Origin: Collinsella sp. An268
GTDB taxonomy: Bacteria > Actinomycetota > Coriobacteriia > Coriobacteriales > Coriobacteriaceae
Length of the DNA stretch: 64,000 bases
Assembly: GCF_002159765.1 (NCBI RefSeq)
Contig: NZ_NFJH01000009.1
Coordinates: 1 to 64,000, forward strand
Reading direction: 5' to 3'
Both the position numbers and the translations under genes were made by a program. The first letter of the stretch is position 1. Each line of letters opens with the position of its first letter. This document shows, in pieces, positions 1-64,000 of the stretch. The notes under the pieces were generated by a model. The model was not told the origin of the DNA. It searched no databases and saw only the letters and a list, made by a program, of their open reading frames with translations.

Positions 1-505
1 GGGGCTCGCGGCGGGTGCGGGGCGTCGGCGTCTGCGGTGCGGCGGGCGCCGGTGCGGGCTCGCTCGGCCGCGGGGCCGCGGGGCCGGTGAGGCTCTGCGA
101 GAGCCCCTGCTGGTAGGCGCGCTCCTCCTCGTAAAGGCGGCCCAGGGTGGGGGCGTCGACGTTCTCGGCAAAGACGGAGAACTTGCCGGCGCGGAGCTGC
201 GGGTCGATCATGAAGCGGACGAGCGGCTCGCCCACAAAGATATAGGCCTTCTTCTCCGCATGCGCCTTCACAAACTCGGCGACCTCCCGCGTGAGCTGCG
301 GATAGTACGGCGCCATAAGCGGGTCGTCGTCGGCGGCGATGAGAATGGTGTAGAGCGCGGGCGCCGTGTTGACGCCGTTGATGACGAGTGTCTGGTCCTC
401 CATCTCGCGCACTGCCTGCTTGGCGAGCTTTTTAAAGGAGAACGGTGCCCGGCTGGCGCCAAAGATACCCGCCACGTGGTCCTCGAAGATGTTCAGGAAG
501 TTCAC
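1..505 (-). CDS. fhaA: FhaA-type protein (DUF3662 + FHA), N-terminal part
   Basis: The gene starts at a GTG (505-503) and runs off the left edge, so only 168 codons are visible. The first ~115 residues (VNFLNIFEDHVAGIFGASRAP..., with REMEDQTLVINGV and APALYTILI) match the DUF3662 domain of actinobacterial FhaA. An Ala/Pro-rich linker follows, and the phosphothreonine-binding FHA domain is expected beyond the edge. FhaA proteins dock phosphorylated partners of Ser/Thr kinases at the cell wall. The start overlaps the stop of the upstream kinase gene (GTGA) and is preceded by GGAGGG, so translation is probably coupled. The family call is firm; the FHA domain itself is not seen. Confidence 0.85.
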   Translation of the reverse strand, partial: MNFLNIFEDHVAGIFGASRAPFSFKKLAKQAVREMEDQTLVINGVNTAPALYTILIAADDDPLMAPYYPQLTREVAEFVKAHAEKKAYIFVGEPLVRFMIDPQLRAGKFSVFAENVDAPTLGRLYEEERAYQQGLSQSLTGPAAPRPSEPAPAPAAPQTPTPRTRREP

Positions 506-2400
506 GGACGATCACCCTCCGCCGTTTCTTTTCGATAGCCGAGCCCATAGGTACAGATGAGCCAGATTATAGAGGAAAGCGCGCCCATCCCTAAAGCAAC
601 GGCAAAGGGTAGGGTCTGCGAGCTGGTATTTTCCACAGGGTTTGCAAGGCAGAGCTGCAAAACAACCATAATTCCGCCGGAGGCCGCACAGACGATGTCG
701 AGCCCCGTGCCCCCGCCGGCGGAGAAGCGCTCCCATAGGCGCGAGCCCACCGCCGACACGACGGCAGCGGTCGCGGCGGCCCCGGCGGCGCCGGCGATGA
801 GGTGCCCATCGGCGATGGCGGCCCACGCAGCGCTTGCCGGCAGCGCCCCCGCCGTCCCCAGGGCGGTGTTGAACAGCGCGGAGGTGAGGACGCCGAGGCC
901 GACCGTCGCCGCGGCGACGCCGGGCGCGCTGAGGTAGCCGCACCACACGGCGATAGGTCCGGCGAGAAGCCACGGGTTGCCCGTGAGCGCGCCGGCGGCG
1001 AGGATGGCGGCAAAGGCGGCCGAGGCGGCGGGCTGCGTGCGGCCCCAGACGTACCACCAGCTGGTGAGGAGCGCTATCAGCGGCAGCAGCACGGGCAGAA
1101 GCGCCAGAAGCGGCGTGGCGGGGGCGACGGCGCAGATGAGGCCCGCAGCCACCAGGGCGCTTCCCAGCTGCGGCGCGGCCACCGAGGCCCCGCCCGTGGC
1201 GAGCGCGACGGCAAGCGTCGCCACCGGGCTCGCAACCCCCGTCATGCCCAGCACGTATGCGGCGGCGACGGCGACGCCCGCGCCCGCGATGCCGCCGGTG
1301 ACGAGGGCGCGGGCGCGCGGCGTACGGCTGCCGAGCCAGCCCTCGGCCGGGTCGACCTCCACCGCGGGCTTGGCGGCCTCGGGGGCGAGGTCGGCATCGT
1401 CCTCGTCGGCGGTGAGCTCGGCGATGAGGTTCGCGAGGCTGCGGCGCCCGGCGCGCGGGTTGCCCAGGTCGGCGAGGAAGCGCTCCCCGAAGGCCTCGAC
1501 GCTTTCCGGTCGGTCCTCGGGAGCGGAGGAGAGCGCCGCGAGCAGGACCTCGTCCGCAAGCTCAGGGATGCCGGGCAGCACCTCCGCCGGGTCCTCGGCG
1601 CCCTCGCGGATGCGCTCGATGGACGCGGCGGCCGACTCGGCACGGAAGGGGGCCTCAGCGCACAGCGCCTCGTAGAGGACGGCGGCCAGGGCAAAGAGGT
1701 CCGCCCGCCCGTCCACATCGGCGCCGATGAGCTGCTCGGGCGGCATATAGCCGATGGTGCCGCCCCGAGCGTCGCCGTAGCCGGTCGCGCGCGAGAGCTT
1801 CGCCATGCCGAAGTCGGCAAGCTTGACGTTGCCGGTGCGGTCGATCAGCACGTTGGCGGGCTTGACGTCCAGGTGGAGCACGCCGTTGTCGTGCGCGAAG
1901 GCGAGCGCCTGCACGAGCGCGTCGGCAACGGCGGCGGTCTCGTCGTAGGTGAGGGAGTGCCCGTCCACGGCGGCGAGAAGCTCCTCGAGCGACATGCCGT
2001 CTACGTATTCCATCACCAGGTAGGCGTAGCCGCGGTCGTAGGTGAAATCGATGACTTGGACGATGTGGCTGGCCGCGAGCATGCTCGCCGTGCGCGCCTC
2101 GGCAAGCGCCGTGGCGTAGGTCTCGAGCGGAACGTCGGCGGCGGCCCCCTCGTCGGCGAGCGGCATGCGCTTGATGGCGACGCGCCGCTTCAGGCGGACG
2201 TCGAGGCAGATCTCGACGGTGCCGAACGTACCGCCCCCGCGCGTCTCGAGCGGGCGATAGCGCTTGAGGAGCGCGGTGGCGGCCGCGCCGGGGGCGGGGG
2301 CGTCGGCGAGCATGGCGGCTCCCGTCTCGGCGGGCGAGGGCGCGTGCGGGCGCGCCGCGGCGTCGGGCGCGGGGCGCCTATGGGATGAGAAGCGTGTCAT
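502..2400 (-). CDS. Membrane Ser/Thr protein kinase (Pkn family)
   Basis: This 632-residue protein phosphorylates Ser/Thr on partner proteins. A glycine loop (RGGGTFGTV, ~54-62), the ATP lysine K77 in VAIK, the catalytic loop HLDVKPAN (176-183, catalytic D178) and DFG (196-198) are all present. The catalytic loop reads HLD rather than HRD, so this is a non-RD kinase. The C-terminal half, from about residue 395, is a series of hydrophobic Ala/Gly/Leu-rich membrane segments, not PASTA repeats. The reading frame stays open to 2727, but the ATG at 2400 is chosen because AGGATC lies just upstream and upstream residues overlap the next gene's leader. It is coupled to fhaA, which suggests one signalling unit for envelope growth. 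Confidence 0.9.
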   Translation of the reverse strand: MTRFSSHRRPAPDAAARPHAPSPAETGAAMLADAPAPGAAATALLKRYRPLETRGGGTFGTVEICLDVRLKRRVAIKRMPLADEGAAADVPLETYATALAEARTASMLAASHIVQVIDFTYDRGYAYLVMEYVDGMSLEELLAAVDGHSLTYDETAAVADALVQALAFAHDNGVLHLDVKPANVLIDRTGNVKLADFGMAKLSRATGYGDARGGTIGYMPPEQLIGADVDGRADLFALAAVLYEALCAEAPFRAESAAASIERIREGAEDPAEVLPGIPELADEVLLAALSSAPEDRPESVEAFGERFLADLGNPRAGRRSLANLIAELTADEDDADLAPEAAKPAVEVDPAEGWLGSRTPRARALVTGGIAGAGVAVAAAYVLGMTGVASPVATLAVALATGGASVAAPQLGSALVAAGLICAVAPATPLLALLPVLLPLIALLTSWWYVWGRTQPAASAAFAAILAAGALTGNPWLLAGPIAVWCGYLSAPGVAAATVGLGVLTSALFNTALGTAGALPASAAWAAIADGHLIAGAAGAAATAAVVSAVGSRLWERFSAGGGTGLDIVCAASGGIMVVLQLCLANPVENTSSQTLPFAVALGMGALSSIIWLICTYGLGYRKETAEGDRP

Positions 2401-2448
2401 GGCGGATCCTGGTGCGGTTCTGGTTCGTGTGGGCCATGGTTTTTCGTC

Positions 2449-2492
2449 ATCATACCACGCCCCGCCGCTTCGTCCGCGCCGGCGGGTATGAT
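2449..2492. promoter_or_regulatory. Divergent promoter pair with mirrored -10 boxes
   Basis: CATCATACC (2446-2454 region) and GGTATGATG (~2485-2493) form a perfect 9-bp inverted repeat between the minus-strand kinase and the plus-strand small gene. Each arm contains TATGAT read outward, a good -10 box. The -35 boxes would fall in the other promoter's territory and are not consensus, so this is a moderate call. Confidence 0.4.
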
Positions 2493-2541
2493 GGTAGGAC
2501 CGTCGATGCGACGCCTGCGGGCAAAAGTGAGGGGATGGACG

Positions 2542-2736
2542 ATGAGCGATGCTGAGCGCTTGGCCGCGTACGAGGCCTTTGCCGCCGAGGCACGGGCGGA
2601 GCTCGGGGATGTTTCTCGGCGCATGGAGGCCCTGCGTGCCGAGAACAAGGTCAAGACCGCCACGTACCGCCAGCTCTTCGCGACGCGCATCACGCTCAAA
2701 GACATCGATCGGCGCCTGACCGCGCACGGGCTGTAG
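2542..2736 (+). CDS. Small coiled-coil protein upstream of dnaX
   Basis: A 64-residue protein beginning MSDAERLAAYEAFAAEAR. I do not recognise a named family. It is rich in Ala, Glu and Arg, has no Cys and no membrane segment, and looks almost wholly helical, with heptad-like spacing over residues 5-45. The ATG at 2542 has GAGGGG a few bases upstream; an earlier in-frame ATG at 2488 lies in the promoter region and is less likely. It ends 56 bases before dnaX in the same direction, so the two may be co-transcribed. Confidence 0.6.
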   Translation: MSDAERLAAYEAFAAEARAELGDVSRRMEALRAENKVKTATYRQLFATRITLKDIDRRLTAHGL

Positions 2737-2792
2737 GCCCGTTTCGCCGAGACCCGCTCCGCCCGACCGAGTGCATAGATAGGAGATTCCCC

Positions 2793-5447
2793 ATGGAGTC
2801 GCTGTACCGTAAATATCGCCCGCTCACCTTTGAGAGCGTTGTGGGCCAGCAGCACATCGTCTCGACGCTCGAGCACGCCGTCACCGAGGGGCGCCTCTCC
2901 CATGCGTACCTCTTCTGCGGGCCGCGCGGCACGGGCAAGACCACGATGGCGCGCATCCTCGCCAAGGCGCTGCTCTGCCAGAAGGCCGAGGCGGCGCGCG
3001 CGGAGGGGGCGAGCGGCTGCATGCCGGACGGCACGTGCCCTGAGTGCACGCAGATCGCCGAGGGCATCCACCCGGACGTGTACGAGCTCGACGCCGCGAG
3101 CCGCACCGGCGTGGACAACGTGCGCGAGGAGATCATCGGATCGGTCAACTTCGCCCCCGTGCGCGGGGCCTACAAGGTCTACATCATCGACGAGGTCCAC
3201 ATGCTCACCGTGGCGGCCTTCAACGCGCTGCTCAAGACGCTCGAGGAGCCGCCGGCGCACGTGGTCTTCGTGATGTGCACCACCGACCCGCAGAAGATTC
3301 CCGAGACCATTCTCTCGCGCTGCCAGCGCTTCGACTTCCATCGCATCGGCAACGAGGATATCGAGGGCCGCCTCGCCTACATCTGCGAGCAAGAGGGCTT
3401 TGCCTACGATGCCGAGGCGCTCGAGATCGTTGCCAAGCACGCGCGCGGCGGCATGCGCGACGCCTTGTCGACGCTGGAGCAGCTCTCGGTCTTTGGCGGC
3501 GGGGCGGTGCGCGCCGACGACGCCCGCGCCCTGCTGGGCGAGGTGGCGAGCTCGGTGCTCGCCGAGTTTGCCCGCGCCCTCGCCGCGCGCGACGTCGCGA
3601 CGCTCTTCTCGCTGGTGCGCGCGCAGGTCGACGAGGGCAACGACCTGATGGAGCTTACCCGGGACCTCATCGCGCACCTGCGCGATGTCTATATGGTGCG
3701 CGTCGCGGGTGCGGCGCGCGAGGTGGTGGATGCGACGCCCGAGGAGCTCGAGGCGCTCTCTGCCGAGGCCGCCCTGTTTGAGGGGAACGACCGCGTGGCG
3801 CGGATGTTGACCGTGCTTGACGACGCAGCGCTGGAGATGCGCAACGCCGCGGACACGCGCCTAGTGCTCGAGATCGCGCTCACGCGCCTGGCGCGCCCCG
3901 CGTCAGACCTTACGCTCGAGGCTCTGGCGGACCGGCTGGACCGCATCGAGGCACAGCTTGCCGCCGGCGTGCCGTCTGCCCCGCTTGACGCGGACGCGGC
4001 GTCGAGCCTGATGGGCAGACCTGCCGCGGCGCCCGCGGCACGGCAGGAGGCGGCACCGTCCGCGGCACCGGTCTCTGCCCCCGCGCGCGCAGTCGCCGCC
4101 CGTCCGCATGCGGCGGCGCCGTGGGATGCGCCCGCCTCGCCTGCGCCGCAGCGCAAGGCGCCCGCCCCGAGCGCGGTGCCCGGCCCGGCACGATCCGCCG
4201 CCGCTTCCGCCCCGGCACCCGTGCAAGATGCTGTCCCGTCGCCGGTCCCGTCACCGGCCCCGGCCTCTCCGGAGAGGTCCGTCTCCCCGGCGCCCGGGCG
4301 CGCTCCCGTTTCTGAGGCTGCCGCTGCTCCGGCCCCCGCGCCTGCCGTCGCGCACGTTCAGGAGCCTGCTCCGCAGGAGCCCGCCTGTGCGCCCGTACCG
4401 CAGAAGAACGAGGCCGCGCCCTCCGGCGCCCCCGCTCCCGCGGCTGCTCCCGTGACTGACGAGGGCGACCTGCAGCGCCGGTGGGCCGAGGTCGTGCACC
4501 GCGTCACGGTTGCCCAGCCCTCACGCGGAGCGCTTCTGCAGAGCTCGCGCGCCCGCACGGACGACGGCGACACGCTGACGGTCGCCTTCCCGGCGGGGTC
4601 GGGGTTTGCCATCAAGATGCTGGGGCGCGCCGATTCCGAGGCGGCTATCCATCCGGTCGTCGCCGAGGTCTTCGGTACTCGTAAGGTGCACTACGTGATG
4701 GGCGACGCCCCCGCGCGCCCTGCCGCCCCCGCGCCCGCCTCCCCCTCACAGGTGTCGCAGGCTCCCCGGCCGCAGCCCGATCCCGCGCCCTCCCCGGCGG
4801 CACCTGCGCCTGAGGCTGCTGCGCCCGCGTCGCCCGCACCGGCCGCCCCCGCGCCGCGCCCGGTTACCGCCCCCGCGCCCGAGCCGGCACCCCGGTCCGG
4901 CGAAACCCCGGCACCCGCTCCGGCGACCGCGGTAAAACCCGCGGCCCCCGCCCCTGCGCAGGTGTCGCCCGGCTTCGTGCCGTTTACGAGCGAGGCATCG
5001 GCACCCGCGACCCCCGCTTCGCCCGCGGCTTCCGTTCCGGCGGCGCCGGCAGCCGATCAGACGAGCGGCCCCACGGTGATCTCGGAGCCCTCGGTCGAGG
5101 AGGACCGCCGCGCGTGGGAGGACGAGGTCGTCCCGTACGACGACGCCTTCATCGCGGGATACGAGGCGGAGGAGGATCTGCCTCCGTTCGATATGCCCGT
5201 CGAGCCCCCGGCGGCGTCCGCGCCCGCTGCTGCCGGCGGTTCGGATGCTTCGGCAGTCGAGGGCGCTGCTACCCCTGCCGCCCCGCGCCCGGCCGCTTCG
5301 CCCGCGGTGGCGAAGTCCCCCTCCTTCGACCCGGCGGCGGTCTTCAACCATGATGCGCCGCCCGCGGAGGTTCCGGAGACTTCGGAAGACGCCGTGAAGC
5401 TGCTCGATAGCGTTTTTGGGTCCGGTGTCATCGTTCATAAGGAGTAG
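2793..5447 (+). CDS. dnaX: DNA polymerase III subunits gamma/tau
   Basis: This is the clamp-loader ATPase of the replisome, 884 residues. Residues 1-240 carry the AAA+ core: MESLYRKYRP start, Walker A GPRGTGKT (43-50), a zinc-binding cysteine group ending CPEC, Walker B with IIDEVHML, and a SRC sensor segment (LSRCQRF). Domain III follows to about residue 360. From roughly 390 to 800 the chain is Ala/Pro-rich low-complexity sequence, interrupted by a folded island near 545-635 (DEGDLQRRWAEVVHRV... to HYVMGD) that resembles the tau domain IV/V. AGGAGA precedes the ATG. It is followed by ebfC-like and recR genes, the classic order. Confidence 0.97.
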   Translation: MESLYRKYRPLTFESVVGQQHIVSTLEHAVTEGRLSHAYLFCGPRGTGKTTMARILAKALLCQKAEAARAEGASGCMPDGTCPECTQIAEGIHPDVYELDAASRTGVDNVREEIIGSVNFAPVRGAYKVYIIDEVHMLTVAAFNALLKTLEEPPAHVVFVMCTTDPQKIPETILSRCQRFDFHRIGNEDIEGRLAYICEQEGFAYDAEALEIVAKHARGGMRDALSTLEQLSVFGGGAVRADDARALLGEVASSVLAEFARALAARDVATLFSLVRAQVDEGNDLMELTRDLIAHLRDVYMVRVAGAAREVVDATPEELEALSAEAALFEGNDRVARMLTVLDDAALEMRNAADTRLVLEIALTRLARPASDLTLEALADRLDRIEAQLAAGVPSAPLDADAASSLMGRPAAAPAARQEAAPSAAPVSAPARAVAARPHAAAPWDAPASPAPQRKAPAPSAVPGPARSAAASAPAPVQDAVPSPVPSPAPASPERSVSPAPGRAPVSEAAAAPAPAPAVAHVQEPAPQEPACAPVPQKNEAAPSGAPAPAAAPVTDEGDLQRRWAEVVHRVTVAQPSRGALLQSSRARTDDGDTLTVAFPAGSGFAIKMLGRADSEAAIHPVVAEVFGTRKVHYVMGDAPARPAAPAPASPSQVSQAPRPQPDPAPSPAAPAPEAAAPASPAPAAPAPRPVTAPAPEPAPRSGETPAPAPATAVKPAAPAPAQVSPGFVPFTSEASAPATPASPAASVPAAPAADQTSGPTVISEPSVEEDRRAWEDEVVPYDDAFIAGYEAEEDLPPFDMPVEPPAASAPAAAGGSDASAVEGAATPAAPRPAASPAVAKSPSFDPAAVFNHDAPPAEVPETSEDAVKLLDSVFGSGVIVHKE

Positions 5448-5521
5448 CCCGCGCTCGTGGTACGATGCACGGGCACCGCATAGGGCGCCGTATGCGCGTC
5501 CCCTACCTACAAGGAGCTCCC

Positions 5522-5842
5522 ATGCCCAATATGAACATGCAGCAGATGATGAAGCAGGCCCGCAAGATGCAGGAGCAGCTTGCCGCCGCGCAGGAGAGCC
5601 TCGCCCAAGTAAGCGTCGACGCCTCTGCGGGCGGCGGCATGGTCAAGGTGACCATGAACGGCGAGATGCAGCTCACCTCCATCAAGATCGACCCCGAGGC
5701 GCTCGATCCCGCCGACGTCGAGATGCTCGAGGACATGATCGTCGCCGCCGTTAACGAGGCGCACCGCAGCGTTGCCGAGCAGGCGAACCGCCAGATGAGC
5801 GCCATCACCGGCGGCCTCAACATCCCCGGCATGCCGTTCTAA
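5522..5842 (+). CDS. YbaB/EbfC nucleoid-associated protein
   Basis: A 106-residue member of the YbaB/EbfC family, small dimeric DNA-binding proteins of the nucleoid. The N-terminus is Met/Gln-rich ([19 protein letters not shown]), followed by the family core [23 protein letters not shown] and a C-terminal helix ending in GLNIPGMPF. The frame is open from 5465, but the ATG at 5522 has AAGGAGCTCCC directly before it and gives the normal family length. It sits between dnaX and recR, as in most bacteria. Confidence 0.95.
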
Positions 5843-5859
5843 GACGGGACGGTTGCGCC

Positions 5860-6453
5860 GTGGCAAACCAGAGTCTGCAGAAACTCCTCGACGAGCTGGG
5901 GCGCTTGCCGGGCATCGGCCCCAAGAGCGCCCAGCGCATCGCCTATCATCTTCTGGAGGCCGACGCCGAGGAGGCGCGGCGTTTGGCCGAGGCCATCCTC
6001 GAGGTCAAAGAGGAGGTCCACTTCTGCCGCCGCTGCTTCAATTACGCTACGGCCGATGAATGCCCCATCTGCCAGGACTCGACGCGCGACAGCACGCGCA
6101 TCTGCGTGGTATCCGAGCCGCGCGACGTGTCCGCCATCGAGCGCACGGGCTCGTATCGGGGGCTTTACCACGTGCTGGGCGGCGTCATCAGCCCCATGGA
6201 CAAGATCGGCCCCGATCAGCTGCATGTGCGCGAGCTGCTGGCGCGCTTGGCAGAAGAGGGGACCCAAGAGGTCATCCTTGCCACGAATCCCAATGTGGAG
6301 GGGGAGGCCACGGCGAGCTACCTCGCCCTCACCATCAAGCCGCTGGGCATTGCCGTGAGCCGTCTGGCGAGCGGCCTGCCCGTGGGCGGCGACCTCGAAT
6401 ACGCCGACGAGCTCACACTGGGTCGCGCCATCGAAGCACGCCGCGCCCTCTAA
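5860..6453 (+). CDS. recR: Recombination protein RecR
   Basis: RecR (197 residues) loads RecA with RecO at gapped DNA. It has the N-terminal helix-hairpin-helix ([20 protein letters not shown]), the four-cysteine zinc motif (CRRCFNY...CPIC, about residues 56-71), and a Toprim domain (ICVVSEPRD...[14 protein letters not shown]). It starts at GTG 5860, 17 bases after the EbfC-type gene, and ends the replication/repair operon. Length and motifs are typical. Confidence 0.97.
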
Positions 6454-6644
6454 GGCCACCTGCCGCTGTCATCTGCGCCGTTAACGGGGCAGGGCCGGGC
6501 GGTGCCCCGGCCCATGTGCCCGTTGGCGCCACGCCCGGCATCGGCGGTGTGCGCCGTACACGACCGTTCGCATACCTTAATCGGCCGTTCGCCGATACCC
6601 CGGGCGCGTATACAGCCCGTCACGCCATGGTATAAACGAATAGG

Positions 6645-6667
6645 TAAACATTCTAGCAATCTGTTTA
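6645..6667. promoter_or_regulatory. Putative operator in front of LacI gene
   Basis: TAAACA and TGTTTA form an inverted repeat with an 11-base centre, ending 16 bases before the LacI gene. The same TAAAC/GTTTA core recurs at other sugar promoters in this window, so autoregulation by a LacI-family protein is likely. No footprint evidence exists here. Confidence 0.45.
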
Positions 6668-6682
6668 GGTGCGAGGTGCCCT

Positions 6683-7693
6683 ATGCACAAGGTCAGTGTT
6701 CGTGAGATCAGCCGGGTGACCGGCTTCTCCCCGGCGACGGTTTCCAACGCGCTCAACCATAAGCGCAACGTGAGCGAGGAGACCGCCGAGAAGATTCGCT
6801 CGGTGGCAAAATCCCTTGGGTACCAGCACCCCTCGCAGCTCGATGCCATTAAATTCGTGGTTGCGCGCAAGACGGGCGCCATCGTGGACGACAGCACGTT
6901 CCATCCCTCCGTCATCGAGGGCGTGGAGCGTCAGGCGCGCCGCCACGGCATGGGCACCGCCTTTGTCTCGCTCGATTTCTCCGATCTCGATGCCGTGCGC
7001 CCGCAGGTGGCGGAGCTGGTGGGCGACCCTTCGTCGGCGGTGGTGCTTTTGGGCACCGAGCTCGGCGAGGAGGATTACGAGCTCTTCCGCTCCTGCCCGG
7101 CCCGCATGGTGGTGCTCGACGGTTGGAGCGACCGCTTCGACTTCGACGCCGTGGTCATGGCAAACGAGGGGTCGGTGCTGCGCGTGGTGCAGTATCTCGT
7201 CGAGCGCGGCCATCGCAGCATCGGCTATCTGTCGGGCGACTTCCGCATCCAGAATTTCCGCGCGCGCGAGCGGGGCTTCTTCCGCGGCTTGGACGAAGGG
7301 GGCCTCGGTTTCGATCCGAGGTGGCGCGTGGAGCTGGGGACGACGCTAGAGCGCGCGTACGGGGATATGGCCGCATGGCTTTCCCGTGTGTCGCGCGATA
7401 GCCTGCCGACGGCGTTTTTCGCTGATAACGACGTGCTGGCTGTAGGCGCCATGCGCGCGCTGACGGAGGCGGGCATTCGTGTTCCCGAGGACGTCTCGAT
7501 CGTGGGCTTCGACGACCTGTCGCTCGGTGCGTTCTCCACACCGCCGCTGACCACGGTGCACGTGCTCAAGCACGAGGTGGGGGAGATCGCCGTGCGGCGT
7601 CTGATCGGCAACGTCAACAACCCCAAGAACTATACCTGCAAGACGCTGGTGAGCACCTACTTTGTGGAGCGCAAGAGCGTGTGCGACCGATAG
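6683..7693 (+). CDS. LacI-family transcriptional regulator
   Basis: A 336-residue sugar-responsive repressor or activator. The N-terminal helix-turn-helix is VSVREISRVTGFSPATVSNALNHKRNVS (residues ~4-31), followed by the hinge KIRSVAKSLGYQ and a periplasmic-binding-protein-like effector domain ending in the family signature VPEDVSIVGFDDL...TTVHVLKHEVGEIAVRRL. GAGGTG precedes the ATG. It stands alone before a terminator hairpin and directly upstream of the isomerase/transketolase operon, which it probably controls through AAACGTTT near 7931. The effector is unknown. Confidence 0.93.
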   Translation: MHKVSVREISRVTGFSPATVSNALNHKRNVSEETAEKIRSVAKSLGYQHPSQLDAIKFVVARKTGAIVDDSTFHPSVIEGVERQARRHGMGTAFVSLDFSDLDAVRPQVAELVGDPSSAVVLLGTELGEEDYELFRSCPARMVVLDGWSDRFDFDAVVMANEGSVLRVVQYLVERGHRSIGYLSGDFRIQNFRARERGFFRGLDEGGLGFDPRWRVELGTTLERAYGDMAAWLSRVSRDSLPTAFFADNDVLAVGAMRALTEAGIRVPEDVSIVGFDDLSLGAFSTPPLTTVHVLKHEVGEIAVRRLIGNVNNPKNYTCKTLVSTYFVERKSVCDR

Positions 7694-7825
7694 GGCGCGC
7701 AGGGCCGCCTGCGCCTCCGCAGGCGGTGCGCTCGCAAGACGGGCGAGACGCTCCCTGCTGCTGCAGTGGGCGAACACATGAGGCGGGCGCCTGCTCCGTG
7801 GAGGCGCGTTGATGTGCACAAAGTA

Positions 7826-7865
7826 AGCGGATGGTATCGTCTGGGTACCATCCGCTATTTCTTTT
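7826..7865 (+). terminator. Rho-independent terminator after LacI gene
   Basis: AGCGGATGGTA pairs perfectly with TACCATCCGCT (11 bp, 9-base loop), followed by ATTTCTTTT. It separates the regulator from the catabolic operon. Confidence 0.8.
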
Positions 7866-7908
7866 ACCGTTCATCCTGTTTATACGACCGTTTACCTTAA
7901 TTATTGGC

Positions 7909-7945
7909 ATAATAGTCAGTGAAACGTGTAAAACGTTTAGTAGAC
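7909..7945 (+). promoter_or_regulatory. Promoter/operator of the isomerase operon
   Basis: The 319-base gap between the LacI gene and the isomerase holds the terminator at 7826 and then an AT-rich stretch. CATAAT at about 7909 is a plausible -10. The palindrome AAACGTTT (7931-7938, within GTAAAACGTTTAG) lies just downstream, where a bound LacI-type repressor would block transcription. A second AAACGT half lies at 7922. Confidence 0.45.
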
Positions 7946-8012
7946 AGTATAGACGACGATGGGACCGGTGGGCCGCGCGCGTGCGCACGGCCCGTGTCAG
8001 AAGGGGAGCGTC

Positions 8013-9431
8013 ATGAACGTTACCGCAGCCAAACCGCACATCAAGCTGGGCTATGTGCCCACGCGCCGGAGCATCTTCTCCGCTCCCGACGCCATCAAGT
8101 TCCGCGGGCTCACGGCCGATCGCCTGCGTGAGCTCGGCGTCGACTTCGTGGATATCGACGACATCAACGAGGAGGGCCTGCTCTTCGACGACAGCCACGT
8201 CCAGCCCATCGTCGACAAGTTCCGCGCTGCGGGCGTCGACGGCATCATGCTCTGCCACGCCAACTTTGGCACCGAGTACCTCTGCGCCCGCCTTGCGCGC
8301 GAGATGGGCCTGCCCGTGCTCCTCTGGGGCCCGCGCGACGAGCGCCCTGAGCCGGATGGCACGCGTCTGCGCGACACGCAGTGCGGCCTGTTCGCCACGG
8401 GCAAGGTCCTGCGCCGTTTCCAGGTGCCGTTTACCTATATGACCAACTGCCGCCTTACCGACCCGGAGTTCGAGCGCGGCGTCCGCGACTTCCTCGCGGT
8501 CTGCAACGTCGTCAAGACGTTCCGCCACATCCGCGTCCTGCAGATGTCCACCCGTCCCTTCGATTTCTGGACGACGATGGTGAACGAGGGCGAGCTGCTC
8601 GAGAAGTTCAACATCCAGCTCGCGCCGGTGCCCATGACCGAGCTCATCCAGGCCGTGCGCGCCGCCGAGGCCGACGAGGCCAACCTCGACGACACGCTCG
8701 CCTGGATGGCCGATCACTTTAAGATCGAGACCACCACGGAGCAGACCCGCACCGTCGCGGCGCTTGCGAACGGCATGAAGGCGCTGATCGACAAGTACGG
8801 CTGCAACGCCGGCGCCGTCCAGTGCTGGAACGCGCTCCAAGACGAGCTCGGCATCATGCCCTGCGCCGCCAACGCCATCCTGAACGAGATGGGAATCCCC
8901 GTCGTCTGCGAGACCGACATCCACGGCGCCATCTCGGCTCTTATGGTCGAGGCGGCCGGCATGGGGGAGACGCGCAGCTTCTTTGCCGACTGGACCGTCC
9001 GCCATCCCGACAACGAGAACGGCGAGCTTTTGCAGCACTGCGGCCCCTGGCCGTGCTCGGTGGCGTGCGAGACGCCGCGCCTCACCTACCCGCTCGCGTT
9101 CGATTACCCCGGCGCGCTGACGGCCGAGGCAAAGCACGGCGAGCTCACCCTCGCCCGCTTTGACGGCGATAACGGCGAGTACTCGCTGCTTCTGGGCAAC
9201 GCCCGCGGCATCGACGGCCCCAAGGGCATGGGCACCTATCTCTGGATCGAGGTCGAGAACCTGAAGCGCCTCGAGGCCAAGATCGTCGAGGGCCCCTACA
9301 TCCATCACGTGGTGGGCATCCACAAGAACGTGGTGCCGGTGCTCTACGAGGCATGCAAGTACATCGGCGTTACGCCCGACTTCTACGATCCCATTGAGGA
9401 AGACGTGCGCGCCTACCTGCGCGGCGAGTGA
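8013..9431 (+). CDS. L-fucose/arabinose-isomerase-fold sugar isomerase
   Basis: A 472-residue cytoplasmic protein of the FucI/AraA superfamily, close to the FucI-related group (COG2407) in length. The substrate-fold signatures are YVPTRRSIFS, GVDGIMLCHANFGTE, VLLWGPRDERPEPDG, the metal-site region GIPVVCETDIHGAISALM, and the C-terminal HHVVGIHKNVVPVLYEACKYIG. These enzymes interconvert aldose and ketose. The frame is open from 7959, but ATG 8013 has AAGGGGAGCGTC before it. It begins an operon with a split transketolase and, after a gap, an FGGY kinase. That context suggests an aldopentose such as D-apiose, but the substrate cannot be read from sequence. Confidence 0.85.
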   Translation: MNVTAAKPHIKLGYVPTRRSIFSAPDAIKFRGLTADRLRELGVDFVDIDDINEEGLLFDDSHVQPIVDKFRAAGVDGIMLCHANFGTEYLCARLAREMGLPVLLWGPRDERPEPDGTRLRDTQCGLFATGKVLRRFQVPFTYMTNCRLTDPEFERGVRDFLAVCNVVKTFRHIRVLQMSTRPFDFWTTMVNEGELLEKFNIQLAPVPMTELIQAVRAAEADEANLDDTLAWMADHFKIETTTEQTRTVAALANGMKALIDKYGCNAGAVQCWNALQDELGIMPCAANAILNEMGIPVVCETDIHGAISALMVEAAGMGETRSFFADWTVRHPDNENGELLQHCGPWPCSVACETPRLTYPLAFDYPGALTAEAKHGELTLARFDGDNGEYSLLLGNARGIDGPKGMGTYLWIEVENLKRLEAKIVEGPYIHHVVGIHKNVVPVLYEACKYIGVTPDFYDPIEEDVRAYLRGE

Positions 9432-9447
9432 GAAAGGGGAAGGCATA

Positions 9448-10422
9448 ATGACTGAGAATCTCGAGCAGTTGCGCTGGCAGCTGCGCCAGGATGCCGTCGA
9501 CATCATCGTGGCGGGCGGCGGCGGGCACATCGGTGGCGACATGAGCGTGATGGACGCCCTCATGCTCCTGTACGGCAAGGTCATGAACGTGGCGGCCGAC
9601 CGCACCGATGACCCGGACCGCGACCGCTTCCTCCTTTCCAAGGGCCACGCCATGGAGGCGTACTACGCGGTGCTCTGCCATTACGGCTACCTCGAGCTTG
9701 CCGACGTCAAGGCACGCTTCTCCAAGTTCGGCAGCCCCTACATCGGTCACCCCAACAACAAGCTCCCCGGTATCGAGATGAACTCCGGCTCGCTCGGCCA
9801 CGGTCTTCCCGTGGGTACCGGTATGGCGCTTGCCGGCAAGATGGACGGGCGTGCGTACCGCACGTATGTCGTGATGGGCGACGGCGAGCTTGCCGAGGGC
9901 TCCATCTGGGAGGCGGCCATGGCCGGCGGCACGTACGGGCTCGACAACCTCTGCGCCATCATCGACCGCAACCACCTGCAGATCTCGGGCAACACCGAGG
10001 ACGTTATGCGCGCCGACAGCCAAGAGGCGCGCTGGCAGGCCTTTGGGTGGCACACCGTGTGCGTGAACGGCAACGACCTCGCGGCGCTCGAGGCGGCATT
10101 CGCCGAGGCGGCCGCCACCAAGGGCCGCCCGACCGCCATCATCATGGATACGGTCAAGGGCCTCGGCAGCCCCGTGATGGAGAACAAGGCGGGCTGGCAT
10201 CATCATCTGCCCAACGACGAGGAGTACGCGCAGATCACGGCGGACCTTACCGCGCATGCGCAGGCCGCCGCTCAGGGTGAGGCCTATGTGCCCGTGCTCG
10301 ACTTTGCCTGCGGCCGCGCCGAGGCCACGGCGCCCGTCGCCGCGCTCGCGGGTCGCGCCGGTGCCACCGCGCCTGCGCCCGCGGCCGACTGCCCGGTCAA
10401 TCCTCAAGCTAAGGAGGCCTAA
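9448..10422 (+). CDS. Transketolase N-terminal (TPP-binding) subunit
   Basis: This 324-residue protein carries the thiamine-diphosphate-binding half of transketolase: GGHIGGDMSVMDALMLLYG, SKGHAMEAYYA, GSLGHGLPVGTGMALAGK and the TPP motif GDGELAEGSIWEAAM...DNLCAIIDRNHLQISG. The C-terminal ~50 residues (after TAHAQAAAQGE) are an Ala/Pro-rich tail with no counterpart in the usual subunit. It starts 17 bases after the isomerase, with GGGGAAGG upstream, and the partner half follows 5 bases later. Two-gene transketolases serve specialised sugars as well as the pentose pathway. Known cases include apulose 4-phosphate and sulfofructose transketolases. Confidence 0.92.
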   Translation: MTENLEQLRWQLRQDAVDIIVAGGGGHIGGDMSVMDALMLLYGKVMNVAADRTDDPDRDRFLLSKGHAMEAYYAVLCHYGYLELADVKARFSKFGSPYIGHPNNKLPGIEMNSGSLGHGLPVGTGMALAGKMDGRAYRTYVVMGDGELAEGSIWEAAMAGGTYGLDNLCAIIDRNHLQISGNTEDVMRADSQEARWQAFGWHTVCVNGNDLAALEAAFAEAAATKGRPTAIIMDTVKGLGSPVMENKAGWHHHLPNDEEYAQITADLTAHAQAAAQGEAYVPVLDFACGRAEATAPVAALAGRAGATAPAPAADCPVNPQAKEA

Positions 10423-10427
10423 GCGCC

Positions 10428-11372
10428 ATGGCGAAGACGAAAGCGAACAAGCAGGTTATCTGCGAGGTGTTGATGGAGGCCGCCGCTGCGGGCGACCGTG
10501 ACGTGGTGGTCGTGTGCTCCGACTCCCGTGGCTCCGCGTCCATGACGCCGTTTTTCGATACGTATCCCGAGCAGGCCGTCGAGGCCGGCATCGCCGAGCA
10601 GGATGCCGTCAGCATGGCGGCCGGCATGGCGGCGTGCGGCAAGAAGCCGTGGGTCGCATCCCCGGCGTGCTTCCTCTCGACCCGCAGCTACGAGCAGGCC
10701 AAGGTCGACTGCGCCTACTCCAACACCAACGTCAAGCTGCTCGGCGTCTCCGGCGGCGTCTCCTACGGCGCACTCGGCATGAGCCACCATTCCGCGCAGG
10801 ACATCGCCGCCATGGCTGCGATTCCCAACATGCGCGTCTACCTGCCCTCCGATGAGTGGCAGTCCGGCAAGCTCGCCACCGCGCTTCTCGCCGACGACAA
10901 GCCGGCATACATCCGCGTGGGCCGCAACGCCGTGGCGGACGTCTACACTGAGGACGTGTGCCCCTTTGAGATGGACCGCGCCACCTGGGTGCGCGAGGGC
11001 TCCGACGTTGCGATTATCGCCTGCGGCGAGATGGTGCGTCCCGCCCTCGACGCCGCCGAGGCGCTCGCGGCCGAGGGCGTCGAGGCGACCGTAATCGACA
11101 TGTACTGCGTGAAGCCGCTCGACGCGGACGCCGTTGTGCGCGCCGCGGAGCGCACCGGTGCCGTTGTGACCGTTGAGGAGGCCTCGCCCTTCGGAGGCCT
11201 TGGCTCCATGGTCGCCCAGGTGCTGGGAGCCCAGTGCCCGTGCCCGCTTACATGCCTGTCGCTTCCGGATGCGCCCGTCATCACCGGTACGTCGCCTGAG
11301 GTCTTTGCCCATTACGGGCTCGATGCCGCCGGCATCGCGGACGCTGCGCACGCGGTGATCGCCCGCAAGTAA
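10428..11372 (+). CDS. Transketolase C-terminal (pyrimidine-binding) subunit
   Basis: The 314-residue partner of the preceding gene. It has the Pyr domain (VVVVCSDSRGSASM, GIAEQDAVSMAAGMAACGKKPW with the conserved Glu, and FLSTRSYEQAKVDCAYSN), then the transketolase C domain (VREGSDVAIIACGEMV...EGVEATVIDMYCVKPLD...VTVEEASPFGGLGSMVAQVL). TAAGGAGGCC, overlapping the end of the upstream gene, provides a strong ribosome site. The two proteins must assemble to form the active site. A hairpin at 11386 follows. Confidence 0.93.
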   Translation: MAKTKANKQVICEVLMEAAAAGDRDVVVVCSDSRGSASMTPFFDTYPEQAVEAGIAEQDAVSMAAGMAACGKKPWVASPACFLSTRSYEQAKVDCAYSNTNVKLLGVSGGVSYGALGMSHHSAQDIAAMAAIPNMRVYLPSDEWQSGKLATALLADDKPAYIRVGRNAVADVYTEDVCPFEMDRATWVREGSDVAIIACGEMVRPALDAAEALAAEGVEATVIDMYCVKPLDADAVVRAAERTGAVVTVEEASPFGGLGSMVAQVLGAQCPCPLTCLSLPDAPVITGTSPEVFAHYGLDAAGIADAAHAVIARK

Positions 11373-11385
11373 CCCGAGAGCAAAA

Positions 11386-11432
11386 GGAGCGGGCCCGCAT
11401 CTCCCCGCCGCCTTGGCGGCCGGACCCGCTCC
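11386..11432 (+). terminator. Hairpin after transketolase genes
   Basis: GGAGCGGG pairs with CCCGCTCC and, past one mismatch, CCG with CGG. A second small stem, GCCGCC/GGCGGC, sits inside. There is no T-tract, so termination may be weak or factor-dependent. Confidence 0.5.
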
Positions 11433-11440
11433 ATCGCCCA

Positions 11441-11511
11441 CGCGTTCTGGGCAGGCTCGGACGAAGTCGCGCTAACGTCCGATTTCGACCGTCATATCTG
11501 CCCAGAACGCG
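11441..11511. repeat. Long-armed inverted repeat, REP-like element
   Basis: CGCGTTCTGGGCAG (11441-11454) and CTGCCCAGAACGCG (11498-11511) are perfect 14-bp arms. Inside them TCGGACG (11457-11463) pairs with CGTCCGA (11476-11482). The nested-stem layout resembles the element at 29862-29937, which also opens with GCGTTC. It lies between the transketolase and kinase genes and could fold in RNA or DNA. Confidence 0.65.
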
Positions 11512-11599
11512 GTTTCGACCACAATCGCCCGTCACGCCGCCCGCGCCGGCAGCTCGCACGCCGCGGCGCATCGTATCGGGCTGCAATCGAGGAGTTCCC

Positions 11600-13090
11600 A
11601 TGGCTCGCTACATCATCGGCATCGACCAGTCCACCCAGGGCACCAAAGCCCTGCTTGTCGACGAGGCGGGCCGGCTTATCCACCGTGCAGACCGCGCTCA
11701 TGAGCAGAAGGTGAACGAGGAGGGGTGGGTAAGCCATGACCCCGCCGAGATCGCCGCGAACGTTCTGGCCGTCGCGCGCGCCGTCGTGGAGGAGCAGGGG
11801 GTCGATCCTGCGGATATCGCGGGTATCGGTATATCCAACCAGCGCGAGACCACGGTGGCGTGGAACGCGCGCACCGGTGAGCCGCTGTGCGACGCCATCG
11901 TGTGGCAGTGCTCGCGTGCCCAGGAGGTCTGCGACCGCATCGCGCAGCGCGAGGGCGCGCCCGAGGTCATCCGCGAGCGCACGGGCCTCACGCTTTCGCC
12001 GTACTACCCGGCTGCCAAGATGACGTGGATCATGGAGAACGTGCCCGAGGCGCGCGATATCGCCCGTGCCGGCGACCTGCACCTCGGCACCGTGGACTCC
12101 TGGGTCGTCTGGACGCTCACCCATGGTGCCGAGTTCCGCTGCGATTACTCCAACGCGAGCCGCACGCAGCTCTTCGATATCGAGAAGCTCAACTGGTCCA
12201 CGCGCTGCTGCCGTCTGTTTGGCATCGACCCCGCATGGTTGCCCGAGGTGACGGACTCCGATGCGTGCTTTGGCATGACGGACCTCGACGGCTTCTTGCC
12301 GGCGCCCGTGCCCATCCACGGCGTGCTCGGTGACAGCCACGCCGCGCTCTTTGGCCAGGGTTGCTACGCGCCCGGCCAGGCCAAGGCGACGCTCGGCACG
12401 GGCTCCAGCGTGATGATGAACGTCGGCCACGAGCTCTCGCGTTCGCAGACGGGTCTTTCCAACTCGCTCGGCTGGCGCATGGGCGGCGAGACGGTCTACG
12501 TGCTCGAGGGCAACATCAACTACGCCGGCGCCGTCAAGACGTGGCTGCGCGACGACATGGAGATGATCGAGAGCCCGGCGGAGACCACCGACCTCTCATA
12601 TGCCGCCAACCCGGCGAGCCGCGTGTATGTCGTGCCCGCCTTCACCGGGCTTGGTGCGCCGCATTGGAATTCCGAGGCGCGCGCGGCCGTGTTTGGTATG
12701 ACGCGCACGACCGGCCGCGCCGAGTTTGTGCGGGCGACCGTCGAGAGCATCGCCTTCCAGATCTTCGACGTGGCAGATGCCATGCAGCGCGATTCAGGCG
12801 TGAGCCTGGCCGAGCTGCGCGTCGACGGCGGTCCTACGCGCGACCCTTACCTCATGCAATTCTTGGCCGATATGCTGCGGGTGCCCATCGTGGCTGCCGG
12901 CAACGACGAGATGAGCGGGCTCGGTGCCGCATGGGCGGCGGGCATCGCACTGGGGATCTATCCGGCAGACGTCGCGCGCAGCGTGGCGCCGCGTGCTGGC
13001 TGGGACGCCAAGATGCATGAGAATGATCGCACCGCGCGCATCAAGGGTTGGCGCCGAGCCGTCAAGGCGGCTATCGCCTTCGCAGGGTAG
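11600..13090 (+). CDS. FGGY-family sugar kinase
   Basis: A 496-residue carbohydrate kinase that phosphorylates a sugar, polyol or ketose with ATP. It shows the family's phosphate-1 loop (IIGIDQSTQGTKALL), GIGISNQRETTVAWN, the substrate region DAIVWQCSRAQEV, HGVLGDSHAALFGQGC, the adenosine motif KATLGTGSSVMMNVG, and the FGGY C-terminal signature (VDGGPTRDPYLMQFLADML...EMSGLGAAWAAG). It looks closest to glycerol and xylulose kinases. Together with the isomerase and split transketolase it fits a ketose kinase such as apulose kinase, but glycerol or xylulose kinase cannot be excluded. A 227-base gap with repeats separates it from the transketolase, so it may have its own promoter. ATG 11600 has GGAG upstream. 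Confidence 0.85.
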   Translation: MARYIIGIDQSTQGTKALLVDEAGRLIHRADRAHEQKVNEEGWVSHDPAEIAANVLAVARAVVEEQGVDPADIAGIGISNQRETTVAWNARTGEPLCDAIVWQCSRAQEVCDRIAQREGAPEVIRERTGLTLSPYYPAAKMTWIMENVPEARDIARAGDLHLGTVDSWVVWTLTHGAEFRCDYSNASRTQLFDIEKLNWSTRCCRLFGIDPAWLPEVTDSDACFGMTDLDGFLPAPVPIHGVLGDSHAALFGQGCYAPGQAKATLGTGSSVMMNVGHELSRSQTGLSNSLGWRMGGETVYVLEGNINYAGAVKTWLRDDMEMIESPAETTDLSYAANPASRVYVVPAFTGLGAPHWNSEARAAVFGMTRTTGRAEFVRATVESIAFQIFDVADAMQRDSGVSLAELRVDGGPTRDPYLMQFLADMLRVPIVAAGNDEMSGLGAAWAAGIALGIYPADVARSVAPRAGWDAKMHENDRTARIKGWRRAVKAAIAFAG

Positions 13091-13195
13091 CGGGCTTGTC
13101 GTCAGATTACGGCGATTCGCCTGATCTGGCGACGGAATGTGCCGCATCTGTTCATTTTCGGCGCTAGTGGCATAGTACCGTGGTGAAGCATGCAC

Positions 13196-13316
13196 CAAGG
13201 TAAGGAATTCCAGCGATCTTGGCAAGCAGTGCGGGTTCGTCCGCGTCAAGCCTGCAGGTAAAAAGCGTGCCTGCAATGGGTCTACTTTGCGAGTTGGGCG
13301 CGAATTCCTTACCTTG
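13196..13316. repeat. 121-nt element with perfect 15-bp terminal inverted repeats
   Basis: CAAGGTAAGGAATTC (13196-13210) and GAATTCCTTACCTTG (13302-13316) are perfect arms around a 91-base centre. The centre has smaller stems (GCGG...CCGC near 13231-13244 and GCAGG...CCTGC near 13254-13274). It fills most of the 309-base gap between the convergent kinase and TetR genes. It could be a bidirectional terminator structure or a small non-autonomous mobile element. No flanking target duplication is obvious. Confidence 0.6.
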
Positions 13317-13399
13317 CGAACAGTTCTTATAGCTTGGCATGAAACGGAGCGGCGCGGCAGCCCTGCGATTATCGCGGGCGCGTACTGTTCGGGTTGCTC

Positions 13400-14041
13400 C
13401 TAGCGGTACCCCTCCCACAGCGGTAGGGGAAAGAGCACGTCCTCAAAACGCGCCCACTCGGCTTCGTAGTCGATCTCGTCGGGGCGTGCAAGCCAGCGGC
13501 CCTCGAGGCCGTACATCGCGGCAAGTGCCACCGAGAGCGTGAGCTGTGGGTCGACGCCCGCAGGCACGCTCCAAACATGCTTGTTGCGCTCAGTGGCCCG
13601 TCGGGTGCGGTCCGTAAAGTAGGCGTGTGCGGGGTGCGTCTTGGAGATGGCCTCGGTGTTGAGCATCTGAAAGAGCATGACCATCTCGGGTTGGTGCGCG
13701 TTTTCGGCCACCAGAAGGCGTAGGTACTCGGGGATTTTGGGGCGCTTGCCGGCAAACGGCCCGCCCGCGTTAAAGAGCGACAGATAATCCTCCGCCGTGC
13801 TCGAGCGGTCGTAATAGTGCTCGATGACCTCAAAGAGCAGGCCCTCCTTGTTGCCCACATAATGCAGCACGCCTGCCTGCGTGATGCCCACGCGGTTGGC
13901 GACGGCTTGCAGCGACATGCCGTTGTAGCCGCGCTCGTTGATGATGTCGACAGCGGCGAGCACGATCTCGTGCAGGCGGTCTTCGGCTGCCTGGCTGCGC
14001 TTCTTCGCCGCGATTACCGGTTGTTTTTTCAGGTCTGCCAT
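13400..14041 (-). CDS. TetR-family regulator of the glycoside operon
   Basis: A 213-residue repressor. The N-terminal helix-turn-helix is typical: RLHEIVLAAVDIINERGYNGMSLQAVANRVGITQAGVLHYVGNKEGLLFEVI (about residues 22-74). The C-terminal half is the helical effector-binding and dimerisation domain. AAGGAC precedes the ATG. It is divergent from the MFS/hydrolase operon across a gap with several palindromes, so it probably represses both directions. TetR proteins often sense small aromatic or lipophilic ligands, so the ligand might be the aglycone released by the neighbouring glycosidases. That last point is inference. Confidence 0.92.
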   Translation of the reverse strand: MADLKKQPVIAAKKRSQAAEDRLHEIVLAAVDIINERGYNGMSLQAVANRVGITQAGVLHYVGNKEGLLFEVIEHYYDRSSTAEDYLSLFNAGGPFAGKRPKIPEYLRLLVAENAHQPEMVMLFQMLNTEAISKTHPAHAYFTDRTRRATERNKHVWSVPAGVDPQLTLSVALAAMYGLEGRWLARPDEIDYEAEWARFEDVLFPLPLWEGYR

Positions 14042-14069
14042 AGGCGTCAGTCCTTAAGGTTGCTTGAGT

Positions 14070-14227
14070 ACGGTTAAGAACCGTTTATGAAGAGGGTAGC
14101 ACCTCCCCAAGTTATTACTGGTTACTAACCATTAACCGATATATCGCGACCGTTCGCCGTGTAGGGGCGGACGGCCTGCTCTTTGCGGCGCATAATCGCA
14201 GACGAAATTACTTACTAGTTAGTAAGT
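14070..14227. promoter_or_regulatory. TetR operators between divergent genes
   Basis: Three palindromes lie in the 303-base gap between the TetR gene and the importer. ACGGTTAAGAACCGT (14070-14084) and GGTTACTAACC (14120-14130) are nearer the TetR gene. ACTTACTAGTTAGTAAGT (14210-14227), an 18-bp palindrome of classic TetR-operator size, is nearer the importer. The first two share a GGTTA/TAACC-like core and the third differs, so more than one regulator may act here. Confidence 0.55.
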
Positions 14228-14344
14228 AGTCAGTATTCCTGTGAGAGAGGGCGGGACGGCCCGCAGCGCGTCCCCTCGCCGCGTGCCGTCCCACCCGTCT
14301 CTCGCGCAACGCGGGCCGCGCGCCCGCCCGAAGGAGGGAGAGCT

Positions 14345-15628
14345 ATGGCCAACGCCACAGCAGCGGTGGATCCCAACACCATCGCACCTGACACCGGCAA
14401 ACCGATGCCCAAGTCCACGTTCTACCGGTTCTGCATCGGCTTCATCATCTTCGGCGTTATGTGGATGATGTCCGGTACCATCGGCTCTGCGGTCCTGCTT
14501 CCGCAGCGCTTCAACGACCTGTTCCCCGGCAACTCCGAGGCCGTCCTCGGCTCCATGCAGGCTGCGGGCAGCATCTTCGCACTCATCTCCAACCTTGTCT
14601 TCGGCGCCCTCTCCGATGCGTGCCACTCGCGTTTTGGCCGCCGCTCGCCCTGGATCGCCATCGGCGGCATCTTTACCGGTGCGGCCTTCTGGTTCACCTC
14701 GGTGCAGACGACCGTCTCGGGTATCGTCATCGGCTGGTCCGCGCTCCAAGTCGGTCTGAACTGCATGCTCGCGCCCGCCGTGGCCGTCCTTTCCGACCGC
14801 GTGCCCCTGAACCGCCGCGGCACCATCTCCGCCTTCTACGGCGCCGGCGCCACCTGCGGTCAGTCCCTCGGCACCATCATCGGTTCCGCCTTCATCACCA
14901 ACCCCATCCCCGGCTTCCTCTTTGGCACCGTCTCCTGGCTTTTCACGGGCATCATCGTGCTCCTTATCTGGCCGCGCGAGAAGTCCGCTAAGGACGAGAC
15001 CTCGGGTGAGGCCTTCAGCATCGTGCGCCTGCTCAAGAGCTTCGTGCCGCCCACCAAGAACTGCCGCGACTTCTATGTTGCCCTCGTCGGCCGCCTGCTC
15101 TTCATCTTCGGTTACTTCGTCATCGCCGGCCACCAGCTCTACATCCTGCAGCGCTACATCGGTCTTGACGACGTCAACGCCGCCGCGGTGCTCTCCACCA
15201 TGTCGGTCATCATCATGGTCGTGTCGCTCGTGACCTCGCTCATCTCGGGCGTCATCTCCGACAAGATCGGTCGCCGCAAGCCGCTCATCGCCGTGTCCTC
15301 CCTTATCATCTGCATCGCCTTCGCGGCCCCGTGGCTCATGCGCACCGCCGAGAGCATGTACGTCTTCGCCGCGCTCTCCGGCTTTGGCTACGGCATCTAC
15401 TCCGCCGTCGACCAGGCGCTCAACGTCGACGTCCTGCCCTCCAAGGAGGAGGCCGGCAAGGACATGGGCATCCAGAACCTCGCCAACACCTTGGGCCAGG
15501 CCATCGCCCCCGCCGTCACCTCGGCGATCGTCGCCTCGACCGGTTCGTACTTCCTGACGTTCCCGGTCGCCATCGCGCTCATCTTGGGCGGCGTCATCTT
15601 CATTATGATGGTGAAGAAGGTCAAGTAA
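14345..15628 (+). CDS. MFS sugar/glycoside importer
   Basis: A 427-residue major facilitator with about 12 membrane segments. The MFS loop signature between segments 2 and 3 is GALSDACHSRFGRRSPW (about residues 88-104), a form typical of the glycoside-pentoside-hexuronide group. A second copy, ISDKIGRRKPL, sits between segments 8 and 9. Proton- or sodium-coupled import of a glycoside is the likely role. GAAGGAGGGAG precedes the ATG. It leads an operon with two intracellular glycosidases, so intact glycosides are probably imported and cut inside. Substrate unknown. Confidence 0.9.
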   Translation: MANATAAVDPNTIAPDTGKPMPKSTFYRFCIGFIIFGVMWMMSGTIGSAVLLPQRFNDLFPGNSEAVLGSMQAAGSIFALISNLVFGALSDACHSRFGRRSPWIAIGGIFTGAAFWFTSVQTTVSGIVIGWSALQVGLNCMLAPAVAVLSDRVPLNRRGTISAFYGAGATCGQSLGTIIGSAFITNPIPGFLFGTVSWLFTGIIVLLIWPREKSAKDETSGEAFSIVRLLKSFVPPTKNCRDFYVALVGRLLFIFGYFVIAGHQLYILQRYIGLDDVNAAAVLSTMSVIIMVVSLVTSLISGVISDKIGRRKPLIAVSSLIICIAFAAPWLMRTAESMYVFAALSGFGYGIYSAVDQALNVDVLPSKEEAGKDMGIQNLANTLGQAIAPAVTSAIVASTGSYFLTFPVAIALILGGVIFIMMVKKVK

Positions 15629-15737
15629 GTTCCGCCGCGCTTGGCGCAGGTGTTGCGGGCACGCCGGTTGCTCCGGGTTTCGGACGTGCCGACGTGCCCG
15701 CTTGTCATACCGGATGTGCAAAGAAAGGAGCCCATCC

Positions 15738-17276
15738 ATGCAGACTGTTGAACAGTACCGCGTGCTCGATCTGGTGCTTGAGGGAACCTCTGAGGGCAAC
15801 CCCTATGTCGATATCGCGCTGACGGCGCAGTTTGAGCGCGCCGATGGCACGGACGCCGTCGAGGTGCGCGGCTTTTACCGCGGTGCGGGTCGCTACGGCA
15901 TCCGCTTCATGCCCCGCTCCGCCGGAACCTGGACCTACCGCACCTCCTCCAACGACCCGGCGCTCGCGGGTACCGCGGGCGAGGTCGAGGTCACCCCGGC
16001 ATCCGAGGGCAACCACGGCCGCGTGCTGCTGGCGAAGGATGTCAAGCGGAGCGACGTGCCCTTTGACACGCGCGGCGACAACACGTTCTCCTACGAGGAT
16101 GGCACGCGCTTCCTGCCGTTTGGCACGACGGCCTACGCCTGGACCAACCAGGAGCCGGAGTGCCAGGACGAGACGGTCGAGACCCTCGCGGCGGCGCCCT
16201 TCAACAAGATCCGCATGTGCATCTTCCCCAAGTTCTACGACTTCAACACCGATGACCCGGCCATGTACGCCTTTGAGGGCTCGCTGGAGGACGGCTTTGA
16301 CCACACGCGGTTCTACGAGCCGTTTTGGGAGAACCTCGACCATCGCCTCGCTCAGCTCGACGAGCTCGGCATCCAGGCGGACATCATCTTGCTCCACCCC
16401 TACGACAAACCGGAGTGGGGCTTCTCGAAGATGACGCGCGAGGAGGATGCGTTCTATCTCGCGTACGTGGCGCGGCGCTACAGCGCCTTCCGCAACGTCT
16501 GGTGGAGCCTCGCCAACGAGTTCGACCTCATGCCGTGGAAGTCGGTGGAGGACTGGGACAGCTACGCCCGCATCGTTATGGCAAACGACCCGTATGGTCA
16601 CCTGCGGAGCATCCACAACTGCCGCACGCTCTTTGACCACAGTCACCCGTGGATTACGCACGTGAGCTGGCAGCGCTGCGACCTGCAGAAGACGGCAGAG
16701 TGCGTGACGGAGCTGCGCGAGCAGTACCACAAGCCAGTGCTGGTGGACGAGGTCGGCTACGAGGGCAACGTCACCTGGGGTTGGGGCAACCTGACCGCTC
16801 AGGAGGAGGTGCGCCGCTTCTGGGAGGGGTGCCTGCGCGGCGGGTACGTCACCCATGGCGAGACCTACGTGGACCGCGGCCCCAAGATCTGGTGGGCGCA
16901 CGGCGGCAAGCTGTACGGCGAGAGCCCCGAGCGCATCGCGTTTTGCCGTCAGTTCATGGAGAGCCTGCCGGAGGACATGGACTTGGTGCCGTATGAGAAG
17001 GGCTTCTGCCTGGGCACCATGAACTGGGATATTGCCTGCATGGCCAACGACTGGAGCGAAGGCACCGACGACGTGGTCATGTACTTTGGCTTCTTCCGTC
17101 CGGCGTACCGCGACCTTACCCTGCCCGAGGGCAAGACCTATACGATCGACGTGGTGGACACGTGGAACATGACGGTCGAGACCCTGCCGGGCACCTACGA
17201 GGGCCAGGTGCGTGTGGACCTGCCGAGCCGCCAGTACATGCTGCTGCATATCAAGGCAGTCGACAAGACTGCGTAA
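15738..17276 (+). CDS. DUF5060/DUF4038-type glycoside hydrolase (apiosidase-like)
   Basis: A 512-residue protein with three parts: an N-terminal beta-sandwich of the DUF5060 type (residues ~5-95, AVEVRGFYRGAGRYGIRFMP...GTWTYRT), a TIM-barrel related to DUF4038, the Pfam 'apiosidase' family (~100-420), and a C-terminal DUF5605-like sandwich. Candidate catalytic acids are N260-E261 in WWSLANEFD and E338 in KPVLVDEVG, the usual clan-A arrangement. No signal peptide is present, so it acts in the cytoplasm. AAAGGAG precedes ATG 15738; the frame is open from 15702. The family is known from plant polysaccharide and glycoside breakdown, but its exact substrate is not fixed. Confidence 0.85.
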   Translation: MQTVEQYRVLDLVLEGTSEGNPYVDIALTAQFERADGTDAVEVRGFYRGAGRYGIRFMPRSAGTWTYRTSSNDPALAGTAGEVEVTPASEGNHGRVLLAKDVKRSDVPFDTRGDNTFSYEDGTRFLPFGTTAYAWTNQEPECQDETVETLAAAPFNKIRMCIFPKFYDFNTDDPAMYAFEGSLEDGFDHTRFYEPFWENLDHRLAQLDELGIQADIILLHPYDKPEWGFSKMTREEDAFYLAYVARRYSAFRNVWWSLANEFDLMPWKSVEDWDSYARIVMANDPYGHLRSIHNCRTLFDHSHPWITHVSWQRCDLQKTAECVTELREQYHKPVLVDEVGYEGNVTWGWGNLTAQEEVRRFWEGCLRGGYVTHGETYVDRGPKIWWAHGGKLYGESPERIAFCRQFMESLPEDMDLVPYEKGFCLGTMNWDIACMANDWSEGTDDVVMYFGFFRPAYRDLTLPEGKTYTIDVVDTWNMTVETLPGTYEGQVRVDLPSRQYMLLHIKAVDKTA

Positions 17277-17286
17277 GCCAGTTTTT

Positions 17287-17329
17287 GGAGGGGCGGTCGG
17301 CGCGAGGCGGCTGCCCCTCCGTCGTTTTT
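17287..17329 (+). terminator. Terminator-like hairpin between the two hydrolases
   Basis: GGAGGGGC pairs with GCCCCTCC and is followed by GTCGTTTTT. It may lower expression of the rhamnosidase relative to the upstream hydrolase. Confidence 0.65.
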
Positions 17330-17437
17330 CAAGAAAGCAATCTCCATAGCCCAGAGAAAGGCGCCCAACGTGCGCGGGTATGCATGGATTTGAGGCGCAA
17401 TCTGGCGGCGTGATGCCGCCAAAGCAGGGGAGGGATC

Positions 17438-19699
17438 ATGACGGAAACACTTTCTGCAGTTGAGCTGCTCGCCGGTGCGCATATGATCGGGGCGGATGCC
17501 CCGCGCGGCCAGGCAATTGGGCTCACCTGCGATGTTGAGCTTGAGGGGCCGGCCAGCGCTGTGACGTCGGCACGCCTGGTGTCGACAGCGCACGGCATCT
17601 ACGAGGCACGCGTGAACGGCGTCTCGGTGGATGACGCGGTGCTGAACCCCGGTTGGACCGCGTACGAGTGGCGTCTTGCCGTGCAGGAGGCGGACGTCAC
17701 CGACCTCGTGCGCGCGGGCGGCCGTGCGGCGCAGATCTCGGTCGTCGTGGGCAACGGCTGGTGGCGCGGCGCGCTCGGCTTCGACCTCATGAAGATCGAT
17801 TACGGGCAGGAGCTCGGCTTTATCGGAGCGCTCGAGATCGCGTACGCCGATGGCTCGCGGCAGGTGGCCCTGACGGCGGCCGATGGCACGGCGCAGGCCT
17901 ACGCGACGCCCGTGGTGGAAAACTCGCTCTACAACGGTGAGACCATCGATGCCCGAATCGCGCCGCGCGCCGAGCAGCTCTCGGTGCGCGAGGTCGCCCT
18001 CGACCACTCGACGCTCTACGCTCGGGCAATGCCTCCGGTGCGGCGCGTCGAGACGCTCCGCCCGGTGCGCATCTGGACGAGCCCGGCGGGCAAGACCCTT
18101 GTCGATTTTGGGCAGAACATCGTGGGCTGGACGCGCGTGCATGTCTCGGGCCCCGCGGGCACCGAGGTGGTCGTCCGCCATGCCGAGGTGCTCGAGGCGG
18201 ACGAGCTCGGTGTGCGCCCCCTGCGCGCGGCCAAAGCGACCGATACCTTTATCCTCTCCGGTGGCGACGACGTGTTTGAGCCCACGATGACGTTCCACGG
18301 CTTCCGCTATGCCGAGGTCACCGGTTGGCCGGGCGAGCTTGGCGCGGACGATATCGAGGCCGTGGCCATCAGCTCCGACCTGCCGCGCACGGGCTGGTTC
18401 ACATGCTCGAATGATGACGTGAACAAGCTCGTTTCGAACACGCTCTGGAGCCAGCGCGACAACTTTGTGAGCATTCCCACCGACTGCCCGCAGCGCGACG
18501 AGCGCATGGGCTGGACGGGCGATATTGCGGTCTTTGCGCCCACGGCGGCGTTCCAGTACGACTGCTCGGCGTTTTTGGGCGACTGGATGCAGACGCTCAT
18601 GGCCGAGACGGCGCACAACGAGCTCGGCTGCGTGCCTGTGGTGGCGCCCGACGTGGTGAAGTACAGCGACCACTTCTGGAAGACGGTGGGCGAGCTGGCG
18701 CTTTGGGGCGACGCGTGCTGCTGGGTGCCCTGGACGCTCTGGCAGGTCTACGGCGACAAGGACGCGCTTGCCTCGCAGTACCCCGCCATGGGGATGCATC
18801 TGCGCGCCGTGGAGGAGCGCCTCTCTGATACGGGCTTGTGGGACACGGGCCTGCAGCTTGGCGATTGGCTCGATCCGGCGGCTCCGCCCGAGGCCCCCAT
18901 GGACGGCAAGACCGACAAGTACCTCATCGCGCAGGCGTGCCTTTGCCGCAGTACCCGTATCGCCGCCGATACCGCGGAGATTCTGGGTCTTGCCGAGGAC
19001 CGCGCGCATTGGGAGGAGCTCGCAGAGCGCTCGCGCGCGGCGTTCCGTCGTACGTATGTGCTCGAGGGCGGGCGCCTTACCTCCGACGCCGTGGCGGCCT
19101 ATGCGCTGGCTCTCCACTTTGGCCTGCTTGAGGGCGATGAGGTGGCACCCGCGGCAGACCGCTTGGCCGAGCTTGTGCGTGAGGGTGACTACAAGGTTGC
19201 GACGGGCTTTGCCGGCACGCCGTACGTAACGTGGGCGCTTTCTGAAAACGGCCACGTGGAGGAGGCGTACCGCCTGCTTCTGGAGGACGAGTGCCCCAGC
19301 TGGCTCTACCCGGTGCGCATGGGCGCAACCACCACGTGGGAGCGCTGGGACTCAATGCTGCCCGACGGCTCCATCAACCCCGGCGATATGACGAGCTTCA
19401 ACCACTACGCGCTCGGTGCGGTGTGCGACTGGATCTACCAGGTTATCGGCGGCATCTCGCCGGCGGCGCCGGGGTATGCGCGCGTGCGCATCGCCCCGCG
19501 TCCCGGCGAGGGCATCACGTGGGCGCGTTGCGCCTACGAGTCGATGCGGGGGCGCATCGAGGTCTTTTGGCGCTGCGAGGACGGTCGCTTTGACCTCGAA
19601 TGCACCGTACCGGACGGCGTCATGGCCGACGTAGCGCTGCCCGATGGCACGACGCTCGAGGTGGCGGGTGGCACGCACCGCTTCGGCTGCGCTGCGTAG
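17438..19699 (+). CDS. Alpha-L-rhamnosidase (GH78), cytoplasmic
   Basis: A 753-residue enzyme that releases L-rhamnose from plant glycosides. The GH78 active-site signature DCPQRDERMGWTGD is at 349-362, preceded by the N-terminal sandwich domains (WTAYEWRL, VVGNGWWRG, LVDFGQNIVGW). The (alpha/alpha)6 barrel follows, with WLDPAAPPEAPMDGKTDK, and the C-terminal segment MGATTTWERWDSM...SFNHYALGAVCDWIYQ. There is no signal peptide. It is shorter than many GH78 enzymes because the N-terminal accessory domains are compact. It follows the apiosidase-like gene by 161 bases, past a weak terminator. Typical substrates are flavonoid rutinosides/neohesperidosides or pectin fragments. Confidence 0.93.
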   Translation: MTETLSAVELLAGAHMIGADAPRGQAIGLTCDVELEGPASAVTSARLVSTAHGIYEARVNGVSVDDAVLNPGWTAYEWRLAVQEADVTDLVRAGGRAAQISVVVGNGWWRGALGFDLMKIDYGQELGFIGALEIAYADGSRQVALTAADGTAQAYATPVVENSLYNGETIDARIAPRAEQLSVREVALDHSTLYARAMPPVRRVETLRPVRIWTSPAGKTLVDFGQNIVGWTRVHVSGPAGTEVVVRHAEVLEADELGVRPLRAAKATDTFILSGGDDVFEPTMTFHGFRYAEVTGWPGELGADDIEAVAISSDLPRTGWFTCSNDDVNKLVSNTLWSQRDNFVSIPTDCPQRDERMGWTGDIAVFAPTAAFQYDCSAFLGDWMQTLMAETAHNELGCVPVVAPDVVKYSDHFWKTVGELALWGDACCWVPWTLWQVYGDKDALASQYPAMGMHLRAVEERLSDTGLWDTGLQLGDWLDPAAPPEAPMDGKTDKYLIAQACLCRSTRIAADTAEILGLAEDRAHWEELAERSRAAFRRTYVLEGGRLTSDAVAAYALALHFGLLEGDEVAPAADRLAELVREGDYKVATGFAGTPYVTWALSENGHVEEAYRLLLEDECPSWLYPVRMGATTTWERWDSMLPDGSINPGDMTSFNHYALGAVCDWIYQVIGGISPAAPGYARVRIAPRPGEGITWARCAYESMRGRIEVFWRCEDGRFDLECTVPDGVMADVALPDGTTLEVAGGTHRFGCAA

Positions 19700-19745
19700 G
19701 ATAAGCCTGGTGACAGCGCGCTACGACGTGTCCGTCTGTTGTTCA

Positions 19746-19782
19746 AACGGCGTTAGCAAGCAGTTCGTTTGTTAACGCCGTT
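19746..19782 (+). terminator. Inverted repeat after rhamnosidase
   Basis: AACGGCGTTA and TAACGCCGTT are perfect 10-bp arms with a 17-base loop. No long T-run follows, so it could be a terminator or an operator for the ROK gene. Confidence 0.5.
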
Positions 19783-19910
19783 CCCCGATTAACCTGCCCG
19801 CTTCTCTTTTTACGGGCTGAAGCTAGGGCGGGTTGACGTAAGCTGAATAGAAGTGTGCGGCGCCCCTGCCGCGCGGCACCATCTAATCTACGATTCTTGA
19901 GGAGCGAACA

Positions 19911-20822
19911 ATGAAGCAGTACTTTGGCATTGACGTGGGCGGCACCGAGGTCAAGTGGGCCATCATGGACGAGGACTTCAACTTCGTCGGCGACCGCGGC
20001 TCCATCAAGACGGACTTCTCCTCTGCCGAGGAGGCGGTTGAGGCGTTCGCTTCGCTCGTCGAACCGTATCGCGACCAAGTCGTGGCAATTGGCATGAGCG
20101 TTCCCGGTTCCGTCATGGAGGACGACCCGGATGGCACCATCCACCGCGGCGGCGCCCTCACCTACATGGACCAGTGCCCGCTCGCCAAGCTCATGCGCGA
20201 GCGCTTTGGCGTGCCCGTTGCCGTTAACAACGACGGCAAGTGCGCCGGCCTCGGCGAGTACGCCGCTGGCGCCCTCAAGGGTACGCGCTTTGGCGTGACC
20301 ATCGGCATCGGCACCGGCATCGCTGGTGGCATCGTCATCGACGGCAAGGCCCTGCGCGGCGCGCACTGTTTCGCCGGCGAGTTCAGCTTCCTTAACAACA
20401 ACACGGCCGACCCCGTGACGCCGGGCAATTGGTTTGCCGAGACAGCCGGCTGGATGGCGCTGCGCAAGCGCATCTTCGAGGAGAAGGGCGAGCCGGTTGA
20501 TCCCGCGGTGGACGGTCGCATCTTCTTCAAGTGGATCGAGGCGGGCGACGAGGCGGCCATCCGCGGCCTCGACCGGTATGCGCTTGCCTTTGACAACTGG
20601 CTCATCAACCTGCAGGCCGTGCTCGACCCCGAGGTCTTTGCCATCGCGGGCGGCATCAGCTGCCACCCGGAGCTCTTCGACGCGTTCGAGCGCATGATGG
20701 ACAAGGCCCTCGAGCACATGCTCCCCGGCTTCCCGCGTCCGGTCATCAAGCGCGCGGAGCTCGGCAACGACGCCAACATCTACGGCGCCGTGCTGGAGGC
20801 CAAGCGCCTGGCAGAGGCGTAA
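19911..20822 (+). CDS. ROK-family sugar kinase
   Basis: A 303-residue ROK protein without a DNA-binding domain, so a kinase rather than a regulator. The ATP motif DVGGTEVKWAIMD is at the N-terminus (residues ~7-19). VNNDGKCAGLGEYAAGALKG gives the substrate/catalytic region, and GVTIGIGTGIAGGIVIDGKALRG follows. The usual CxCGxxGC zinc cluster of glucokinase-type ROK proteins is missing; the chain reads HCFAGEFSFLNNN instead. Substrate is therefore uncertain (glucose, fructose or a hexosamine are possible). It is a single-gene unit with its own terminator. Confidence 0.88.
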   Translation: MKQYFGIDVGGTEVKWAIMDEDFNFVGDRGSIKTDFSSAEEAVEAFASLVEPYRDQVVAIGMSVPGSVMEDDPDGTIHRGGALTYMDQCPLAKLMRERFGVPVAVNNDGKCAGLGEYAAGALKGTRFGVTIGIGTGIAGGIVIDGKALRGAHCFAGEFSFLNNNTADPVTPGNWFAETAGWMALRKRIFEEKGEPVDPAVDGRIFFKWIEAGDEAAIRGLDRYALAFDNWLINLQAVLDPEVFAIAGGISCHPELFDAFERMMDKALEHMLPGFPRPVIKRAELGNDANIYGAVLEAKRLAEA

Positions 20823-20864
20823 GGCCGCGCTCTCCTTTGGGGGAGTGTCAAACCTGTACAAGTA

Positions 20865-20912
20865 GGCGGTGTGGGGCGCCACGTAAAGCGCCCCGCACCG
20901 CCTTGTTGTTTT
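20865..20912 (+). terminator. Terminator after ROK kinase
   Basis: GGCGGTGTGGGGCGC pairs with GCGCCCCGCACCGCC (15 bp with one G-T wobble) around an 8-base loop. TTGTTGTTTT follows. It lies between convergent genes. Confidence 0.85.
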
Positions 20913-20925
20913 GGTCTGCTCCCGC

Positions 20926-22443
20926 TTATTCCACTGTTACGGCAACCTGCGCATAGCGCGTGCAAGGCCGCTTGGCGGCATCTTGGACACGCAGGGTGAG
21001 GACGATGCGGTCCTCCGGGGCGGCATTGGCAGGTACGGTGAAGTGCACGGTCGCTCCCTCGGCGCGCCATGAGGCGAGGCTGTGCGCCCCGCTATAGGTG
21101 CTCGAGAGCGCATCGACCGCCCAACGGCAGGTAAGTACGTCGCCATCGGGGTCTGACGCCCAAGCGCCGACCTCAACGATTTCACCGGGGGCGGCGGCCA
21201 TGTCTGGCGTGACGCCCTCGATCACGGGGGCGTGGTTGCAGGCGGCGGGCTTATGCGCGCACCACTGAGCGCGTGCGGCGAAGTCCTCCTGGTAGGCGCG
21301 CAGATACGGGTTGGGGTTGTCTTCTGGAGCGCGCCCGAGGTCGGCAAAGCTCATGCCGTCGCCCATGCTCTCGACGCTATCGCAGAAGAGGGGACCCAGT
21401 ACGGTCGAGAAGCCCTCTTCCGTGGCGCCCCGCAGGCCGAAGGGGATAAGCGGGATGTAGGTCATCGAGTCGCCCTCAGCCATAAAGTCGCCGGGCGTGA
21501 AGTGGATGGGCTGCATACCGTCGAGTCCCCAGTCGAGCGTCGCATGGCGGCCAAATTGGAAGCGCTCGGGCTCGTTCTCGTACACCTTGCCGTCGCCATA
21601 GAGCATGTAGCGCGCCATGAGTGGGCCGTTGTTTTGCGTGAGGTGCTCCTCCGGCCAGGGCGCGCGGAAGAGATCGATGCTGTCGGGTTGCGCCGCCACG
21701 GCGTCCACGTAGCCGCCGTACATGAAGGGTACGCGCAGAAAGACGAGGTCGGGAAAGAGCGGCTGGCCGTGATCGAGCCAGGAGTTATCTTGCCCGATAC
21801 CGTTGGTAACGCCCAGCACGCGGACCTTGGCATAGATACGCGAGCGAACCTCGTCCCAGGCGTCGGTTGCCTGGTAATCCTCGGCGATCGACATAAGGGC
21901 GCGCACGATGGTGTTCATGCCGCCCCAAGAGAGAAGCCAGAGCGTGCGCGGGTCGTTGTCGAGTATGGCCTGCTTGATGACGTTGGAGCCGACGGTGTCG
22001 GCGCGCACGTCGCCCTCGAAGGCGATGTTTCCCTCATAGGTGCGCGCGAGCATCTGCTCGGGAGTGGGGAAGGGCGGCTCGCCCGCCGCCGCGGCATTCT
22101 CGCTGAGATAGGGCCAGGCGGCGGCATACTCGTGCGTCCAAAGGTCCTGGACCCATGTGCGCGGGAAGGGGCGGTAGCTGGTGAGCGCGCCGGCCTCGGG
22201 GTCGGGCTCGTGGGGAACGACCTTCCACGTGCAGGAGCGCATGCCCTTGGTGCGCCAATGCGGCGTGACCTCGCCGAGCGTATGCGCGCCGTCGCCCAAG
22301 AAATGGTACTGCGACGCAGTGGTCACCACCGCCTCGACGTCGAGCAGGTTGAGGTAGAGGGCGAGGTGGATGAGCGAGTTCATGTCATCAACCTCAAGGT
22401 CGGTTGTCACGATTACCCGCGGCTTGGTTTCGGACGAGGTCAT
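20926..22443 (-). CDS. DUF1593 nucleoside-hydrolase-like protein
   Basis: A 505-residue protein. Residues ~8-300 match DUF1593, which has the inosine-uridine nucleoside hydrolase fold: RVIVTTDLEVDDMNSLIHLALY gives the metal-binding aspartates (TTDxExDD), and TLWLLSWGGMNTIVRAL is the family core. The C-terminal ~90 residues (NHAPVIEGVTP...) are an Ig-like sandwich. Proteins of this family often sit in plant-polysaccharide loci, and most that I know of are exported. This one has no signal peptide. The reaction is not established for the family. It follows the esterase gene by 40 bases on the same strand, so the two form an operon. Confidence 0.85.
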   Translation of the reverse strand: MTSSETKPRVIVTTDLEVDDMNSLIHLALYLNLLDVEAVVTTASQYHFLGDGAHTLGEVTPHWRTKGMRSCTWKVVPHEPDPEAGALTSYRPFPRTWVQDLWTHEYAAAWPYLSENAAAAGEPPFPTPEQMLARTYEGNIAFEGDVRADTVGSNVIKQAILDNDPRTLWLLSWGGMNTIVRALMSIAEDYQATDAWDEVRSRIYAKVRVLGVTNGIGQDNSWLDHGQPLFPDLVFLRVPFMYGGYVDAVAAQPDSIDLFRAPWPEEHLTQNNGPLMARYMLYGDGKVYENEPERFQFGRHATLDWGLDGMQPIHFTPGDFMAEGDSMTYIPLIPFGLRGATEEGFSTVLGPLFCDSVESMGDGMSFADLGRAPEDNPNPYLRAYQEDFAARAQWCAHKPAACNHAPVIEGVTPDMAAAPGEIVEVGAWASDPDGDVLTCRWAVDALSSTYSGAHSLASWRAEGATVHFTVPANAAPEDRIVLTLRVQDAAKRPCTRYAQVAVTVE

Positions 22444-22483
22444 CTGAGCCCTTTCATCTCCAGGTGTACGGTGCGTCTGGTCG

Positions 22484-23854
22484 CTACGCCCGCTGGCGCG
22501 CCGCCCACTCCCACATGCCTACGGGCTCGCCGTCGATCATGACGTTCGTGCCGTCGATGTCGGTGCGGCAGAAGTCGTTGAACACGTGGATCCAGACGCC
22601 GTGGTTAAAGGTCTTCTTGGGCGAGCCGTCGGCCTCGCGATAGACGCCGGTAAGGTCTTCGACGTGGTCGAAGTACGTGCAGTGCACCGTGGCGCCGGCG
22701 GCAGCGAGGGCGCGGCGGAGCGGCAGCACGGTCTCCTTGGGGTCGACGAGCTCGTCGCCCTTGCTATGGGTGAACCACAGCGGCGTTTGGGCCAGGCCGG
22801 AGACATCCTCGGCGGTCGCGTTAAACCAAGGGGCGCAGCAGGGCAGGCCGGCAGCGAAGAAGCCGGGGTAATCGAGGCACACGCGCAGCGTCATAAAGCC
22901 GCCGTTGGAAAGACCGCCCACAACGATGCGGCTCGTGTCGATACGGTCGGCGTGCGCGGCGATGAACTCGTCGATGAGGGCCTTGAGTGCGCGTGCGTAG
23001 ATGCTCTGGTTGCTATGGCCGAGCTGCTCGACCCCGTTGTCCATCCAAAACGTCGGGCATTGCGGGACGAGCACCCAAGCCGCCCCGTCGAAGTAGCCCT
23101 GAATCTTGCTCTGCGAGAGAGCGGTCACGCGGTTGCCGGTATAGGCGCGCGCCGGGCCCTCGGGCACGAGCGGGCCGCCGGGGATGCCGCCGTCCTCGCT
23201 CTCTCCCTTACCCTCGCCTGCGCCGTGCAGGTAGATGATGAGCGCCGCTTTCTCGGGCTTGGGCTTGGTGCTGGTAAAGTGCCCCGAGATCGCGGGGGCT
23301 GCAGGTTCAAAATCTGGCTCGAAGTAGCCATATTCCATCTTGATGCCGTCGACAGCCTCGGTCATCTCGGCCTCATGCCAGCGGTCGAGTGCGGGGCAGA
23401 TATCGCCGGCGCAGGCATCATATACCAAGCCCACGAGCGGATCGGCGGCGGTGGGGATGGCGGTAGTCTGGGTGATACGGAAGCAGTTGTCGATCTTACG
23501 CGAGCCCATGACGCCGCCCTCGACGCGCTTGGTGAGGCGCACTTCGGGCAGCTCGAGAGCGACGTGAGATCCGTGTTCGGCGCGCTTGCCCTCGGGCGTC
23601 GCGGGATAGGCGGCGAGCACCGGGACGTAACCCATCGACGGGGCGGCATGGTCGGCGCCGCGCTCTTTGCGCATGAGCGCCGCACCGGTGCGCTCGCGGC
23701 GTGTGCAGAAGACGTTGAACGTGGCGGTCGTGACGTCGTTCACGCCGATCTCGTCGGGGAGCTCGAGCACCAGACGCGAAATCCAAGGGCCGAAGTCGCC
23801 CAAGGTGGTGACGGTGCGGTACATGGGTTCGAGGGTGACATCTGTCTCTGCCAT
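22484..23854 (-). CDS. Alpha/beta-hydrolase esterase, carbohydrate-linked
   Basis: A 456-residue protein with an N-terminal sandwich domain (~1-190) and a C-terminal alpha/beta hydrolase. ALIIYLHGAGEGKG is the oxyanion strand, IVVGGLSNGGFMTLR the nucleophile elbow (GLSNG, serine nucleophile), and THSKGDELVDPKETV and the late NHGVWIHVF supply the acid and histidine. The pattern resembles feruloyl/acetyl esterases and the PHB-depolymerase-like group in plant-fibre loci. No signal peptide. ATG 23854 is chosen for GGAAAGGATTGCT upstream. It would remove ester groups from imported oligosaccharides or phenolic glycosides; the substrate is inferred. Confidence 0.8.
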   Translation of the reverse strand: MAETDVTLEPMYRTVTTLGDFGPWISRLVLELPDEIGVNDVTTATFNVFCTRRERTGAALMRKERGADHAAPSMGYVPVLAAYPATPEGKRAEHGSHVALELPEVRLTKRVEGGVMGSRKIDNCFRITQTTAIPTAADPLVGLVYDACAGDICPALDRWHEAEMTEAVDGIKMEYGYFEPDFEPAAPAISGHFTSTKPKPEKAALIIYLHGAGEGKGESEDGGIPGGPLVPEGPARAYTGNRVTALSQSKIQGYFDGAAWVLVPQCPTFWMDNGVEQLGHSNQSIYARALKALIDEFIAAHADRIDTSRIVVGGLSNGGFMTLRVCLDYPGFFAAGLPCCAPWFNATAEDVSGLAQTPLWFTHSKGDELVDPKETVLPLRRALAAAGATVHCTYFDHVEDLTGVYREADGSPKKTFNHGVWIHVFNDFCRTDIDGTNVMIDGEPVGMWEWAARQRA

Positions 23855-23878
23855 AGCAATCCTTTCCAAGACAGAATA

Positions 23879-23890
23879 TAAACATGTTTA
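23879..23890. promoter_or_regulatory. Operator palindrome for the esterase operon
   Basis: TAAACATGTTTA is a perfect 12-bp palindrome 24 bases upstream of the esterase start. It shares the TAAAC/GTTTA core of the other sugar promoters in this window. The 393-base gap between this gene and the PTS gene otherwise holds only AT-richer sequence and the PTS promoter. Confidence 0.5.
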
Positions 23891-24158
23891 GTATACGGAA
23901 GTGTGGATGCCATAACGGTTCAGCAGCCGGTGAACGTAGTGTATTAGCTGTTAAACGGCAGGTATCGAGAGCTGGGGAGTATCGACGAGTGCCAGACATG
24001 CCAATCCACACGCCTAGTGTTGCGTCAATTTAGCTGCATGAACTTCAGTAAATGCTAAGAATCCGCGCTTCATGCGAATAATCGTACGTTTATCTGGAAA
24101 ATCCTACCGTTCACCGGAATCCATGCAGGTCGAAAATAAAAACAAGGTAAGCTGCAAC

Positions 24159-24190
24159 TATAAACATTCAGTAAACAAGCGTTTACTGAA
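24159..24190 (+). promoter_or_regulatory. PTS promoter and operator
   Basis: TATAAA (24159-24164) is a likely -10. Directly after it lies a perfect inverted repeat with 10-bp arms, TTCAGTAAAC and GTTTACTGAA around AAGC (24167-24190). A repressor bound there would cover the transcription start. This is the best-formed LacI-type operator in the sugar region. Confidence 0.6.
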
Positions 24191-24247
24191 AAGGTTGGTC
24201 GGATGGACAGGACGACGTCCGGCCCCGATAGGGGAAAGGGGACCCCC

Positions 24248-25702
24248 ATGGCAGTAGACAACAAGCAAATCGCGCAAAGCGTCTTAGAGTTGGTGGGAGG
24301 TGCAAGCAACGTTACCACCGCGACCAACTGCATGACGCGCCTGCGCCTCACGCTCAAGGATAACAACCTTGCAGACGTTGAGAAGATCAAGAAGGTCAAG
24401 GGCGTGCTGGGCGCGCAGTTCGCCGGCACCCAGCTCCAGGTCATCATCGGCCAGAACGTGCCCAAGGTGCTCGACGAGTTCATCGCCATCTCCGGTGTCG
24501 CCCGCGGCGCCGAGGTGAAGGAGAACCTCGACGCGCCCAAGGAGAAGCTCACCCTCAAGGCCATCCCGGGCATCGTGCTCGACTACCTCTCCGGCTCCAT
24601 GACGCAGCTCATCCCGCTCCTCATGGCCGGCGGTCTGTTCCGTACCATCGCAGCGGTGCTCGGCCCCACCATGGCGGGCGTGCTCTCCGATACCGATCCC
24701 GCCTATACGTTCCTCTACACCACGCTCTATGAGGCAACGTTTACGTTCATCCCCATCTATTTGGGTTATGCGGCCGCTAAGAAGATCGGCGCCAGCCCGG
24801 TGCTCGGCATGCTGCTCGGCGGTGCGCTCATGGCCCCGTCCGTGGTGAGCGCGGCGGCCGAGGGTGGCAGCGGTATCATTTCGGTCTACGGCATCCAGAT
24901 TGCTGCGGCCAACTACCAGCAGACCGTGCTGCCCATTATCCTGTCGGTGCCGGTGCTCTACATGATCGAGAAGTTCTTCCGCAAGGTCATGCCCGACGTG
25001 CTCTCCACGGTGTTCACGCCGTTCTGCACCATGATTGTGACCATCCCCATCGCGTTCATCGTTCTTGCGCCGATCGGTAACGAGATCGGCAACGTCATCG
25101 CCAACGCGCTGTTTGGCCTGGCGGACATGGGCGGCATCGCGGTGTTCATCGTTATGGCGATCCTCGGCGCCTTCTGGCAGCTCTTCGTGGTGGCCGGTAT
25201 GCACATGCCCGTCATCCTGCTCGCTCAGGTCCAGATTATCGCCGCCGGTTACGACCCCTTCGTCTTCGTGTCCACCAACTGCGCCATGACCGCGGTGTGG
25301 GGCTGCGCCTTCGGTGCCTTCCTGCGTATGAAGAGCAAGGATGAGAAGGGCCTCGCAATCGGCTACGTCATCTCCGCCATCGCCGGCGGCGTGACCGAGC
25401 CCGCGCTCTTCGGTATCCTCATGCGCTTCCGCCGCACCATGCTCGGCATGTTCATCGGCGGCGCTATCGGCGCGGTGTTCTCCGGCATCGTCGGCGTGAC
25501 CTACTATATGGCTGGCGGCGCGTCCAACTTCCTGGTGTTCACCAACTACCTCCAGGGCGGCCAGATGAACACGGTCCTGGCGATCGTGGGCATGGCGATC
25601 TCCTTCGTGATCGCCGCCGTCGTGGTCTTCCTCACGGGCTTCTCCAAGGAAGAGCTCGCCGAGATGGAGGAAGAGGACGAGAGCGCCCTCATGGGTGCGT
25701 AA
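24248..25702 (+). CDS. PTS sugar transporter EIIBC (glucose/sucrose superfamily)
   Basis: A 484-residue membrane permease that phosphorylates its sugar during import. The EIIB domain (residues ~5-80) has the phospho-accepting cysteine in TNCMTRLRL (C24). The EIIC domain (~105-470) has about ten membrane segments and the signatures LLMAGGLFRTIAAVLGPT and GVTEPALFGILMRFRR. No EIIA domain is attached or adjacent, so a shared EIIA must serve it. The frame is open from 24203, but ATG 24248 follows GAAAGGGGAC. It precedes an apiosidase-like gene, suggesting import of a beta-linked disaccharide; substrate unknown. Confidence 0.92.
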   Translation: MAVDNKQIAQSVLELVGGASNVTTATNCMTRLRLTLKDNNLADVEKIKKVKGVLGAQFAGTQLQVIIGQNVPKVLDEFIAISGVARGAEVKENLDAPKEKLTLKAIPGIVLDYLSGSMTQLIPLLMAGGLFRTIAAVLGPTMAGVLSDTDPAYTFLYTTLYEATFTFIPIYLGYAAAKKIGASPVLGMLLGGALMAPSVVSAAAEGGSGIISVYGIQIAAANYQQTVLPIILSVPVLYMIEKFFRKVMPDVLSTVFTPFCTMIVTIPIAFIVLAPIGNEIGNVIANALFGLADMGGIAVFIVMAILGAFWQLFVVAGMHMPVILLAQVQIIAAGYDPFVFVSTNCAMTAVWGCAFGAFLRMKSKDEKGLAIGYVISAIAGGVTEPALFGILMRFRRTMLGMFIGGAIGAVFSGIVGVTYYMAGGASNFLVFTNYLQGGQMNTVLAIVGMAISFVIAAVVVFLTGFSKEELAEMEEEDESALMGA

Positions 25703-25781
25703 GGCGGGGGCTTTGGCCTCGTGCCTCATGAGTGAAGAACGGGTAGCGCGCGGGACGTCCTGACCGCGCCGCCCGCAGCCT

Positions 25782-25820
25782 GCGGGCCCCGTCGCGCCAT
25801 GGAGGGCGACGGGGCCCGCT
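25782..25820 (+). terminator. Hairpin after PTS gene
   Basis: GCGGGCCCCGTCGC and GCGACGGGGCCCGC are perfect 14-bp arms with a 10-base loop. No T-tract follows. Confidence 0.6.
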
Positions 25821-25901
25821 GCCCTCGGGCGCCGTTTGGGCGCGTCTAGGGTACGGTAGCAGCAGCGGCGCCGGCTGGCGGCGCACTGAGAAAGGATGGA
25901 T

Positions 25902-27200
25902 ATGGCACTGGGGACACTGACGGTTAACGAGGCGCGCGACGGCTTTCTGTGCGACGGCAAGCCCTGGTTCTGGCTGGCCGACACCTGCTGGAGCGCGTTT
26001 ACGAGCATCACGCTCGAGGATTGGGACTACTACCTGACCCGCCGCGCGGAACAGGGCATCAACACGCTGCAGATCAACACGCTGCCGCAGTGGGACCGCT
26101 GCCGTCCCGACCTCGGCATCTACCCGTATGCGAGCGAGGATGGGACGACGTTTGACTGGGAGAGCCCCAATCCGGCGTATTGGGAGCGTGCGCGCGAGAT
26201 GTGCCGCACGGCGGTGGCGCACGGCATTCGTCCGGCGCTCGTGCTCATGTGGTGCAACTACGTGCCCGGCACGTGGGGGAGCGCCATCGCCGAGCGCTTC
26301 GGGGCGCCGACGATGCCCCTCGACGAGGTGCGCCGGCACGTGGAGCGCGTCGTTTCGTATCTCGATGAGTTTGAGCCGGTCTACGTGGTGACGGGCGATA
26401 CCGACTGGAAGAGCGAGGAGTGCCTGCCCTATTACGAGGCGGCGCTTGCCGCGGTGTGCGAGCTCGCGCCCACGCGCCTCAGGACCATGCACATCAACCG
26501 CGCGAACCGCACCATCCCCGAGCCGTTTGTCGATCGTCTGGACTTCTATATGTACCAGCCGGGCCACAACGCACTCGCGCAGGACGAGGCGTGGAAGCTG
26601 CCGCAGGACATCGCGGCCGCCTACCCCAAGAAGCCGATGATCAACTCGGAGCCGTGCTACGAGATGATGGGTGCGAGCCGTCACGTGTATGTGCGCTTCA
26701 ACGCGGAGAACTGCCGCGCCTCGGCGTGGGCCGGCATGTTGGCGGGTGCGTGCGCGGGCGTTACCTACGGTGCGCACGGCATCTGGAATTGGCAGACGTC
26801 GCTGAGCCGCGGCTCAGCGCTCGGCGAGGGCTTTGACGCGCCCTTCCGCTGGCAGGAGGCCTTGCAGCTTCCCGGCGTGTGGGACTTCGGCATGATTCCG
26901 CAGCTTCTCGATGCGCTTGGATGCCGCAGCCTCGTACCGGCGCAAGACGAGCTCGCCGACGATCGCGAGCAGATTCGCGTGGCGCATAACACCGCCGAGC
27001 GCCCGACGTATGTGGTCTACATGCCCCGCGCAACGGTGCTCAAGCTCTCGGTTGCGCTTGAGGACTACACCGCGCGGGCCATCGACCTCGAGCAGAAGCA
27101 CGTCGCGCATCTGCCGGTGACGGTCGAGGAGGGTGCGACCCGTGTGGTGCAACATCCCTTTACAGGAGACGCGCTTATCGTGCTGGAGCCGCGCGCATAG
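25902..27200 (+). CDS. DUF4038 (GH140/apiosidase-like) glycoside hydrolase
   Basis: A 432-residue TIM-barrel protein of the Pfam apiosidase/DUF4038 family. The N-terminal signature is FLCDGKPWFWLADTCWSAF (residues ~15-33), then LEDWDYYLTRRAEQGINTLQIN. Candidate catalytic acids are D166 or D168 in VVTGDTDW and E250 in MINSEPCYE. A C-terminal sandwich completes the protein. Characterised GH140 members release D-apiose from pectin side chains; other members are unassigned. It has no signal peptide, so it works on imported substrate. ATG 25902 is preferred over 25896 because AAAGGA would be too close to the latter. It follows the PTS gene, past a hairpin. Confidence 0.82.
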   Translation: MALGTLTVNEARDGFLCDGKPWFWLADTCWSAFTSITLEDWDYYLTRRAEQGINTLQINTLPQWDRCRPDLGIYPYASEDGTTFDWESPNPAYWERAREMCRTAVAHGIRPALVLMWCNYVPGTWGSAIAERFGAPTMPLDEVRRHVERVVSYLDEFEPVYVVTGDTDWKSEECLPYYEAALAAVCELAPTRLRTMHINRANRTIPEPFVDRLDFYMYQPGHNALAQDEAWKLPQDIAAAYPKKPMINSEPCYEMMGASRHVYVRFNAENCRASAWAGMLAGACAGVTYGAHGIWNWQTSLSRGSALGEGFDAPFRWQEALQLPGVWDFGMIPQLLDALGCRSLVPAQDELADDREQIRVAHNTAERPTYVVYMPRATVLKLSVALEDYTARAIDLEQKHVAHLPVTVEEGATRVVQHPFTGDALIVLEPRA

Positions 27201-27237
27201 GCTCACCGCACAATCGCGCCTTGCACGTTTTGGTGGG

Positions 27238-27285
27238 GGGCGGGCACCTGCAGCTGTGAACTGCGGGCGCCCGCCCTTTTTGTTT
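27238..27285 (+). terminator. Terminator after DUF4038 hydrolase
   Basis: GGGCGGGC pairs with GCCCGCCC, with an inner CCTGCAG/CTGCGGG stem, followed by TTTTTGTTT. Confidence 0.85.
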
Positions 27286-27359
27286 CGCGGTTGATGAGGG
27301 GACGGGAGTTGCGGATATGGATTATGAGGCCGCATCTCTTGCCGAGTGAGAGGATGCGC

Positions 27360-27860
27360 ATGCAGGACTTGGCTTTTAACCCATATCTCCCCTCTTGGGA
27401 GTACGTGCCCGACGGCGAGCCGCACGTTTTTGGGGACCGCCTTTACGTGTACGGCAGCCACGACCGTCGCGATGGAACGTCGTGCTGCCAGGAGGACTAC
27501 GTGGTGTGGTCTGCCCAGGTGGACGACCTGTCCCAGTGGCGCTGCGAGGGCGTGAGCTACCATCGCACGGACGACCCGCGCCACGCCGCAACGGGAGGCG
27601 CCGACCTTATGGCGCCCGATGTTGCCCAAGGGCCCGATGGCAGATACTACCTGTACTACTGCGACGACATGACGGCCATAGGGGTGGCGGTCTCCGACGC
27701 TCCCGAGGGGCCGTTTGCCTATCTGGATATCGTGCGCACTGCGGACGGAGAGCCGCTTGCCGACGGCAGCCCCTTTGACCCGGGCGTTTTGGTAGACGAG
27801 GGTCGGGTATGGCTGTACTGGGGCTTCGACCCGAGCAAGTTTCTGGGGGAGGGCGCCTGA
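27360..27860 (+). pseudogene. Truncated GH43-type glycosidase
   Basis: The 166-residue product begins MQDLAFNPYLPSWEYVPDGEPHVFGDRLYVYGSHD, the start of a five-bladed GH43 propeller with its catalytic-base region. It continues through MAPDVAQGPDGRYYLYYCDD and GVAVSDAPEGPFAY, the usual second and third blades. It then stops at 27860 after LYWGFDPSKFLGEGA, where the catalytic glutamate segment should come. GH43 enzymes are about 300 residues or more, so roughly half is missing. No frame of the next 200 bases restores it. A toxin/antitoxin pair follows, so a deletion or insertion is likely. GAGAGG precedes the ATG. Confidence 0.75.
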
Positions 27861-28073
27861 TACCGAGAGATCGTTGGGGTCGGACGTACGGCTTACGGGC
27901 AAGGGAGGCCCCGAGCTGCTCTGCGGGGGCGACGAAGGCGGAAGGTCCGTCGAGAAGGAGGCTCTTGTGGAGATAGATAATCACAATGCGCCACATAAGG
28001 TGCAAATCAGGTGCATATTGTATAGCTATCGGTATATTATTATCGGAAAGAAAAGTTCTCACGGGGAGGCATC

Positions 28074-28328
28074 ATGGCGACAAGCACGCTCAACATCAGG
28101 CTCGACTCCGGCCTCAAGCGCGAGCTGGAAGAGGTGTCCTCCGACATCGGCCTCACGCCCACGGCGGTGTTCAACGTGTTCGCGCGGCAGTTCGTGGCGC
28201 ACCGCGGGTTCCCCTTCGACGTGACCGCACCCGTGCCCACCGAGCGCGAGTTCGCGGCCAAGATGGACGCGATCTACCTGTCCATGCTCGAGGGCAACGC
28301 GTCCGAGCACGAGCTGGTCGAGGCGTAG
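28074..28328 (+). CDS. RelB/DinJ-family antitoxin
   Basis: An 84-residue antitoxin. The N-terminal ribbon-helix-helix is clear: STLNIRLDSGLKRELEEVSSDIGLTPTAVFNVFARQFVAHRGFPFDV (residues ~3-49). The acidic C-terminal tail would wrap the toxin. GGGGAGG precedes the ATG. The AT-rich region upstream (about 28005-28060, with TATATTATTATC) probably holds its autoregulated promoter. The stop is directly followed by the toxin ATG. Confidence 0.9.
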   Translation: MATSTLNIRLDSGLKRELEEVSSDIGLTPTAVFNVFARQFVAHRGFPFDVTAPVPTEREFAAKMDAIYLSMLEGNASEHELVEA

Positions 28329-28598
28329 ATGAGGAAGATCTGGAGCGATCCCGCCTGGGATGACTACGTATGGTGGCAGTCCCAGGACAGAAAGACCCTG
28401 AAGCGCATCGACAGGCTCATCAAGGACATTGAGCGAAGCGCCGGCGAGCCCGGCTCCGCTCCCATGGGCAAGGCGGAGCGCCTGAAGCACAGCCGCTTCG
28501 GACTGTCCAGCGTGCGCATAGATGCCGCGAACAGGCTGGTCTACAAAATCGAGGGTGGCGCGCTGCTCATCGTCTCGTGCAGGGGCCGCTACCAGTAG
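28329..28598 (+). CDS. YoeB/Txe-family toxin, possibly altered active site
   Basis: An 89-residue RelE-superfamily endoribonuclease that would cut mRNA on ribosomes. The family pattern is complete: IWSDPAWDDYVWWQSQDRKTLKRIDRLIKDIER, then ERLKHSRFGLSSVRIDAANRLVYKIEG and the C-terminal CRGRYQ. In YoeB the last block normally reads CRYHY with a catalytic histidine. Here an arginine stands in that place, and the histidine before RLVY is asparagine. Activity may be reduced or changed. It directly abuts the antitoxin gene (TAGATG). Confidence 0.88.
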   Translation: MRKIWSDPAWDDYVWWQSQDRKTLKRIDRLIKDIERSAGEPGSAPMGKAERLKHSRFGLSSVRIDAANRLVYKIEGGALLIVSCRGRYQ

Positions 28599-28729
28599 GC
28601 CCTCTGGAAACAATCGGATTACCTAGAACGGGAGGCACCCTCGCCGGGGTCCGCCCGTATGTTTTCCGCGTCCCCGCGTCCCAATCGTGCTACCGTGGAG
28701 TGAGGTTAAGGCGAGGGGAGAGGTGCGTC

Positions 28730-29749
28730 GTGCCCAAGGTGACGCTTAAAGAGATCGCGCGCGAGGCGGGGCTCTCCGTCTCGACGGTGTCGCTCGTCCT
28801 CAACGACCGGCCGTGCCGCATCTCGGAGGAAAACCGTCGCCGCATCAAGGCCATCGCCGCCGCCAAACAATACGTGCCCAACCAGATAGCGCGCAGCTTG
28901 GTGACGCAGCGCTCCAAGACCCTCGGCCTCATCGTTCCCAACATCGAGAGCCGTTTCTTCTCGCGTCTCGCCAAAAACCTCGAGCAACGGTGCCGCGCTC
29001 GGGGGTTCGCGCTGTTTATCACCACGTCGGACGACCTTGCCGTCAACGATGTCGAGCTCCTCTCCACGCTCGTGAACCGCGGTGTCGAGGGGCTCTTTAT
29101 CGTGATGGGCAACCAGACAGCGGGTGGCGAGGAGCTCCCGCAGCGCATCGCCGAGTGCCCCGTGCCCTACGTGATGGTCGACCGCGTTCTCGATGACCTC
29201 GCGTGCGACAAGGTGCTGTTCGATAACGAGCTCGGCGGATACATGGCGACGCGGCACCTGCTGGAGCATGGCCACCGACGCATTGCCTGTATCGTCAACG
29301 CATCGCGCTCCAACACCGGCAGCCACCGTCTCGACGGGTATCGTCGGGCGCTTGCCGAGTATGGGGCGCCGTTTGACGAGGCGCTGGTGTTCGATAGCGA
29401 CTATTACATCCCCGATGCGTACGAGGCGGCGGCCGGTCTTGCCGCAACCGATGCGACCGCGGTGTTTGCGAGTTCCGACAACATTGCGCTCGGTTTGCTC
29501 AAGCGCCTGTACGAGCAAGGGCGCCGCGTTCCGCGCGACTACTCGGTGGTGAGTTACGACAACTCTGCGGCCGACTCGCTCTTTGAGCCGGCGCTTACCG
29601 CCATCGATCAAGATGTTGCGGTGCTTGCGGACGAGGCCCTGGCGCTCATGCTCCGCCGCCTGGAGAGCGATGCACCCGGTGACGTCGAGCCCGTGGTGCG
29701 CCTGCTCGAGCCCCGTCTTGTGGAGCGCGACAGCGTGCGTGCGCTCTAA
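28730..29749 (+). CDS. LacI-family transcriptional regulator
   Basis: A 339-residue regulator. The helix-turn-helix and hinge are VTLKEIAREAGLSVSTVSLVLNDRPCRISEENRRRIKAIA (residues ~3-42). The sensor domain follows, with TLGLIVPNIESRFFSRLAKNLEQ, FDNELGGYMATRHLLEHGHRRIA, FASSDNIALGLLKRLYEQGRRVPRDYSVVSYD and TAIDQDVAVLADEALALML. The start is GTG 28730, with GGGGAGAGG before it; the open frame extends upstream but has no ribosome site. It may control the PTS, esterase or hydrolase units nearby. Effector unknown. Confidence 0.93.
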   Translation: MPKVTLKEIAREAGLSVSTVSLVLNDRPCRISEENRRRIKAIAAAKQYVPNQIARSLVTQRSKTLGLIVPNIESRFFSRLAKNLEQRCRARGFALFITTSDDLAVNDVELLSTLVNRGVEGLFIVMGNQTAGGEELPQRIAECPVPYVMVDRVLDDLACDKVLFDNELGGYMATRHLLEHGHRRIACIVNASRSNTGSHRLDGYRRALAEYGAPFDEALVFDSDYYIPDAYEAAAGLAATDATAVFASSDNIALGLLKRLYEQGRRVPRDYSVVSYDNSAADSLFEPALTAIDQDVAVLADEALALMLRRLESDAPGDVEPVVRLLEPRLVERDSVRAL

Positions 29750-29861
29750 GTACGCCGATTTGCCAGCCCGCGCCCTCCGGTGTGCGCTCCGCGGTGTCCC
29801 ACGGTCCCTGCGCCGCCGGCACCCCGCCCGCACGCCGCCGTCCTGCCCGCGTCGACCCCCG

Positions 29862-29937
29862 GCGTTCCCGTGTGCGTGTTCGCCACTTTTGCGCCTCTGC
29901 GGGGGCCCATAAGTGGCGTATCCGCACACGGGAACGC
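29862..29937. repeat. Nested-stem inverted repeat, REP-like element
   Basis: GCGTTCCCGTGTGCG (29862-29876) and CGCACACGGGAACGC (29923-29937) are perfect 15-bp arms. After a symmetric 4x4 internal loop, CGCCACTT (29881-29888) and AAGTGGCG (29911-29918) pair perfectly, leaving a 22-base apex. The layout echoes the element at 11441. It lies after the LacI gene and before the hipB-like gene; there is no T-run. Confidence 0.65.
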
Positions 29938-29993
29938 GCGGAGGCATCCCTGCCGTATCCACGGTGGCTTAACGGAGGCTTTTCCAAACATCG

Positions 29994-30293
29994 TTGCACC
30001 CTGCATTCGGGATGGGGCCTGCTCCCTCCGCCTCCCATCTCGACCTGGCACGTCGCCAGCAGCGCATCACAGTCGACCTGCTTGCCGAGCGAGCGAATCT
30101 CTCGGTTCCGACCGTTCGGAAGCTTCTGAATGAAGACGCAGGGTCTCTCGAGAATTTCCTACGTGTGGCACGAATCTTGGGCTTTCTTCAGGAAATTGAG
30201 GACGCGACCGATCCGTTGCGCACACCGATCGGTCGTATTCGAGCAGAACAGGACACCCCGCAGCGTGTGAGGAGGCAGTCGTATGGAGTATGA
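29994..30293 (+). CDS. HipB-like helix-turn-helix antitoxin
   Basis: A protein of up to 99 residues with an XRE-type helix-turn-helix: ARRQQRITVDLLAERANLSVPTVRKLLNEDAGSLENFLRVARILG (about residues 19-63). The Arg/Gln-rich C-terminus overlaps the start of hipA by 11 bases, as in other hipBA pairs. The true start is uncertain: TTG 29994 and ATG 30012 are both possible, and GGAGG at 29974 is rather far from either. It should repress its own operon and neutralise HipA, but the partner gene is broken. Confidence 0.75.
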   Translation: MHPAFGMGPAPSASHLDLARRQQRITVDLLAERANLSVPTVRKLLNEDAGSLENFLRVARILGFLQEIEDATDPLRTPIGRIRAEQDTPQRVRRQSYGV

Positions 30294-31516
30294 CGTGACC
30301 GTGCAGATCGCAGGGGAAGATGTTCTTGCGGGCCGCTTGTATCAGAACATTCGGCACGGCGAAGAGACCGCGAGTTTCAGGTACGCCCCCTCATATCTAG
30401 ATGACGCTCGTGCGTTCAGTTTGGCCCCCGACATGCCTTAGGTGACGGTTCCTTCCATTCTCTCGGACTGCGATCGTTCGGCGCTCTGGAAGACGTCATG
30501 CCGAATCGGTGGGGAAGAAACCTGTTGCTTCGTTCAGAGCGGTCGGCAGCTCGCGCTGAGGGTAGGGCGGCGCGTACGCTCTTTGAGGCGGACATGCTTA
30601 CTGGCGTCAGCGACGAGGCACGGCAGGGCGCGTTGCGTGTGTGGGGTTCCGATGGGGAGGCGCTGTCTTCGCGTTCCTCTGGCGTCCCTAAGGAGGTGGC
30701 TATTCCGTCTCTGCTCGTTCTGCGGATAGGGCGGCGGTCGATATGGATGCCGATATTAAGGATCTGCTCGCGGCGGATTCGAGCTTGGGTGGAGCGCGGC
30801 CGAAAGCCTCCGTACGCGATGAGGCGGGGTGTCTTTGCATCGCAAAGCTTCCCAAGGTAGGCGAAGATTCTGTTGATGATGTCGGAGCTTGGGAATACGT
30901 TGCGCTGCAGCTCATGAGTAGGTGCGGAATTAACGTGCCCTCTTCTCGTCTGATGCGCATCGGTGGGCGCTCCGTGCTGTTGATGAGGCGATTTGACCGA
31001 GAAGGCGATAGCAGGACTCCATATCTGAGTGGATTGACGGCGGTGCAAGGCGTCGACGGCGGACGCTATAGCTATCTCGAGCTCGTGGAGTTTCTGGAAG
31101 CTTGGGGTGCTCGTCCCCATGCTGACCTTCCCGAGCTTTGGCTGCGGGCGCTATTCTCGTGCGCGATAGGCAATACGGATAATCATTTGCGCAACTACGG
31201 TTTCTTGCGTGAAGGCACCGGTTGGGCGCTATCTCCCGCTTTCGATGTGAACCCAACGCCGGGAGATGAGGCGAAGTATCTCAACACAGGTCTTGATTTT
31301 GACGTGCGCGAGGCAGATCCGCGGGTGGCGCTCAGCGCGTGCGAGTATTTCAGATTGGGCGCACCGGAGGCAAAAAGGCGAGCGCTTGCGATGGCGGAGG
31401 TGCTCAAGGGTTGGCGCTCTGTTGCGCGATCGTGCGGCATTTCCGAGGCTTCGATCGAGCGCATGAGGAGCTCGTTTGAGGCGGGTATCGCGAGGCTGCG
31501 CTCTGCGGCTCGCTAA
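30283..31516 (+). pseudogene. hipA: hipA kinase toxin, disrupted by two frameshifts
   Basis: HipA kinases phosphorylate tRNA-charging enzymes. The family sequence runs through three frames in order. Frame 1 (30283-30441) has MEYDVTVQIAGEDVLAGRLYQ to FSLAPDMP and then stop. Frame 2 (about 30440-30715) has LGDGSFHSLGLRSFGALEDVMPNRWGR to GVPKEVAIPSLL. Frame 3 (to 31516) has RSADRAAVDMDADIKDLLAADSSLGGARPKASVRD through LSPAFDVNPTP. Both breaks correspond to the loss of one base (near 30437 and 30715). The core motifs SSLGGARPKASV and IGNTDNHLRNYGF survive. GGAGG precedes the ATG. A sequencing error cannot be ruled out. Confidence 0.85.
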
Positions 31517-31749
31517 CGTTTTGATAGCCCCCGCCTCATCGTTGAGGTGCTGAACCGTCGAAATCCCATGGCTTGCATGAAGAGGTATGAGGCCAGCGGC
31601 AGGATGGCCGCGGCGGCGCGGCGGGACGGCCGATAGCCCGAAGCTAGGCGAGCGTTATCGTGCCTTTACTGCAAAGAGTAAACACCGTCCACCACCATTA
31701 AACTGCCGTTCACCGATAATAACCAACGTAAACAGCGCAGTTTTGAAAG

Positions 31750-31793
31750 AAAACGTTTTGCTAACAATGATAAAACGTTTTATCATCTATACT
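31750..31793 (+). promoter_or_regulatory. Phosphoketolase promoter with LacI-type operators
   Basis: The 314-base gap before the phosphoketolase is empty of genes but ends in strong signals. AAAACGTTTT (31750-31759) and a perfect 20-bp palindrome with core AAAACGTTTT and arms ATGAT/ATCAT (31767-31786) lie side by side, followed by -10 TATACT (31788-31793). Two spaced copies of one core suggest cooperative binding of a LacI/CcpA-like regulator. Confidence 0.6.
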
Positions 31794-31830
31794 GCTCAGC
31801 AGCATAACCCATCTGGCAAAGGAGCATCGC

Positions 31831-34380
31831 ATGTCTCATCCTGTTCTTGGCACGCCCTGGCATGCGGGCACGGGCACCGTGTCCGCCGACGAGCTCGCCG
31901 GCGTCGAGCGTTACTGGCGCTGCGCCAACTACCTCTCCGTCGGTCAGATCTACGTCCGGAGCAACCCGCTCATGCGCTCCGATTACCCGGATGCCAAGAC
32001 CGGTGAGCCCCGCGCCTTCGGACGTGTCGACGTCAAGCACCGCCTCGTGGGCCACTGGGGCACCACGCCGGGCATCAACTTCCTGTTCGCGCACGTAAAC
32101 CGCCTTATCGCCGACCATGGGCAGAACGCCATCTTCCTCATGGGCCCCGGGCACGGCGGTCCGGCGGGCACGGCGCAGTCGCTGCTCGACGGTACGTACC
32201 GCGAGATTCGCCCCGACATCACCGATGATGAGGCGGGCCTCGAGAAGTTCTTCCGCCAGTTCTCCTACCCGGGCGGCATCCCGAGCCACTTCGCGCCCGA
32301 AACCCCCGGCTCCATCCACGAGGGCGGCGAGCTCGGCTACACGCTCTCCCATGCGTACGGCGCGGTGCTCGACAACCCGAGTCTGCTCGCGGTCGCCGTG
32401 GTGGGCGACGGCGAGGCGGAGACCGGCCCGCTCGCCACGAGCTGGCAGTCCAATAAGCTCGTGAACCCCGCGACCGACGGCATCGTCTTGCCGGTCCTGC
32501 ACCTCAATGGCTATAAGATCGCCAACCCCACAATCCTCGCGCGCATCTCCGACGAGGAGCTCCAGAAGTTCTTCGAGGGCATGGGTTACGAGCCGCATTT
32601 CTTCGTCGCGGGCTTTGACGACGAGAGCCACGAGAGCATCCACGCCCGCTTCGCCGCCCTGCTCGAAGAGGTCTTCGGTAAGATCTGCGCCATCAAGGAG
32701 CGCGCGGTTGCCCAGGCGGCCGCGGGCGAGGAGGTCACGCGCCCGGTCTACCCCATGATTGTCTTCCGCACGCCCAAGGGCTGGACCTGCCCCAAGGTTA
32801 TCGACGGCAAGAAGACCGAGGATTCGTGGCGCGCGCATCAGGTGCCGCTGGCAAGTGCCAAGGACACTCACGAGCACTTCCGCGTGCTGCGCGGCTGGCT
32901 CGAGTCCTACCAGCCCGATGAGCTCTTCACGCCGGAGGGGCAGATTCGCCCCGAGGTCAACGGCTGGATGCCTACCGGCGACCTGCGCATCGGCGCAAAT
33001 CCCAACGCCAACGGCGGCACCGTACGCGAGGACCTCGTGCTCCCCGACCTTCATGCTCACGAGGTGCCGGTTGCCGAGCGCGGGCACGGGTACGGCCAGA
33101 CCGAGGCGGCGCGCGTCTTCGGTGCCTACACGGCGGACGTGCTCGCTGCCAACCCCGAGAACTTCCGCATCTTCGGGCCGGATGAGACCGCATCCAACCG
33201 TCTGCAGGACGCCTATCAGGTCACCAAGAAGCAGTGGGAGGCGGGCCACTACGCCGACGAGGCGAACGACGACCTGCTCGCCCCCTTGGGCAAGGTCATC
33301 GAGCAGCTGTCCGAGCACCAGTGCGAGGGCTTCCTCGAGGCGTACGTGCTCACCGGCCGCCACGGTGTGTGGTCGAGCTACGAGAGCTTCGTGCACGTGG
33401 TCGACTCCATGGTGAACCAGCACTGCAAGTGGCTCGAGGCCACCAAGCGCGAGATCCCGTGGCGCAAGCCCATCGCCGGCCTCAACATCCTGCTGTCGAG
33501 CCATGTGTGGCGCCAGGACCACAACGGCTTCAGCCATCAGGATCCCGGCTTCATCGACCTTCTACTCAACAAGGCGAACGACACGCACATCGTGAACGCC
33601 TACTACCCCTGCGACGCCAACATGGCGCTCGCCGTAGCGGAGCGCGCCTACACCTCGACCGACTGCGTCAACGCCATCTTCTGCGGCAAGCAGCCCGCGC
33701 CGACCTTCATCTCGGTCGATGAGGCTAAGGCTGAGCTCGCCGAGGGCCTGGCCGTGTGGAACTGGGCGTCCACGGCGGAGTCGCTCGTCGATGCCGACGT
33801 GGTTATCGCGACCTGCGGCGACGTGCCCACACTCGAGGCGCTCGCGGCCGTCGACCTGCTGCGCGAGCAGGGTGTCAAGGTCTGGTTCGTGAACGTGGTC
33901 GACCTGCTCAAGATCCAGAACGCCTGCGAGAACGACCAGGCGCTGTCCGACGAGCGCTTCGCCGAGTTCTTCGGCGCGGGCGAGAAGCCGGTGCTCTTCT
34001 GCTTCCACGCCTACGCGGGCACCATCCGTCGTCTCGTCTGGGCGCGCCCCGGCCACGACGCCTGGTGCGTGCACGGCTACGAGGAGAAGGGCTCCACGAC
34101 CACGCCGTTCGACATGCTGCGCCTGAACAATATGGACCGCTGGGCGCTGGCCGCCGAGGCCCTGCGCCTCGTGGACGGCGCCGCCGGTACCGCCACGCAC
34201 GCCGAGCAGGCCGAGGCCTGGGACGCCTTCCGCGACGAGGCCTTCCGCTTCGCCGTGGAGGAGGGCTACGATCACCCGGCCTTCACCGACTGGGTCTGGC
34301 CCGACGCGCGCGCCGCGACCGAGGCAGATGCGGCTGCCGGCCTCTCGGCCACGCAGATGACCGCGGGCGACAACGAGTAG
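31831..34380 (+). CDS. xfp: Xylulose-5-P/fructose-6-P phosphoketolase
   Basis: This 849-residue TPP enzyme splits xylulose 5-phosphate (and often fructose 6-phosphate) to acetyl phosphate and glyceraldehyde 3-phosphate (erythrose 4-phosphate from the hexose). Family motifs are [68 protein letters not shown] (TPP motif), [39 protein letters not shown] and [18 protein letters not shown]. Length is typical. AAAGGAG precedes the ATG. It is a single-gene unit with its own operators and terminator. It could take xylulose 5-phosphate produced by the transketolase pathway at 8-13 kb. Confidence 0.96.
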
Positions 34381-34415
34381 CCGTCTTTCGGCCATCTATC
34401 CAGAAGTGCGCCGTG

Positions 34416-34452
34416 AAGGCGTCCGGCCCCCACAAGGGTCGGACGCCTTTTT
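34416..34452 (+). terminator. Terminator after phosphoketolase
   Basis: AAGGCGTCCG pairs with CGGACGCCTT (10 bp), followed by a run of T. Confidence 0.9.
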
Positions 34453-34549
34453 GCATGCGTTGGGAGTGAGGTGCCATTTCCAGGCGGTCACCACCGTGAT
34501 GCCGCCCGCATCGATAGCGACGGTCTCCTCGTCACGTAGGGGGAGACGA

Positions 34550-34596
34550 GCCCCCTTATTTCATAGGGGGCGTGAGAAGCTTTGCGGAAAGCTTCT
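34550..34596 (-). terminator. Paired hairpins after the murT-gatD gene
   Basis: GCCCCCT/AGGGGGC (34550-34571) and AGAAGCTTT/AAAGCTTCT with a GCGG loop (34575-34596) lie just downstream of the minus-strand fusion gene. They probably end its transcript, though T-runs are short. Confidence 0.5.
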
Positions 34597-34611
34597 AATA
34601 TCTTTTAGAAG

Positions 34612-36861
34612 TTAGGCGCGATGGGGGAGCTTCTTCTCGAAGGCGCGACGGGCGCCTGCCTCCTCGGTGTCGGTGAGCGCCTCGAGCGGCTTCTCGATAC
34701 CGCGCCGGCGGAGCGCCCAGGCGATGAGCCAGTCCGCAAGCGCGGGGTTCTTGGAAAGCACCGGCCCGTGGAAATACGTGCCCACCAAGCCATGGTGCAC
34801 GATGCCCTCGTACCCATCGGTGCCGTTGTTGCCGGTGCCGGCCACCACGCTCGTCCCGAGCGGCGCCTCGTCCGCATCGAGGTAGGTGCGGCCGCCGTGG
34901 TTCTCAAAGCCCAGGATGTCCGCATCGACGATGTCTGCGCGCACGGCGACGTTGCCGATGAGGCGGTCCGTGGGGTTGTCGGCGCGGCGCGTCTCGATGC
35001 CGATGACGCCGAGACCCTCGATCTTCTCGTCTCCGAGGAAGTAGTGGCGACCCAGCAGCTGGTAGCCGCCGCAGATGGCGAGCATGGCGCCCTTGTCGTG
35101 GTTGAGGTAGCGGTCGACGGCCTCGCGGTGCCGCATGAGCTCGTGCTGGACGGCCAGCTGGTCGCGATCGGCGCCGCCGCCGATGACGGCAATGTCCACG
35201 CCCGAGAGGTCGGCCGCCTCACCGCGGTTGAGGGTCGTTACGCGCACGGGGATGCCGCGCCACGCGCAGCGCGCCGCGAGGATGGCGACGTTGCCCGTGT
35301 CGCCGTAGAGGTTGAGCTCCTGCGGGTAGAGGTGGCAGATGGTGAGCGGCCGTGCGGCGAGCTCGCGGTAGAGGGGGGCTATGGTGCCGCGACCTACGAG
35401 CGACCAGCGCGCCCAGGCGGCGTCGTCCGCGCAAAGCGCGTCCGCGGCGGCATGGGTGCGCACGCCTTGGGGCGTCTCGCCGGCGGGCAGGCGGTCGAGC
35501 TCGTCGCACAGCTCGAGCGTCGCGGTGTAGTTGCCCACGATGTAGAGGGTGTCCGCCGCGCCTATCCCCGCGCTCGCCGCGCGGTTGATGGCCTCCTCGG
35601 CGCTGCGCACCACCGTGGAGGGCACGCCGGCGTACTTGAGGCGCACCTGCAGGTCCTCGGCGCGCGTGCCGCCGGCGTATACGGTGAGGCCGCGCATGCG
35701 GGCGAGCCGCTCGAAGTCGACGTCGTAGATCCATGAGATGTCGTGACCGTCGGCGTCCTTATCGTTGATGTAGAAGGCGCAGGCACGCGCTTCGGTCGCT
35801 TGGATGATCTGGATGATGCGGTCGAACCCGACCGGGTTCTTCGCAAGGTTGACGAGGAGCTTGCGCCCCTTGACGGTGAGCTTCTGCATGCGGCCGCGCG
35901 CGGGCTGGTAGCGGTCGAGGGTTTGCTGGAAGCGCGCGCCGTCGGCGCCCATGAGGGTCGCCGCGGTGAGCGCCGCCATGGCGTTGTAGACCATGTAGAG
36001 GCCGTGGTAGGCGATGTGCGCCGTGCAGGGGAAGCCCGCGCGCGCCGCATCGCGCGCCTCCAGGGTGAAGCGCTGGCCATCCTCGGTCGTCTCGACGGAC
36101 GTGACGGCAAAGGCGAGGTCGGGGCGCTGCCAGCCGCACGTGGGGCACCGGTAGGAGCCGAGCTGGCCGTACAGCACGTACTCATAGGTGAGGGGCGCGT
36201 TGCACACCGCGCAGAAGCGGCTGTCGGAGACTTTGTCGGGCTCCTCATCGCCCGCCGCCGTCGCCGCAAAGCCAAAGGCGATGGTGGGGTTCTCCACCCG
36301 CCGCGCGATGGCGGCGCAGAGCGGGTCGTCGGCGTTGTAGATAAGGGTCGTGGCCGGCGAGGAGGCGAGCGCCCCCGCGATGACATCTTGGGTGTGGTCG
36401 ATCTCGCCGTAGCGGTCGAGTTGGTCGCGGAAGAGATTCAGCAGCACAAGATACGTGGGCTTGAGCTTGGGGAGCACCCGCGCCGTGTAGAGCTCGTCGC
36501 ACTCAAAGCACCCGATCGCCGCGGGGCCCGAGGCTCCGCGGGCGGCCCTTGCCCGGCGCCGATCCTCCAAGATGGCCCCTGCGATGCCGGCCTCCATGTT
36601 GTTGCCGGCGCGGTTGGTGATGACGCAGGTACCGTCTGCGGCGAGGCAGTCGGCCAGCAGGTTGGTGGTGGTGGTCTTGCCGTTGGTGCCGGTTACCACC
36701 ACGGATGCTGCGAAAAGGGGCGCCATCTCGCGCAAGATCCCGGGGTCAAGGCGCAGGGCGATGATACCGGGGATGCTGCCTCCGCGCCGGTGGAGCACGC
36801 GCTGGATCCCAAAGCGGGCGATGGATGCCGCGGTGGCGGCGGCGGTGCTGCGTACGCTCAT
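34612..36861 (-). CDS. Fused lipid II isoglutaminyl synthase MurT-GatD
   Basis: One 749-residue chain joins two enzymes that are normally separate and together amidate D-glutamate in lipid II. Residues ~1-470 are MurT, a Mur-ligase relative: ATP loop TGTNGKTTT (57-65), GCFECDE, a zinc ribbon (C217, C220, C239, C242) and the DxSWxxD motif (374-380). Residues ~500-745 are GatD, the glutaminase: nucleophile C597 in AICGGYQLLG and H698 in GTYFHGP. The junction near 470-505 is an Ala-rich segment followed by RPLTICHLYPQELNLYGDTGN, the usual GatD start. GGGGAGAG precedes the ATG. Nothing suggests loss of function. Confidence 0.93.
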   Translation of the reverse strand: MSVRSTAAATAASIARFGIQRVLHRRGGSIPGIIALRLDPGILREMAPLFAASVVVTGTNGKTTTTNLLADCLAADGTCVITNRAGNNMEAGIAGAILEDRRRARAARGASGPAAIGCFECDELYTARVLPKLKPTYLVLLNLFRDQLDRYGEIDHTQDVIAGALASSPATTLIYNADDPLCAAIARRVENPTIAFGFAATAAGDEEPDKVSDSRFCAVCNAPLTYEYVLYGQLGSYRCPTCGWQRPDLAFAVTSVETTEDGQRFTLEARDAARAGFPCTAHIAYHGLYMVYNAMAALTAATLMGADGARFQQTLDRYQPARGRMQKLTVKGRKLLVNLAKNPVGFDRIIQIIQATEARACAFYINDKDADGHDISWIYDVDFERLARMRGLTVYAGGTRAEDLQVRLKYAGVPSTVVRSAEEAINRAASAGIGAADTLYIVGNYTATLELCDELDRLPAGETPQGVRTHAAADALCADDAAWARWSLVGRGTIAPLYRELAARPLTICHLYPQELNLYGDTGNVAILAARCAWRGIPVRVTTLNRGEAADLSGVDIAVIGGGADRDQLAVQHELMRHREAVDRYLNHDKGAMLAICGGYQLLGRHYFLGDEKIEGLGVIGIETRRADNPTDRLIGNVAVRADIVDADILGFENHGGRTYLDADEAPLGTSVVAGTGNNGTDGYEGIVHHGLVGTYFHGPVLSKNPALADWLIAWALRRRGIEKPLEALTDTEEAGARRAFEKKLPHRA

Positions 36862-37029
36862 GGCGCTCTCCCCGGTGCCGATGCGGGGCGCCGCGTGTGG
36901 GCGCGGCGCCCTCGTGCTTTCTTTTTCGCGTCCCGTAGCGCGCGGGAGGCGCAGCGGACGGGATCACCTGGCCATTGTATCAGCTTACGCGGCCACGGTT
37001 CGCTGTGCGCGCCGCGGCGGACGCCGCCT

Positions 37030-38538
37030 CTACAGGTTGTAGAGGGCAGAGAACTTCTTGACCAGATAATCGCAGTAATACGTCGCGTCAAACGGGGCAC
37101 CGCACGCGCCTGCGATGAGCTCGGGGGCGTCCTTGCCGCGACCCCAGCGCCAGATGCGGTCGCGCAGCCAGTCGCGCACCGGGGCCAGGTCGCCGGAGGC
37201 GCTGGCGCCGTCCACATCTATGCCTGCGCGTTCCATGGCGTCCACGTATTGCGCGCCGTAAGCGCTGCCGAGCGCGTAGCTCGGGAAATACCCGAAGCTG
37301 CCGCCCGACCAGTGCGTGTCCTGCAGGCAGCCGAGGGTGTCGTTGGGGACGTCGAGCCCCAGATAGCGCCGGGTGAGCTCGCGCCAGAGCGTCGGGATGT
37401 CGGCGACGCGCGCCTCGCCGGCAAAGAGCGCCCGCTCGATGTCGTAGCGGATCATGATGTGGAGCGGGTAGGTGAGCTCGTCGGCCTCCATGCGGATCAG
37501 CTGCGGGTGGGCGAGGTTGGCGGCGCGGTAGAGATCGTCGGCGCTCACGCTGCTGTACACCTCGGGTGCGTGCTTGCGGAGCACGGCAAGCAGGGGCTCC
37601 GCAAAGGCGCGCGACCGACCGACGATGTTCTCGAAAAAGCGGCTCTGGCTCTCGTGGATGCCCATCGAGGTGCCCCCGTCGAGGCACGTCCACGCGTAGG
37701 CGGGGTCGACATTCTGCTCGTATATGGCGTGACCGCCCTCATGCAGGATGGAGAAGACGTTGGAGAGCGCGTCCGTCTCATAGATGTGGGTCGTCACGCG
37801 CACGTCTCCGGGGGCAAAGCCGTCGGAGAAGGGATGCTCCACCTCCGCCACGGCGCAGCCGTCCATAACGAGCCCCTCGAGCTCGAGCAGGTCGCGCGCG
37901 ATGGCGAGCTGTGCCGCGCGGTCGACGCGGGCGCTCCTAAAGGGGAGGTCGGGCGCCGGTTGGGGAGCGATCTCGCGGACAAGCGGCACCACCGTCTCTT
38001 TCACCTGGGCGAAGAACGCGTCGTAGGCGGCGGTGTCCATGCCGCGCTCGTACTGGTCGAGCAGCACGTCATAGGCGTCGCGCGCAGGGTCGAGCGCCTC
38101 CGCGCGGCGGCGGCAGGCGTCTACGATGCGCTCGACATAGGGCTCAAAGGACGCCCAGTCGTCGGCGAGCTTGGCGTGGTGCCACACGGCGTTCGCCTCG
38201 CTGGTGAGCTTGCTCCAGGCGATCTCCTCCTCGGTGGGGATGGCGCGCGCCTCGCGCTGGTCGCGGCTAAAGACATGGAGCTCGGTGGCCGTTTGGGCGT
38301 CAAGAGTGCCGGCGGCGGCGTCGGCCTCAAGCTCGGCGACGAGCCTCACCGATGCGTCAGAGGTCGTGAGTTCGTGCATCTCGCCGGCGAGGGCGCCCAT
38401 GGCCTCGGCGCGCGCGGCGGCGCCGTTCTCGGGCGCGACGGTCTCTCCGTCGAACTCGAGCACGCTCATGAGGTAGTACTTCTGCTGGAGGGTGCGCTGC
38501 AGCTGTTTGAACGCGTCGATGCGGGAGGTTTCGCTCAT
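37030..38538 (-). CDS. Carboxypeptidase Taq (M32 metallopeptidase)
   Basis: A 502-residue cytoplasmic metallocarboxypeptidase that trims C-terminal residues from peptides. The zinc motif HEGGH is in FSILHEGGHAIYEQ (around residue 267), with the M32 signature GTSMGIHESQSRFFEN and the downstream IRYDIERALF and GYFPSYALGSAYGAQ. Length is typical of the family. The frame is open to 38679, but ATG 38538 is preceded by AAAGGAG. It lies 168 bases upstream of the MurT-GatD gene on the same strand; co-transcription is possible but not required. Confidence 0.95.
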   Translation of the reverse strand: MSETSRIDAFKQLQRTLQQKYYLMSVLEFDGETVAPENGAAARAEAMGALAGEMHELTTSDASVRLVAELEADAAAGTLDAQTATELHVFSRDQREARAIPTEEEIAWSKLTSEANAVWHHAKLADDWASFEPYVERIVDACRRRAEALDPARDAYDVLLDQYERGMDTAAYDAFFAQVKETVVPLVREIAPQPAPDLPFRSARVDRAAQLAIARDLLELEGLVMDGCAVAEVEHPFSDGFAPGDVRVTTHIYETDALSNVFSILHEGGHAIYEQNVDPAYAWTCLDGGTSMGIHESQSRFFENIVGRSRAFAEPLLAVLRKHAPEVYSSVSADDLYRAANLAHPQLIRMEADELTYPLHIMIRYDIERALFAGEARVADIPTLWRELTRRYLGLDVPNDTLGCLQDTHWSGGSFGYFPSYALGSAYGAQYVDAMERAGIDVDGASASGDLAPVRDWLRDRIWRWGRGKDAPELIAGACGAPFDATYYCDYLVKKFSALYNL

Positions 38539-38789
38539 GGCAACTCCTTTGTGGGGACGGTTGGGGCGGCGGCCCCAGTCGATATCCGCTCGATAGCATA
38601 CCCAAGAGCGCACGCCCGATACCGCGGCGCGCCGGCACGGGTAGGCAGGTCCCTGCGTGTCGGCGCGAAACGGGCGCATCCCCGCCAGGGGGTGATGCGA
38701 TACATTGACGATATTGTAGATAGCGTCAACAATGTGCCTCTCTCTGGTAGCATGATGCCCGTTTGTGCAACGGGAGAAAGAGAGCGCAC

Positions 38790-39923
38790 ATGGAAAAGAG
38801 GCCCATGAGCAGGGTGAAGAAAGTCGTTCTGGGCGTTGTCGGCGTACTGGTGGCGCTGGTCATCGTGGCCGCCGTGGCCGTCTTCGCCCTCTTTGGACAC
38901 GAGCTTGCCACGCTCGGGTCCATCGAGAAGGTCAACGACTACCCGCTCTACACCATGACGTACGATGGCGATTACGGTATCGACGAGTTTATCGCCCAGG
39001 GCGGCGCCTCCAACGACGGCGAGCTCATCCAGTTTGTGGTGAACCGCATCATGAAGGGCCTGCCCATCACCATTGACCTGCCCGATCTGGCGTGCTCGAC
39101 GTTCAACGCGACGACGTCGGAGGGTGACGCGCTCTTTGGGCGCAACTTCGACCTGTCCTTCTCGCCGGGCATGCTCGTGCGCACCGACCCTGCGGACGGG
39201 TACGCGAGCGTATCCATGGTGAACCTGGGCTTTCTGGGCTACGGCGAGGACAAGCTACCCGAGGACCTCGTCTCGAGTTTGACGACGCTCGCCGCGCCGT
39301 ACGCGCCGCTCGACGGCATGAATGAGGCGGGGCTTGCCGTGGGCGTACTCCTTATCGACACCGACCCGACCGACCAGCAGACCGATAAGGTCGACATCAC
39401 CACGACGACGGCCATCCGCATGATGCTCGACAGCTGCGCGACCGTGGATGAGGCCGTGGCGCTGCTGGAGCAGTACGACATGCACTCGAGCGCCAACAGC
39501 TGCTACCACTTCCAGATCGCGGACGCCTCGGGTGCGTCGGTGGTCGTTGAGTACATCGGCAACGAGATGAGCGTGCTCGAGCCCGGCGACGCGACCACTA
39601 TGGGGGCGCTTTCCGGCGCGGCGGGCGTGACGTACCAGGCGGCGACGAACTTCCTGCTCACGCCGGGCGAGTACGACTTCGGCCACGGCCAGGACCGCTA
39701 CGAGACGCTCATGAGCACGCTCAGCGCCGCGTCGGGCGTGCTTGCCGAGGACGAGGCGATGGACCTGCTCGCAGCCGTCGCGCAGGAGCCGCACCTCAAT
39801 AGCCGTGGCGAGGAGAGCGCCACGCAGTGGTCGGTCGTATATAACCTGGATGACCTCACGGCGCGCATCGTCATGGGCGGTGCCTATGACGAGCCGGCGT
39901 ATGAGGTGAGCCTCGTCTCGTAG
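38790..39923 (+). CDS. Membrane-anchored linear-amide C-N hydrolase (Ntn fold)
   Basis: A ~377-residue protein with one N-terminal membrane segment (VVLGVVGVLVALVIVAAVAVFALFG without a cleavage site) and an outside catalytic domain. C102 in ACSTFNATTSEGDALFGRNFD is the likely N-terminal nucleophile after self-cleavage, and RNFD matches the C45/choloylglycine-hydrolase relatives. Further family blocks are MNEAGLAVGVLLID, TTTAIRMMLDSCATVDEAVALLE and QWSVVYNLDDLTARIVMG. Such enzymes cut amide bonds in acyl amino acids, beta-lactam precursors or conjugated bile acids. The long pro-segment argues against a classic bile salt hydrolase. ATG 38805 is an alternative start. Confidence 0.8.
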   Translation: MEKRPMSRVKKVVLGVVGVLVALVIVAAVAVFALFGHELATLGSIEKVNDYPLYTMTYDGDYGIDEFIAQGGASNDGELIQFVVNRIMKGLPITIDLPDLACSTFNATTSEGDALFGRNFDLSFSPGMLVRTDPADGYASVSMVNLGFLGYGEDKLPEDLVSSLTTLAAPYAPLDGMNEAGLAVGVLLIDTDPTDQQTDKVDITTTTAIRMMLDSCATVDEAVALLEQYDMHSSANSCYHFQIADASGASVVVEYIGNEMSVLEPGDATTMGALSGAAGVTYQAATNFLLTPGEYDFGHGQDRYETLMSTLSAASGVLAEDEAMDLLAAVAQEPHLNSRGEESATQWSVVYNLDDLTARIVMGGAYDEPAYEVSLVS

Positions 39924-39953
39924 TGCATGCGCTGACCGCCTTCGGTTTCCTTC

Positions 39954-39983
39954 GCGCCCCCGCCGTTCGGTAGGGGCGCTTTT
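39954..39983 (+). terminator. Terminator after amide hydrolase
   Basis: GCGCCCC pairs with GGGGCGC across a 12-base loop and is followed by TTTT. Confidence 0.75.
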
Positions 39984-40013
39984 GGTATGCTGAACAAAAA
40001 CGAAGGGGTGTCC

Positions 40014-40220
40014 ATGCCGTTTCTCACGCTTGTCATCATCTTGCTCGCCATCGCGGCGATCATCTCGCTGGTCTTCTCGTTTTTGGGAATCCTTCTGGTC
40101 GGCGCGCTGCGCCTGCTGCCCATCGTGTTCATCGTGCTGCTGGTGCTCGTGCTGATGGGCAAGGTCCGCATCAGCATCACGCGTGGCGACGGCAGGCGCA
40201 ACCGTTGGTTTGAAGACTAG
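40014..40220 (+). CDS. Small hydrophobic membrane protein
   Basis: A 68-residue protein with two membrane segments (LTLVIILLAIAAIISLVFSF and VGALRLLPIVFIVLLVLVLM) and a basic C-terminus (RISITRGDGRRNRWFED). I do not recognise a family. GAAGGGG precedes ATG 40014. It ends 36 bases before glyA on the same strand. Confidence 0.65.
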   Translation: MPFLTLVIILLAIAAIISLVFSFLGILLVGALRLLPIVFIVLLVLVLMGKVRISITRGDGRRNRWFED

Positions 40221-40256
40221 CATTGCGCACGGCGACTTATGCGAAAGGGGTACCCC

Positions 40257-41507
40257 ATGGCGCTCGAACATCTTACGGAGACCGACCCCGATCTTGCCGG
40301 CGCGCTTAAGGCCGAGCTTGCGCGCCAGCGGTCGACCATCGAGCTCATCGCATCGGAGAACTTCGTCTCGCCGTCGGTGCTTGAGGCCGTGGGGAGCGTG
40401 CTCACCAATAAGTATGCCGAGGGCTACCCCGGGCACCGCTACTACGGCGGGTGCGAGCGCGTGGATGTGGTCGAGGACCTCGCGCGGCGCCGCGCCTGCG
40501 CGCTCTTCGGCTGCACGTATGTCAACGTGCAGCCGCATTCGGGCGCCAACGCCAACCTCGCCGCCTACGCCGCGCTGCTCGAGCCGGGGGATACCGTGCT
40601 CGGTATGCGGCTCGACCAGGGCGGCCACCTTACGCACGGCTCTCCGGTCAACTTCTCGGGCAAGCTCTATCGCTTTGTCCCCTACGGGCTCGACCCGGCG
40701 ACCGAGACCATCGACTACGATGCCCTGGAGGCGCTCGCCCGCGCCGAGCGCCCGCGCCTTATCGTGGGCGGCGCCTCGGCGTACCCGCGTGTCATCGATT
40801 TCGAGCGGCTCGCCCAGATAGCGCACGGCGTGGGTGCGCTTCTCATGATCGATATGGCGCATATCGCGGGCCTGGTGGCGACCGGCGCGCACCCCTCGCC
40901 GTTCCCGCACGCGGACGTGGTGACCTCGACGACGCACAAGACGCTCCGCGGCCCGCGCGGCGGCCTCATTCTCACCAACGACCCCGCACTCGCCCGCGCC
41001 ATCGACAAGGCGGTGTTCCCCGGCACGCAGGGCGGTCCCCTTATGCACGTCATCGCCGGCAAGGCGGCGTGTTTTGCCGAGGCGGCGACGCCGGCGTTCT
41101 CCTCCTACATCGCGCATGTGGTCGAGAATGCGGCGGCGCTGGGCGAGGGGCTTGTGGCGGGCGGCTTGCGCCTCGTTTCGGGCGGGACGGATAACCACCT
41201 CTGTTTGGTCGACCTCACAGCGGCGGGCGTCACGGGGCACGACGCCGAGCTTCTGCTCGATGCGGCGGGCCTTACCGTCAACAAGAACGCCATCCCGAGC
41301 GACCCGCTGCCGCCGCGCCAGACGAGCGGTATTCGCGTCGGCTCCGCTGCGGGCACGACGCGCGGGTTTGGCGCCGACGAGTTCCGTGAGATCGGCGAGC
41401 TCATCGCGCAGGTGGTGTTCCACGCAGATGACGAGCTCGCGCGGCGCGATGTCGCCGCGCGGGTGGATGAGCTTCTGGCAGCGCATCCGCTCTATCCGGA
41501 GCGGTAG
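40257..41507 (+). CDS. glyA: Serine hydroxymethyltransferase
   Basis: GlyA (416 residues) converts serine and tetrahydrofolate to glycine and methylene-tetrahydrofolate with pyridoxal phosphate. Motifs are [63 protein letters not shown], and the PLP lysine in [16 protein letters not shown] (K226 region), then [12 protein letters not shown] and [17 protein letters not shown] 40257 follows GCGAAAGGGG; the frame is open from 40239. Length is normal. Confidence 0.97.
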
Positions 41508-41580
41508 CGCGTCTTGGGGTGAGGGGGCGCGCGTCCGCAGCGATGGCTGACCGCGTGCTCGGATTGGAAAGGGGAGGATT

Positions 41581-41874
41581 ATGGGCGGCTGCTTCGTTTT
41601 GTTGCTACCGATTTTCTTGGTGGGGGCGGCGCTGTTCTTTGCGCTGCTCTTCGCGTTGCCGGTCTACGCGGTGTTTGCGCTCATCGCCTGCATCGTGCTT
41701 GTGTTGGTGGCCCGGCGCCTTGCGGCAGATGGAATATTCTCGCGGTATGCTGAGGACGATACTTGGCGGCGCTACGCGGCGCTCGCGGGTAAATGGCTGC
41801 TGTGGGCGGCTGTCGCCTACTTTGCCCTCTCGGGCATCGTGGCCTTAGTGCTGACGGTGTGGCTTTTGTCGTGA
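41581..41874 (+). CDS. Small membrane protein
   Basis: A 97-residue protein with three hydrophobic segments: residues ~4-25 (FVLLLPIFLVGAALFFALLF), ~26-44, and ~70-95 (LLWAAVAYFALSGIVALVLTVWLL). A short charged loop (RRLAADGIFSRYAEDDTWRR) lies between the second and third. No family recognised. GGGGAGG precedes the ATG. It lies between glyA and proC, all on the plus strand. Confidence 0.65.
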   Translation: MGGCFVLLLPIFLVGAALFFALLFALPVYAVFALIACIVLVLVARRLAADGIFSRYAEDDTWRRYAALAGKWLLWAAVAYFALSGIVALVLTVWLLS

Positions 41875-41948
41875 CCCCGCGCCGCGGCGGCGCGCCGAGG
41901 CGCGTTTGTAAAACAGATATGAGATAGGGGAAAGGCGGGCAATTGCGC

Positions 41949-42731
41949 ATGGACGCCATCAAGATTGGATTTGTTGGGTTCGGTAACATGGCGAGCGCTA
42001 TGGCAGACGGGTGGATCGCCACAGGGGCGGTGGCGGTAGACGGCCTGTATGCGTGCGCCAGCCGCTATGAGGCGCTCTGCGAGCGCTGCGCCGCGCGCGG
42101 TATGCACGCCCTGCCCGACGCGGCGTCGCTGATAGGCGCGGTCGACCTCGTGGTCGTCGCCATCAAGCCGCATCTCATCGAGGAGGTGCTCGGCCCCCTT
42201 GCCGACGCCCTCGCCGCAAAGCCCGTGCTCTCCGTCGCCGCCGGGTGGGACTGCGCGCGCTACGAGGCGCTGCTCCCGGGTTCGCGCCATCTTTCGACCG
42301 TGCCCAACACGCCCGTCGCCATCGGCGAGGGCGTCATCGCCTGCGAGCGCCTCCATACGCTCGCGCCTGCCGAGCACGAGCTGGTCTGGGAGCTGCTCGG
42401 GGCACTCGGCACCGTTGTCACGGTTGAGAGCCGCCTGCTCTCCGTTGCCGGAACGGTGGGTGGGTGCGGCCCCGCGTTCATCGCCATGGTCATCGAGGCG
42501 CTGGGCGATGCCGCCGTCAAATACGGTATCCCGCGCGCCGATGCGTACCGCATGGTGAGCCAGATGATCGCCGGCACCGCCAAGCTGCAGCTCGCGACGG
42601 GCGACCATCCGGGTGCCATGAAGGACGCCGTATGCTCGCCGGGCGGTACGACCATCCGGGGCGTCGCCGCGCTCGAGCGCGCGGGCCTGCGCTCGGCCTT
42701 CATCCAGGCCATCGATGCCATCGAGGGCTAG
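41949..42731 (+). CDS. proC: Pyrroline-5-carboxylate reductase
   Basis: ProC (260 residues) makes proline from pyrroline-5-carboxylate with NAD(P)H. The nucleotide motif is KIGFVGFGNMASAMADGW at the N-terminus. The C-terminal domain has the family signature DAVCSPGGTTIRGVAALERAGLRSAFIQAI, preceded by GTVGGCGPAFIAMVIEALGDAAV. The frame also offers TTG 41943, which is better spaced from AGGGGAAAGG, so the start could be two residues earlier. Call is firm. Confidence 0.95.
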   Translation: MDAIKIGFVGFGNMASAMADGWIATGAVAVDGLYACASRYEALCERCAARGMHALPDAASLIGAVDLVVVAIKPHLIEEVLGPLADALAAKPVLSVAAGWDCARYEALLPGSRHLSTVPNTPVAIGEGVIACERLHTLAPAEHELVWELLGALGTVVTVESRLLSVAGTVGGCGPAFIAMVIEALGDAAVKYGIPRADAYRMVSQMIAGTAKLQLATGDHPGAMKDAVCSPGGTTIRGVAALERAGLRSAFIQAIDAIEG

Positions 42732-42843
42732 CGCCCCGGGCCCTCGCCGTTCCGTTCACCGGCTCCTTGCGCGCCGTTAACAACGCGCAGGGGCAAACCT
42801 GCTATGCTATCGGCAACGATTCCCAGGCCCAGAGGAGGTCATC

Positions 42844-43788
42844 ATGTTGGGTACGTTGATTGGTTTGATCATCGTTCTTGTGGTGATCATCGCGCTGCTC
42901 ACCGATACGCTCTTTGTGGTGAAGCAGCAGCACGCCGTCATCATCGAGCGACTCGGTAAGTTCAACAAGATCGTGGGTGCGGGCTTTCACGCCAAGATTC
43001 CCGTGATCGACCGCAAGGCGGCTACCGTCTCCCTGCGCACCATGAAGAACGGTTTTGACATCGACGCCAAGACCGAGGACAACGTGACCATCGGGCTCGA
43101 GGTTTCCGCTCAGTACCACGTCTCGTACGACATGGGCACCGGCCCGGCGGACTCGGGCGTCTACAAGAGCTACTACATGCTGCAGCAGCCCGTTGCCCAG
43201 ATGCGCGACTTCATCACCGACGCGCTGCGCTCCTCCATTCCGGTCTATACGCTCGATGAGGTCTTTGCCAAGAAGGACGACATCGCCAAAGACGTGAACG
43301 CCACCGTGTCCGAGCAGATGGCGGCCTACGGCTTCACGCTGGTCTCGACCCTCATCACTCGCATCGCGCTGCCGGCAGAGGTCGAGGACTCCATGAACCA
43401 GATCAACGCCGCGCAGCGTACCAAGGCGGCGGCGCAGGACCTCGCCGAGGCGGACCGCATCCGTCGCGTCACCGAGGCGAAGGCCGAGGCCGAGGCCATG
43501 GAGAAGGCCGGCGAGGGCATCGCCAACCAGCGCAAGGCCATCGCGGTCGGTATCAAGGACTCGCTCGAGACCATTCAGGAGACGGGCGTTTCCAACGACG
43601 AGGCCAACCAGCTCTTCATGTTCACGCAGTGGAGCGAGATGATGACGGAGTTCGCCCGTACGGGTAAGAGCTCGACGGTGGTGCTGCCGGCCGATTTCAA
43701 GGCGAGCGCCTCGATGTTCGAGCAGATGCTTACCGCGGGCGAGGCGGGTGACCAGGCGAACGTCCCGCCGGTGCCGCCGCAGGCATAA
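42844..43788 (+). CDS. SPFH/band-7 (stomatin/QmcA-like) protein
   Basis: A 314-residue membrane-bound scaffold of flotillin/stomatin type. One N-terminal segment (LIGLIIVLVVIIALL) is followed by the SPFH domain (VVKQQHAVIIERLGKFNKIVGAGFHAKIPVIDRKA, ~25-180). Next comes a long charged coiled coil rich in Ala, Glu and Lys (AAQRTKAAAQDLAEADRIRRVTEAKAEAEAMEKAG). Its role would be to organise membrane patches or proteases. AGAGGAG precedes the ATG; an isolated gene with a hairpin downstream. Confidence 0.93.
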   Translation: MLGTLIGLIIVLVVIIALLTDTLFVVKQQHAVIIERLGKFNKIVGAGFHAKIPVIDRKAATVSLRTMKNGFDIDAKTEDNVTIGLEVSAQYHVSYDMGTGPADSGVYKSYYMLQQPVAQMRDFITDALRSSIPVYTLDEVFAKKDDIAKDVNATVSEQMAAYGFTLVSTLITRIALPAEVEDSMNQINAAQRTKAAAQDLAEADRIRRVTEAKAEAEAMEKAGEGIANQRKAIAVGIKDSLETIQETGVSNDEANQLFMFTQWSEMMTEFARTGKSSTVVLPADFKASASMFEQMLTAGEAGDQANVPPVPPQA

Positions 43789-43825
43789 CGCTAGGCGCGC
43801 GCCCCTCGGTAACGTGTATCCGTTG

Positions 43826-43851
43826 AGCGGACCGGCGAAGCCCGGTCCGCT
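43826..43851 (+). terminator. Hairpin between SPFH gene and bioY
   Basis: AGCGGACCGG and CCGGTCCGCT pair perfectly (10 bp) with a 6-base loop, followed by TGCTGT. A weak terminator. Confidence 0.6.
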
Positions 43852-43872
43852 TGCTGTATGAGGAGAGATGCC

Positions 43873-44418
43873 ATGTCGGCTCAACGTATTGCCCGGTGCG
43901 GTCTGTGCTGTGCCCTGCTCGCGGTTAGCGCTTGGGTGAGCATCCCCTTGGGGCCGGTGCCCTTTACGCTGCAGACTTTGGTGCTTGCCATGCTGCCCGG
44001 CGTGCTCGCCCCGCGCGAGGCGGTGCTCACTGTGGCGACCTATCTCGTACTCGGCGTTGTGGGGCTGCCGGTCTTCTCCAACATGATGGGCGGGCTCGGT
44101 GTCATCTTGGGCCCTACGGGAGGCTTTCTCTGGGGCTTCTTGATCGGCATGGTGGCGGCAACCGCCATCGTCCGCATCGAGCGCCTGCCGCAGGCGGTGT
44201 GCGATACGCTCTCGCGGGGCGTCTTGCTGCTCATCTCATATGCGCTCGGTACGGTGCAGCTTATGATCGTGGGGTCGCTCACGCTGCCTGCGGCGCTTGC
44301 GGTGGCCGTGGTGCCGTTTGTGGTGCCCGACGCGATTAAGATGGCGGTCGGCGTGGTTGTCGCCCGTGCCGTGGCGCGCGCCCTGCCGCAGGGGGCGCGC
44401 CACGTCAGTGACCGCTAA
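43873..44418 (+). CDS. bioY: Biotin transporter substrate-binding subunit BioY
   Basis: BioY (181 residues) is the S component of an ECF-type biotin importer. About six membrane segments carry the family signatures VSIPLGPVPFTLQTLVLAMLPGVLAPREA and YLVLGVVGLPVFSNMMGGLGVILGPTGGFLWGF, and FVVPDAIKMAVGVVVA near the C-terminus. AGGAGAG precedes ATG 43873. No ATPase or T subunit is adjacent, so shared ECF parts are expected elsewhere. No biotin synthesis gene is in the window. It converges on the next gene with a 4-base overlap of the stops. Confidence 0.95.
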   Translation: MSAQRIARCGLCCALLAVSAWVSIPLGPVPFTLQTLVLAMLPGVLAPREAVLTVATYLVLGVVGLPVFSNMMGGLGVILGPTGGFLWGFLIGMVAATAIVRIERLPQAVCDTLSRGVLLLISYALGTVQLMIVGSLTLPAALAVAVVPFVVPDAIKMAVGVVVARAVARALPQGARHVSDR

Positions 44419-45551
44419 TCCGTATACTCGTAGGCGCCCACGCGCGAGGCAAAGCTGGCGAGCCACGTGTCGGAGTCGAGCACGGGACCGTCAGTCACCA
44501 CGCCCTCGGCATCGGCCGTTGCCGTAAACTCCATGGATTCGTACATCTCCGTCGGCGTGAGCGTCTCCACCTCCTGTGTGAGGAAGGTCTCGAGCTCCGC
44601 GCGGTCGCTGTCGGTCACGTCTGCCGCTGCCTCGATGCCGTCGTTCAGGCCGCGCAAAAAGTCGGCCGCATCGTAGCCGAGCTCCATCAGGTCGGGCATG
44701 GTGATGTAGAAGTACGACGAGCACTCAAAGGCAAAGCCGTCCGCTGTGGCGTCGCCAAAGGCATACACGCTGTCGACGTCGTAGGTTCCCCGCGCCAGCA
44801 CCCGCTCGGCGATGGGGCGCACGTCAATGCCGGCTTCCTCGGGGGTAAAGCCCATGATGTTGGTGAAGCCGTACGAGAAGCCGGCCATAACGCGCTCCAC
44901 ATAGGGTTCGCCGCCCGAGAGGGCGAACTCGAGCTCCTCAATCGTGGCGCTCTCGGTAGCCTCATCCAGTGCATCGCGCGCCGTGTCATACGCCGCGCCG
45001 TCGTAGTCGTAGGAATCCTCGTAGGTGTAGTCCTCTTCGTAGGTGTAATCGTCTTCAGAAAAGAGGCTGTCCACGCAGCTCGAGCAGCCTTCAAAGAGGG
45101 CGCCGATGGCTCCGCTCAGCGTGAAGAAGAGGATGAAGACGATAAGGCAGCCAAAGCTGTTCCGCCGCTTTTCCGGCCCTCCGCCGGTCACGGTCTTGCG
45201 TGCCCCGCGCTCGACTATGCGACGCTTTCGCTGTCCGCGTTCCCTTCGTCCGGTCGATGCCGCCTTCGGCTCGGGGGGCGTTTCCTCCCGCACGGGGGAG
45301 ACGGGCGCGTCTGCGGGCTTGGCGCTGCCGCTATCGCTGCTTCGGTCGTGTCTTGCCCGCTGGGGCCGGTGCTTGCCGTGTCCGGGCTCCTTGCGCTCGT
45401 TGCGACGCGCCATGCGCCCGATGCCGTCATCGGCGTCAGGCTGCTCGCGCGACATCTCAAAATCAGGCTCGCCACCCGGCATGACCGGGTCGGGGGCGTT
45501 AAAGGGGTCGATGTTAGGTTCGGGGTCTGTGAAGTGCGGTTTCCAAGCCAT
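44415..45551 (-). CDS. Unknown single-pass membrane protein
   Basis: A 378-residue protein of no family I recognise. The N-terminal ~130 residues are charged and disordered (Arg/Glu/Pro-rich). One membrane segment follows (NSFGCLIVFILFFTLSGAIGALF, ~131-153), then a Tyr/Asp/Glu-rich stretch (EDDYTYEEDYTYEDSYDYD) and an acidic, probably helical outside domain. The topology suggests a cytoplasmic tail and an external domain. It overlaps the bioY stop by 4 bases from the opposite strand, which is unusual but gives no clue to function. Confidence 0.75.
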   Translation of the reverse strand: MAWKPHFTDPEPNIDPFNAPDPVMPGGEPDFEMSREQPDADDGIGRMARRNERKEPGHGKHRPQRARHDRSSDSGSAKPADAPVSPVREETPPEPKAASTGRRERGQRKRRIVERGARKTVTGGGPEKRRNSFGCLIVFILFFTLSGAIGALFEGCSSCVDSLFSEDDYTYEEDYTYEDSYDYDGAAYDTARDALDEATESATIEELEFALSGGEPYVERVMAGFSYGFTNIMGFTPEEAGIDVRPIAERVLARGTYDVDSVYAFGDATADGFAFECSSYFYITMPDLMELGYDAADFLRGLNDGIEAAADVTDSDRAELETFLTQEVETLTPTEMYESMEFTATADAEGVVTDGPVLDSDTWLASFASRVGAYEYTD

Positions 45552-45614
45552 AAGATCACCCTCCCGAAGGCAAACGTCTGCAACGGGGCGCCCGAGGCGC
45601 CCGTCGGCGCGAGG

Positions 45615-45785
45615 CTACAGGGTCCAGCCGTCCTCGTCTTCGCTCGCCGGGCCGCGGTCGACGTACATCTGGTGCGTGCGCCTCTCGGTTACGAACGCGA
45701 TGATGCCGATGATGACGATGCCGCCAAAGAACAGCACGGCCAGGCCGGCACGAGTGGAAAAGAGAAAGGTAAAAATACCGTCCAT
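45615..45785 (-). CDS. Small membrane protein
   Basis: A 56-residue protein with one strong membrane segment (AGLAVLFFGGIVIIGIIAFV) and an acidic C-terminus (YVDRGPASEDEDGWTL). The longer open frame to 45965 overlaps the serS start and its upstream residues look non-coding, so ATG 45785 is preferred, although its ribosome site is weak. It lies 63 bases upstream of the preceding minus-strand gene and could be its operon partner. No family recognised. Confidence 0.55.
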   Translation of the reverse strand: MDGIFTFLFSTRAGLAVLFFGGIVIIGIIAFVTERRTHQMYVDRGPASEDEDGWTL

Positions 45786-45912
45786 GTCTTGTCTGCTTCT
45801 CGCCTTCTCCCTAGGGGTCTCGATGCAATAAGTATATACTTGCCTGAGCGCATGGTGCGTAAGCTCCGTGCAAGTACCGCCTGAAATTCGGAGCATATGA
45901 CCGGGAGGAACC

Positions 45913-47199
45913 ATGCTCGATATCAAATTTGTTCGCGAGAACCCCGATGCCGTCGATGAGGCCATGGCAAACCGTCAGACCTCGTGGGACCGGGAGCGCT
46001 TCTTCGCCCTCGACGAGGAGCGCCGCTCTGTCATCACCCAGGTTGAGGAGCTGCAGGCCACGCGCAATGCCGAGTCAAAGAAGATCGGCGCCCTCATGCG
46101 CGAGGGCAAGCGCGACGAGGCGGAGGCCGCCAAGGAGGCCGTCCGCAAGGTCAACGACGAGATCGATGGCCTGGCCGAGCGCCGGAGCGCGCTGGAGGCC
46201 GAGCTCACCGACTTCATGGCGCACCTGCCCAACATCCCCGGCTCCGCTACGCCGGTGGGTGTGGATGAGTCCGAGAACCCCGAGCGCCGTCGCTGGGGCG
46301 TCCCCCGCGACTTTGCCGCCGAGGGCTTTGAGCCCAAGGCGCACTGGGATCTGGGGACGGACCTCGGTATCCTCGACTTCGACCGCGGTTCCAAGCTCTC
46401 CGGCGCGCGCTTTACCGTGCTCGCCGGCGCGGGCGCCCTGCTCGACCGCGCGCTCGAGAACTTCTTCTTGAACACCCATATCTCCCGCGGCTTTACGGAG
46501 TTCACGCCGCCCGTCATCGTCAATCGTGAGATCATGTACGGCACCGGCCAGCTCCCCAAGTTTGAGGACGACGCCTACCACACGGGTGAGGACCAGTTCC
46601 TCATCCCCACGGCCGAGGTCGCGCTCACCAACCTGCATGCGGGCGAGATTCTCGACGGCGCCGACCTGCCGCTGCGCTACACCGCCGGCACCCCGTGCTT
46701 CCGCGAGGAGGCGGGCTCGGCGGGTCGCGATACGCGCGGCATCATTCGCCAGCACCAGTTCACCAAGGTCGAGATGGTCAAGTTCGCGCGCCCGGAGGAG
46801 TCCGACGCCGAGCTCGAGAGCATGACGGCTGAGGCCGAGTACCTCCTCCAGCAGCTGGGGCTGCCGTACCGTGTCATCAGCCTTTGCACAGGCGACCTCG
46901 GCTTCTCGGCGCGCCAGACGTACGATATCGAGGTGTGGCTGCCGAGTTACAACAGCTACAAGGAGATCTCGAGCTGCTCCAACTGCGGTGACTTCCAGGC
47001 ACGTCGCGCCAACATCCGCTACCGCGAACCCGAGAGCTTCAAGGGCACGCGCTACGTGCACACGCTGAACGGCTCGGGTCTTCCCACCGGGCGCACCATG
47101 GCCGCCATCATGGAGAACTACCAGAATGCCGACGGCACCATCACGGTGCCCGAGGTCCTGCGTCCGTATATGGGCGGCATGGAGGTTATCGGCGCATAG
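45913..47199 (+). CDS. serS: Seryl-tRNA synthetase
   Basis: SerRS (428 residues) charges tRNA-Ser. The N-terminal coiled-coil arm spans about residues 25-105. The class II catalytic domain has motif 2, [27 protein letters not shown], with [13 protein letters not shown] before it, and motif 3, [26 protein letters not shown]-like. GGGAGG precedes the ATG. AAGTATATACTT (45830-45841) lies in the presumed promoter region. No T-box leader is seen. It ends at a very strong hairpin. Confidence 0.97.
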
Positions 47200-47221
47200 G
47201 CGCCCCGCTATCGGTCAGATG

Positions 47222-47295
47222 GGCCCCGGCGCCCTCCCTCCGAGACGAGCGCTTCGCTCGTTACACAATCGTCTCGGAGGGAGGGCGCCGGGGCC
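47222..47295. terminator. 27-bp perfect hairpin between convergent genes
   Basis: Positions 47222-47248 and 47269-47295 are exact reverse complements, a GC-rich 27-bp stem around a 20-base loop. ACGAGCG/CGCTCGT (47245-47261) forms a competing small hairpin at the apex. It sits 23 bases after serS and 35 bases from the convergent dipeptidase stop, and is followed by CTTTCC. A bidirectional terminator is the simple reading, but the length is exceptional. Confidence 0.7.
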
Positions 47296-47329
47296 TTTCC
47301 TGTTGAAGGGTGCTGTTACCGAAGCGCGC

Positions 47330-48343
47330 CTAGCGACCCCAGCGCTCAAAGAAGGCGAGAGCGTTCTCGCTGCACAGGCGAGCGGTCACGCGCTCGCCAA
47401 AGCGCTTCTCGAGGCGCTGCTGGAACGCGGGCATCTGCGCCGCCGTCTCGATGACGGGCGGGGTGTCGCATCCATCGAAGTCACTGCCGAGGGCGATGAT
47501 GTGCTCGCCTCCGAGCTCGAGCCAATGATCGATGTGGCGCGAGATGTCGTCGAAGGTCGGCTTGATGTCCGGTGCCCGGTCACCCAGGAAGATGTCGGCG
47601 AAGTTGAGGCCCACGAGCCCGCCGCGATCGCGTATCTCGCCAAACTGCGCGTCGGTGAGGTTGCGGCGGTGCCCGCAGACGGCGCGGCTGTTGGAGTGGC
47701 TGGCAACGAAGGGGCGCTCTGTAAGGGCGGCAACTTCATCGAAGCACCGGTCGTTGAGGTGCGACACGTCGACGATCATATGCACGCGCTCCATTTCGGC
47801 GAGCGCGGCGCGCCCGAGGGGTGTGAGCCCCCGCTCAGGGGCGTCATGGCCGCTTGCGAGCGGACCGGGCGCATTCCAGCTGAGCGATGCCATGAGGACG
47901 CCGGAGCATGCGAGCTCCTCGATGAGGGAAAGATCGTGCGCAAAAAGCGTCGCGTTCTCAATGGTGCGGACGGCCACGATACGCCCGGGTGCGAGGCGGG
48001 GCCGTATATCTTGGGCTCGCCGCGCCTCGGTTGCGCGCCCGTCGTTGCGCGCGAGCTCACCGTCAAGGTAGGCCCGTACATGGCGGTAGAACGCACACGC
48101 TTGCTCGGGTGTCAGCTCATCGGGGATGTAGCAGGCGAAGCACTGAGCCCACGAAAGGTCCCCTATGGCCCTGAGGGAGAGGTGGCCGCGGTTTTCGGCG
48201 AGCTCCCGTATCCGCTCCGGCTCAGCCTCATCCCCGGGACCGTACGTATCGCTGCCCAACTGTTCGCGTAGCGCGGCAGGTAGCGTCTGCCAGGCAAGCC
48301 GGTCGGCGGTGTCGCAGTGAAGGTCGAAAACGGGGTAGGTCAT
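47330..48343 (-). CDS. Membrane-dipeptidase-type M19 peptidase
   Basis: A 337-residue zinc dipeptidase of the renal dipeptidase family. Metal ligands are in FDLHCDTADRL (HxD, near residue 8), in the central Glu segment, and in VDVSHLNDRCFDEV (His) and FVASHSNSRAVCGHRRN (His). IIALGSDFDGCDTP holds the catalytic Asp region. GLVGLNFADIFLG is typical. No signal peptide, so cytoplasmic. ATG 48343 is preceded by AAGGAAC; the longer frame to 48409 is unlikely. It would cut dipeptides, including those with a D-residue. Confidence 0.93.
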   Translation of the reverse strand: MTYPVFDLHCDTADRLAWQTLPAALREQLGSDTYGPGDEAEPERIRELAENRGHLSLRAIGDLSWAQCFACYIPDELTPEQACAFYRHVRAYLDGELARNDGRATEARRAQDIRPRLAPGRIVAVRTIENATLFAHDLSLIEELACSGVLMASLSWNAPGPLASGHDAPERGLTPLGRAALAEMERVHMIVDVSHLNDRCFDEVAALTERPFVASHSNSRAVCGHRRNLTDAQFGEIRDRGGLVGLNFADIFLGDRAPDIKPTFDDISRHIDHWLELGGEHIIALGSDFDGCDTPPVIETAAQMPAFQQRLEKRFGERVTARLCSENALAFFERWGR

Positions 48344-48517
48344 ACCAAGCGTTCCTTTGCATACGAGGGCGGTCGTGCGCATCCCATGGTACTCGTCTGT
48401 CCCTACCACGGCGTGCGGACAAAGAAACGAAATGTCAACAAAAAAAACACGAACACATGTTTGTATTTCGGGTACGGTAGTCCTATACCAGTTGCCAGCA
48501 GATCAAAGGAGGTATTG

Positions 48518-48877
48518 ATGGGAGAGCGACGGCAGGATATCGGGGTAGGTGCCCTCTTGTTTGAGAGCGAACCGGATGAGGAGCGGCTGTGCATCGAGGC
48601 GCGCATGCTGACAGACGGGGGCATGGTCATCCATCAAGAGAGCGAGGGAGACCTGACGCTATGGTGCTTCGAGGAGTCTCCGCACCGCGTCGATACGGTG
48701 CTGGGGCACGAGGCGGTGCGCGGCCTCGCGGAGTATTTCCATGTCGATACGACCGAGCAGCTCGTCGAGGTGCTCGTAATGGAGTTCTGCGGCTACGATG
48801 CCGCGGTGCGCGTGCGCAGACTCCTGAAGCGGCTCGAGCTCGCGTACGAGGTGCACGAGCATCCGGTGGTGCGATAA
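48518..48877 (+). CDS. Unknown small protein
   Basis: A 119-residue protein with no family I can name. It is acidic at the N-terminus (MGERRQDIGVGALLFESEPDEER), has a beta-rich middle (MVIHQESEGDLTLWCFEES) and an amphipathic C-terminus (VLVMEFCGYDAAVRVRRLLKRLELAYEVHEH). No membrane segment. A strong AAAGGAGG site precedes ATG 48518. The promoter region (48420-48500) is AT-rich with TTGTATTTCGGGTACGGTAG. It stands alone between the dipeptidase and a tRNA. Confidence 0.75.
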   Translation: MGERRQDIGVGALLFESEPDEERLCIEARMLTDGGMVIHQESEGDLTLWCFEESPHRVDTVLGHEAVRGLAEYFHVDTTEQLVEVLVMEFCGYDAAVRVRRLLKRLELAYEVHEHPVVR

Positions 48878-48920
48878 GCCGGTTTGGGTTGCAACGGTGC
48901 AGATGATGGGGTATGGATAC

Positions 48921-48944
48921 GAAAAGAGGGCCTTACCGGCCCTC
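48921..48944 (-). terminator. Terminator of tRNA-Arg
   Basis: On the minus strand GAGGGCC pairs with GGCCCTC (loop of 5) and is followed by TTTTC, 15 bases after the tRNA end. Confidence 0.8.
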
Positions 48945-48958
48945 CCTCAAATGCGTTG

Positions 48959-49035
48959 TGGTGCGGCATGTAGGATTCGAACCTACGACCTTTTGATTCG
49001 TAGTCAAACGCTCTATCCAGCTGAGCTAATGCCGC
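48959..49035 (-). tRNA. tRNA-Arg (anticodon ACG)
   Basis: A complete cloverleaf read on the minus strand. The acceptor stem GCGGCAT pairs with ATGCCGC, followed by discriminator A and an encoded CCA. The D arm is GCTCAGCTGGATAGAGC. The anticodon stem TTTGA/TCAAA holds loop CTACGAA with anticodon ACG, so it reads CGN arginine codons after A-to-I editing. The T arm is GTAGGTTCGAATCCTAC. Confidence 0.97.
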
Positions 49036-49047
49036 AGCGCAAGGGAT

Positions 49048-49076
49048 ATATTCGCACGTAGGGGGATGCTCGTCAA
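49048..49076 (-). promoter_or_regulatory. Promoter of tRNA-Arg
   Basis: On the minus strand, TTGACG (49076-49071) and GAATAT (49053-49048) are separated by 17 bases, just upstream of the tRNA. Confidence 0.75.
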
Positions 49077-49249
49077 GAACTTTTTTGAAAACTTTTGCGA
49101 GATTGTGGAGAACCTGGCGTGCATATGTCTCTGAGCTGCGGAAGGAACGCATCCTGTGCTGCCCTGAATGAGACTTGTCGTTCTTTGGAGTGCGCTATTC
49201 GGTCATACTTTCCATCTATGGGACGCCAATCCGAGGGGAAGGAGCGACG

Positions 49250-50443
49250 GTGAGCGAGATGACCCCGTCTGCTGTTTACTTTACGAATCTCCGTACGTAC
49301 GCGCGCGAGAGCCAGCTCGATAAGCTGAAGCGGCTTATACGCCGCGCCGGTATCGGCCAGATCGATTTTGAGAACAAGTTCGTTGCCATCAAGATCCACT
49401 TCGGCGAGCTCGGCAACCTATCCTTTTTGCGGCCGAACTATGCGCGGGCGGTGGCTGACGTGGTGAAGGAGCTGGGAGGCAAGCCGTTTCTTACCGACTG
49501 CAACACGCTCTACGTGGGCAGCCGCAAAAACGCGCTCGAGCACATCGATTGCGCCTACCAGAACGGGTTCACCCCGTATGCCACGGGATGCCACGTGATC
49601 ATCGCCGACGGCCTCAAGGGCACCGACGAGGCGCTGGTGCCGGTCGAGGGCGGCGAGTACGTCCAGGAGGCCAAAATCGGCCGCGCCCTTATGGACGCCG
49701 ATATCGTCATCTCGCTCACGCATTTCAAGGGCCATGAGCAAGCGGGCTTCGGCGGCTGCATGAAGAACATCGGCATGGGCGGCGGTAGCCGCGCGGGCAA
49801 GATGGAGCAGCACGCGGCGGGCAAGCCGAGCGTGAAGACGGAGGCGTGCGTCGGCTGCCGCGCATGCGAGCGCATCTGTGCCCACGGGGCCGTTTCGTTC
49901 GAGGGCACGCGCGAGCGCACGCTTGCCAACGGCGGGACCCGGTCCGTGCACGTGGCCTCTATCGACCACGACCGCTGCGTCGGCTGCGGCCGGTGCATCG
50001 GTGCGTGCAACCAAGATGCCATCGAGCCCGATTACGACCAGGCGGTCGAGGTCCTCAACTACAAGATCGCCGAATACACCAAGGCGGTGGTGCAGGGGAG
50101 ACCGGCGTTCCACATCTCACTCGCCATCGATGTCTCGCCCAATTGCGACTGCCATCCCGAGAACGATACGCCCATCGTGGGCGACATCGGTATGTTCGCG
50201 AGCTTCGATCCGGTGGCGCTCGACCAGGCGTGCATCGATGCGGCGCTCGCGCAGCCGGCGCTGCCCAACAGCGAGCTCACCGATATGCGCGCCAAGCTGG
50301 AGGGGGCGGGCGGCGTGCCGGAGCGCTGCGTGCACGATCACTTCAACCTGACGCATCCGGACACCAACTGGCGCTCAATGATCGAGCACGGCGAGAAGAT
50401 CGGTCTTGGTACGAGCCGGTACGAGCTCGTCGAGGTGAAATAA
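49250..50443 (+). CDS. DUF362 protein with ferredoxin domain
   Basis: A 397-residue protein. The DUF362 domain (~1-190) has SAVYFTNLRTYARESQLDKL, KIHFGELGNLSFLRPNYARAV, FLTDCNTLYVGSRKNALEH and SLTHFKGHEQAGFGGCMKNIGMG. Next come two [4Fe-4S] cysteine sets, CVGCRACERIC and CVGCGRCIGAC (about 197-250), and then a DUF362 C-terminal part (FHISLAIDVSPNCDCHPEND). It probably moves electrons in an anaerobic pathway; the partner is unknown. The start is GTG 49250 with GAAGGAG before it. A perfect terminator follows. Confidence 0.92.
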   Translation: MSEMTPSAVYFTNLRTYARESQLDKLKRLIRRAGIGQIDFENKFVAIKIHFGELGNLSFLRPNYARAVADVVKELGGKPFLTDCNTLYVGSRKNALEHIDCAYQNGFTPYATGCHVIIADGLKGTDEALVPVEGGEYVQEAKIGRALMDADIVISLTHFKGHEQAGFGGCMKNIGMGGGSRAGKMEQHAAGKPSVKTEACVGCRACERICAHGAVSFEGTRERTLANGGTRSVHVASIDHDRCVGCGRCIGACNQDAIEPDYDQAVEVLNYKIAEYTKAVVQGRPAFHISLAIDVSPNCDCHPENDTPIVGDIGMFASFDPVALDQACIDAALAQPALPNSELTDMRAKLEGAGGVPERCVHDHFNLTHPDTNWRSMIEHGEKIGLGTSRYELVEVK

Positions 50444-50472
50444 GGGGGCTGCTGCCAAGCAGGACCTTCGTT

Positions 50473-50505
50473 GCGGCGGGCGTCTGCGGGCGCCCGCCGC
50501 TTTTG
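50473..50505 (+). terminator. Terminator after DUF362 gene
   Basis: GCGGCGGGCG and CGCCCGCCGC are perfect 10-bp arms with an 8-base loop, followed by TTTTGC. Confidence 0.85.
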
Positions 50506-50516
50506 CGCTGAGGGCG

Positions 50517-51689
50517 GATGCCCAGCCGAGCGCGTACAACATCCCCGACTACGCCACCCAGGGTAAGCCGTGCGAGCTCAGCGTCAAGGACTCCAAGCTC
50601 GTCGCAACGTTTGTGTGGACGAAAAACGTGCTGGGCGATTACTCGTGGCGGTGCGATGGCGGCAACCAGGCGAAGCTCGTGTTCGACGAGGTCGCCGCAC
50701 CGGCGGTGGATGAGGTCGCCGGCCTGTGGGGCACCGTGTACTACACGCTACGCAACGCCGACGGCAGCGAAGGCTACACGGTGACCACGCTGGTCAAGCC
50801 CGGGAACCTCTCTGTGGGCACCCCCTACCTGAAGGATGGTGCTTGGAAGGCCGATCTCACGGTCGACGCTCTCACCGCGCCCGAGGACTACGGCATCACC
50901 CTGCCGGGTTGGTACGATGACGAGTACCGTCTCAATACGGAGGATTCGACGCTCACGTTCACGATGACGCGCAGCGCGGAGGGCACGTGGACCGCCGATC
51001 CCCTCGACACCGCAACGCTCGTCTTCGATCCCGTCGTCGCGCCCGCGTTCGACATCAAGAGCGAGCTGCTCGTCTACGGCACCGTGACCTACGACCTGAA
51101 GTACGCCGACGGCACCGCGTACGAGAACAAAACCTACCTCGTTTCCGACGACAACATCGTAAGCGTGGACACGCCCTACCAGACCGCGGATGGCTGCTGG
51201 GCGGTCGACGTGACCCTCAAGGACACCGCGACGCCCGACGCCTACCAAGTGCCCGACTGGGCGCTCAGGGACGGCGCGTGGGCGCTCGACGCCGCGGCCT
51301 CCGACCTCACCCTGACGTTCCGCACGCTGAGGGCGGACGGGACCACGTGGTACTGCAGCGGCGCCGACCGGGCCAACCTCGTGTTCGTGGAGCAGACGGG
51401 TGATACCGGCGAGCAGCCGGGCGGCGACGGCGAGCAGCCTGGCGACACGACTGGCCCCGATGCGAAGCCGGGCGATGTGCAGCCCGGTGACGGGAACGCG
51501 CAGGGCGGAACCTCTCAGACCGATGGTAACCGTGGGGGTTCCGGCACCAAGGCCAAAGGGGCCGAAGGGGCCGACAAGAACGGGTCGCCCCAGACCGGCG
51601 ACCCAGCGACGCTCGGTATGGTGGCCTTTGCGGCCGCCGGTGCGGCAACGCTTGCCGCCGGCGCCGAGTTCCTCCGTCGCCACGCATAA
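50517..51689 (+). pseudogene. 5'-truncated cell-wall-anchored surface protein
   Basis: The product contains three tandem beta-sandwich repeats, each with a pattern like Y.LP.W...E.L....S.LT.TF..R...G.W..D....A.LVFD..VAPA. A Gly/Asp/Pro/Gln-rich spacer follows (TGDTGEQPGGDGEQPGD) and then a sorting signal, SPQTGDPATLGMVAFAAAGAATLAA plus RRH, a PxTG-type sortase motif. The frame is open upstream to 50439, but no ATG or signal peptide exists there. The first repeat is already under way at about 50520 (AYNIPDYATQGKPCELSVKDSKL), right after the upstream gene's terminator. GTG 50613 could start translation but would give an unexported protein. Confidence 0.7.
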
Positions 51690-51715
51690 CGTTCGTTTCT
51701 TCTTGCGCTGAAGAG

Positions 51716-51758
51716 CCGGGGCACGACGCCGCTTGCATGCGTCGTGCCCCGGTATGTT
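51716..51758 (+). terminator. Terminator after surface protein remnant
   Basis: CCGGGGCACGACGC and GCGTCGTGCCCCGG pair perfectly (14 bp, 9-base loop), followed by TATGTTTG. Confidence 0.85.
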
Positions 51759-51887
51759 TGTCGGCCCACCCGTCTGGTGTGTCCGGCTCGCAACGTGACG
51801 CACGGGTCGGAATAGAGACCTGCTGCGGAGCGGGCGGCTATCTGCTATAGTTATGAGCAGTCTAATTTGGGAGGATTGCTTACCGAT

Positions 51888-52709
51888 ATGTCCGCATCAG
51901 GCGACAGCTCCTTACCGCGAAGTACCTCGGGCGCGGCAGACGCGCCCGCATCCGCGGCGGTGGCGGGAGACGCCCCCGCACCTGCCGAAGATGACGTTTG
52001 CGCCACGTGCCGCAAACGTCGCCGCTCCTGCCCCAAGTACCCGCGTCCGGCAAAGGACGAGGCGTCATCGGGGCTGCCTCTCTACACCCTGGGGGAGGAG
52101 ATCGCCAACGCCATCACCCACGGCATCGGCGTTTTGCTCGCCATCGCCGGCCTCGTCCTTCTTATCGTAAAGGCGGCGTTGGGCGGCGCGGAGCCGACGC
52201 ACATCGCATCGGCCATCGTCTTCGGCGTGACGCTCATTCTCGAGTACCTTGCATCGACGCTGTACCACGCCATCCAGGTGCCGGCGGCCAAGCGCGTGTT
52301 CCGCATCATCGATCACAGTAGCATCTACCTGCTCATTGCGGGCTCCTACACCCCGTTTTGCCTCATCACGCTCGCCCGTGTGGGCGGTGTTCCGCTCTTC
52401 GTGGTGGTGTGGGCCCTCGCCATCGTGGGCATCTCGTTCGAGATCATCGGACGCCAGCGTCAGCCGCGGTGGGTGACCATCCTCATCTATCTCTTCATGG
52501 GTTGGCTCGTGGTATTTCGCCTGCCGCAGCTTATCGCCGTGCTCGATCCGGTGGCGCTCGCCCTCCTCGCGGTGGGCGGTCTTTGCTACACCGTCGGCTG
52601 CGCGTTCTACGTCATGAAGCACATCCGCTATATGCACAGCGTATGGCACCTCTGGGTGCTTGCGGGCAGCATATTTCAGTTCATGGCGGTGATTCTGTAC
52701 GTGATCTGA
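51888..52709 (+). CDS. Hemolysin III / YqfA family membrane protein
   Basis: A 273-residue integral membrane protein of the PAQR/hemolysin III group. The N-terminal ~70 residues are cytoplasmic, Ala/Ser/Pro-rich and hold four cysteines (CATCRKRRRSC), which is not usual for the family. Seven membrane segments follow, with GEEIANAITHGIG, STLYHAIQVPAAKRVFRIIDHSSIYLLIAGSYTPF and the C-terminal MHSVWHLWVLAGSIFQF, including the conserved histidines. ATG 51888 lies 13 bases after GGAGG. TATAGT near 51846 is a plausible -10. Function in bacteria is not settled. Confidence 0.9.
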   Translation: MSASGDSSLPRSTSGAADAPASAAVAGDAPAPAEDDVCATCRKRRRSCPKYPRPAKDEASSGLPLYTLGEEIANAITHGIGVLLAIAGLVLLIVKAALGGAEPTHIASAIVFGVTLILEYLASTLYHAIQVPAAKRVFRIIDHSSIYLLIAGSYTPFCLITLARVGGVPLFVVVWALAIVGISFEIIGRQRQPRWVTILIYLFMGWLVVFRLPQLIAVLDPVALALLAVGGLCYTVGCAFYVMKHIRYMHSVWHLWVLAGSIFQFMAVILYVI

Positions 52710-52814
52710 TCCGAGTCTCGCGGGTCGCCGCATCCCGTGGCTGCCCGCCACCCGCTTCGTGCGCCCACCGGCGCGCATCCTTGTCATCTAACCTGGGAGG
52801 TTTGATTTCGCCAT

Positions 52815-54218
52815 ATGGGCATTGCCATATCTATCGTAGCCACGCTCCTTCTCACCGTAATGAACGGGTATTTCTCCATGTCGGAGATGGCCCTCACCAC
52901 CGCGAAGCGCGCGAGCCTCGAGCACGACGCCGAGGAGGGCGACAAACGGGCGACGGCGGCGCTGGAGCTCGCGGCCGACTCTACCGATTTTCTCGCCACC
53001 ATCCAGGTCGCCATCACCCTCGTCGGCTTCTTCTCGGCAACGGTCTCGTCCAACACGCTTTCCGATCCGTTGACCAGTTGGGTCGAGTCGTTTGGCATCG
53101 CCCCTCTGAGCGCCATCGCGCCCGTGGCATCTCCCATCGTCATCACGCTAATCGTCTCCTACCTCTCGATTGTGATCGGTGAGCTGGTGCCCAAGCGCAT
53201 CGGTCTCTCCGACGCCGAGGGAATGGCGAAGTCGGTTGCCGGACCCATCATGTTCTTCCGCAAGATCGCGAAGCCCTTGGTCTGGCTCACGCAGGCATCG
53301 GCTAACGGCATCTCCGCCGTGCTCGGCATCAAGAGCGCCGACGACCGCCAGAACGTCTCTGAAGAGGAGATCAAGTACATGGTCTCCGAGCAGGACGGCA
53401 TGCGCGACGAGGAGAAGCGCATGATCCACGAGATCTTCGACCTCGGCGACGCCGTGGCGCGCGAGGTCATGGTCCCGCGCGTGGACGTCGAGATGGTCGA
53501 GGACACCGACTCCATCGAGGCGGTGATGGACGTCATGCGCAAGACCGGCTTCTCGCGCGTGCCCGTCTTCCATGAGGACCCCGACAACGTGGTGGGCATC
53601 GCGCACATCAAGGACCTGATCGAGATCGCGCTTTCCGGCGAGGGCAAGCGCCCGGTGGCAACGAGCCTGCGCGACGCAACCTTCGTGCCGGACACGAAGG
53701 ACATCCTGCCGCTTCTCTCCGAGATGCAGACCGCTCACGAGCAGATGGTCGTCGTGGTGGACGAGTACGGCGGCACGGCGGGTGTCATCACGGTCGAGGA
53801 TATCGTCGAGGAGATCGTGGGCGAGATCGAAGACGAGTTTGACCCCGACAACAAGTACCTGACGCGCCTCTCGCGCCGCGAGTGGCTTGTCGACGGACGC
53901 TTTAGCTGCGACGACGCCATCGACCTGGGCTGGCCCATCGAGGAGAGCGACGATTACGAGACCATCGCCGGCTGGATTATGGATTTCTGCGATTCGGTGC
54001 CGGATATCGGCGAGATTTTCTCGGTCGAGGGCTATAAGTTCAAGGTCCAGTCCATGCGCGGCCAGCGCATCTCGCTCATTCGCGTCATCGCGCCCGAAGA
54101 GGAAGAGCGCACCCCCGCGTCGGGCGAGACGGCGAAAGAGGGCGAGCGGGAGCAGCGTGACGCTCACGAGAAAGTTGAGGGTACCGCCGAGGGCGACGCG
54201 CGCTCGCGGGACCGTTAG
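52815..54218 (+). CDS. CorC/HlyC-type CBS-domain membrane protein (DUF21)
   Basis: A 467-residue protein. The DUF21 membrane domain has four segments (residues ~1-190) with MNGYFSMSEMAL and VIGELVPKRIGLSDAEG. A linker EEEIKYMVSEQDG..EKRMIHEIFDLGDAVAREVMVPRVDV leads into a CBS pair (~215-340). The CorC_HlyC C-terminal domain (~350-435) includes GRFSCDDAIDLGWPIEESDDYETIAGWI. The last ~30 residues are charged. The family is linked to magnesium/cobalt efflux or export. Only one start is possible in this frame; GGGAGG is 15 bases away. Confidence 0.92.
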   Translation: MGIAISIVATLLLTVMNGYFSMSEMALTTAKRASLEHDAEEGDKRATAALELAADSTDFLATIQVAITLVGFFSATVSSNTLSDPLTSWVESFGIAPLSAIAPVASPIVITLIVSYLSIVIGELVPKRIGLSDAEGMAKSVAGPIMFFRKIAKPLVWLTQASANGISAVLGIKSADDRQNVSEEEIKYMVSEQDGMRDEEKRMIHEIFDLGDAVAREVMVPRVDVEMVEDTDSIEAVMDVMRKTGFSRVPVFHEDPDNVVGIAHIKDLIEIALSGEGKRPVATSLRDATFVPDTKDILPLLSEMQTAHEQMVVVVDEYGGTAGVITVEDIVEEIVGEIEDEFDPDNKYLTRLSRREWLVDGRFSCDDAIDLGWPIEESDDYETIAGWIMDFCDSVPDIGEIFSVEGYKFKVQSMRGQRISLIRVIAPEEEERTPASGETAKEGEREQRDAHEKVEGTAEGDARSRDR

Positions 54219-54277
54219 AATACGAGAAAGAGGCGCGCGCGCAGCCGCCCGAACCGGTGCCGATAGATCGGAGAGCC

Positions 54278-54916
54278 ATGGCAGATCTGTTCAACATCAT
54301 GAAGATCCACGTCAGCGCTGACAAGTTGCGCGCCCGTGTGCTGGTGAACCCCGGCATGCCCGTGCGGACGTCTGAGGATATCGAGGCCACGGCGCGCGTG
54401 TACTATCTGGCGCCCGCCATCGCTCAGCATGCCTGCTATGGGGATGCGGGGGAGAAGTTCCAGGATTGCATGGGCGACACCGAGATCGCCCATCTGCTCG
54501 AGCACCTCACGGTGGAGATCATGAACGAGACCGGGCTCGCCGGCGCCATCTCGTGCGGGCGCACGAAGGGCGTGGCGGAGGACCCGCGGCTTTTCGATAT
54601 CGAGCTCAGCTGCCCCGACGACGCCCTGACGGTGGGCGCGCTCTCGTCGGCGGCGTTTATGATGCAGTGGGCGTTTGTGCATCCCGACACCCCGGCGCCC
54701 GATTTTGCGGGCACGGTCGGCGCGCTGACCCAGCTTGTCCGCAACCTGCGCGGCGAGGCGGATGTTCCCGCCGCCGCGGAGGAGGTTTCCGACGCCGCGC
54801 CGGCAGATGATGACGGTGCGGTCGTGGATACCGAGGCGGCGATGGAGCAGGCGGCCGGCAACGAGGCGTCTGATGCGGTGTTTGGCGGCGCCGCCGCGGC
54901 ATCGCATTCGGCATAG
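54278..54916 (+). CDS. Stand-alone cyanophycin-synthetase N-domain-like protein
   Basis: A 212-residue protein. Residues ~25-155 resemble the N-terminal domain of cyanophycin synthetase: RVYYLAPAIAQHACYGD, IAHLLEHLTVEIMNETG (compare HxxEHxxLELQ), and SCGRTKGVAEDPRLFDIELSCPDDALTVGALSSAAFMMQWAF. The ATP-grasp and Mur-ligase domains of the synthetase are absent. The C-terminal ~60 residues are Ala/Asp/Glu-rich. CGGAGAG precedes ATG 54278. It follows the CorC-type gene by 59 bases. Function is unknown; a non-catalytic binding role is an inference. Confidence 0.65.
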   Translation: MADLFNIMKIHVSADKLRARVLVNPGMPVRTSEDIEATARVYYLAPAIAQHACYGDAGEKFQDCMGDTEIAHLLEHLTVEIMNETGLAGAISCGRTKGVAEDPRLFDIELSCPDDALTVGALSSAAFMMQWAFVHPDTPAPDFAGTVGALTQLVRNLRGEADVPAAAEEVSDAAPADDDGAVVDTEAAMEQAAGNEASDAVFGGAAAASHSA

Positions 54917-55077
54917 GGGCTTGGAAGCGCCCCCGGATCCGCTCGGCGTGCTGCGAGGCGCGCGATTTGTCTGCGCGAATTGTCTTGGCAATAGACGGGC
55001 CTGCCGTTCCGGCGGTGCCGGCAATCTGGGTATAATGATGCCCACCTGTACATAGAATCTCACTGGAGGGGATCGAC

Positions 55078-55452
55078 ATGGGTAAGACGTTCAGCTTTGT
55101 GGTCGGTGCGGCGCTCGGTGCTGCGACGGGCGCGATCATCGGCATTCTCGTCGCGCCGCGCTCGGGCGCCGAGACCCGTGCGATGGCAAGCGATATGGCC
55201 AACGACGCGTGGGATAACGCGCGTGATTTCTACGAGCAGGGCACCGAGCAGGTTCGCACGGCCATGAGCGACTTCGGCCCCATGGTCGACGCCAAGACCG
55301 ATGAGCTTCGCGCCAAGGTCGATCTTGCGCGCGAGCGCATGGACCAGCTCCGCGAGACCCTGAACGAGGCCGTCTCCTCGGGTACGGTCACGCCCGCGAT
55401 GGACGTTGAGGTCGAGGTCGCTCCCGCGGCAGAGGCTGCTGCCGAGGCGTAA
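55078..55452 (+). CDS. YtxH-domain envelope protein
   Basis: A 124-residue protein with an N-terminal membrane segment typical of YtxH/gas-vesicle-associated proteins (FSFVVGAALGAATGAIIGILVAPRSGAETR). A long amphipathic helix follows, and an Ala/Glu/Val-rich tail. CTGGAGGGG precedes the ATG. Its stop overlaps the next ATG (TAATG), so the two are translated together. Confidence 0.88.
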   Translation: MGKTFSFVVGAALGAATGAIIGILVAPRSGAETRAMASDMANDAWDNARDFYEQGTEQVRTAMSDFGPMVDAKTDELRAKVDLARERMDQLRETLNEAVSSGTVTPAMDVEVEVAPAAEAAAEA

Positions 55453-56213
55453 TGCGCGCTCAGGACTTTCAGGGCGTCAAGCTCTACCGGGTGCCGCCGC
55501 AAGGCAAGCGCACCGACAAGGATGGCGTGCCCGTTCGGCCCAAGAAGATGGGGAAGATTCATTTTCCCGTGTTCACGCCGGACGGCACGCGTCTTGTGGG
55601 CTTTATGGTGACGCCCCCCGAGATCGCCGGTATGGTCAAGCTGCCCGACGTCTTTGTTGCCTACGATGCCCTCGAGCCGTTTGAGGGCGTGCTGTGCGCC
55701 GTGGACGAGAAGGGCTCGTTCGATAAGGCTGCGGGCAAGCGCCTGGGTGTCGACATCGACCACTGCCTCATCTGGACGGGTATGGATGTGCGCACCCGCT
55801 CGGGCGAAGCCCTCGGCTATTGCGCCGATGCCGCCTTCAACCCCAAAACGGGTGCGGTGGAGAGCTACGCCCTTACCCGCAGCGCCACCGCGAGCATGCT
55901 GCTGGGCAACGTTGAGATGCCCGCGCGCTACCTCGTGGGATATCGCGAGGGGTGCATGATCGTGGACGACGCCGTGGTGGACCTCGACGTCTCGGGCGGC
56001 GCGGCTGCCAAGGCGGCCGAGGTCACGGTCGCCGTGAGCTCCAAGGTCAAAGAGGGCGCGAAGGTGCTCGATGACCGCGGATCGGTTGCCGTCGAGAAGG
56101 GCACGCGCGCCGTCGGGCGGCAGCTCGGCAAAACGAAGGGCATGTTCAAGGCCTTTACGACGGAGTTCAAGAAGGCGGCGGGAACGCCCCCCAAAAAGAA
56201 GAAGGGCGCCTGA
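55452..56213 (+). CDS. PRC-barrel-like protein
   Basis: A 253-residue soluble protein. The N-terminal half has two PRC-barrel-like segments (MGKIHFPVFTPDGTRLVGFMV and GMDVRTRSGEALGYCADAAFNPKTGAV). The C-terminal ~70 residues are basic and Lys/Ala-rich (GTPPKKKKGA at the end), suited to binding acidic partners. It is translationally coupled to the YtxH gene. Role unknown; PRC domains act in ribosome maturation and in membrane protein regulation. Confidence 0.75.
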   Translation: MRAQDFQGVKLYRVPPQGKRTDKDGVPVRPKKMGKIHFPVFTPDGTRLVGFMVTPPEIAGMVKLPDVFVAYDALEPFEGVLCAVDEKGSFDKAAGKRLGVDIDHCLIWTGMDVRTRSGEALGYCADAAFNPKTGAVESYALTRSATASMLLGNVEMPARYLVGYREGCMIVDDAVVDLDVSGGAAAKAAEVTVAVSSKVKEGAKVLDDRGSVAVEKGTRAVGRQLGKTKGMFKAFTTEFKKAAGTPPKKKKGA

Positions 56214-56298
56214 TCCGCCGGTGGGGAAGTCGGTTGGCGAGCGCGGCCTCCCCATCTGACATAGACGGCTCGTCATACGTTGGCGAGGGGGAGAATCA

Positions 56299-57684
56299 TT
56301 GCCTAAACGTCGAACCTCCTACTCAGCGCCCCGGCCCACCATGCGCACCGGCAAGGGCGGCTACCAGCTGCCCCGCGGCCGCGCGCGCTCGCAGCGGCGT
56401 CCGGGGGCTACCTACCTCAATCATTCCCAGGGCTTTGGCCGCCGACGCCAGGGTTTCCGTGCGGGCGGTCCCAACACACGCAAGCCCTATGCGATTCTGG
56501 CGGTCGGCTGCGCGTTTCTCTTTTTTGTGGCGAGCATCATCTGGTACCTCAACCGCTCGGTGGAGATTACCTATAACGATGAGCCGACGAGCGTGCGCAT
56601 CAACTCCTCCATCACGCAGTTTATCGAGGACAACGAGCTTGCCGATACCTACGATGCGGGCGATTTGCTCGCCGTGGACGACTCCGTGCTCGAGCGCGGG
56701 GGCGGTGCGCGCTATACCGTGACCCTGAACGGCGAGGAGGTTGCGGAGGACGCTTGGGGAACGACGCTTCTCACGGGCGGCGAGACGCTCGCGGTGGCTG
56801 ATGGCGCCGACGTCTATGAGGAGCACGAGGTTCAGGCGACCGAGATCGCCCCCACCGTCACGATTGACGGCACCGGTGCCATCGAGTACGTCAAGACATG
56901 GGGCATACCCGGCCGTTCCGAGGTGTGGACGGGCAAGGTCTCGGGTATCACGGCCGATCGAGGCGTGGTTCAGGAGGTCGTCAACTGCGAAATCGCCCGC
57001 GCATCGGTCTATCCCGCAGATAACAAGAAGGTCGTCGCGCTGACGTTTGACGAGGGGCCGAGCTCTGCCACGCAGGACATCTTAGCGGTGCTGGCCGAGA
57101 AGAGCGTGCGCGCGACGTTCTTTTTGGAAGGCGATGCCGTCGAGGCGAACCCCGCCGCGGCTAAAGCCATCGTTGACGCCGGTTGCGAAATTGGTTCCAA
57201 CACCTATAGTGATACCGATTTGACCACGCTTTCGGCAGATGAGGTACGCAGCCAGATCACGCGCGGTGCCGACGCCATCGAGCAGGCGACGGGCAAGCGC
57301 ACGAGCTTGGTGCGGGCACCCTTCGCCTCGTTCTCACTCGAGAACTGGACGCAGGCGATGGATTTGGTGAGCGCGGTGGTCTCGTGGAACGTCGACTCCG
57401 GCGACTGGCTGCTGCCCGGTTCGAGCGAAGTGGCAAGTACCGTGGTGGATTCGGTGGGCACGGGCGACATCGTGCTTCTGACCGATAACGAGGCTACGGC
57501 CGGGCAGACCGCTGCAGCGGTCTCCGAGCTCGTGGACCGCCTGCTTGCCGAGGGGTATGAGATCGTGACGCTCTCCGAGCTCATCGCGACCGACGAGGAC
57601 CTGAAGGACGCAATCGATCTGTCGCGGGTAACGATGCCCGAGAACGCCGTGCTCCCCGCCCTTCCGACTGAAACGACGGAATAG
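56299..57684 (+). CDS. Polysaccharide-deacetylase-like protein, metal site degenerate
   Basis: A 461-residue membrane-anchored protein. It has an Arg-rich cytoplasmic start, one membrane segment (YAILAVGCAFLFFVASIIWYL, ~66-86), a beta-rich outside region and a NodB-like domain (~245-420). In NodB enzymes motif 1 is TFDDGP and motif 2 is SHT(x)3H. Here they read TFDEGPS and SNTYSDTD, so the metal-binding Asp and both His are lost. It is thus probably not a deacetylase. It starts at TTG 56299 after GAGGGGGAG. The next gene is an intact paralogue. Confidence 0.85.
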   Translation: MPKRRTSYSAPRPTMRTGKGGYQLPRGRARSQRRPGATYLNHSQGFGRRRQGFRAGGPNTRKPYAILAVGCAFLFFVASIIWYLNRSVEITYNDEPTSVRINSSITQFIEDNELADTYDAGDLLAVDDSVLERGGGARYTVTLNGEEVAEDAWGTTLLTGGETLAVADGADVYEEHEVQATEIAPTVTIDGTGAIEYVKTWGIPGRSEVWTGKVSGITADRGVVQEVVNCEIARASVYPADNKKVVALTFDEGPSSATQDILAVLAEKSVRATFFLEGDAVEANPAAAKAIVDAGCEIGSNTYSDTDLTTLSADEVRSQITRGADAIEQATGKRTSLVRAPFASFSLENWTQAMDLVSAVVSWNVDSGDWLLPGSSEVASTVVDSVGTGDIVLLTDNEATAGQTAAAVSELVDRLLAEGYEIVTLSELIATDEDLKDAIDLSRVTMPENAVLPALPTETTE

Positions 57685-57762
57685 CGGCGGGCGCCTAGGG
57701 GCCGCGGCGCGCAGACGGGCGAGCAGGCCGGTGCGCCGGCGGGGGCGGAGGAGGTTCGCGCA

Positions 57763-59103
57763 ATGCCTCAGGAAAAGCGCGCTCATGCGCAAAGGGATGT
57801 CCATATGCGGCACGCCCCGCGGCAGGCGCAGGTCCCGCACCGGAGGAGTGTGCGGACGAGCGCTCCTCATCAGCGGGGAGCCGAGGTGCGGATGCCCCGG
57901 CTTCATCCCCGGCGGGCGCACGCTGCAGTGGCGGTATTCACCCTCTTTACGGTGCTTGTCGTGGTGGCGGCGGTTGTCGGTTGGTACTTCTTGCTGCGCG
58001 ATGTGACGGTGACGGTCAACGGCGAGGCGGTGGCCGCGCGGGTCAACACCCCGCTCACGGCCCTGCTTTCCGACAACGGCTATTTTGGCGTGCGACCGGG
58101 GCGCCTGCTTTCGGTTGCCGGCAACGTGCTCGATGAAGAGGGAGGCACCGACTGCACGGCGACGTATAACGGCGACCTGCTCGCAGAGAGCTCTTTCGCC
58201 GGCACGCTCGTTGCCGAGGGCGATGAGCTGACGGTGGCAGATGGCGTGGATGTTGAGGAGCCGAGTCATGAGGAGGAGGCGACGCTTCTGCCGGGCATCC
58301 AGAAGGAGGAGGGTGGCGCCATCCAGTTTGTGACGCAGTGGGGGCGCGCGGGCAAAAGAACCGTGCGCCGGGGCGAGCGCTCCGGCGAGACCGTCGACGT
58401 CGCCGTGATCGAGCCCGCAACCGATATGGTGGTCTCCTCCATCAACCCGGCTCCGGCGGGTGGTAGCTACATCGCCCTCACCTTTGATGACGGGCCGAGC
58501 ATCTATACCCCGGATATCCTTGCGATCCTGAAGGAGAAGAAGGCTCCGGCAACGTTTTTCAACCTCGGCGCCAGCGTGGCCAAAGATCCGGCGGGCGCGC
58601 AGGCTATCGTGGACGCGGGCTGTGAGCTCGCGAGCCACACCAACGCCCATCAGAACCTCCCCACACTCGACCGGGACAGCCTGCGTGCGGAGATAACCTC
58701 GGCAGCCGACACCCTCGAGCAGGCGACGGGCGTGCGCCCCGCGTTCATCCGCGCGCCGTACGGCGCCTTCACCGAGGTCGAATGGGCGCGAGCGGGCGAT
58801 GTGGTGGCGGCCAACGTGCTGTGGAACATCGACACCCGCGACTGGGAGCGCCCGGGGCCGGAGGCCATCACCCGTGCGGTGCTCGACAACGCCTACAACG
58901 GCGCCATCGTCCTCATGCACGACGGCGGCGGCAACCGCGAGCAGGATATCGAGGCGTTGCCGGGCATTATCGACGGCCTGAGGGAGCACGGCTACACGCT
59001 CGTGACGGTGGGCGAGCTCATGAAGCTCGACGGTCGCGTGCCGCAGGAGGTTATCGACGGCGCCGTCGCCATGCCGGCTGACGCGGCGATGCCCGCCCTC
59101 TAG
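57763..59103 (+). CDS. Membrane-anchored polysaccharide deacetylase
   Basis: A 446-residue enzyme with the same layout as its upstream paralogue: an Arg/His-rich start, one membrane segment (VAVFTLFTVLVVVAAVVGWYFLL), a beta-rich stalk (VTVTVNGEAVAARVNTPLTALL) and a NodB domain (~240-410). The catalytic motifs are intact: TFDDGPS, the metal site SHTNAHQNL (H-x3-H), RAPYGAF and the late ALDNAYNGAIVLMHDGG-type His. It would deacetylate peptidoglycan or another cell-wall glycan outside the membrane, which can raise lysozyme resistance. GGAGG precedes the ATG. Confidence 0.92.
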   Translation: MPQEKRAHAQRDVHMRHAPRQAQVPHRRSVRTSAPHQRGAEVRMPRLHPRRAHAAVAVFTLFTVLVVVAAVVGWYFLLRDVTVTVNGEAVAARVNTPLTALLSDNGYFGVRPGRLLSVAGNVLDEEGGTDCTATYNGDLLAESSFAGTLVAEGDELTVADGVDVEEPSHEEEATLLPGIQKEEGGAIQFVTQWGRAGKRTVRRGERSGETVDVAVIEPATDMVVSSINPAPAGGSYIALTFDDGPSIYTPDILAILKEKKAPATFFNLGASVAKDPAGAQAIVDAGCELASHTNAHQNLPTLDRDSLRAEITSAADTLEQATGVRPAFIRAPYGAFTEVEWARAGDVVAANVLWNIDTRDWERPGPEAITRAVLDNAYNGAIVLMHDGGGNREQDIEALPGIIDGLREHGYTLVTVGELMKLDGRVPQEVIDGAVAMPADAAMPAL

Positions 59104-59142
59104 CGCGTGCGCTCAGGCGACCTCGACCGGCGTCGAACGTGG

Positions 59143-59260
59143 TATAGTAGCTAGGTTGTTGCAAGGGTTACGAGAAAGGCATCAGGTGAAATCCAAACCT
59201 CGACCGCATAGTCGCTAACCCCTGCGGGTGCTTCTTCTGGGGCGCGCGCACGGGGTGCCC
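59143..59260 (+). promoter_or_regulatory. Structured leader upstream of the MgtE-like gene
   Basis: TATAGT (59143-59148) is a good -10, giving a leader of about 230 bases. GGGTTA and CGA (59165-59173) pair with TCG and TAACCC (59212-59221), closing a compact domain that contains AGGTGAAATCC...CCTCGACCGCATAG. The GGTGAAATCC/CCGCA sequence faintly resembles a cobalamin riboswitch core, but no B12 box is found downstream. A regulatory RNA is likely; the class is not. Confidence 0.35.
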
Positions 59261-59384
59261 ACCCGCATCCGCCGCGCGGACCGACGTCTGCGGCGGAGTG
59301 CGCTCGTCGCTGCCATTGGGGCTATGATGCCCCGCGCCCCGCTGCGCTCACGCACCAGCGAGGCGCAGCCATAAAGGAGCTCCC

Positions 59385-61268
59385 ATGAACTACTTATCCG
59401 AGATGCTCAAACTCCCCGTCATCGATCAGGCGGGGGAGAAGCTCGGTGTCGTCAACGATCTCGGCATCGCAACCGGCGAGGTCTTTCCCCATATCACATC
59501 GCTGGCGTTTCAGGGCCCGGGCAAGACGCCGTTTATGATCAGCTGGCGCAAATACGTCGACCACGTGGACGAGACGGGCGTCTATCTCAAGGCCATAAGC
59601 ACCGACGTGCGCTTCTCCTACCTGCAGCCCGACGAGGTGCTGCTCGCGCGCGATATCCTCAACAAGCAGATCGTGGACACGCAGGGCATGAAGGTCGTGC
59701 GCGTCAACGACATCAAGCTGTCCGCCACGGGCGACAACCAGCTGCGCCTGCTCGGTGCCGAGGTGGGTGCCCGCGGCCTTCTGCGCTCGCTCCATCCGGC
59801 GCTCGAGCGCGTGGTCACCAAACTTGCCGGCGCGGTGGCCCACCCGCTCAAGGAGGACATCATCGCCTGGTCCTATATGGACCTGCTCGACCGTTCGACG
59901 CAAAATATCAAGTTGTCGGTCTCGCATAAGACGCTCGACGAGCTGCATCCCGCCGACATCGCCGACATCATCGAACAGCTCGATCCGCGCCTGCGCACGC
60001 AGGTGTTTGCCCAGCTCGACACCGCGCAGGCGGCCGAGGCCATCGGCGAGATCGACGACGACGACCTCGCGGCCGAGGTGCTCGAGGGCATGAGCGACCG
60101 CGACGCGTCGAGCATGCTCGCCCTCATGGACCCCGACGACGCGGCCGCCCTCATTGAGGAGCTCGATTACGAGAAGGCCGAGAAGCTCCTGCGCCTGATG
60201 GGTGTGAAGGAGGAGAAGGCGATCCGCAACCTGCTCGGTTACGAGGAGGACACGGCGGGCCGCATCATGACCTCCGAGTTTGTGGCGCTGCCGGCCACCG
60301 CGACCGTGGCCGACGCCGTCGAGGCGATTCGCGCGCTCGACGAGGACTTTGAGAGCGTGTACTACGTTTATACGCTCGACCCCGCCGGCGCGCTCACGGG
60401 CGTGCTCAGCCTGCGCGCGCTCATCGTTGCCGAGCGCGACGAGCGCCTTTCCGAGCTGGCGTATCGCGACGTGGTGTGGGTCGCCCCCGACCTCGATCAG
60501 GAGGACGTGGCGGACGAGATGACCAAGTACAACCTCGCCGCCATCCCCGTGTGCGACGAGGCGCGCCACATCCTAGGCATCGTCACCGTCGACGACGCTC
60601 TCGACGTCATCGCCGAGGAGCATGAGGAGGACCTGCAGATCGCCGGCGTGGGCGCGGCCGAGAGCGCTCCGGGCGAGCCGACGCACATCCTCTCGTGGTT
60701 CGCCCGGCATCAATACTGGATCTTGGTGTGGGCCATCGCCTCGGGCATCATCGCGGCGGCGCTGGGTTGGATGGGTGACCTCGAGCGGTACTTCATCTAT
60801 CCCATGTGCGTCATGCCCGTCGTGCTCATCGCCGCGGCGCGCGTGATCTCGTATGTGCGCGGCTACTATCTGGAGCGTGACGAGCACGAGGGCGAGGAGC
60901 GGCCGTACCTCGGGTTCTTCCTGCAGACGACCGGTATCGGCATCGCGCTCGCCGCCGTCATCTACCTCTGCGGGCAGCTGGTGCTGGGGGCGGCCGTTCC
61001 CGAGGACGTGATGGCACAGGCGGGGGACCGCGTCGAGCTCGCCGGCCAGCTGCTTGCGGCGGCGGCGCTCACGCGCTGCTTCATATGCGCGGCGGCGGTG
61101 ACGGCGTTCTCGTGCGCGACGTCGGTCGCCTACCTCAAGCTCCTCGCCTGGCGCGACGAGCACGATCGCAACACCTCGGGCACGGCCCTTTCCGTATCGG
61201 CGGTGCTCGTTGCCTGCGTGCTCTATTCCGTCGCCGCGACGCTTTCCGTCGTCGCCCTGGTGGCGTAA
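59385..61268 (+). CDS. PRC/MgtE_N/CBS membrane protein
   Basis: A 627-residue protein. An N-terminal PRC-barrel region (~1-150; PVIDQAGEKLGVVNDLGIATGEVFPHIT) is followed by an MgtE N-terminal superhelix (~180-295; LHPADIADIIEQLDPRLRTQVFAQLD...EEDTAGRIMTSEFVALP), a CBS pair (~300-420) and about five membrane segments (~440-625). The canonical MgtE pore signature GGNAGTQ is absent, so magnesium transport is doubtful. PRC/MgtE_N/CBS proteins of actinobacteria often lie next to NRAMP manganese/iron transporters, as here, so a regulatory partner role is plausible. GGAG precedes the ATG. Confidence 0.85.
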   Translation: MNYLSEMLKLPVIDQAGEKLGVVNDLGIATGEVFPHITSLAFQGPGKTPFMISWRKYVDHVDETGVYLKAISTDVRFSYLQPDEVLLARDILNKQIVDTQGMKVVRVNDIKLSATGDNQLRLLGAEVGARGLLRSLHPALERVVTKLAGAVAHPLKEDIIAWSYMDLLDRSTQNIKLSVSHKTLDELHPADIADIIEQLDPRLRTQVFAQLDTAQAAEAIGEIDDDDLAAEVLEGMSDRDASSMLALMDPDDAAALIEELDYEKAEKLLRLMGVKEEKAIRNLLGYEEDTAGRIMTSEFVALPATATVADAVEAIRALDEDFESVYYVYTLDPAGALTGVLSLRALIVAERDERLSELAYRDVVWVAPDLDQEDVADEMTKYNLAAIPVCDEARHILGIVTVDDALDVIAEEHEEDLQIAGVGAAESAPGEPTHILSWFARHQYWILVWAIASGIIAAALGWMGDLERYFIYPMCVMPVVLIAAARVISYVRGYYLERDEHEGEERPYLGFFLQTTGIGIALAAVIYLCGQLVLGAAVPEDVMAQAGDRVELAGQLLAAAALTRCFICAAAVTAFSCATSVAYLKLLAWRDEHDRNTSGTALSVSAVLVACVLYSVAATLSVVALVA

Positions 61269-61280
61269 GCGGGGCGCCCG

Positions 61281-62538
61281 ATGGCTCATCGCACGCAGCA
61301 GAAACTGACGCTTGCCGCCGTGCTCGGCGCTATGGGGCCGGGGCTTCTGGCGGCGCTCGCCGGAAACGACGCGGGCGGCATCGCCACCTATTCGAGCGCC
61401 GGCGCGTCCTTTGGTTACCAGACGCTCTGGATCCTGCCGATCATGGCGGTGCTTCTCATCGTAGTGCAGGAGACCGCGGCGCGCTGCGGCTGCGTCACGC
61501 TGCGGCTGCGTCACGGGCAAGGGCTTCGCCTCGCTCATCCGCGAGAAGTTCGGCGTGCGCAAAAGCGCGCTCGCCATGGCGGCGCTGCTCATCGCCAACA
61601 CGGCGGTTACCATCTCGGAGTTCGCGGGCCTTGCGAGCGGGCTTGCGCTCTTCGGGGTGCCCAAGACCATCTCGGTGCCGCTGGTGGGCTTGGCGATCTG
61701 GCTGCTCACCATGTCGGGGAGCTTCCGGCGCATCGAGCGCATTCTGCTTGCGGTGAGCTGCGTGTTTGTGACCTATGTCATCGCGGCGTTCATGGTGGGG
61801 CCCGACTGGGGCGCCGTCGCCGCCTCGACGGTGATGCCGCAGCTCGTGGCGCGCCCCCAATACGTGTCGCTGCTGGTGGCGACGATCGGCACCACCATCG
61901 CGCCGTGGATGATCTTTCTCGCGCAGAACAACGTCGTCGATAAAAACGCCGACGAGACCGATATCCCGCTGCAGCGGGTCGATACCGTCTCGGGCTCCGT
62001 CATCGCCTGCGCCATCGCGTGGTTCATCATCGTGACGACCGGATCGGTGCTGTTTCCCGCCGGCATCGAGGTGGCCGATGCCGCGGATGCGGCGCTGGCG
62101 CTCGAGCCCATCGTGGGCCCCTGGTCGACGGTGCTGTTCGCCGCCGGCCTGGTGGCGGCGAGCTTCTTGGCCGCCTGCGTGCTCCCCGGCGTGACGTCGA
62201 GCGCCATCTGCGAGGCCTTTGGATGGGAGCGCGGAGCCGATCGCAGTTGGGAGGAGGCACCCGTCTATCGCGGCATCATCAGCGCCATCATCATGTTCTC
62301 GGCGCTGCTGGTGATCCTGCCCGGCGTCAACCTGTTTGAGATCATGATGTCCGCCCAGGTCATCAACGGCGTGCTGCTGCCGGTGCTGCTCGTTTTCCTG
62401 GTGTTCATCGCGGGTGACAAGATCATCATGGGCACCTACCGCAACGGTCGCGTGTGGAATGCTCTCACGTGGGCGACCATCGCCCTCATCACCGTGCTCA
62501 CCGTCATCATGTTCGCCCTGCAGATACTGGGGTTCTAG
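61281..62538 (+). pseudogene. NRAMP divalent metal transporter, broken by tandem duplication
   Basis: NRAMP proteins import Mn2+/Fe2+. The first frame (from 61281) has MGPGLLAALAGNDAGGIATYSSAGASFGYQTLW and QETAARCGCVT, then goes out of frame. The rest (RKSALAMAALLIANTAVTISEFAGLASGL to the stop at 62538) is intact in another frame. The break is a 16-bp tandem duplication at 61483-61514. Removing one copy restores RCGCVTGKGFASLIREKFGVRKSA and an exact 413-residue protein. The usual DPG metal motif reads GND here (ALAGNDAGG). It starts 12 bases after the MgtE-like gene. Confidence 0.9.
61483..61514 (+). repeat. 16-bp tandem duplication inside the NRAMP gene
   Basis: GCTGCGGCTGCGTCAC occurs twice without spacer (61483-61498 and 61499-61514). 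One extra copy shifts the frame by one base. Such a repeat could be lost or regained by replication slippage. Confidence 0.95.
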
Positions 62539-62677
62539 GAGGGGCGCCTACCTACACCTCGCGGCCACTTCACGGTTGATTGAGGTTCTGTCATTTCCGT
62601 CAACGTGGATGGCATAACCGGTTTTGCGGACTAAAGTAGGAGGGTGTGTCACGAGAGAAACGGACCGAATCTTGCCC

Positions 62678-64000
62678 ATGCCGCCCCCTTCTTCCGGTCG
62701 ACCGCATCGCCGGCAGGTAACCCCACAGCGTCGCGCGGAAAGCGCGCGCGACGCGCATGACGCCCGCGCCGTCCCGACGCGCGCTGCGCGCAGTCGCCCG
62801 GGCGCACGCCGCGCGGCGGATGCGCGCGCGGAGGGGAGGCGCGCGCCGCAGGGGGAGCGCGCGGCATCCGCACAGAACGGTGCCGAGCCCGTTCGCCAGC
62901 GCCGCATGCGCTACATTCCCGCGCTCGACGGCATCCGGACGCTCGCCGTCATCGCCGTGGTGCTCTACCATCTCAATCTGCCGTGGGCGCAGGGCGGCCT
63001 TCTGGGCGTCACGATGTTCTTCGTGCTGTCCGGTTATCTCATCACGCGCCTGCTTTTGGCGGAATACGACCAGGCGCACCGCATCGACCTCAAGGATTTC
63101 TGGCTTCGCCGCGTGCGGCGCCTGGTGCCTGCCGTCGTGACCGTTGTGGTGGTGACGGCGCTGCTCTGCACGCTGTTCAACCACGTCATGCTTACCAAGA
63201 TGCGGCCTGACATCGTGCCTTCGCTCCTCTTCTTCAACAACTGGTGGCAGATCTTCAACAACGTCTCGTACTTCAACGCGCTGGGCGACCCCTCGCCGCT
63301 CACCCACTTCTGGTCGCTCGCCATCGAGGAGCAGTTTTACCTCGTATGGCCGCCGCTGTTGTTCGCGATGCTTCGCGTCGGCGCGCGCCGTCAGATGGTG
63401 CGCCGCGTCGTGCTGGGGCTCGCCGTCGTCTCCGCCGCCGCCATGATGGTGCTGTATAACCCGGCACTCGACCCAAGCCGCGTCTACTACGGAACCGATA
63501 CGCGGGCGTTTGCGCTTCTTTTGGGCGCATGGCTCGCGTTTGTCCCCGAGCGCTCGATGGGCCCGGCCCATCTGCTGCGCCTGGTGCGCCGGCAGTCCGC
63601 TCCGGCGGGTGGGGACCCGGTCTGGCAGGCCGACGCGATGGGTGCGGTGGGGCTCGTCGGCCTTGCGCTCGTCACGGTCTTCACCAACGGCTACACCTCC
63701 TTCCAGTACCAGGGAGGCATGCTGCTCACCACGCTTCTGACCATGATGGTCATCGCGGCGGCGGTGCAGGAGGGCGGCCTCGTTGCCCGGGTGCTGTCGC
63801 TGCCGCCGCTGGTATGGCTCGGCCAGCGCTCGTACAGTATCTATCTGTGGCACTATCCGCTCCTGCTCCTCATGAACCCCGTCGCCAACATCAACGAGAC
63901 GCCGTGGTGGATGACCCTCATCCAGCTTGCCGTGGTGGTGGCCGCGGCCGAGCTTTCCTATCGTTTGGTGGAGACGCCGTTCAGAAAGGGCGCCCTGGGG
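62678..64000 (+). CDS. Acyltransferase 3 (OatA-like) membrane protein, partial
   Basis: The gene runs off the right edge; 441 codons are visible. After an Arg/Ala-rich cytoplasmic start (~75 residues) the acyltransferase_3 fold begins: YIPALDGIRTLAVIAVVLYHLNLPW (catalytic His in LYHLN), GGLLGVTMFFVLSGYLITRLLL, DLKDFWLRRVRRLVPA, FFNNWWQIF, FWSLAIEEQFYLVWP, and WLGQRSYSIYLWHYPLLLL near the end. Proteins of this kind transfer acetyl groups to peptidoglycan or surface sugars, and a C-terminal SGNH domain may follow. ATG 62678 is in frame; TTG 62672 is also possible and no strong ribosome site is seen. Confidence 0.9.
   Translation, partial: MPPPSSGRPHRRQVTPQRRAESARDAHDARAVPTRAARSRPGARRAADARAEGRRAPQGERAASAQNGAEPVRQRRMRYIPALDGIRTLAVIAVVLYHLNLPWAQGGLLGVTMFFVLSGYLITRLLLAEYDQAHRIDLKDFWLRRVRRLVPAVVTVVVVTALLCTLFNHVMLTKMRPDIVPSLLFFNNWWQIFNNVSYFNALGDPSPLTHFWSLAIEEQFYLVWPPLLFAMLRVGARRQMVRRVVLGLAVVSAAAMMVLYNPALDPSRVYYGTDTRAFALLLGAWLAFVPERSMGPAHLLRLVRRQSAPAGGDPVWQADAMGAVGLVGLALVTVFTNGYTSFQYQGGMLLTTLLTMMVIAAAVQEGGLVARVLSLPPLVWLGQRSYSIYLWHYPLLLLMNPVANINETPWWMTLIQLAVVVAAAELSYRLVETPFRKGALG

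Follow-up and report, generated by a model that had tools for sequence, protein, structure and literature searches.

Lipid II isoglutaminyl synthases are known from S. aureus, S. pneumoniae and S. pyogenes (PDB 6gs2, 6h5e, 7q8e, 6fqb, 9sq9 and 9sqj). According to the accessible text of PMC3266927, murT and gatD are essential in S. aureus, where both proteins are required and seem to associate in a stable complex, and the corresponding text of PMC6113224 likewise treats the two-chain enzyme as a stable complex. The same portion of PMC6113224 describes a MurT N-terminus that is truncated relative to other Mur ligases, a Cys4 zinc ribbon inserted in a subset of MurT members only, an aspartate of S. 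aureus MurT (D349) that is the third member of a putative catalytic triad, and an extra C-terminal helix of GatD, alpha7, that touches MurT. Passages of PMC8210147 name R128 as a glutamine-binding residue of GatD, and Rv3712/Rv3713 as the probable MurT/GatD pair of M. tuberculosis. The first-pass annotation of the DNA studied here held that MurT and GatD are two proteins in the species studied; this is true of the solved complexes, but merged murT/gatD open reading frames had been noted in "some rare cases" of Actinobacteria in 2012, with three fused-ORF cases in the available text (PMC3267633).

The window, by which we mean the whole stretch of 64,000 nucleotides analysed here, carries a fused murT–gatD gene at 34612..36861 (-). 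The gene is a single uninterrupted frame of 749 codons that starts with ATG, has no internal stop codon and encodes 749 aa. As had been proposed, this one chain joins a complete MurT (Mur_ligase_M, zinc-ribbon Cys4 and MurT_C) to a GatD (GATase_3), and every active-site residue named for it is present. The Mur ligase middle domain, Mur_ligase_M, spans residues 56-203 (36253..36696 (-); Pfam PF08245, over the gathering score) and includes the ATP-binding P-loop GTNGKTT at residues 58-64 (36670..36690 (-)), whose K62 is found in 105/105 fused loci. The P-loop is preceded by 57 residues, which fits the truncated N-terminus of MurT. The zinc-ribbon cysteines C217, C220, C239 and C242 (36136..36213 (-)) are assigned that role from the part of PMC6113224 available. 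MurT_C follows at residues 339-447 (35521..35847 (-); PF08353, 100.3 bits against a cut-off of 25) and contains DISWIYD at residues 374-380 (35722..35742 (-); D374-x-S376-W377-x-x-D380, the DxSWxxD motif), in which D374 aligns to S. aureus MurT D349. The glutamine amidotransferase domain of GatD, GATase_3, occupies residues 507-705 (34747..35343 (-); PF07685, 106.8 bits against a cut-off of 27). Its catalytic cysteine C597 (35071..35073 (-)) and histidine H698 (34768..34770 (-)) align to C94 and H189 of S. aureus GatD, and R633 aligns to R128. All equivalences to S. aureus MurT and GatD were obtained by counting positions along HMMER alignments.

These residues are strongly conserved. K62, E120, D374, S376, W377, C597 and H698 are identical in 173/173 lineage-A loci compared. 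This set, which is redundant and includes the window and near copies, comprises 105 fused loci, 48 split loci of Coriobacteriia and 20 split loci of other Actinomycetota. With C597 and H698 present here and kept throughout, a dead GatD half can be ruled out. The zinc ribbon is more variable: its fourth cysteine is Gly in L006, L022 and 12/48 split Coriobacteriia loci, all with intact catalytic MurT residues, and the ribbon seems, from these replacements, dispensable in some lineages. Searches of the PDB matched the N-terminal half to MurT and residues 505-731 to GatD, in each case of S. aureus, S. pneumoniae and S. pyogenes; identity to the structures is about 28-33% (MurT) and 34-39% (GatD). 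The best NCBIfam families were lipid II isoglutaminyl synthase MurT (257.6 bits) and GatD (179.7 and 173.3 bits), with other Mur ligases far behind. The equivalogs NF045635 (MurT, 257.6 bits against a cut-off of 800; E 2.2e-76) and NF045636 (GatD, 173.3 against 400; E 5.9e-51) score below their curated whole-protein cut-offs, which constitute a naming rule narrower than the MurT/GatD family.

Predicted structure agrees with these assignments. An AlphaFold model of the fused protein, made with a 41-row alignment as input, had a mean pLDDT of 88.4 and a pTM of 0.82. Its GatD half superimposed on 9sq9_C (Z 32.4, rmsd 2.2, 242 residues), 6h5e_A (Z 31.8, 239 residues, model residues 500-749) and 6fqb_E (Z 31.5). 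The MurT half matched 7q8e_A with Z 29.9 but an rmsd of 7.5, which we read as a probable difference in how the two MurT domains are placed in the model. A C-terminal helix predicted at residues 732-742 (34636..34668 (-)), within the range aligned to 6h5e_A, is probably the counterpart of GatD helix alpha7. The top Foldseek rows were the same MurT/GatD complexes; the remaining strong fold matches were mostly other Mur ligases or their relatives, together with folylpolyglutamate synthase and a plastid RNA polymerase chain.

The fused gene very probably encodes a lipid II isoglutaminyl synthase that is a single chain and works by the known mechanism. We favour this reading because one frame holds all the domains and catalytic residues, both halves are under purifying selection, the folds match and an internal gatD start is rare among fused loci. 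Candidatus Coprousia avicola L063 has the same fused frame, 98% identical to the window protein, and the ratios of computed dN and dS between the two are ~0.07 for MurT and ~0.07 for GatD (and ~0.14 for the linker, resting on just 7 differing bases). Purifying selection acts on both halves, and together with the fused copy in L063 this argues against a sequencing artefact. In the proposed mechanism, the C-terminal GatD half would hydrolyse glutamine by means of C597 and H698, and ammonia would move to the N-terminal MurT half. There MurT, with ATP and with D374 of its own, would activate the alpha-carboxyl of the D-isoglutamate residue of lipid II and amidate it. The halves would be held on a short flexible tether, probably docking as in the known heterodimer. 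Substrate, reaction and docking we infer from characterised homologues. What counts against this assignment is that the equivalog scores fall short and that the gene is missing from six of the eight genomes sampled in the window's genus, as against its essentiality in S. aureus.

To place the fusion among relatives, we classified fetched loci as fused or split with profile HMMs of the MurT and GatD halves. MurT_C matched in 283/396 Coriobacteriia genomes and in 189/396 genomes drawn across the phylum, Coriobacteriia included. Limits on presence, score and coverage retained 173 of 202 loci (105 fused, 68 split); the 29 dropped were L001 and L002, which are additional copies of the window, and 27 falling outside these limits (lineage B, incomplete pairs, MurT without GatD, L120 and other Mur ligases). 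Thinning to below 92% identity left a non-redundant set of 59 fused and 63 split loci. Among the fetched loci, a non-random sample in which top matches and chosen rows are over-represented, complete pairs from Coriobacteriia were fused in 105 cases and split in 48, so that fusion is common in Coriobacteriales yet variable; elsewhere in the phylum 20/20 were split. The latter comprise nine loci that had seemed to be candidate fusions, with open frames longer than 750 aa among the matches listed, and eleven others, and their uniformly split state indicates that long open frames alone are misleading.

The fused form predominates in the Coriobacteriaceae and Eggerthellaceae loci examined. Of 80 named loci kept from 456 relatives, 75 are fused, 4 (all Slackia) are split and the GatD part of 1 (L120) is interrupted by a stop. 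Named fused carriers include Collinsella aerofaciens, C. intestinalis, Olsenella and Thermophilibacter, as well as Eggerthella sinensis, Gordonibacter pamelaeae, Paraeggerthella, Ellagibacter and Enteroscipio. By family code, the other loci were fused/split 5/1 in f1, 18/7 in f3, 6/27 in f2 and 1/1 in f5, and 0/7 were fused in f4, f9, f14, f23 and f24 together. We infer that f1 and the window's genus, g1, hold Ca. Coprousia, that f2 is Atopobiaceae and that f3 is Eggerthellaceae. Seventeen of the 19 f2 genera have split loci only, g11 has fused loci only and g35 has both. In Slackia and most f2 genera murT ends in a stop codon and gatD starts a few bases on or overlaps it, whereas the window's gene is one frame; in Slackia isoflavoniconvertens the gatD start lies just past the murT stop and is preceded by a Shine-Dalgarno-like sequence. 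On the tree, the Slackia pairs (L113, L114, L115 and L130) and those of most f2 genera belong to the same family as the window protein.

The history of the fusion was examined on trees of concatenated MurT and GatD, with the linker excluded. The first used 95 of the 122 non-redundant rows and the second 63 of those 95, rows being thinned by hand before state changes were counted on the respective tree. Four fused/split changes are needed on the 95-row tree, which carries warnings of long branches meeting, an outgroup that is not one side of a branch and odd composition of some rows; three are needed on the 63-row tree, from which the longest rows were removed and in which four long rows are still flagged. 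One ancestral fusion inherited unchanged was rejected, both by an AU test of a single fused clade (p 6.5e-52) and by the bootstrap trees, 0/200 of which gave a single change on the 63-row set. A further AU test covered the fused rows minus g35, a group named after seeing the tree, and gave p 6.3e-05.

The 63-row tree puts Slackia as the sister of the fused Collinsella/Coprousia/Thermophilibacter clade (support 100/99). On this tree the window protein joins Collinsella first and then the fused Thermophilibacter/Olsenella copies of Atopobiaceae (100/100); an already fused gene was likely transferred between families. Two fused g35 loci are nested in the split Atopobiaceae clade, and two g33 loci are split inside the Eggerthellaceae fused clade. 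Of the 10 g35 genomes tested, 8 have the better-scoring of their two MurT_C matches in a short frame, of 466-556 aa. The fusions of the Eggerthellaceae type and of the Collinsella type represent either two gains or one gain with reversions, the branch joining them having support of 85/61. Within Coriobacteriales, then, the trees point to a fusion that arose more than once, or that arose and reverted. Such repeated gain or reversion looks like permissive variation in the architecture of a tightly paired operon, and not like a new mechanism.

At the locus itself the gene is a clean present/absent unit. In the window it is flanked by a phosphoketolase (31831-34380 (+)) and an M32 carboxypeptidase (37030-38679 (-)). 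Six of the eight sampled g1 genomes have no MurT_C match, and searching those six with the whole protein gave either nothing or only weak matches, at E 6e-6 or worse; the completeness of two of them is 81% and 89%. In four of these gene-less genomes the same two neighbours are juxtaposed, with a spacing of 247-248 bp in three genomes and 568 bp in one, against 2,655 bp in the window; in the remaining two they lie ~100 kb apart. The pattern reflects either gain in the carriers or loss in the others, and no insertion or mobile signature was obvious by eye at the locus. Nearby, the window also encodes a HipA_C-domain protein of 257 aa (30743-31516 (+); 144 bits over residues 13-219), presumably shorter than a full HipA kinase, and a linear amide C-N hydrolase of the choloylglycine hydrolase family (CBAH/AAT; 38763-39923 (+)), possibly a bile-salt-hydrolase-like enzyme or an acylase. 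The suggestion that fusion may be a lineage trait survives in part: the fused form does predominate in two families, but at least three state changes, the split Slackia pairs, the 17 f2 genera with split loci only and the six gene-less g1 genomes all speak against a simple trait.

A bolder reading, which we consider rather unlikely, is that covalent coupling of GatD to MurT was selected repeatedly in Coriobacteriales, through less ammonia loss or the absence of an idle GatD glutaminase, and that the fused gene then moved from family to family as one transferable cassette for cell-wall amidation. It draws on the grouping of the fused Thermophilibacter/Olsenella copies with Coriobacteriaceae and on the clean presence or absence of the gene in g1. 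The related proposal, made in the first-pass annotation, that the link would fix stoichiometry or improve ammonia channelling is speculation, because the split enzyme already pairs stably, sister lineages of either form coexist and the open-access PMC literature, in its accessible text, yielded no biochemistry, rates or cell-wall data on any fused member.

It is improbable that the window protein, while a real fused amidotransferase, acts on another acceptor, such as a different carboxyl of a peptidoglycan precursor or a soluble nucleotide precursor. This idea gains something from the modest identity to MurT structures and the low equivalog scores, from the reusable scaffold evident in a divergent MurT/GatD-like family of relatives, and from the literature searched, whose available text held no data on peptidoglycan composition or amidation for the window's genus or for Coriobacteriaceae. 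However, every catalytic and ATP-site residue examined is kept, and the fused loci are intermixed on the tree with split murT–gatD pairs of the same class.

The divergent family just mentioned is 27-31% identical to the window protein across five fused rows compared, and occurs fused (L203:4878-7130, L205:8066-10324, L207:8733-11045 and L208:7987-10479) and split (L204, L206 and L211 with gatD first, L209 and L210 with two pairs each, and L212). Its hosts are f2 genomes and f1 genomes, mostly of genus g3, which is probably Collinsella; the window's genome has its single MurT_C match in the fused gene. The P-loop and zinc ribbon are kept, but the catalytic Cys and His are both missing in 12/12 GatD-like halves examined, and the DxSW Asp in 12/12 MurT-like halves. 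Judged by these losses, the GatD-like half is a predicted pseudo-amidotransferase partner in fused and split forms alike, and the family may be a ligase that no longer uses glutamine. An amino-acid-kinase-family gene lies near the divergent pair in L206, L211 and L212 (3/3 regions scanned for that neighbour), an asparaginase in L206 and an M81 peptidase in L211. Separately, two MurT homologues of 38-39% identity (L218:5369-7033 and L219:5487-6857) keep the Cys4 and the DxSW Asp; no GatD match was found in the 13-kb regions around them, nor any GatD-region match in their genomes (G306 and G239) with the window protein as query.

Could the working enzyme instead be a two-chain heterodimer, with the chain cleaved post-translationally or free GatD made in addition from an internal start? 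We regard this as very improbable. The inter-domain linker, first placed at ~470-505, proved close to that position, at about residues 459-505 (35347..35487 (-)), with pLDDT below 50 only at 464-477, followed by two predicted short helices. This low-confidence stretch may be protease-sensitive. Across 59 non-redundant fused loci, linkers are 28-111 residues long (median 42) and rich in Ala (23.5%), Pro (9.7%) and Gly (9.4%), but they are unconserved in a 17-row alignment, in which no conserved cleavage motif was seen by eye. Near the GatD start, 1/59 fused versus 34/63 split non-redundant loci combine an ATG with a Shine-Dalgarno-like site; counting ATG, GTG or TTG, the figures are 10/59 and 43/63. 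The window's linker has one GTG, but no Shine-Dalgarno by the criterion used. The signal for free GatD has thus mostly been lost from fused genes, and a single chain is the expected product. Genome-wide (2.37 Mb, 26 contigs), MurT_C and GATase_3 have one match each at E <= 0.001, both inside the fused frame, and by that test there is no separate gatD.

The idea that the gene reads as one frame because a mistake in assembly or sequencing erased a stop or frameshift between adjacent genes, such as many relatives do have, is refuted by the fused copy in L063, which comes from another record, and is further contradicted by the 75 fused loci of 80 named, by linkers that add residues outside the domains and rarely carry a gatD start, and by the low dN/dS of both domains.

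The single-chain synthase that we favour offers several opportunities. Amidation of D-isoglutamate is discussed as a drug target, and a natural single-chain enzyme whose halves are made 1:1 would suit structural work and inhibitor assays. The occurrence of fused, split and absent states within one order also provides natural sister pairs in which to study the role of the link.

The fusion itself adds no new chemistry, and the architecture was already known: by description, the fused ORFs of 2012 (PMC3267633, as available) match that of the window, although here it is common, not rare, in Coriobacteriales. Its frequency, repeated change and patchiness we have not met in print. Set beside the known MurT/GatD enzymes, the window protein is alike in domain content, catalytic residues, ATP site, zinc ribbon and the fold of each half; it differs in that one 749-residue chain stands here where two polypeptides from an operon stand there.
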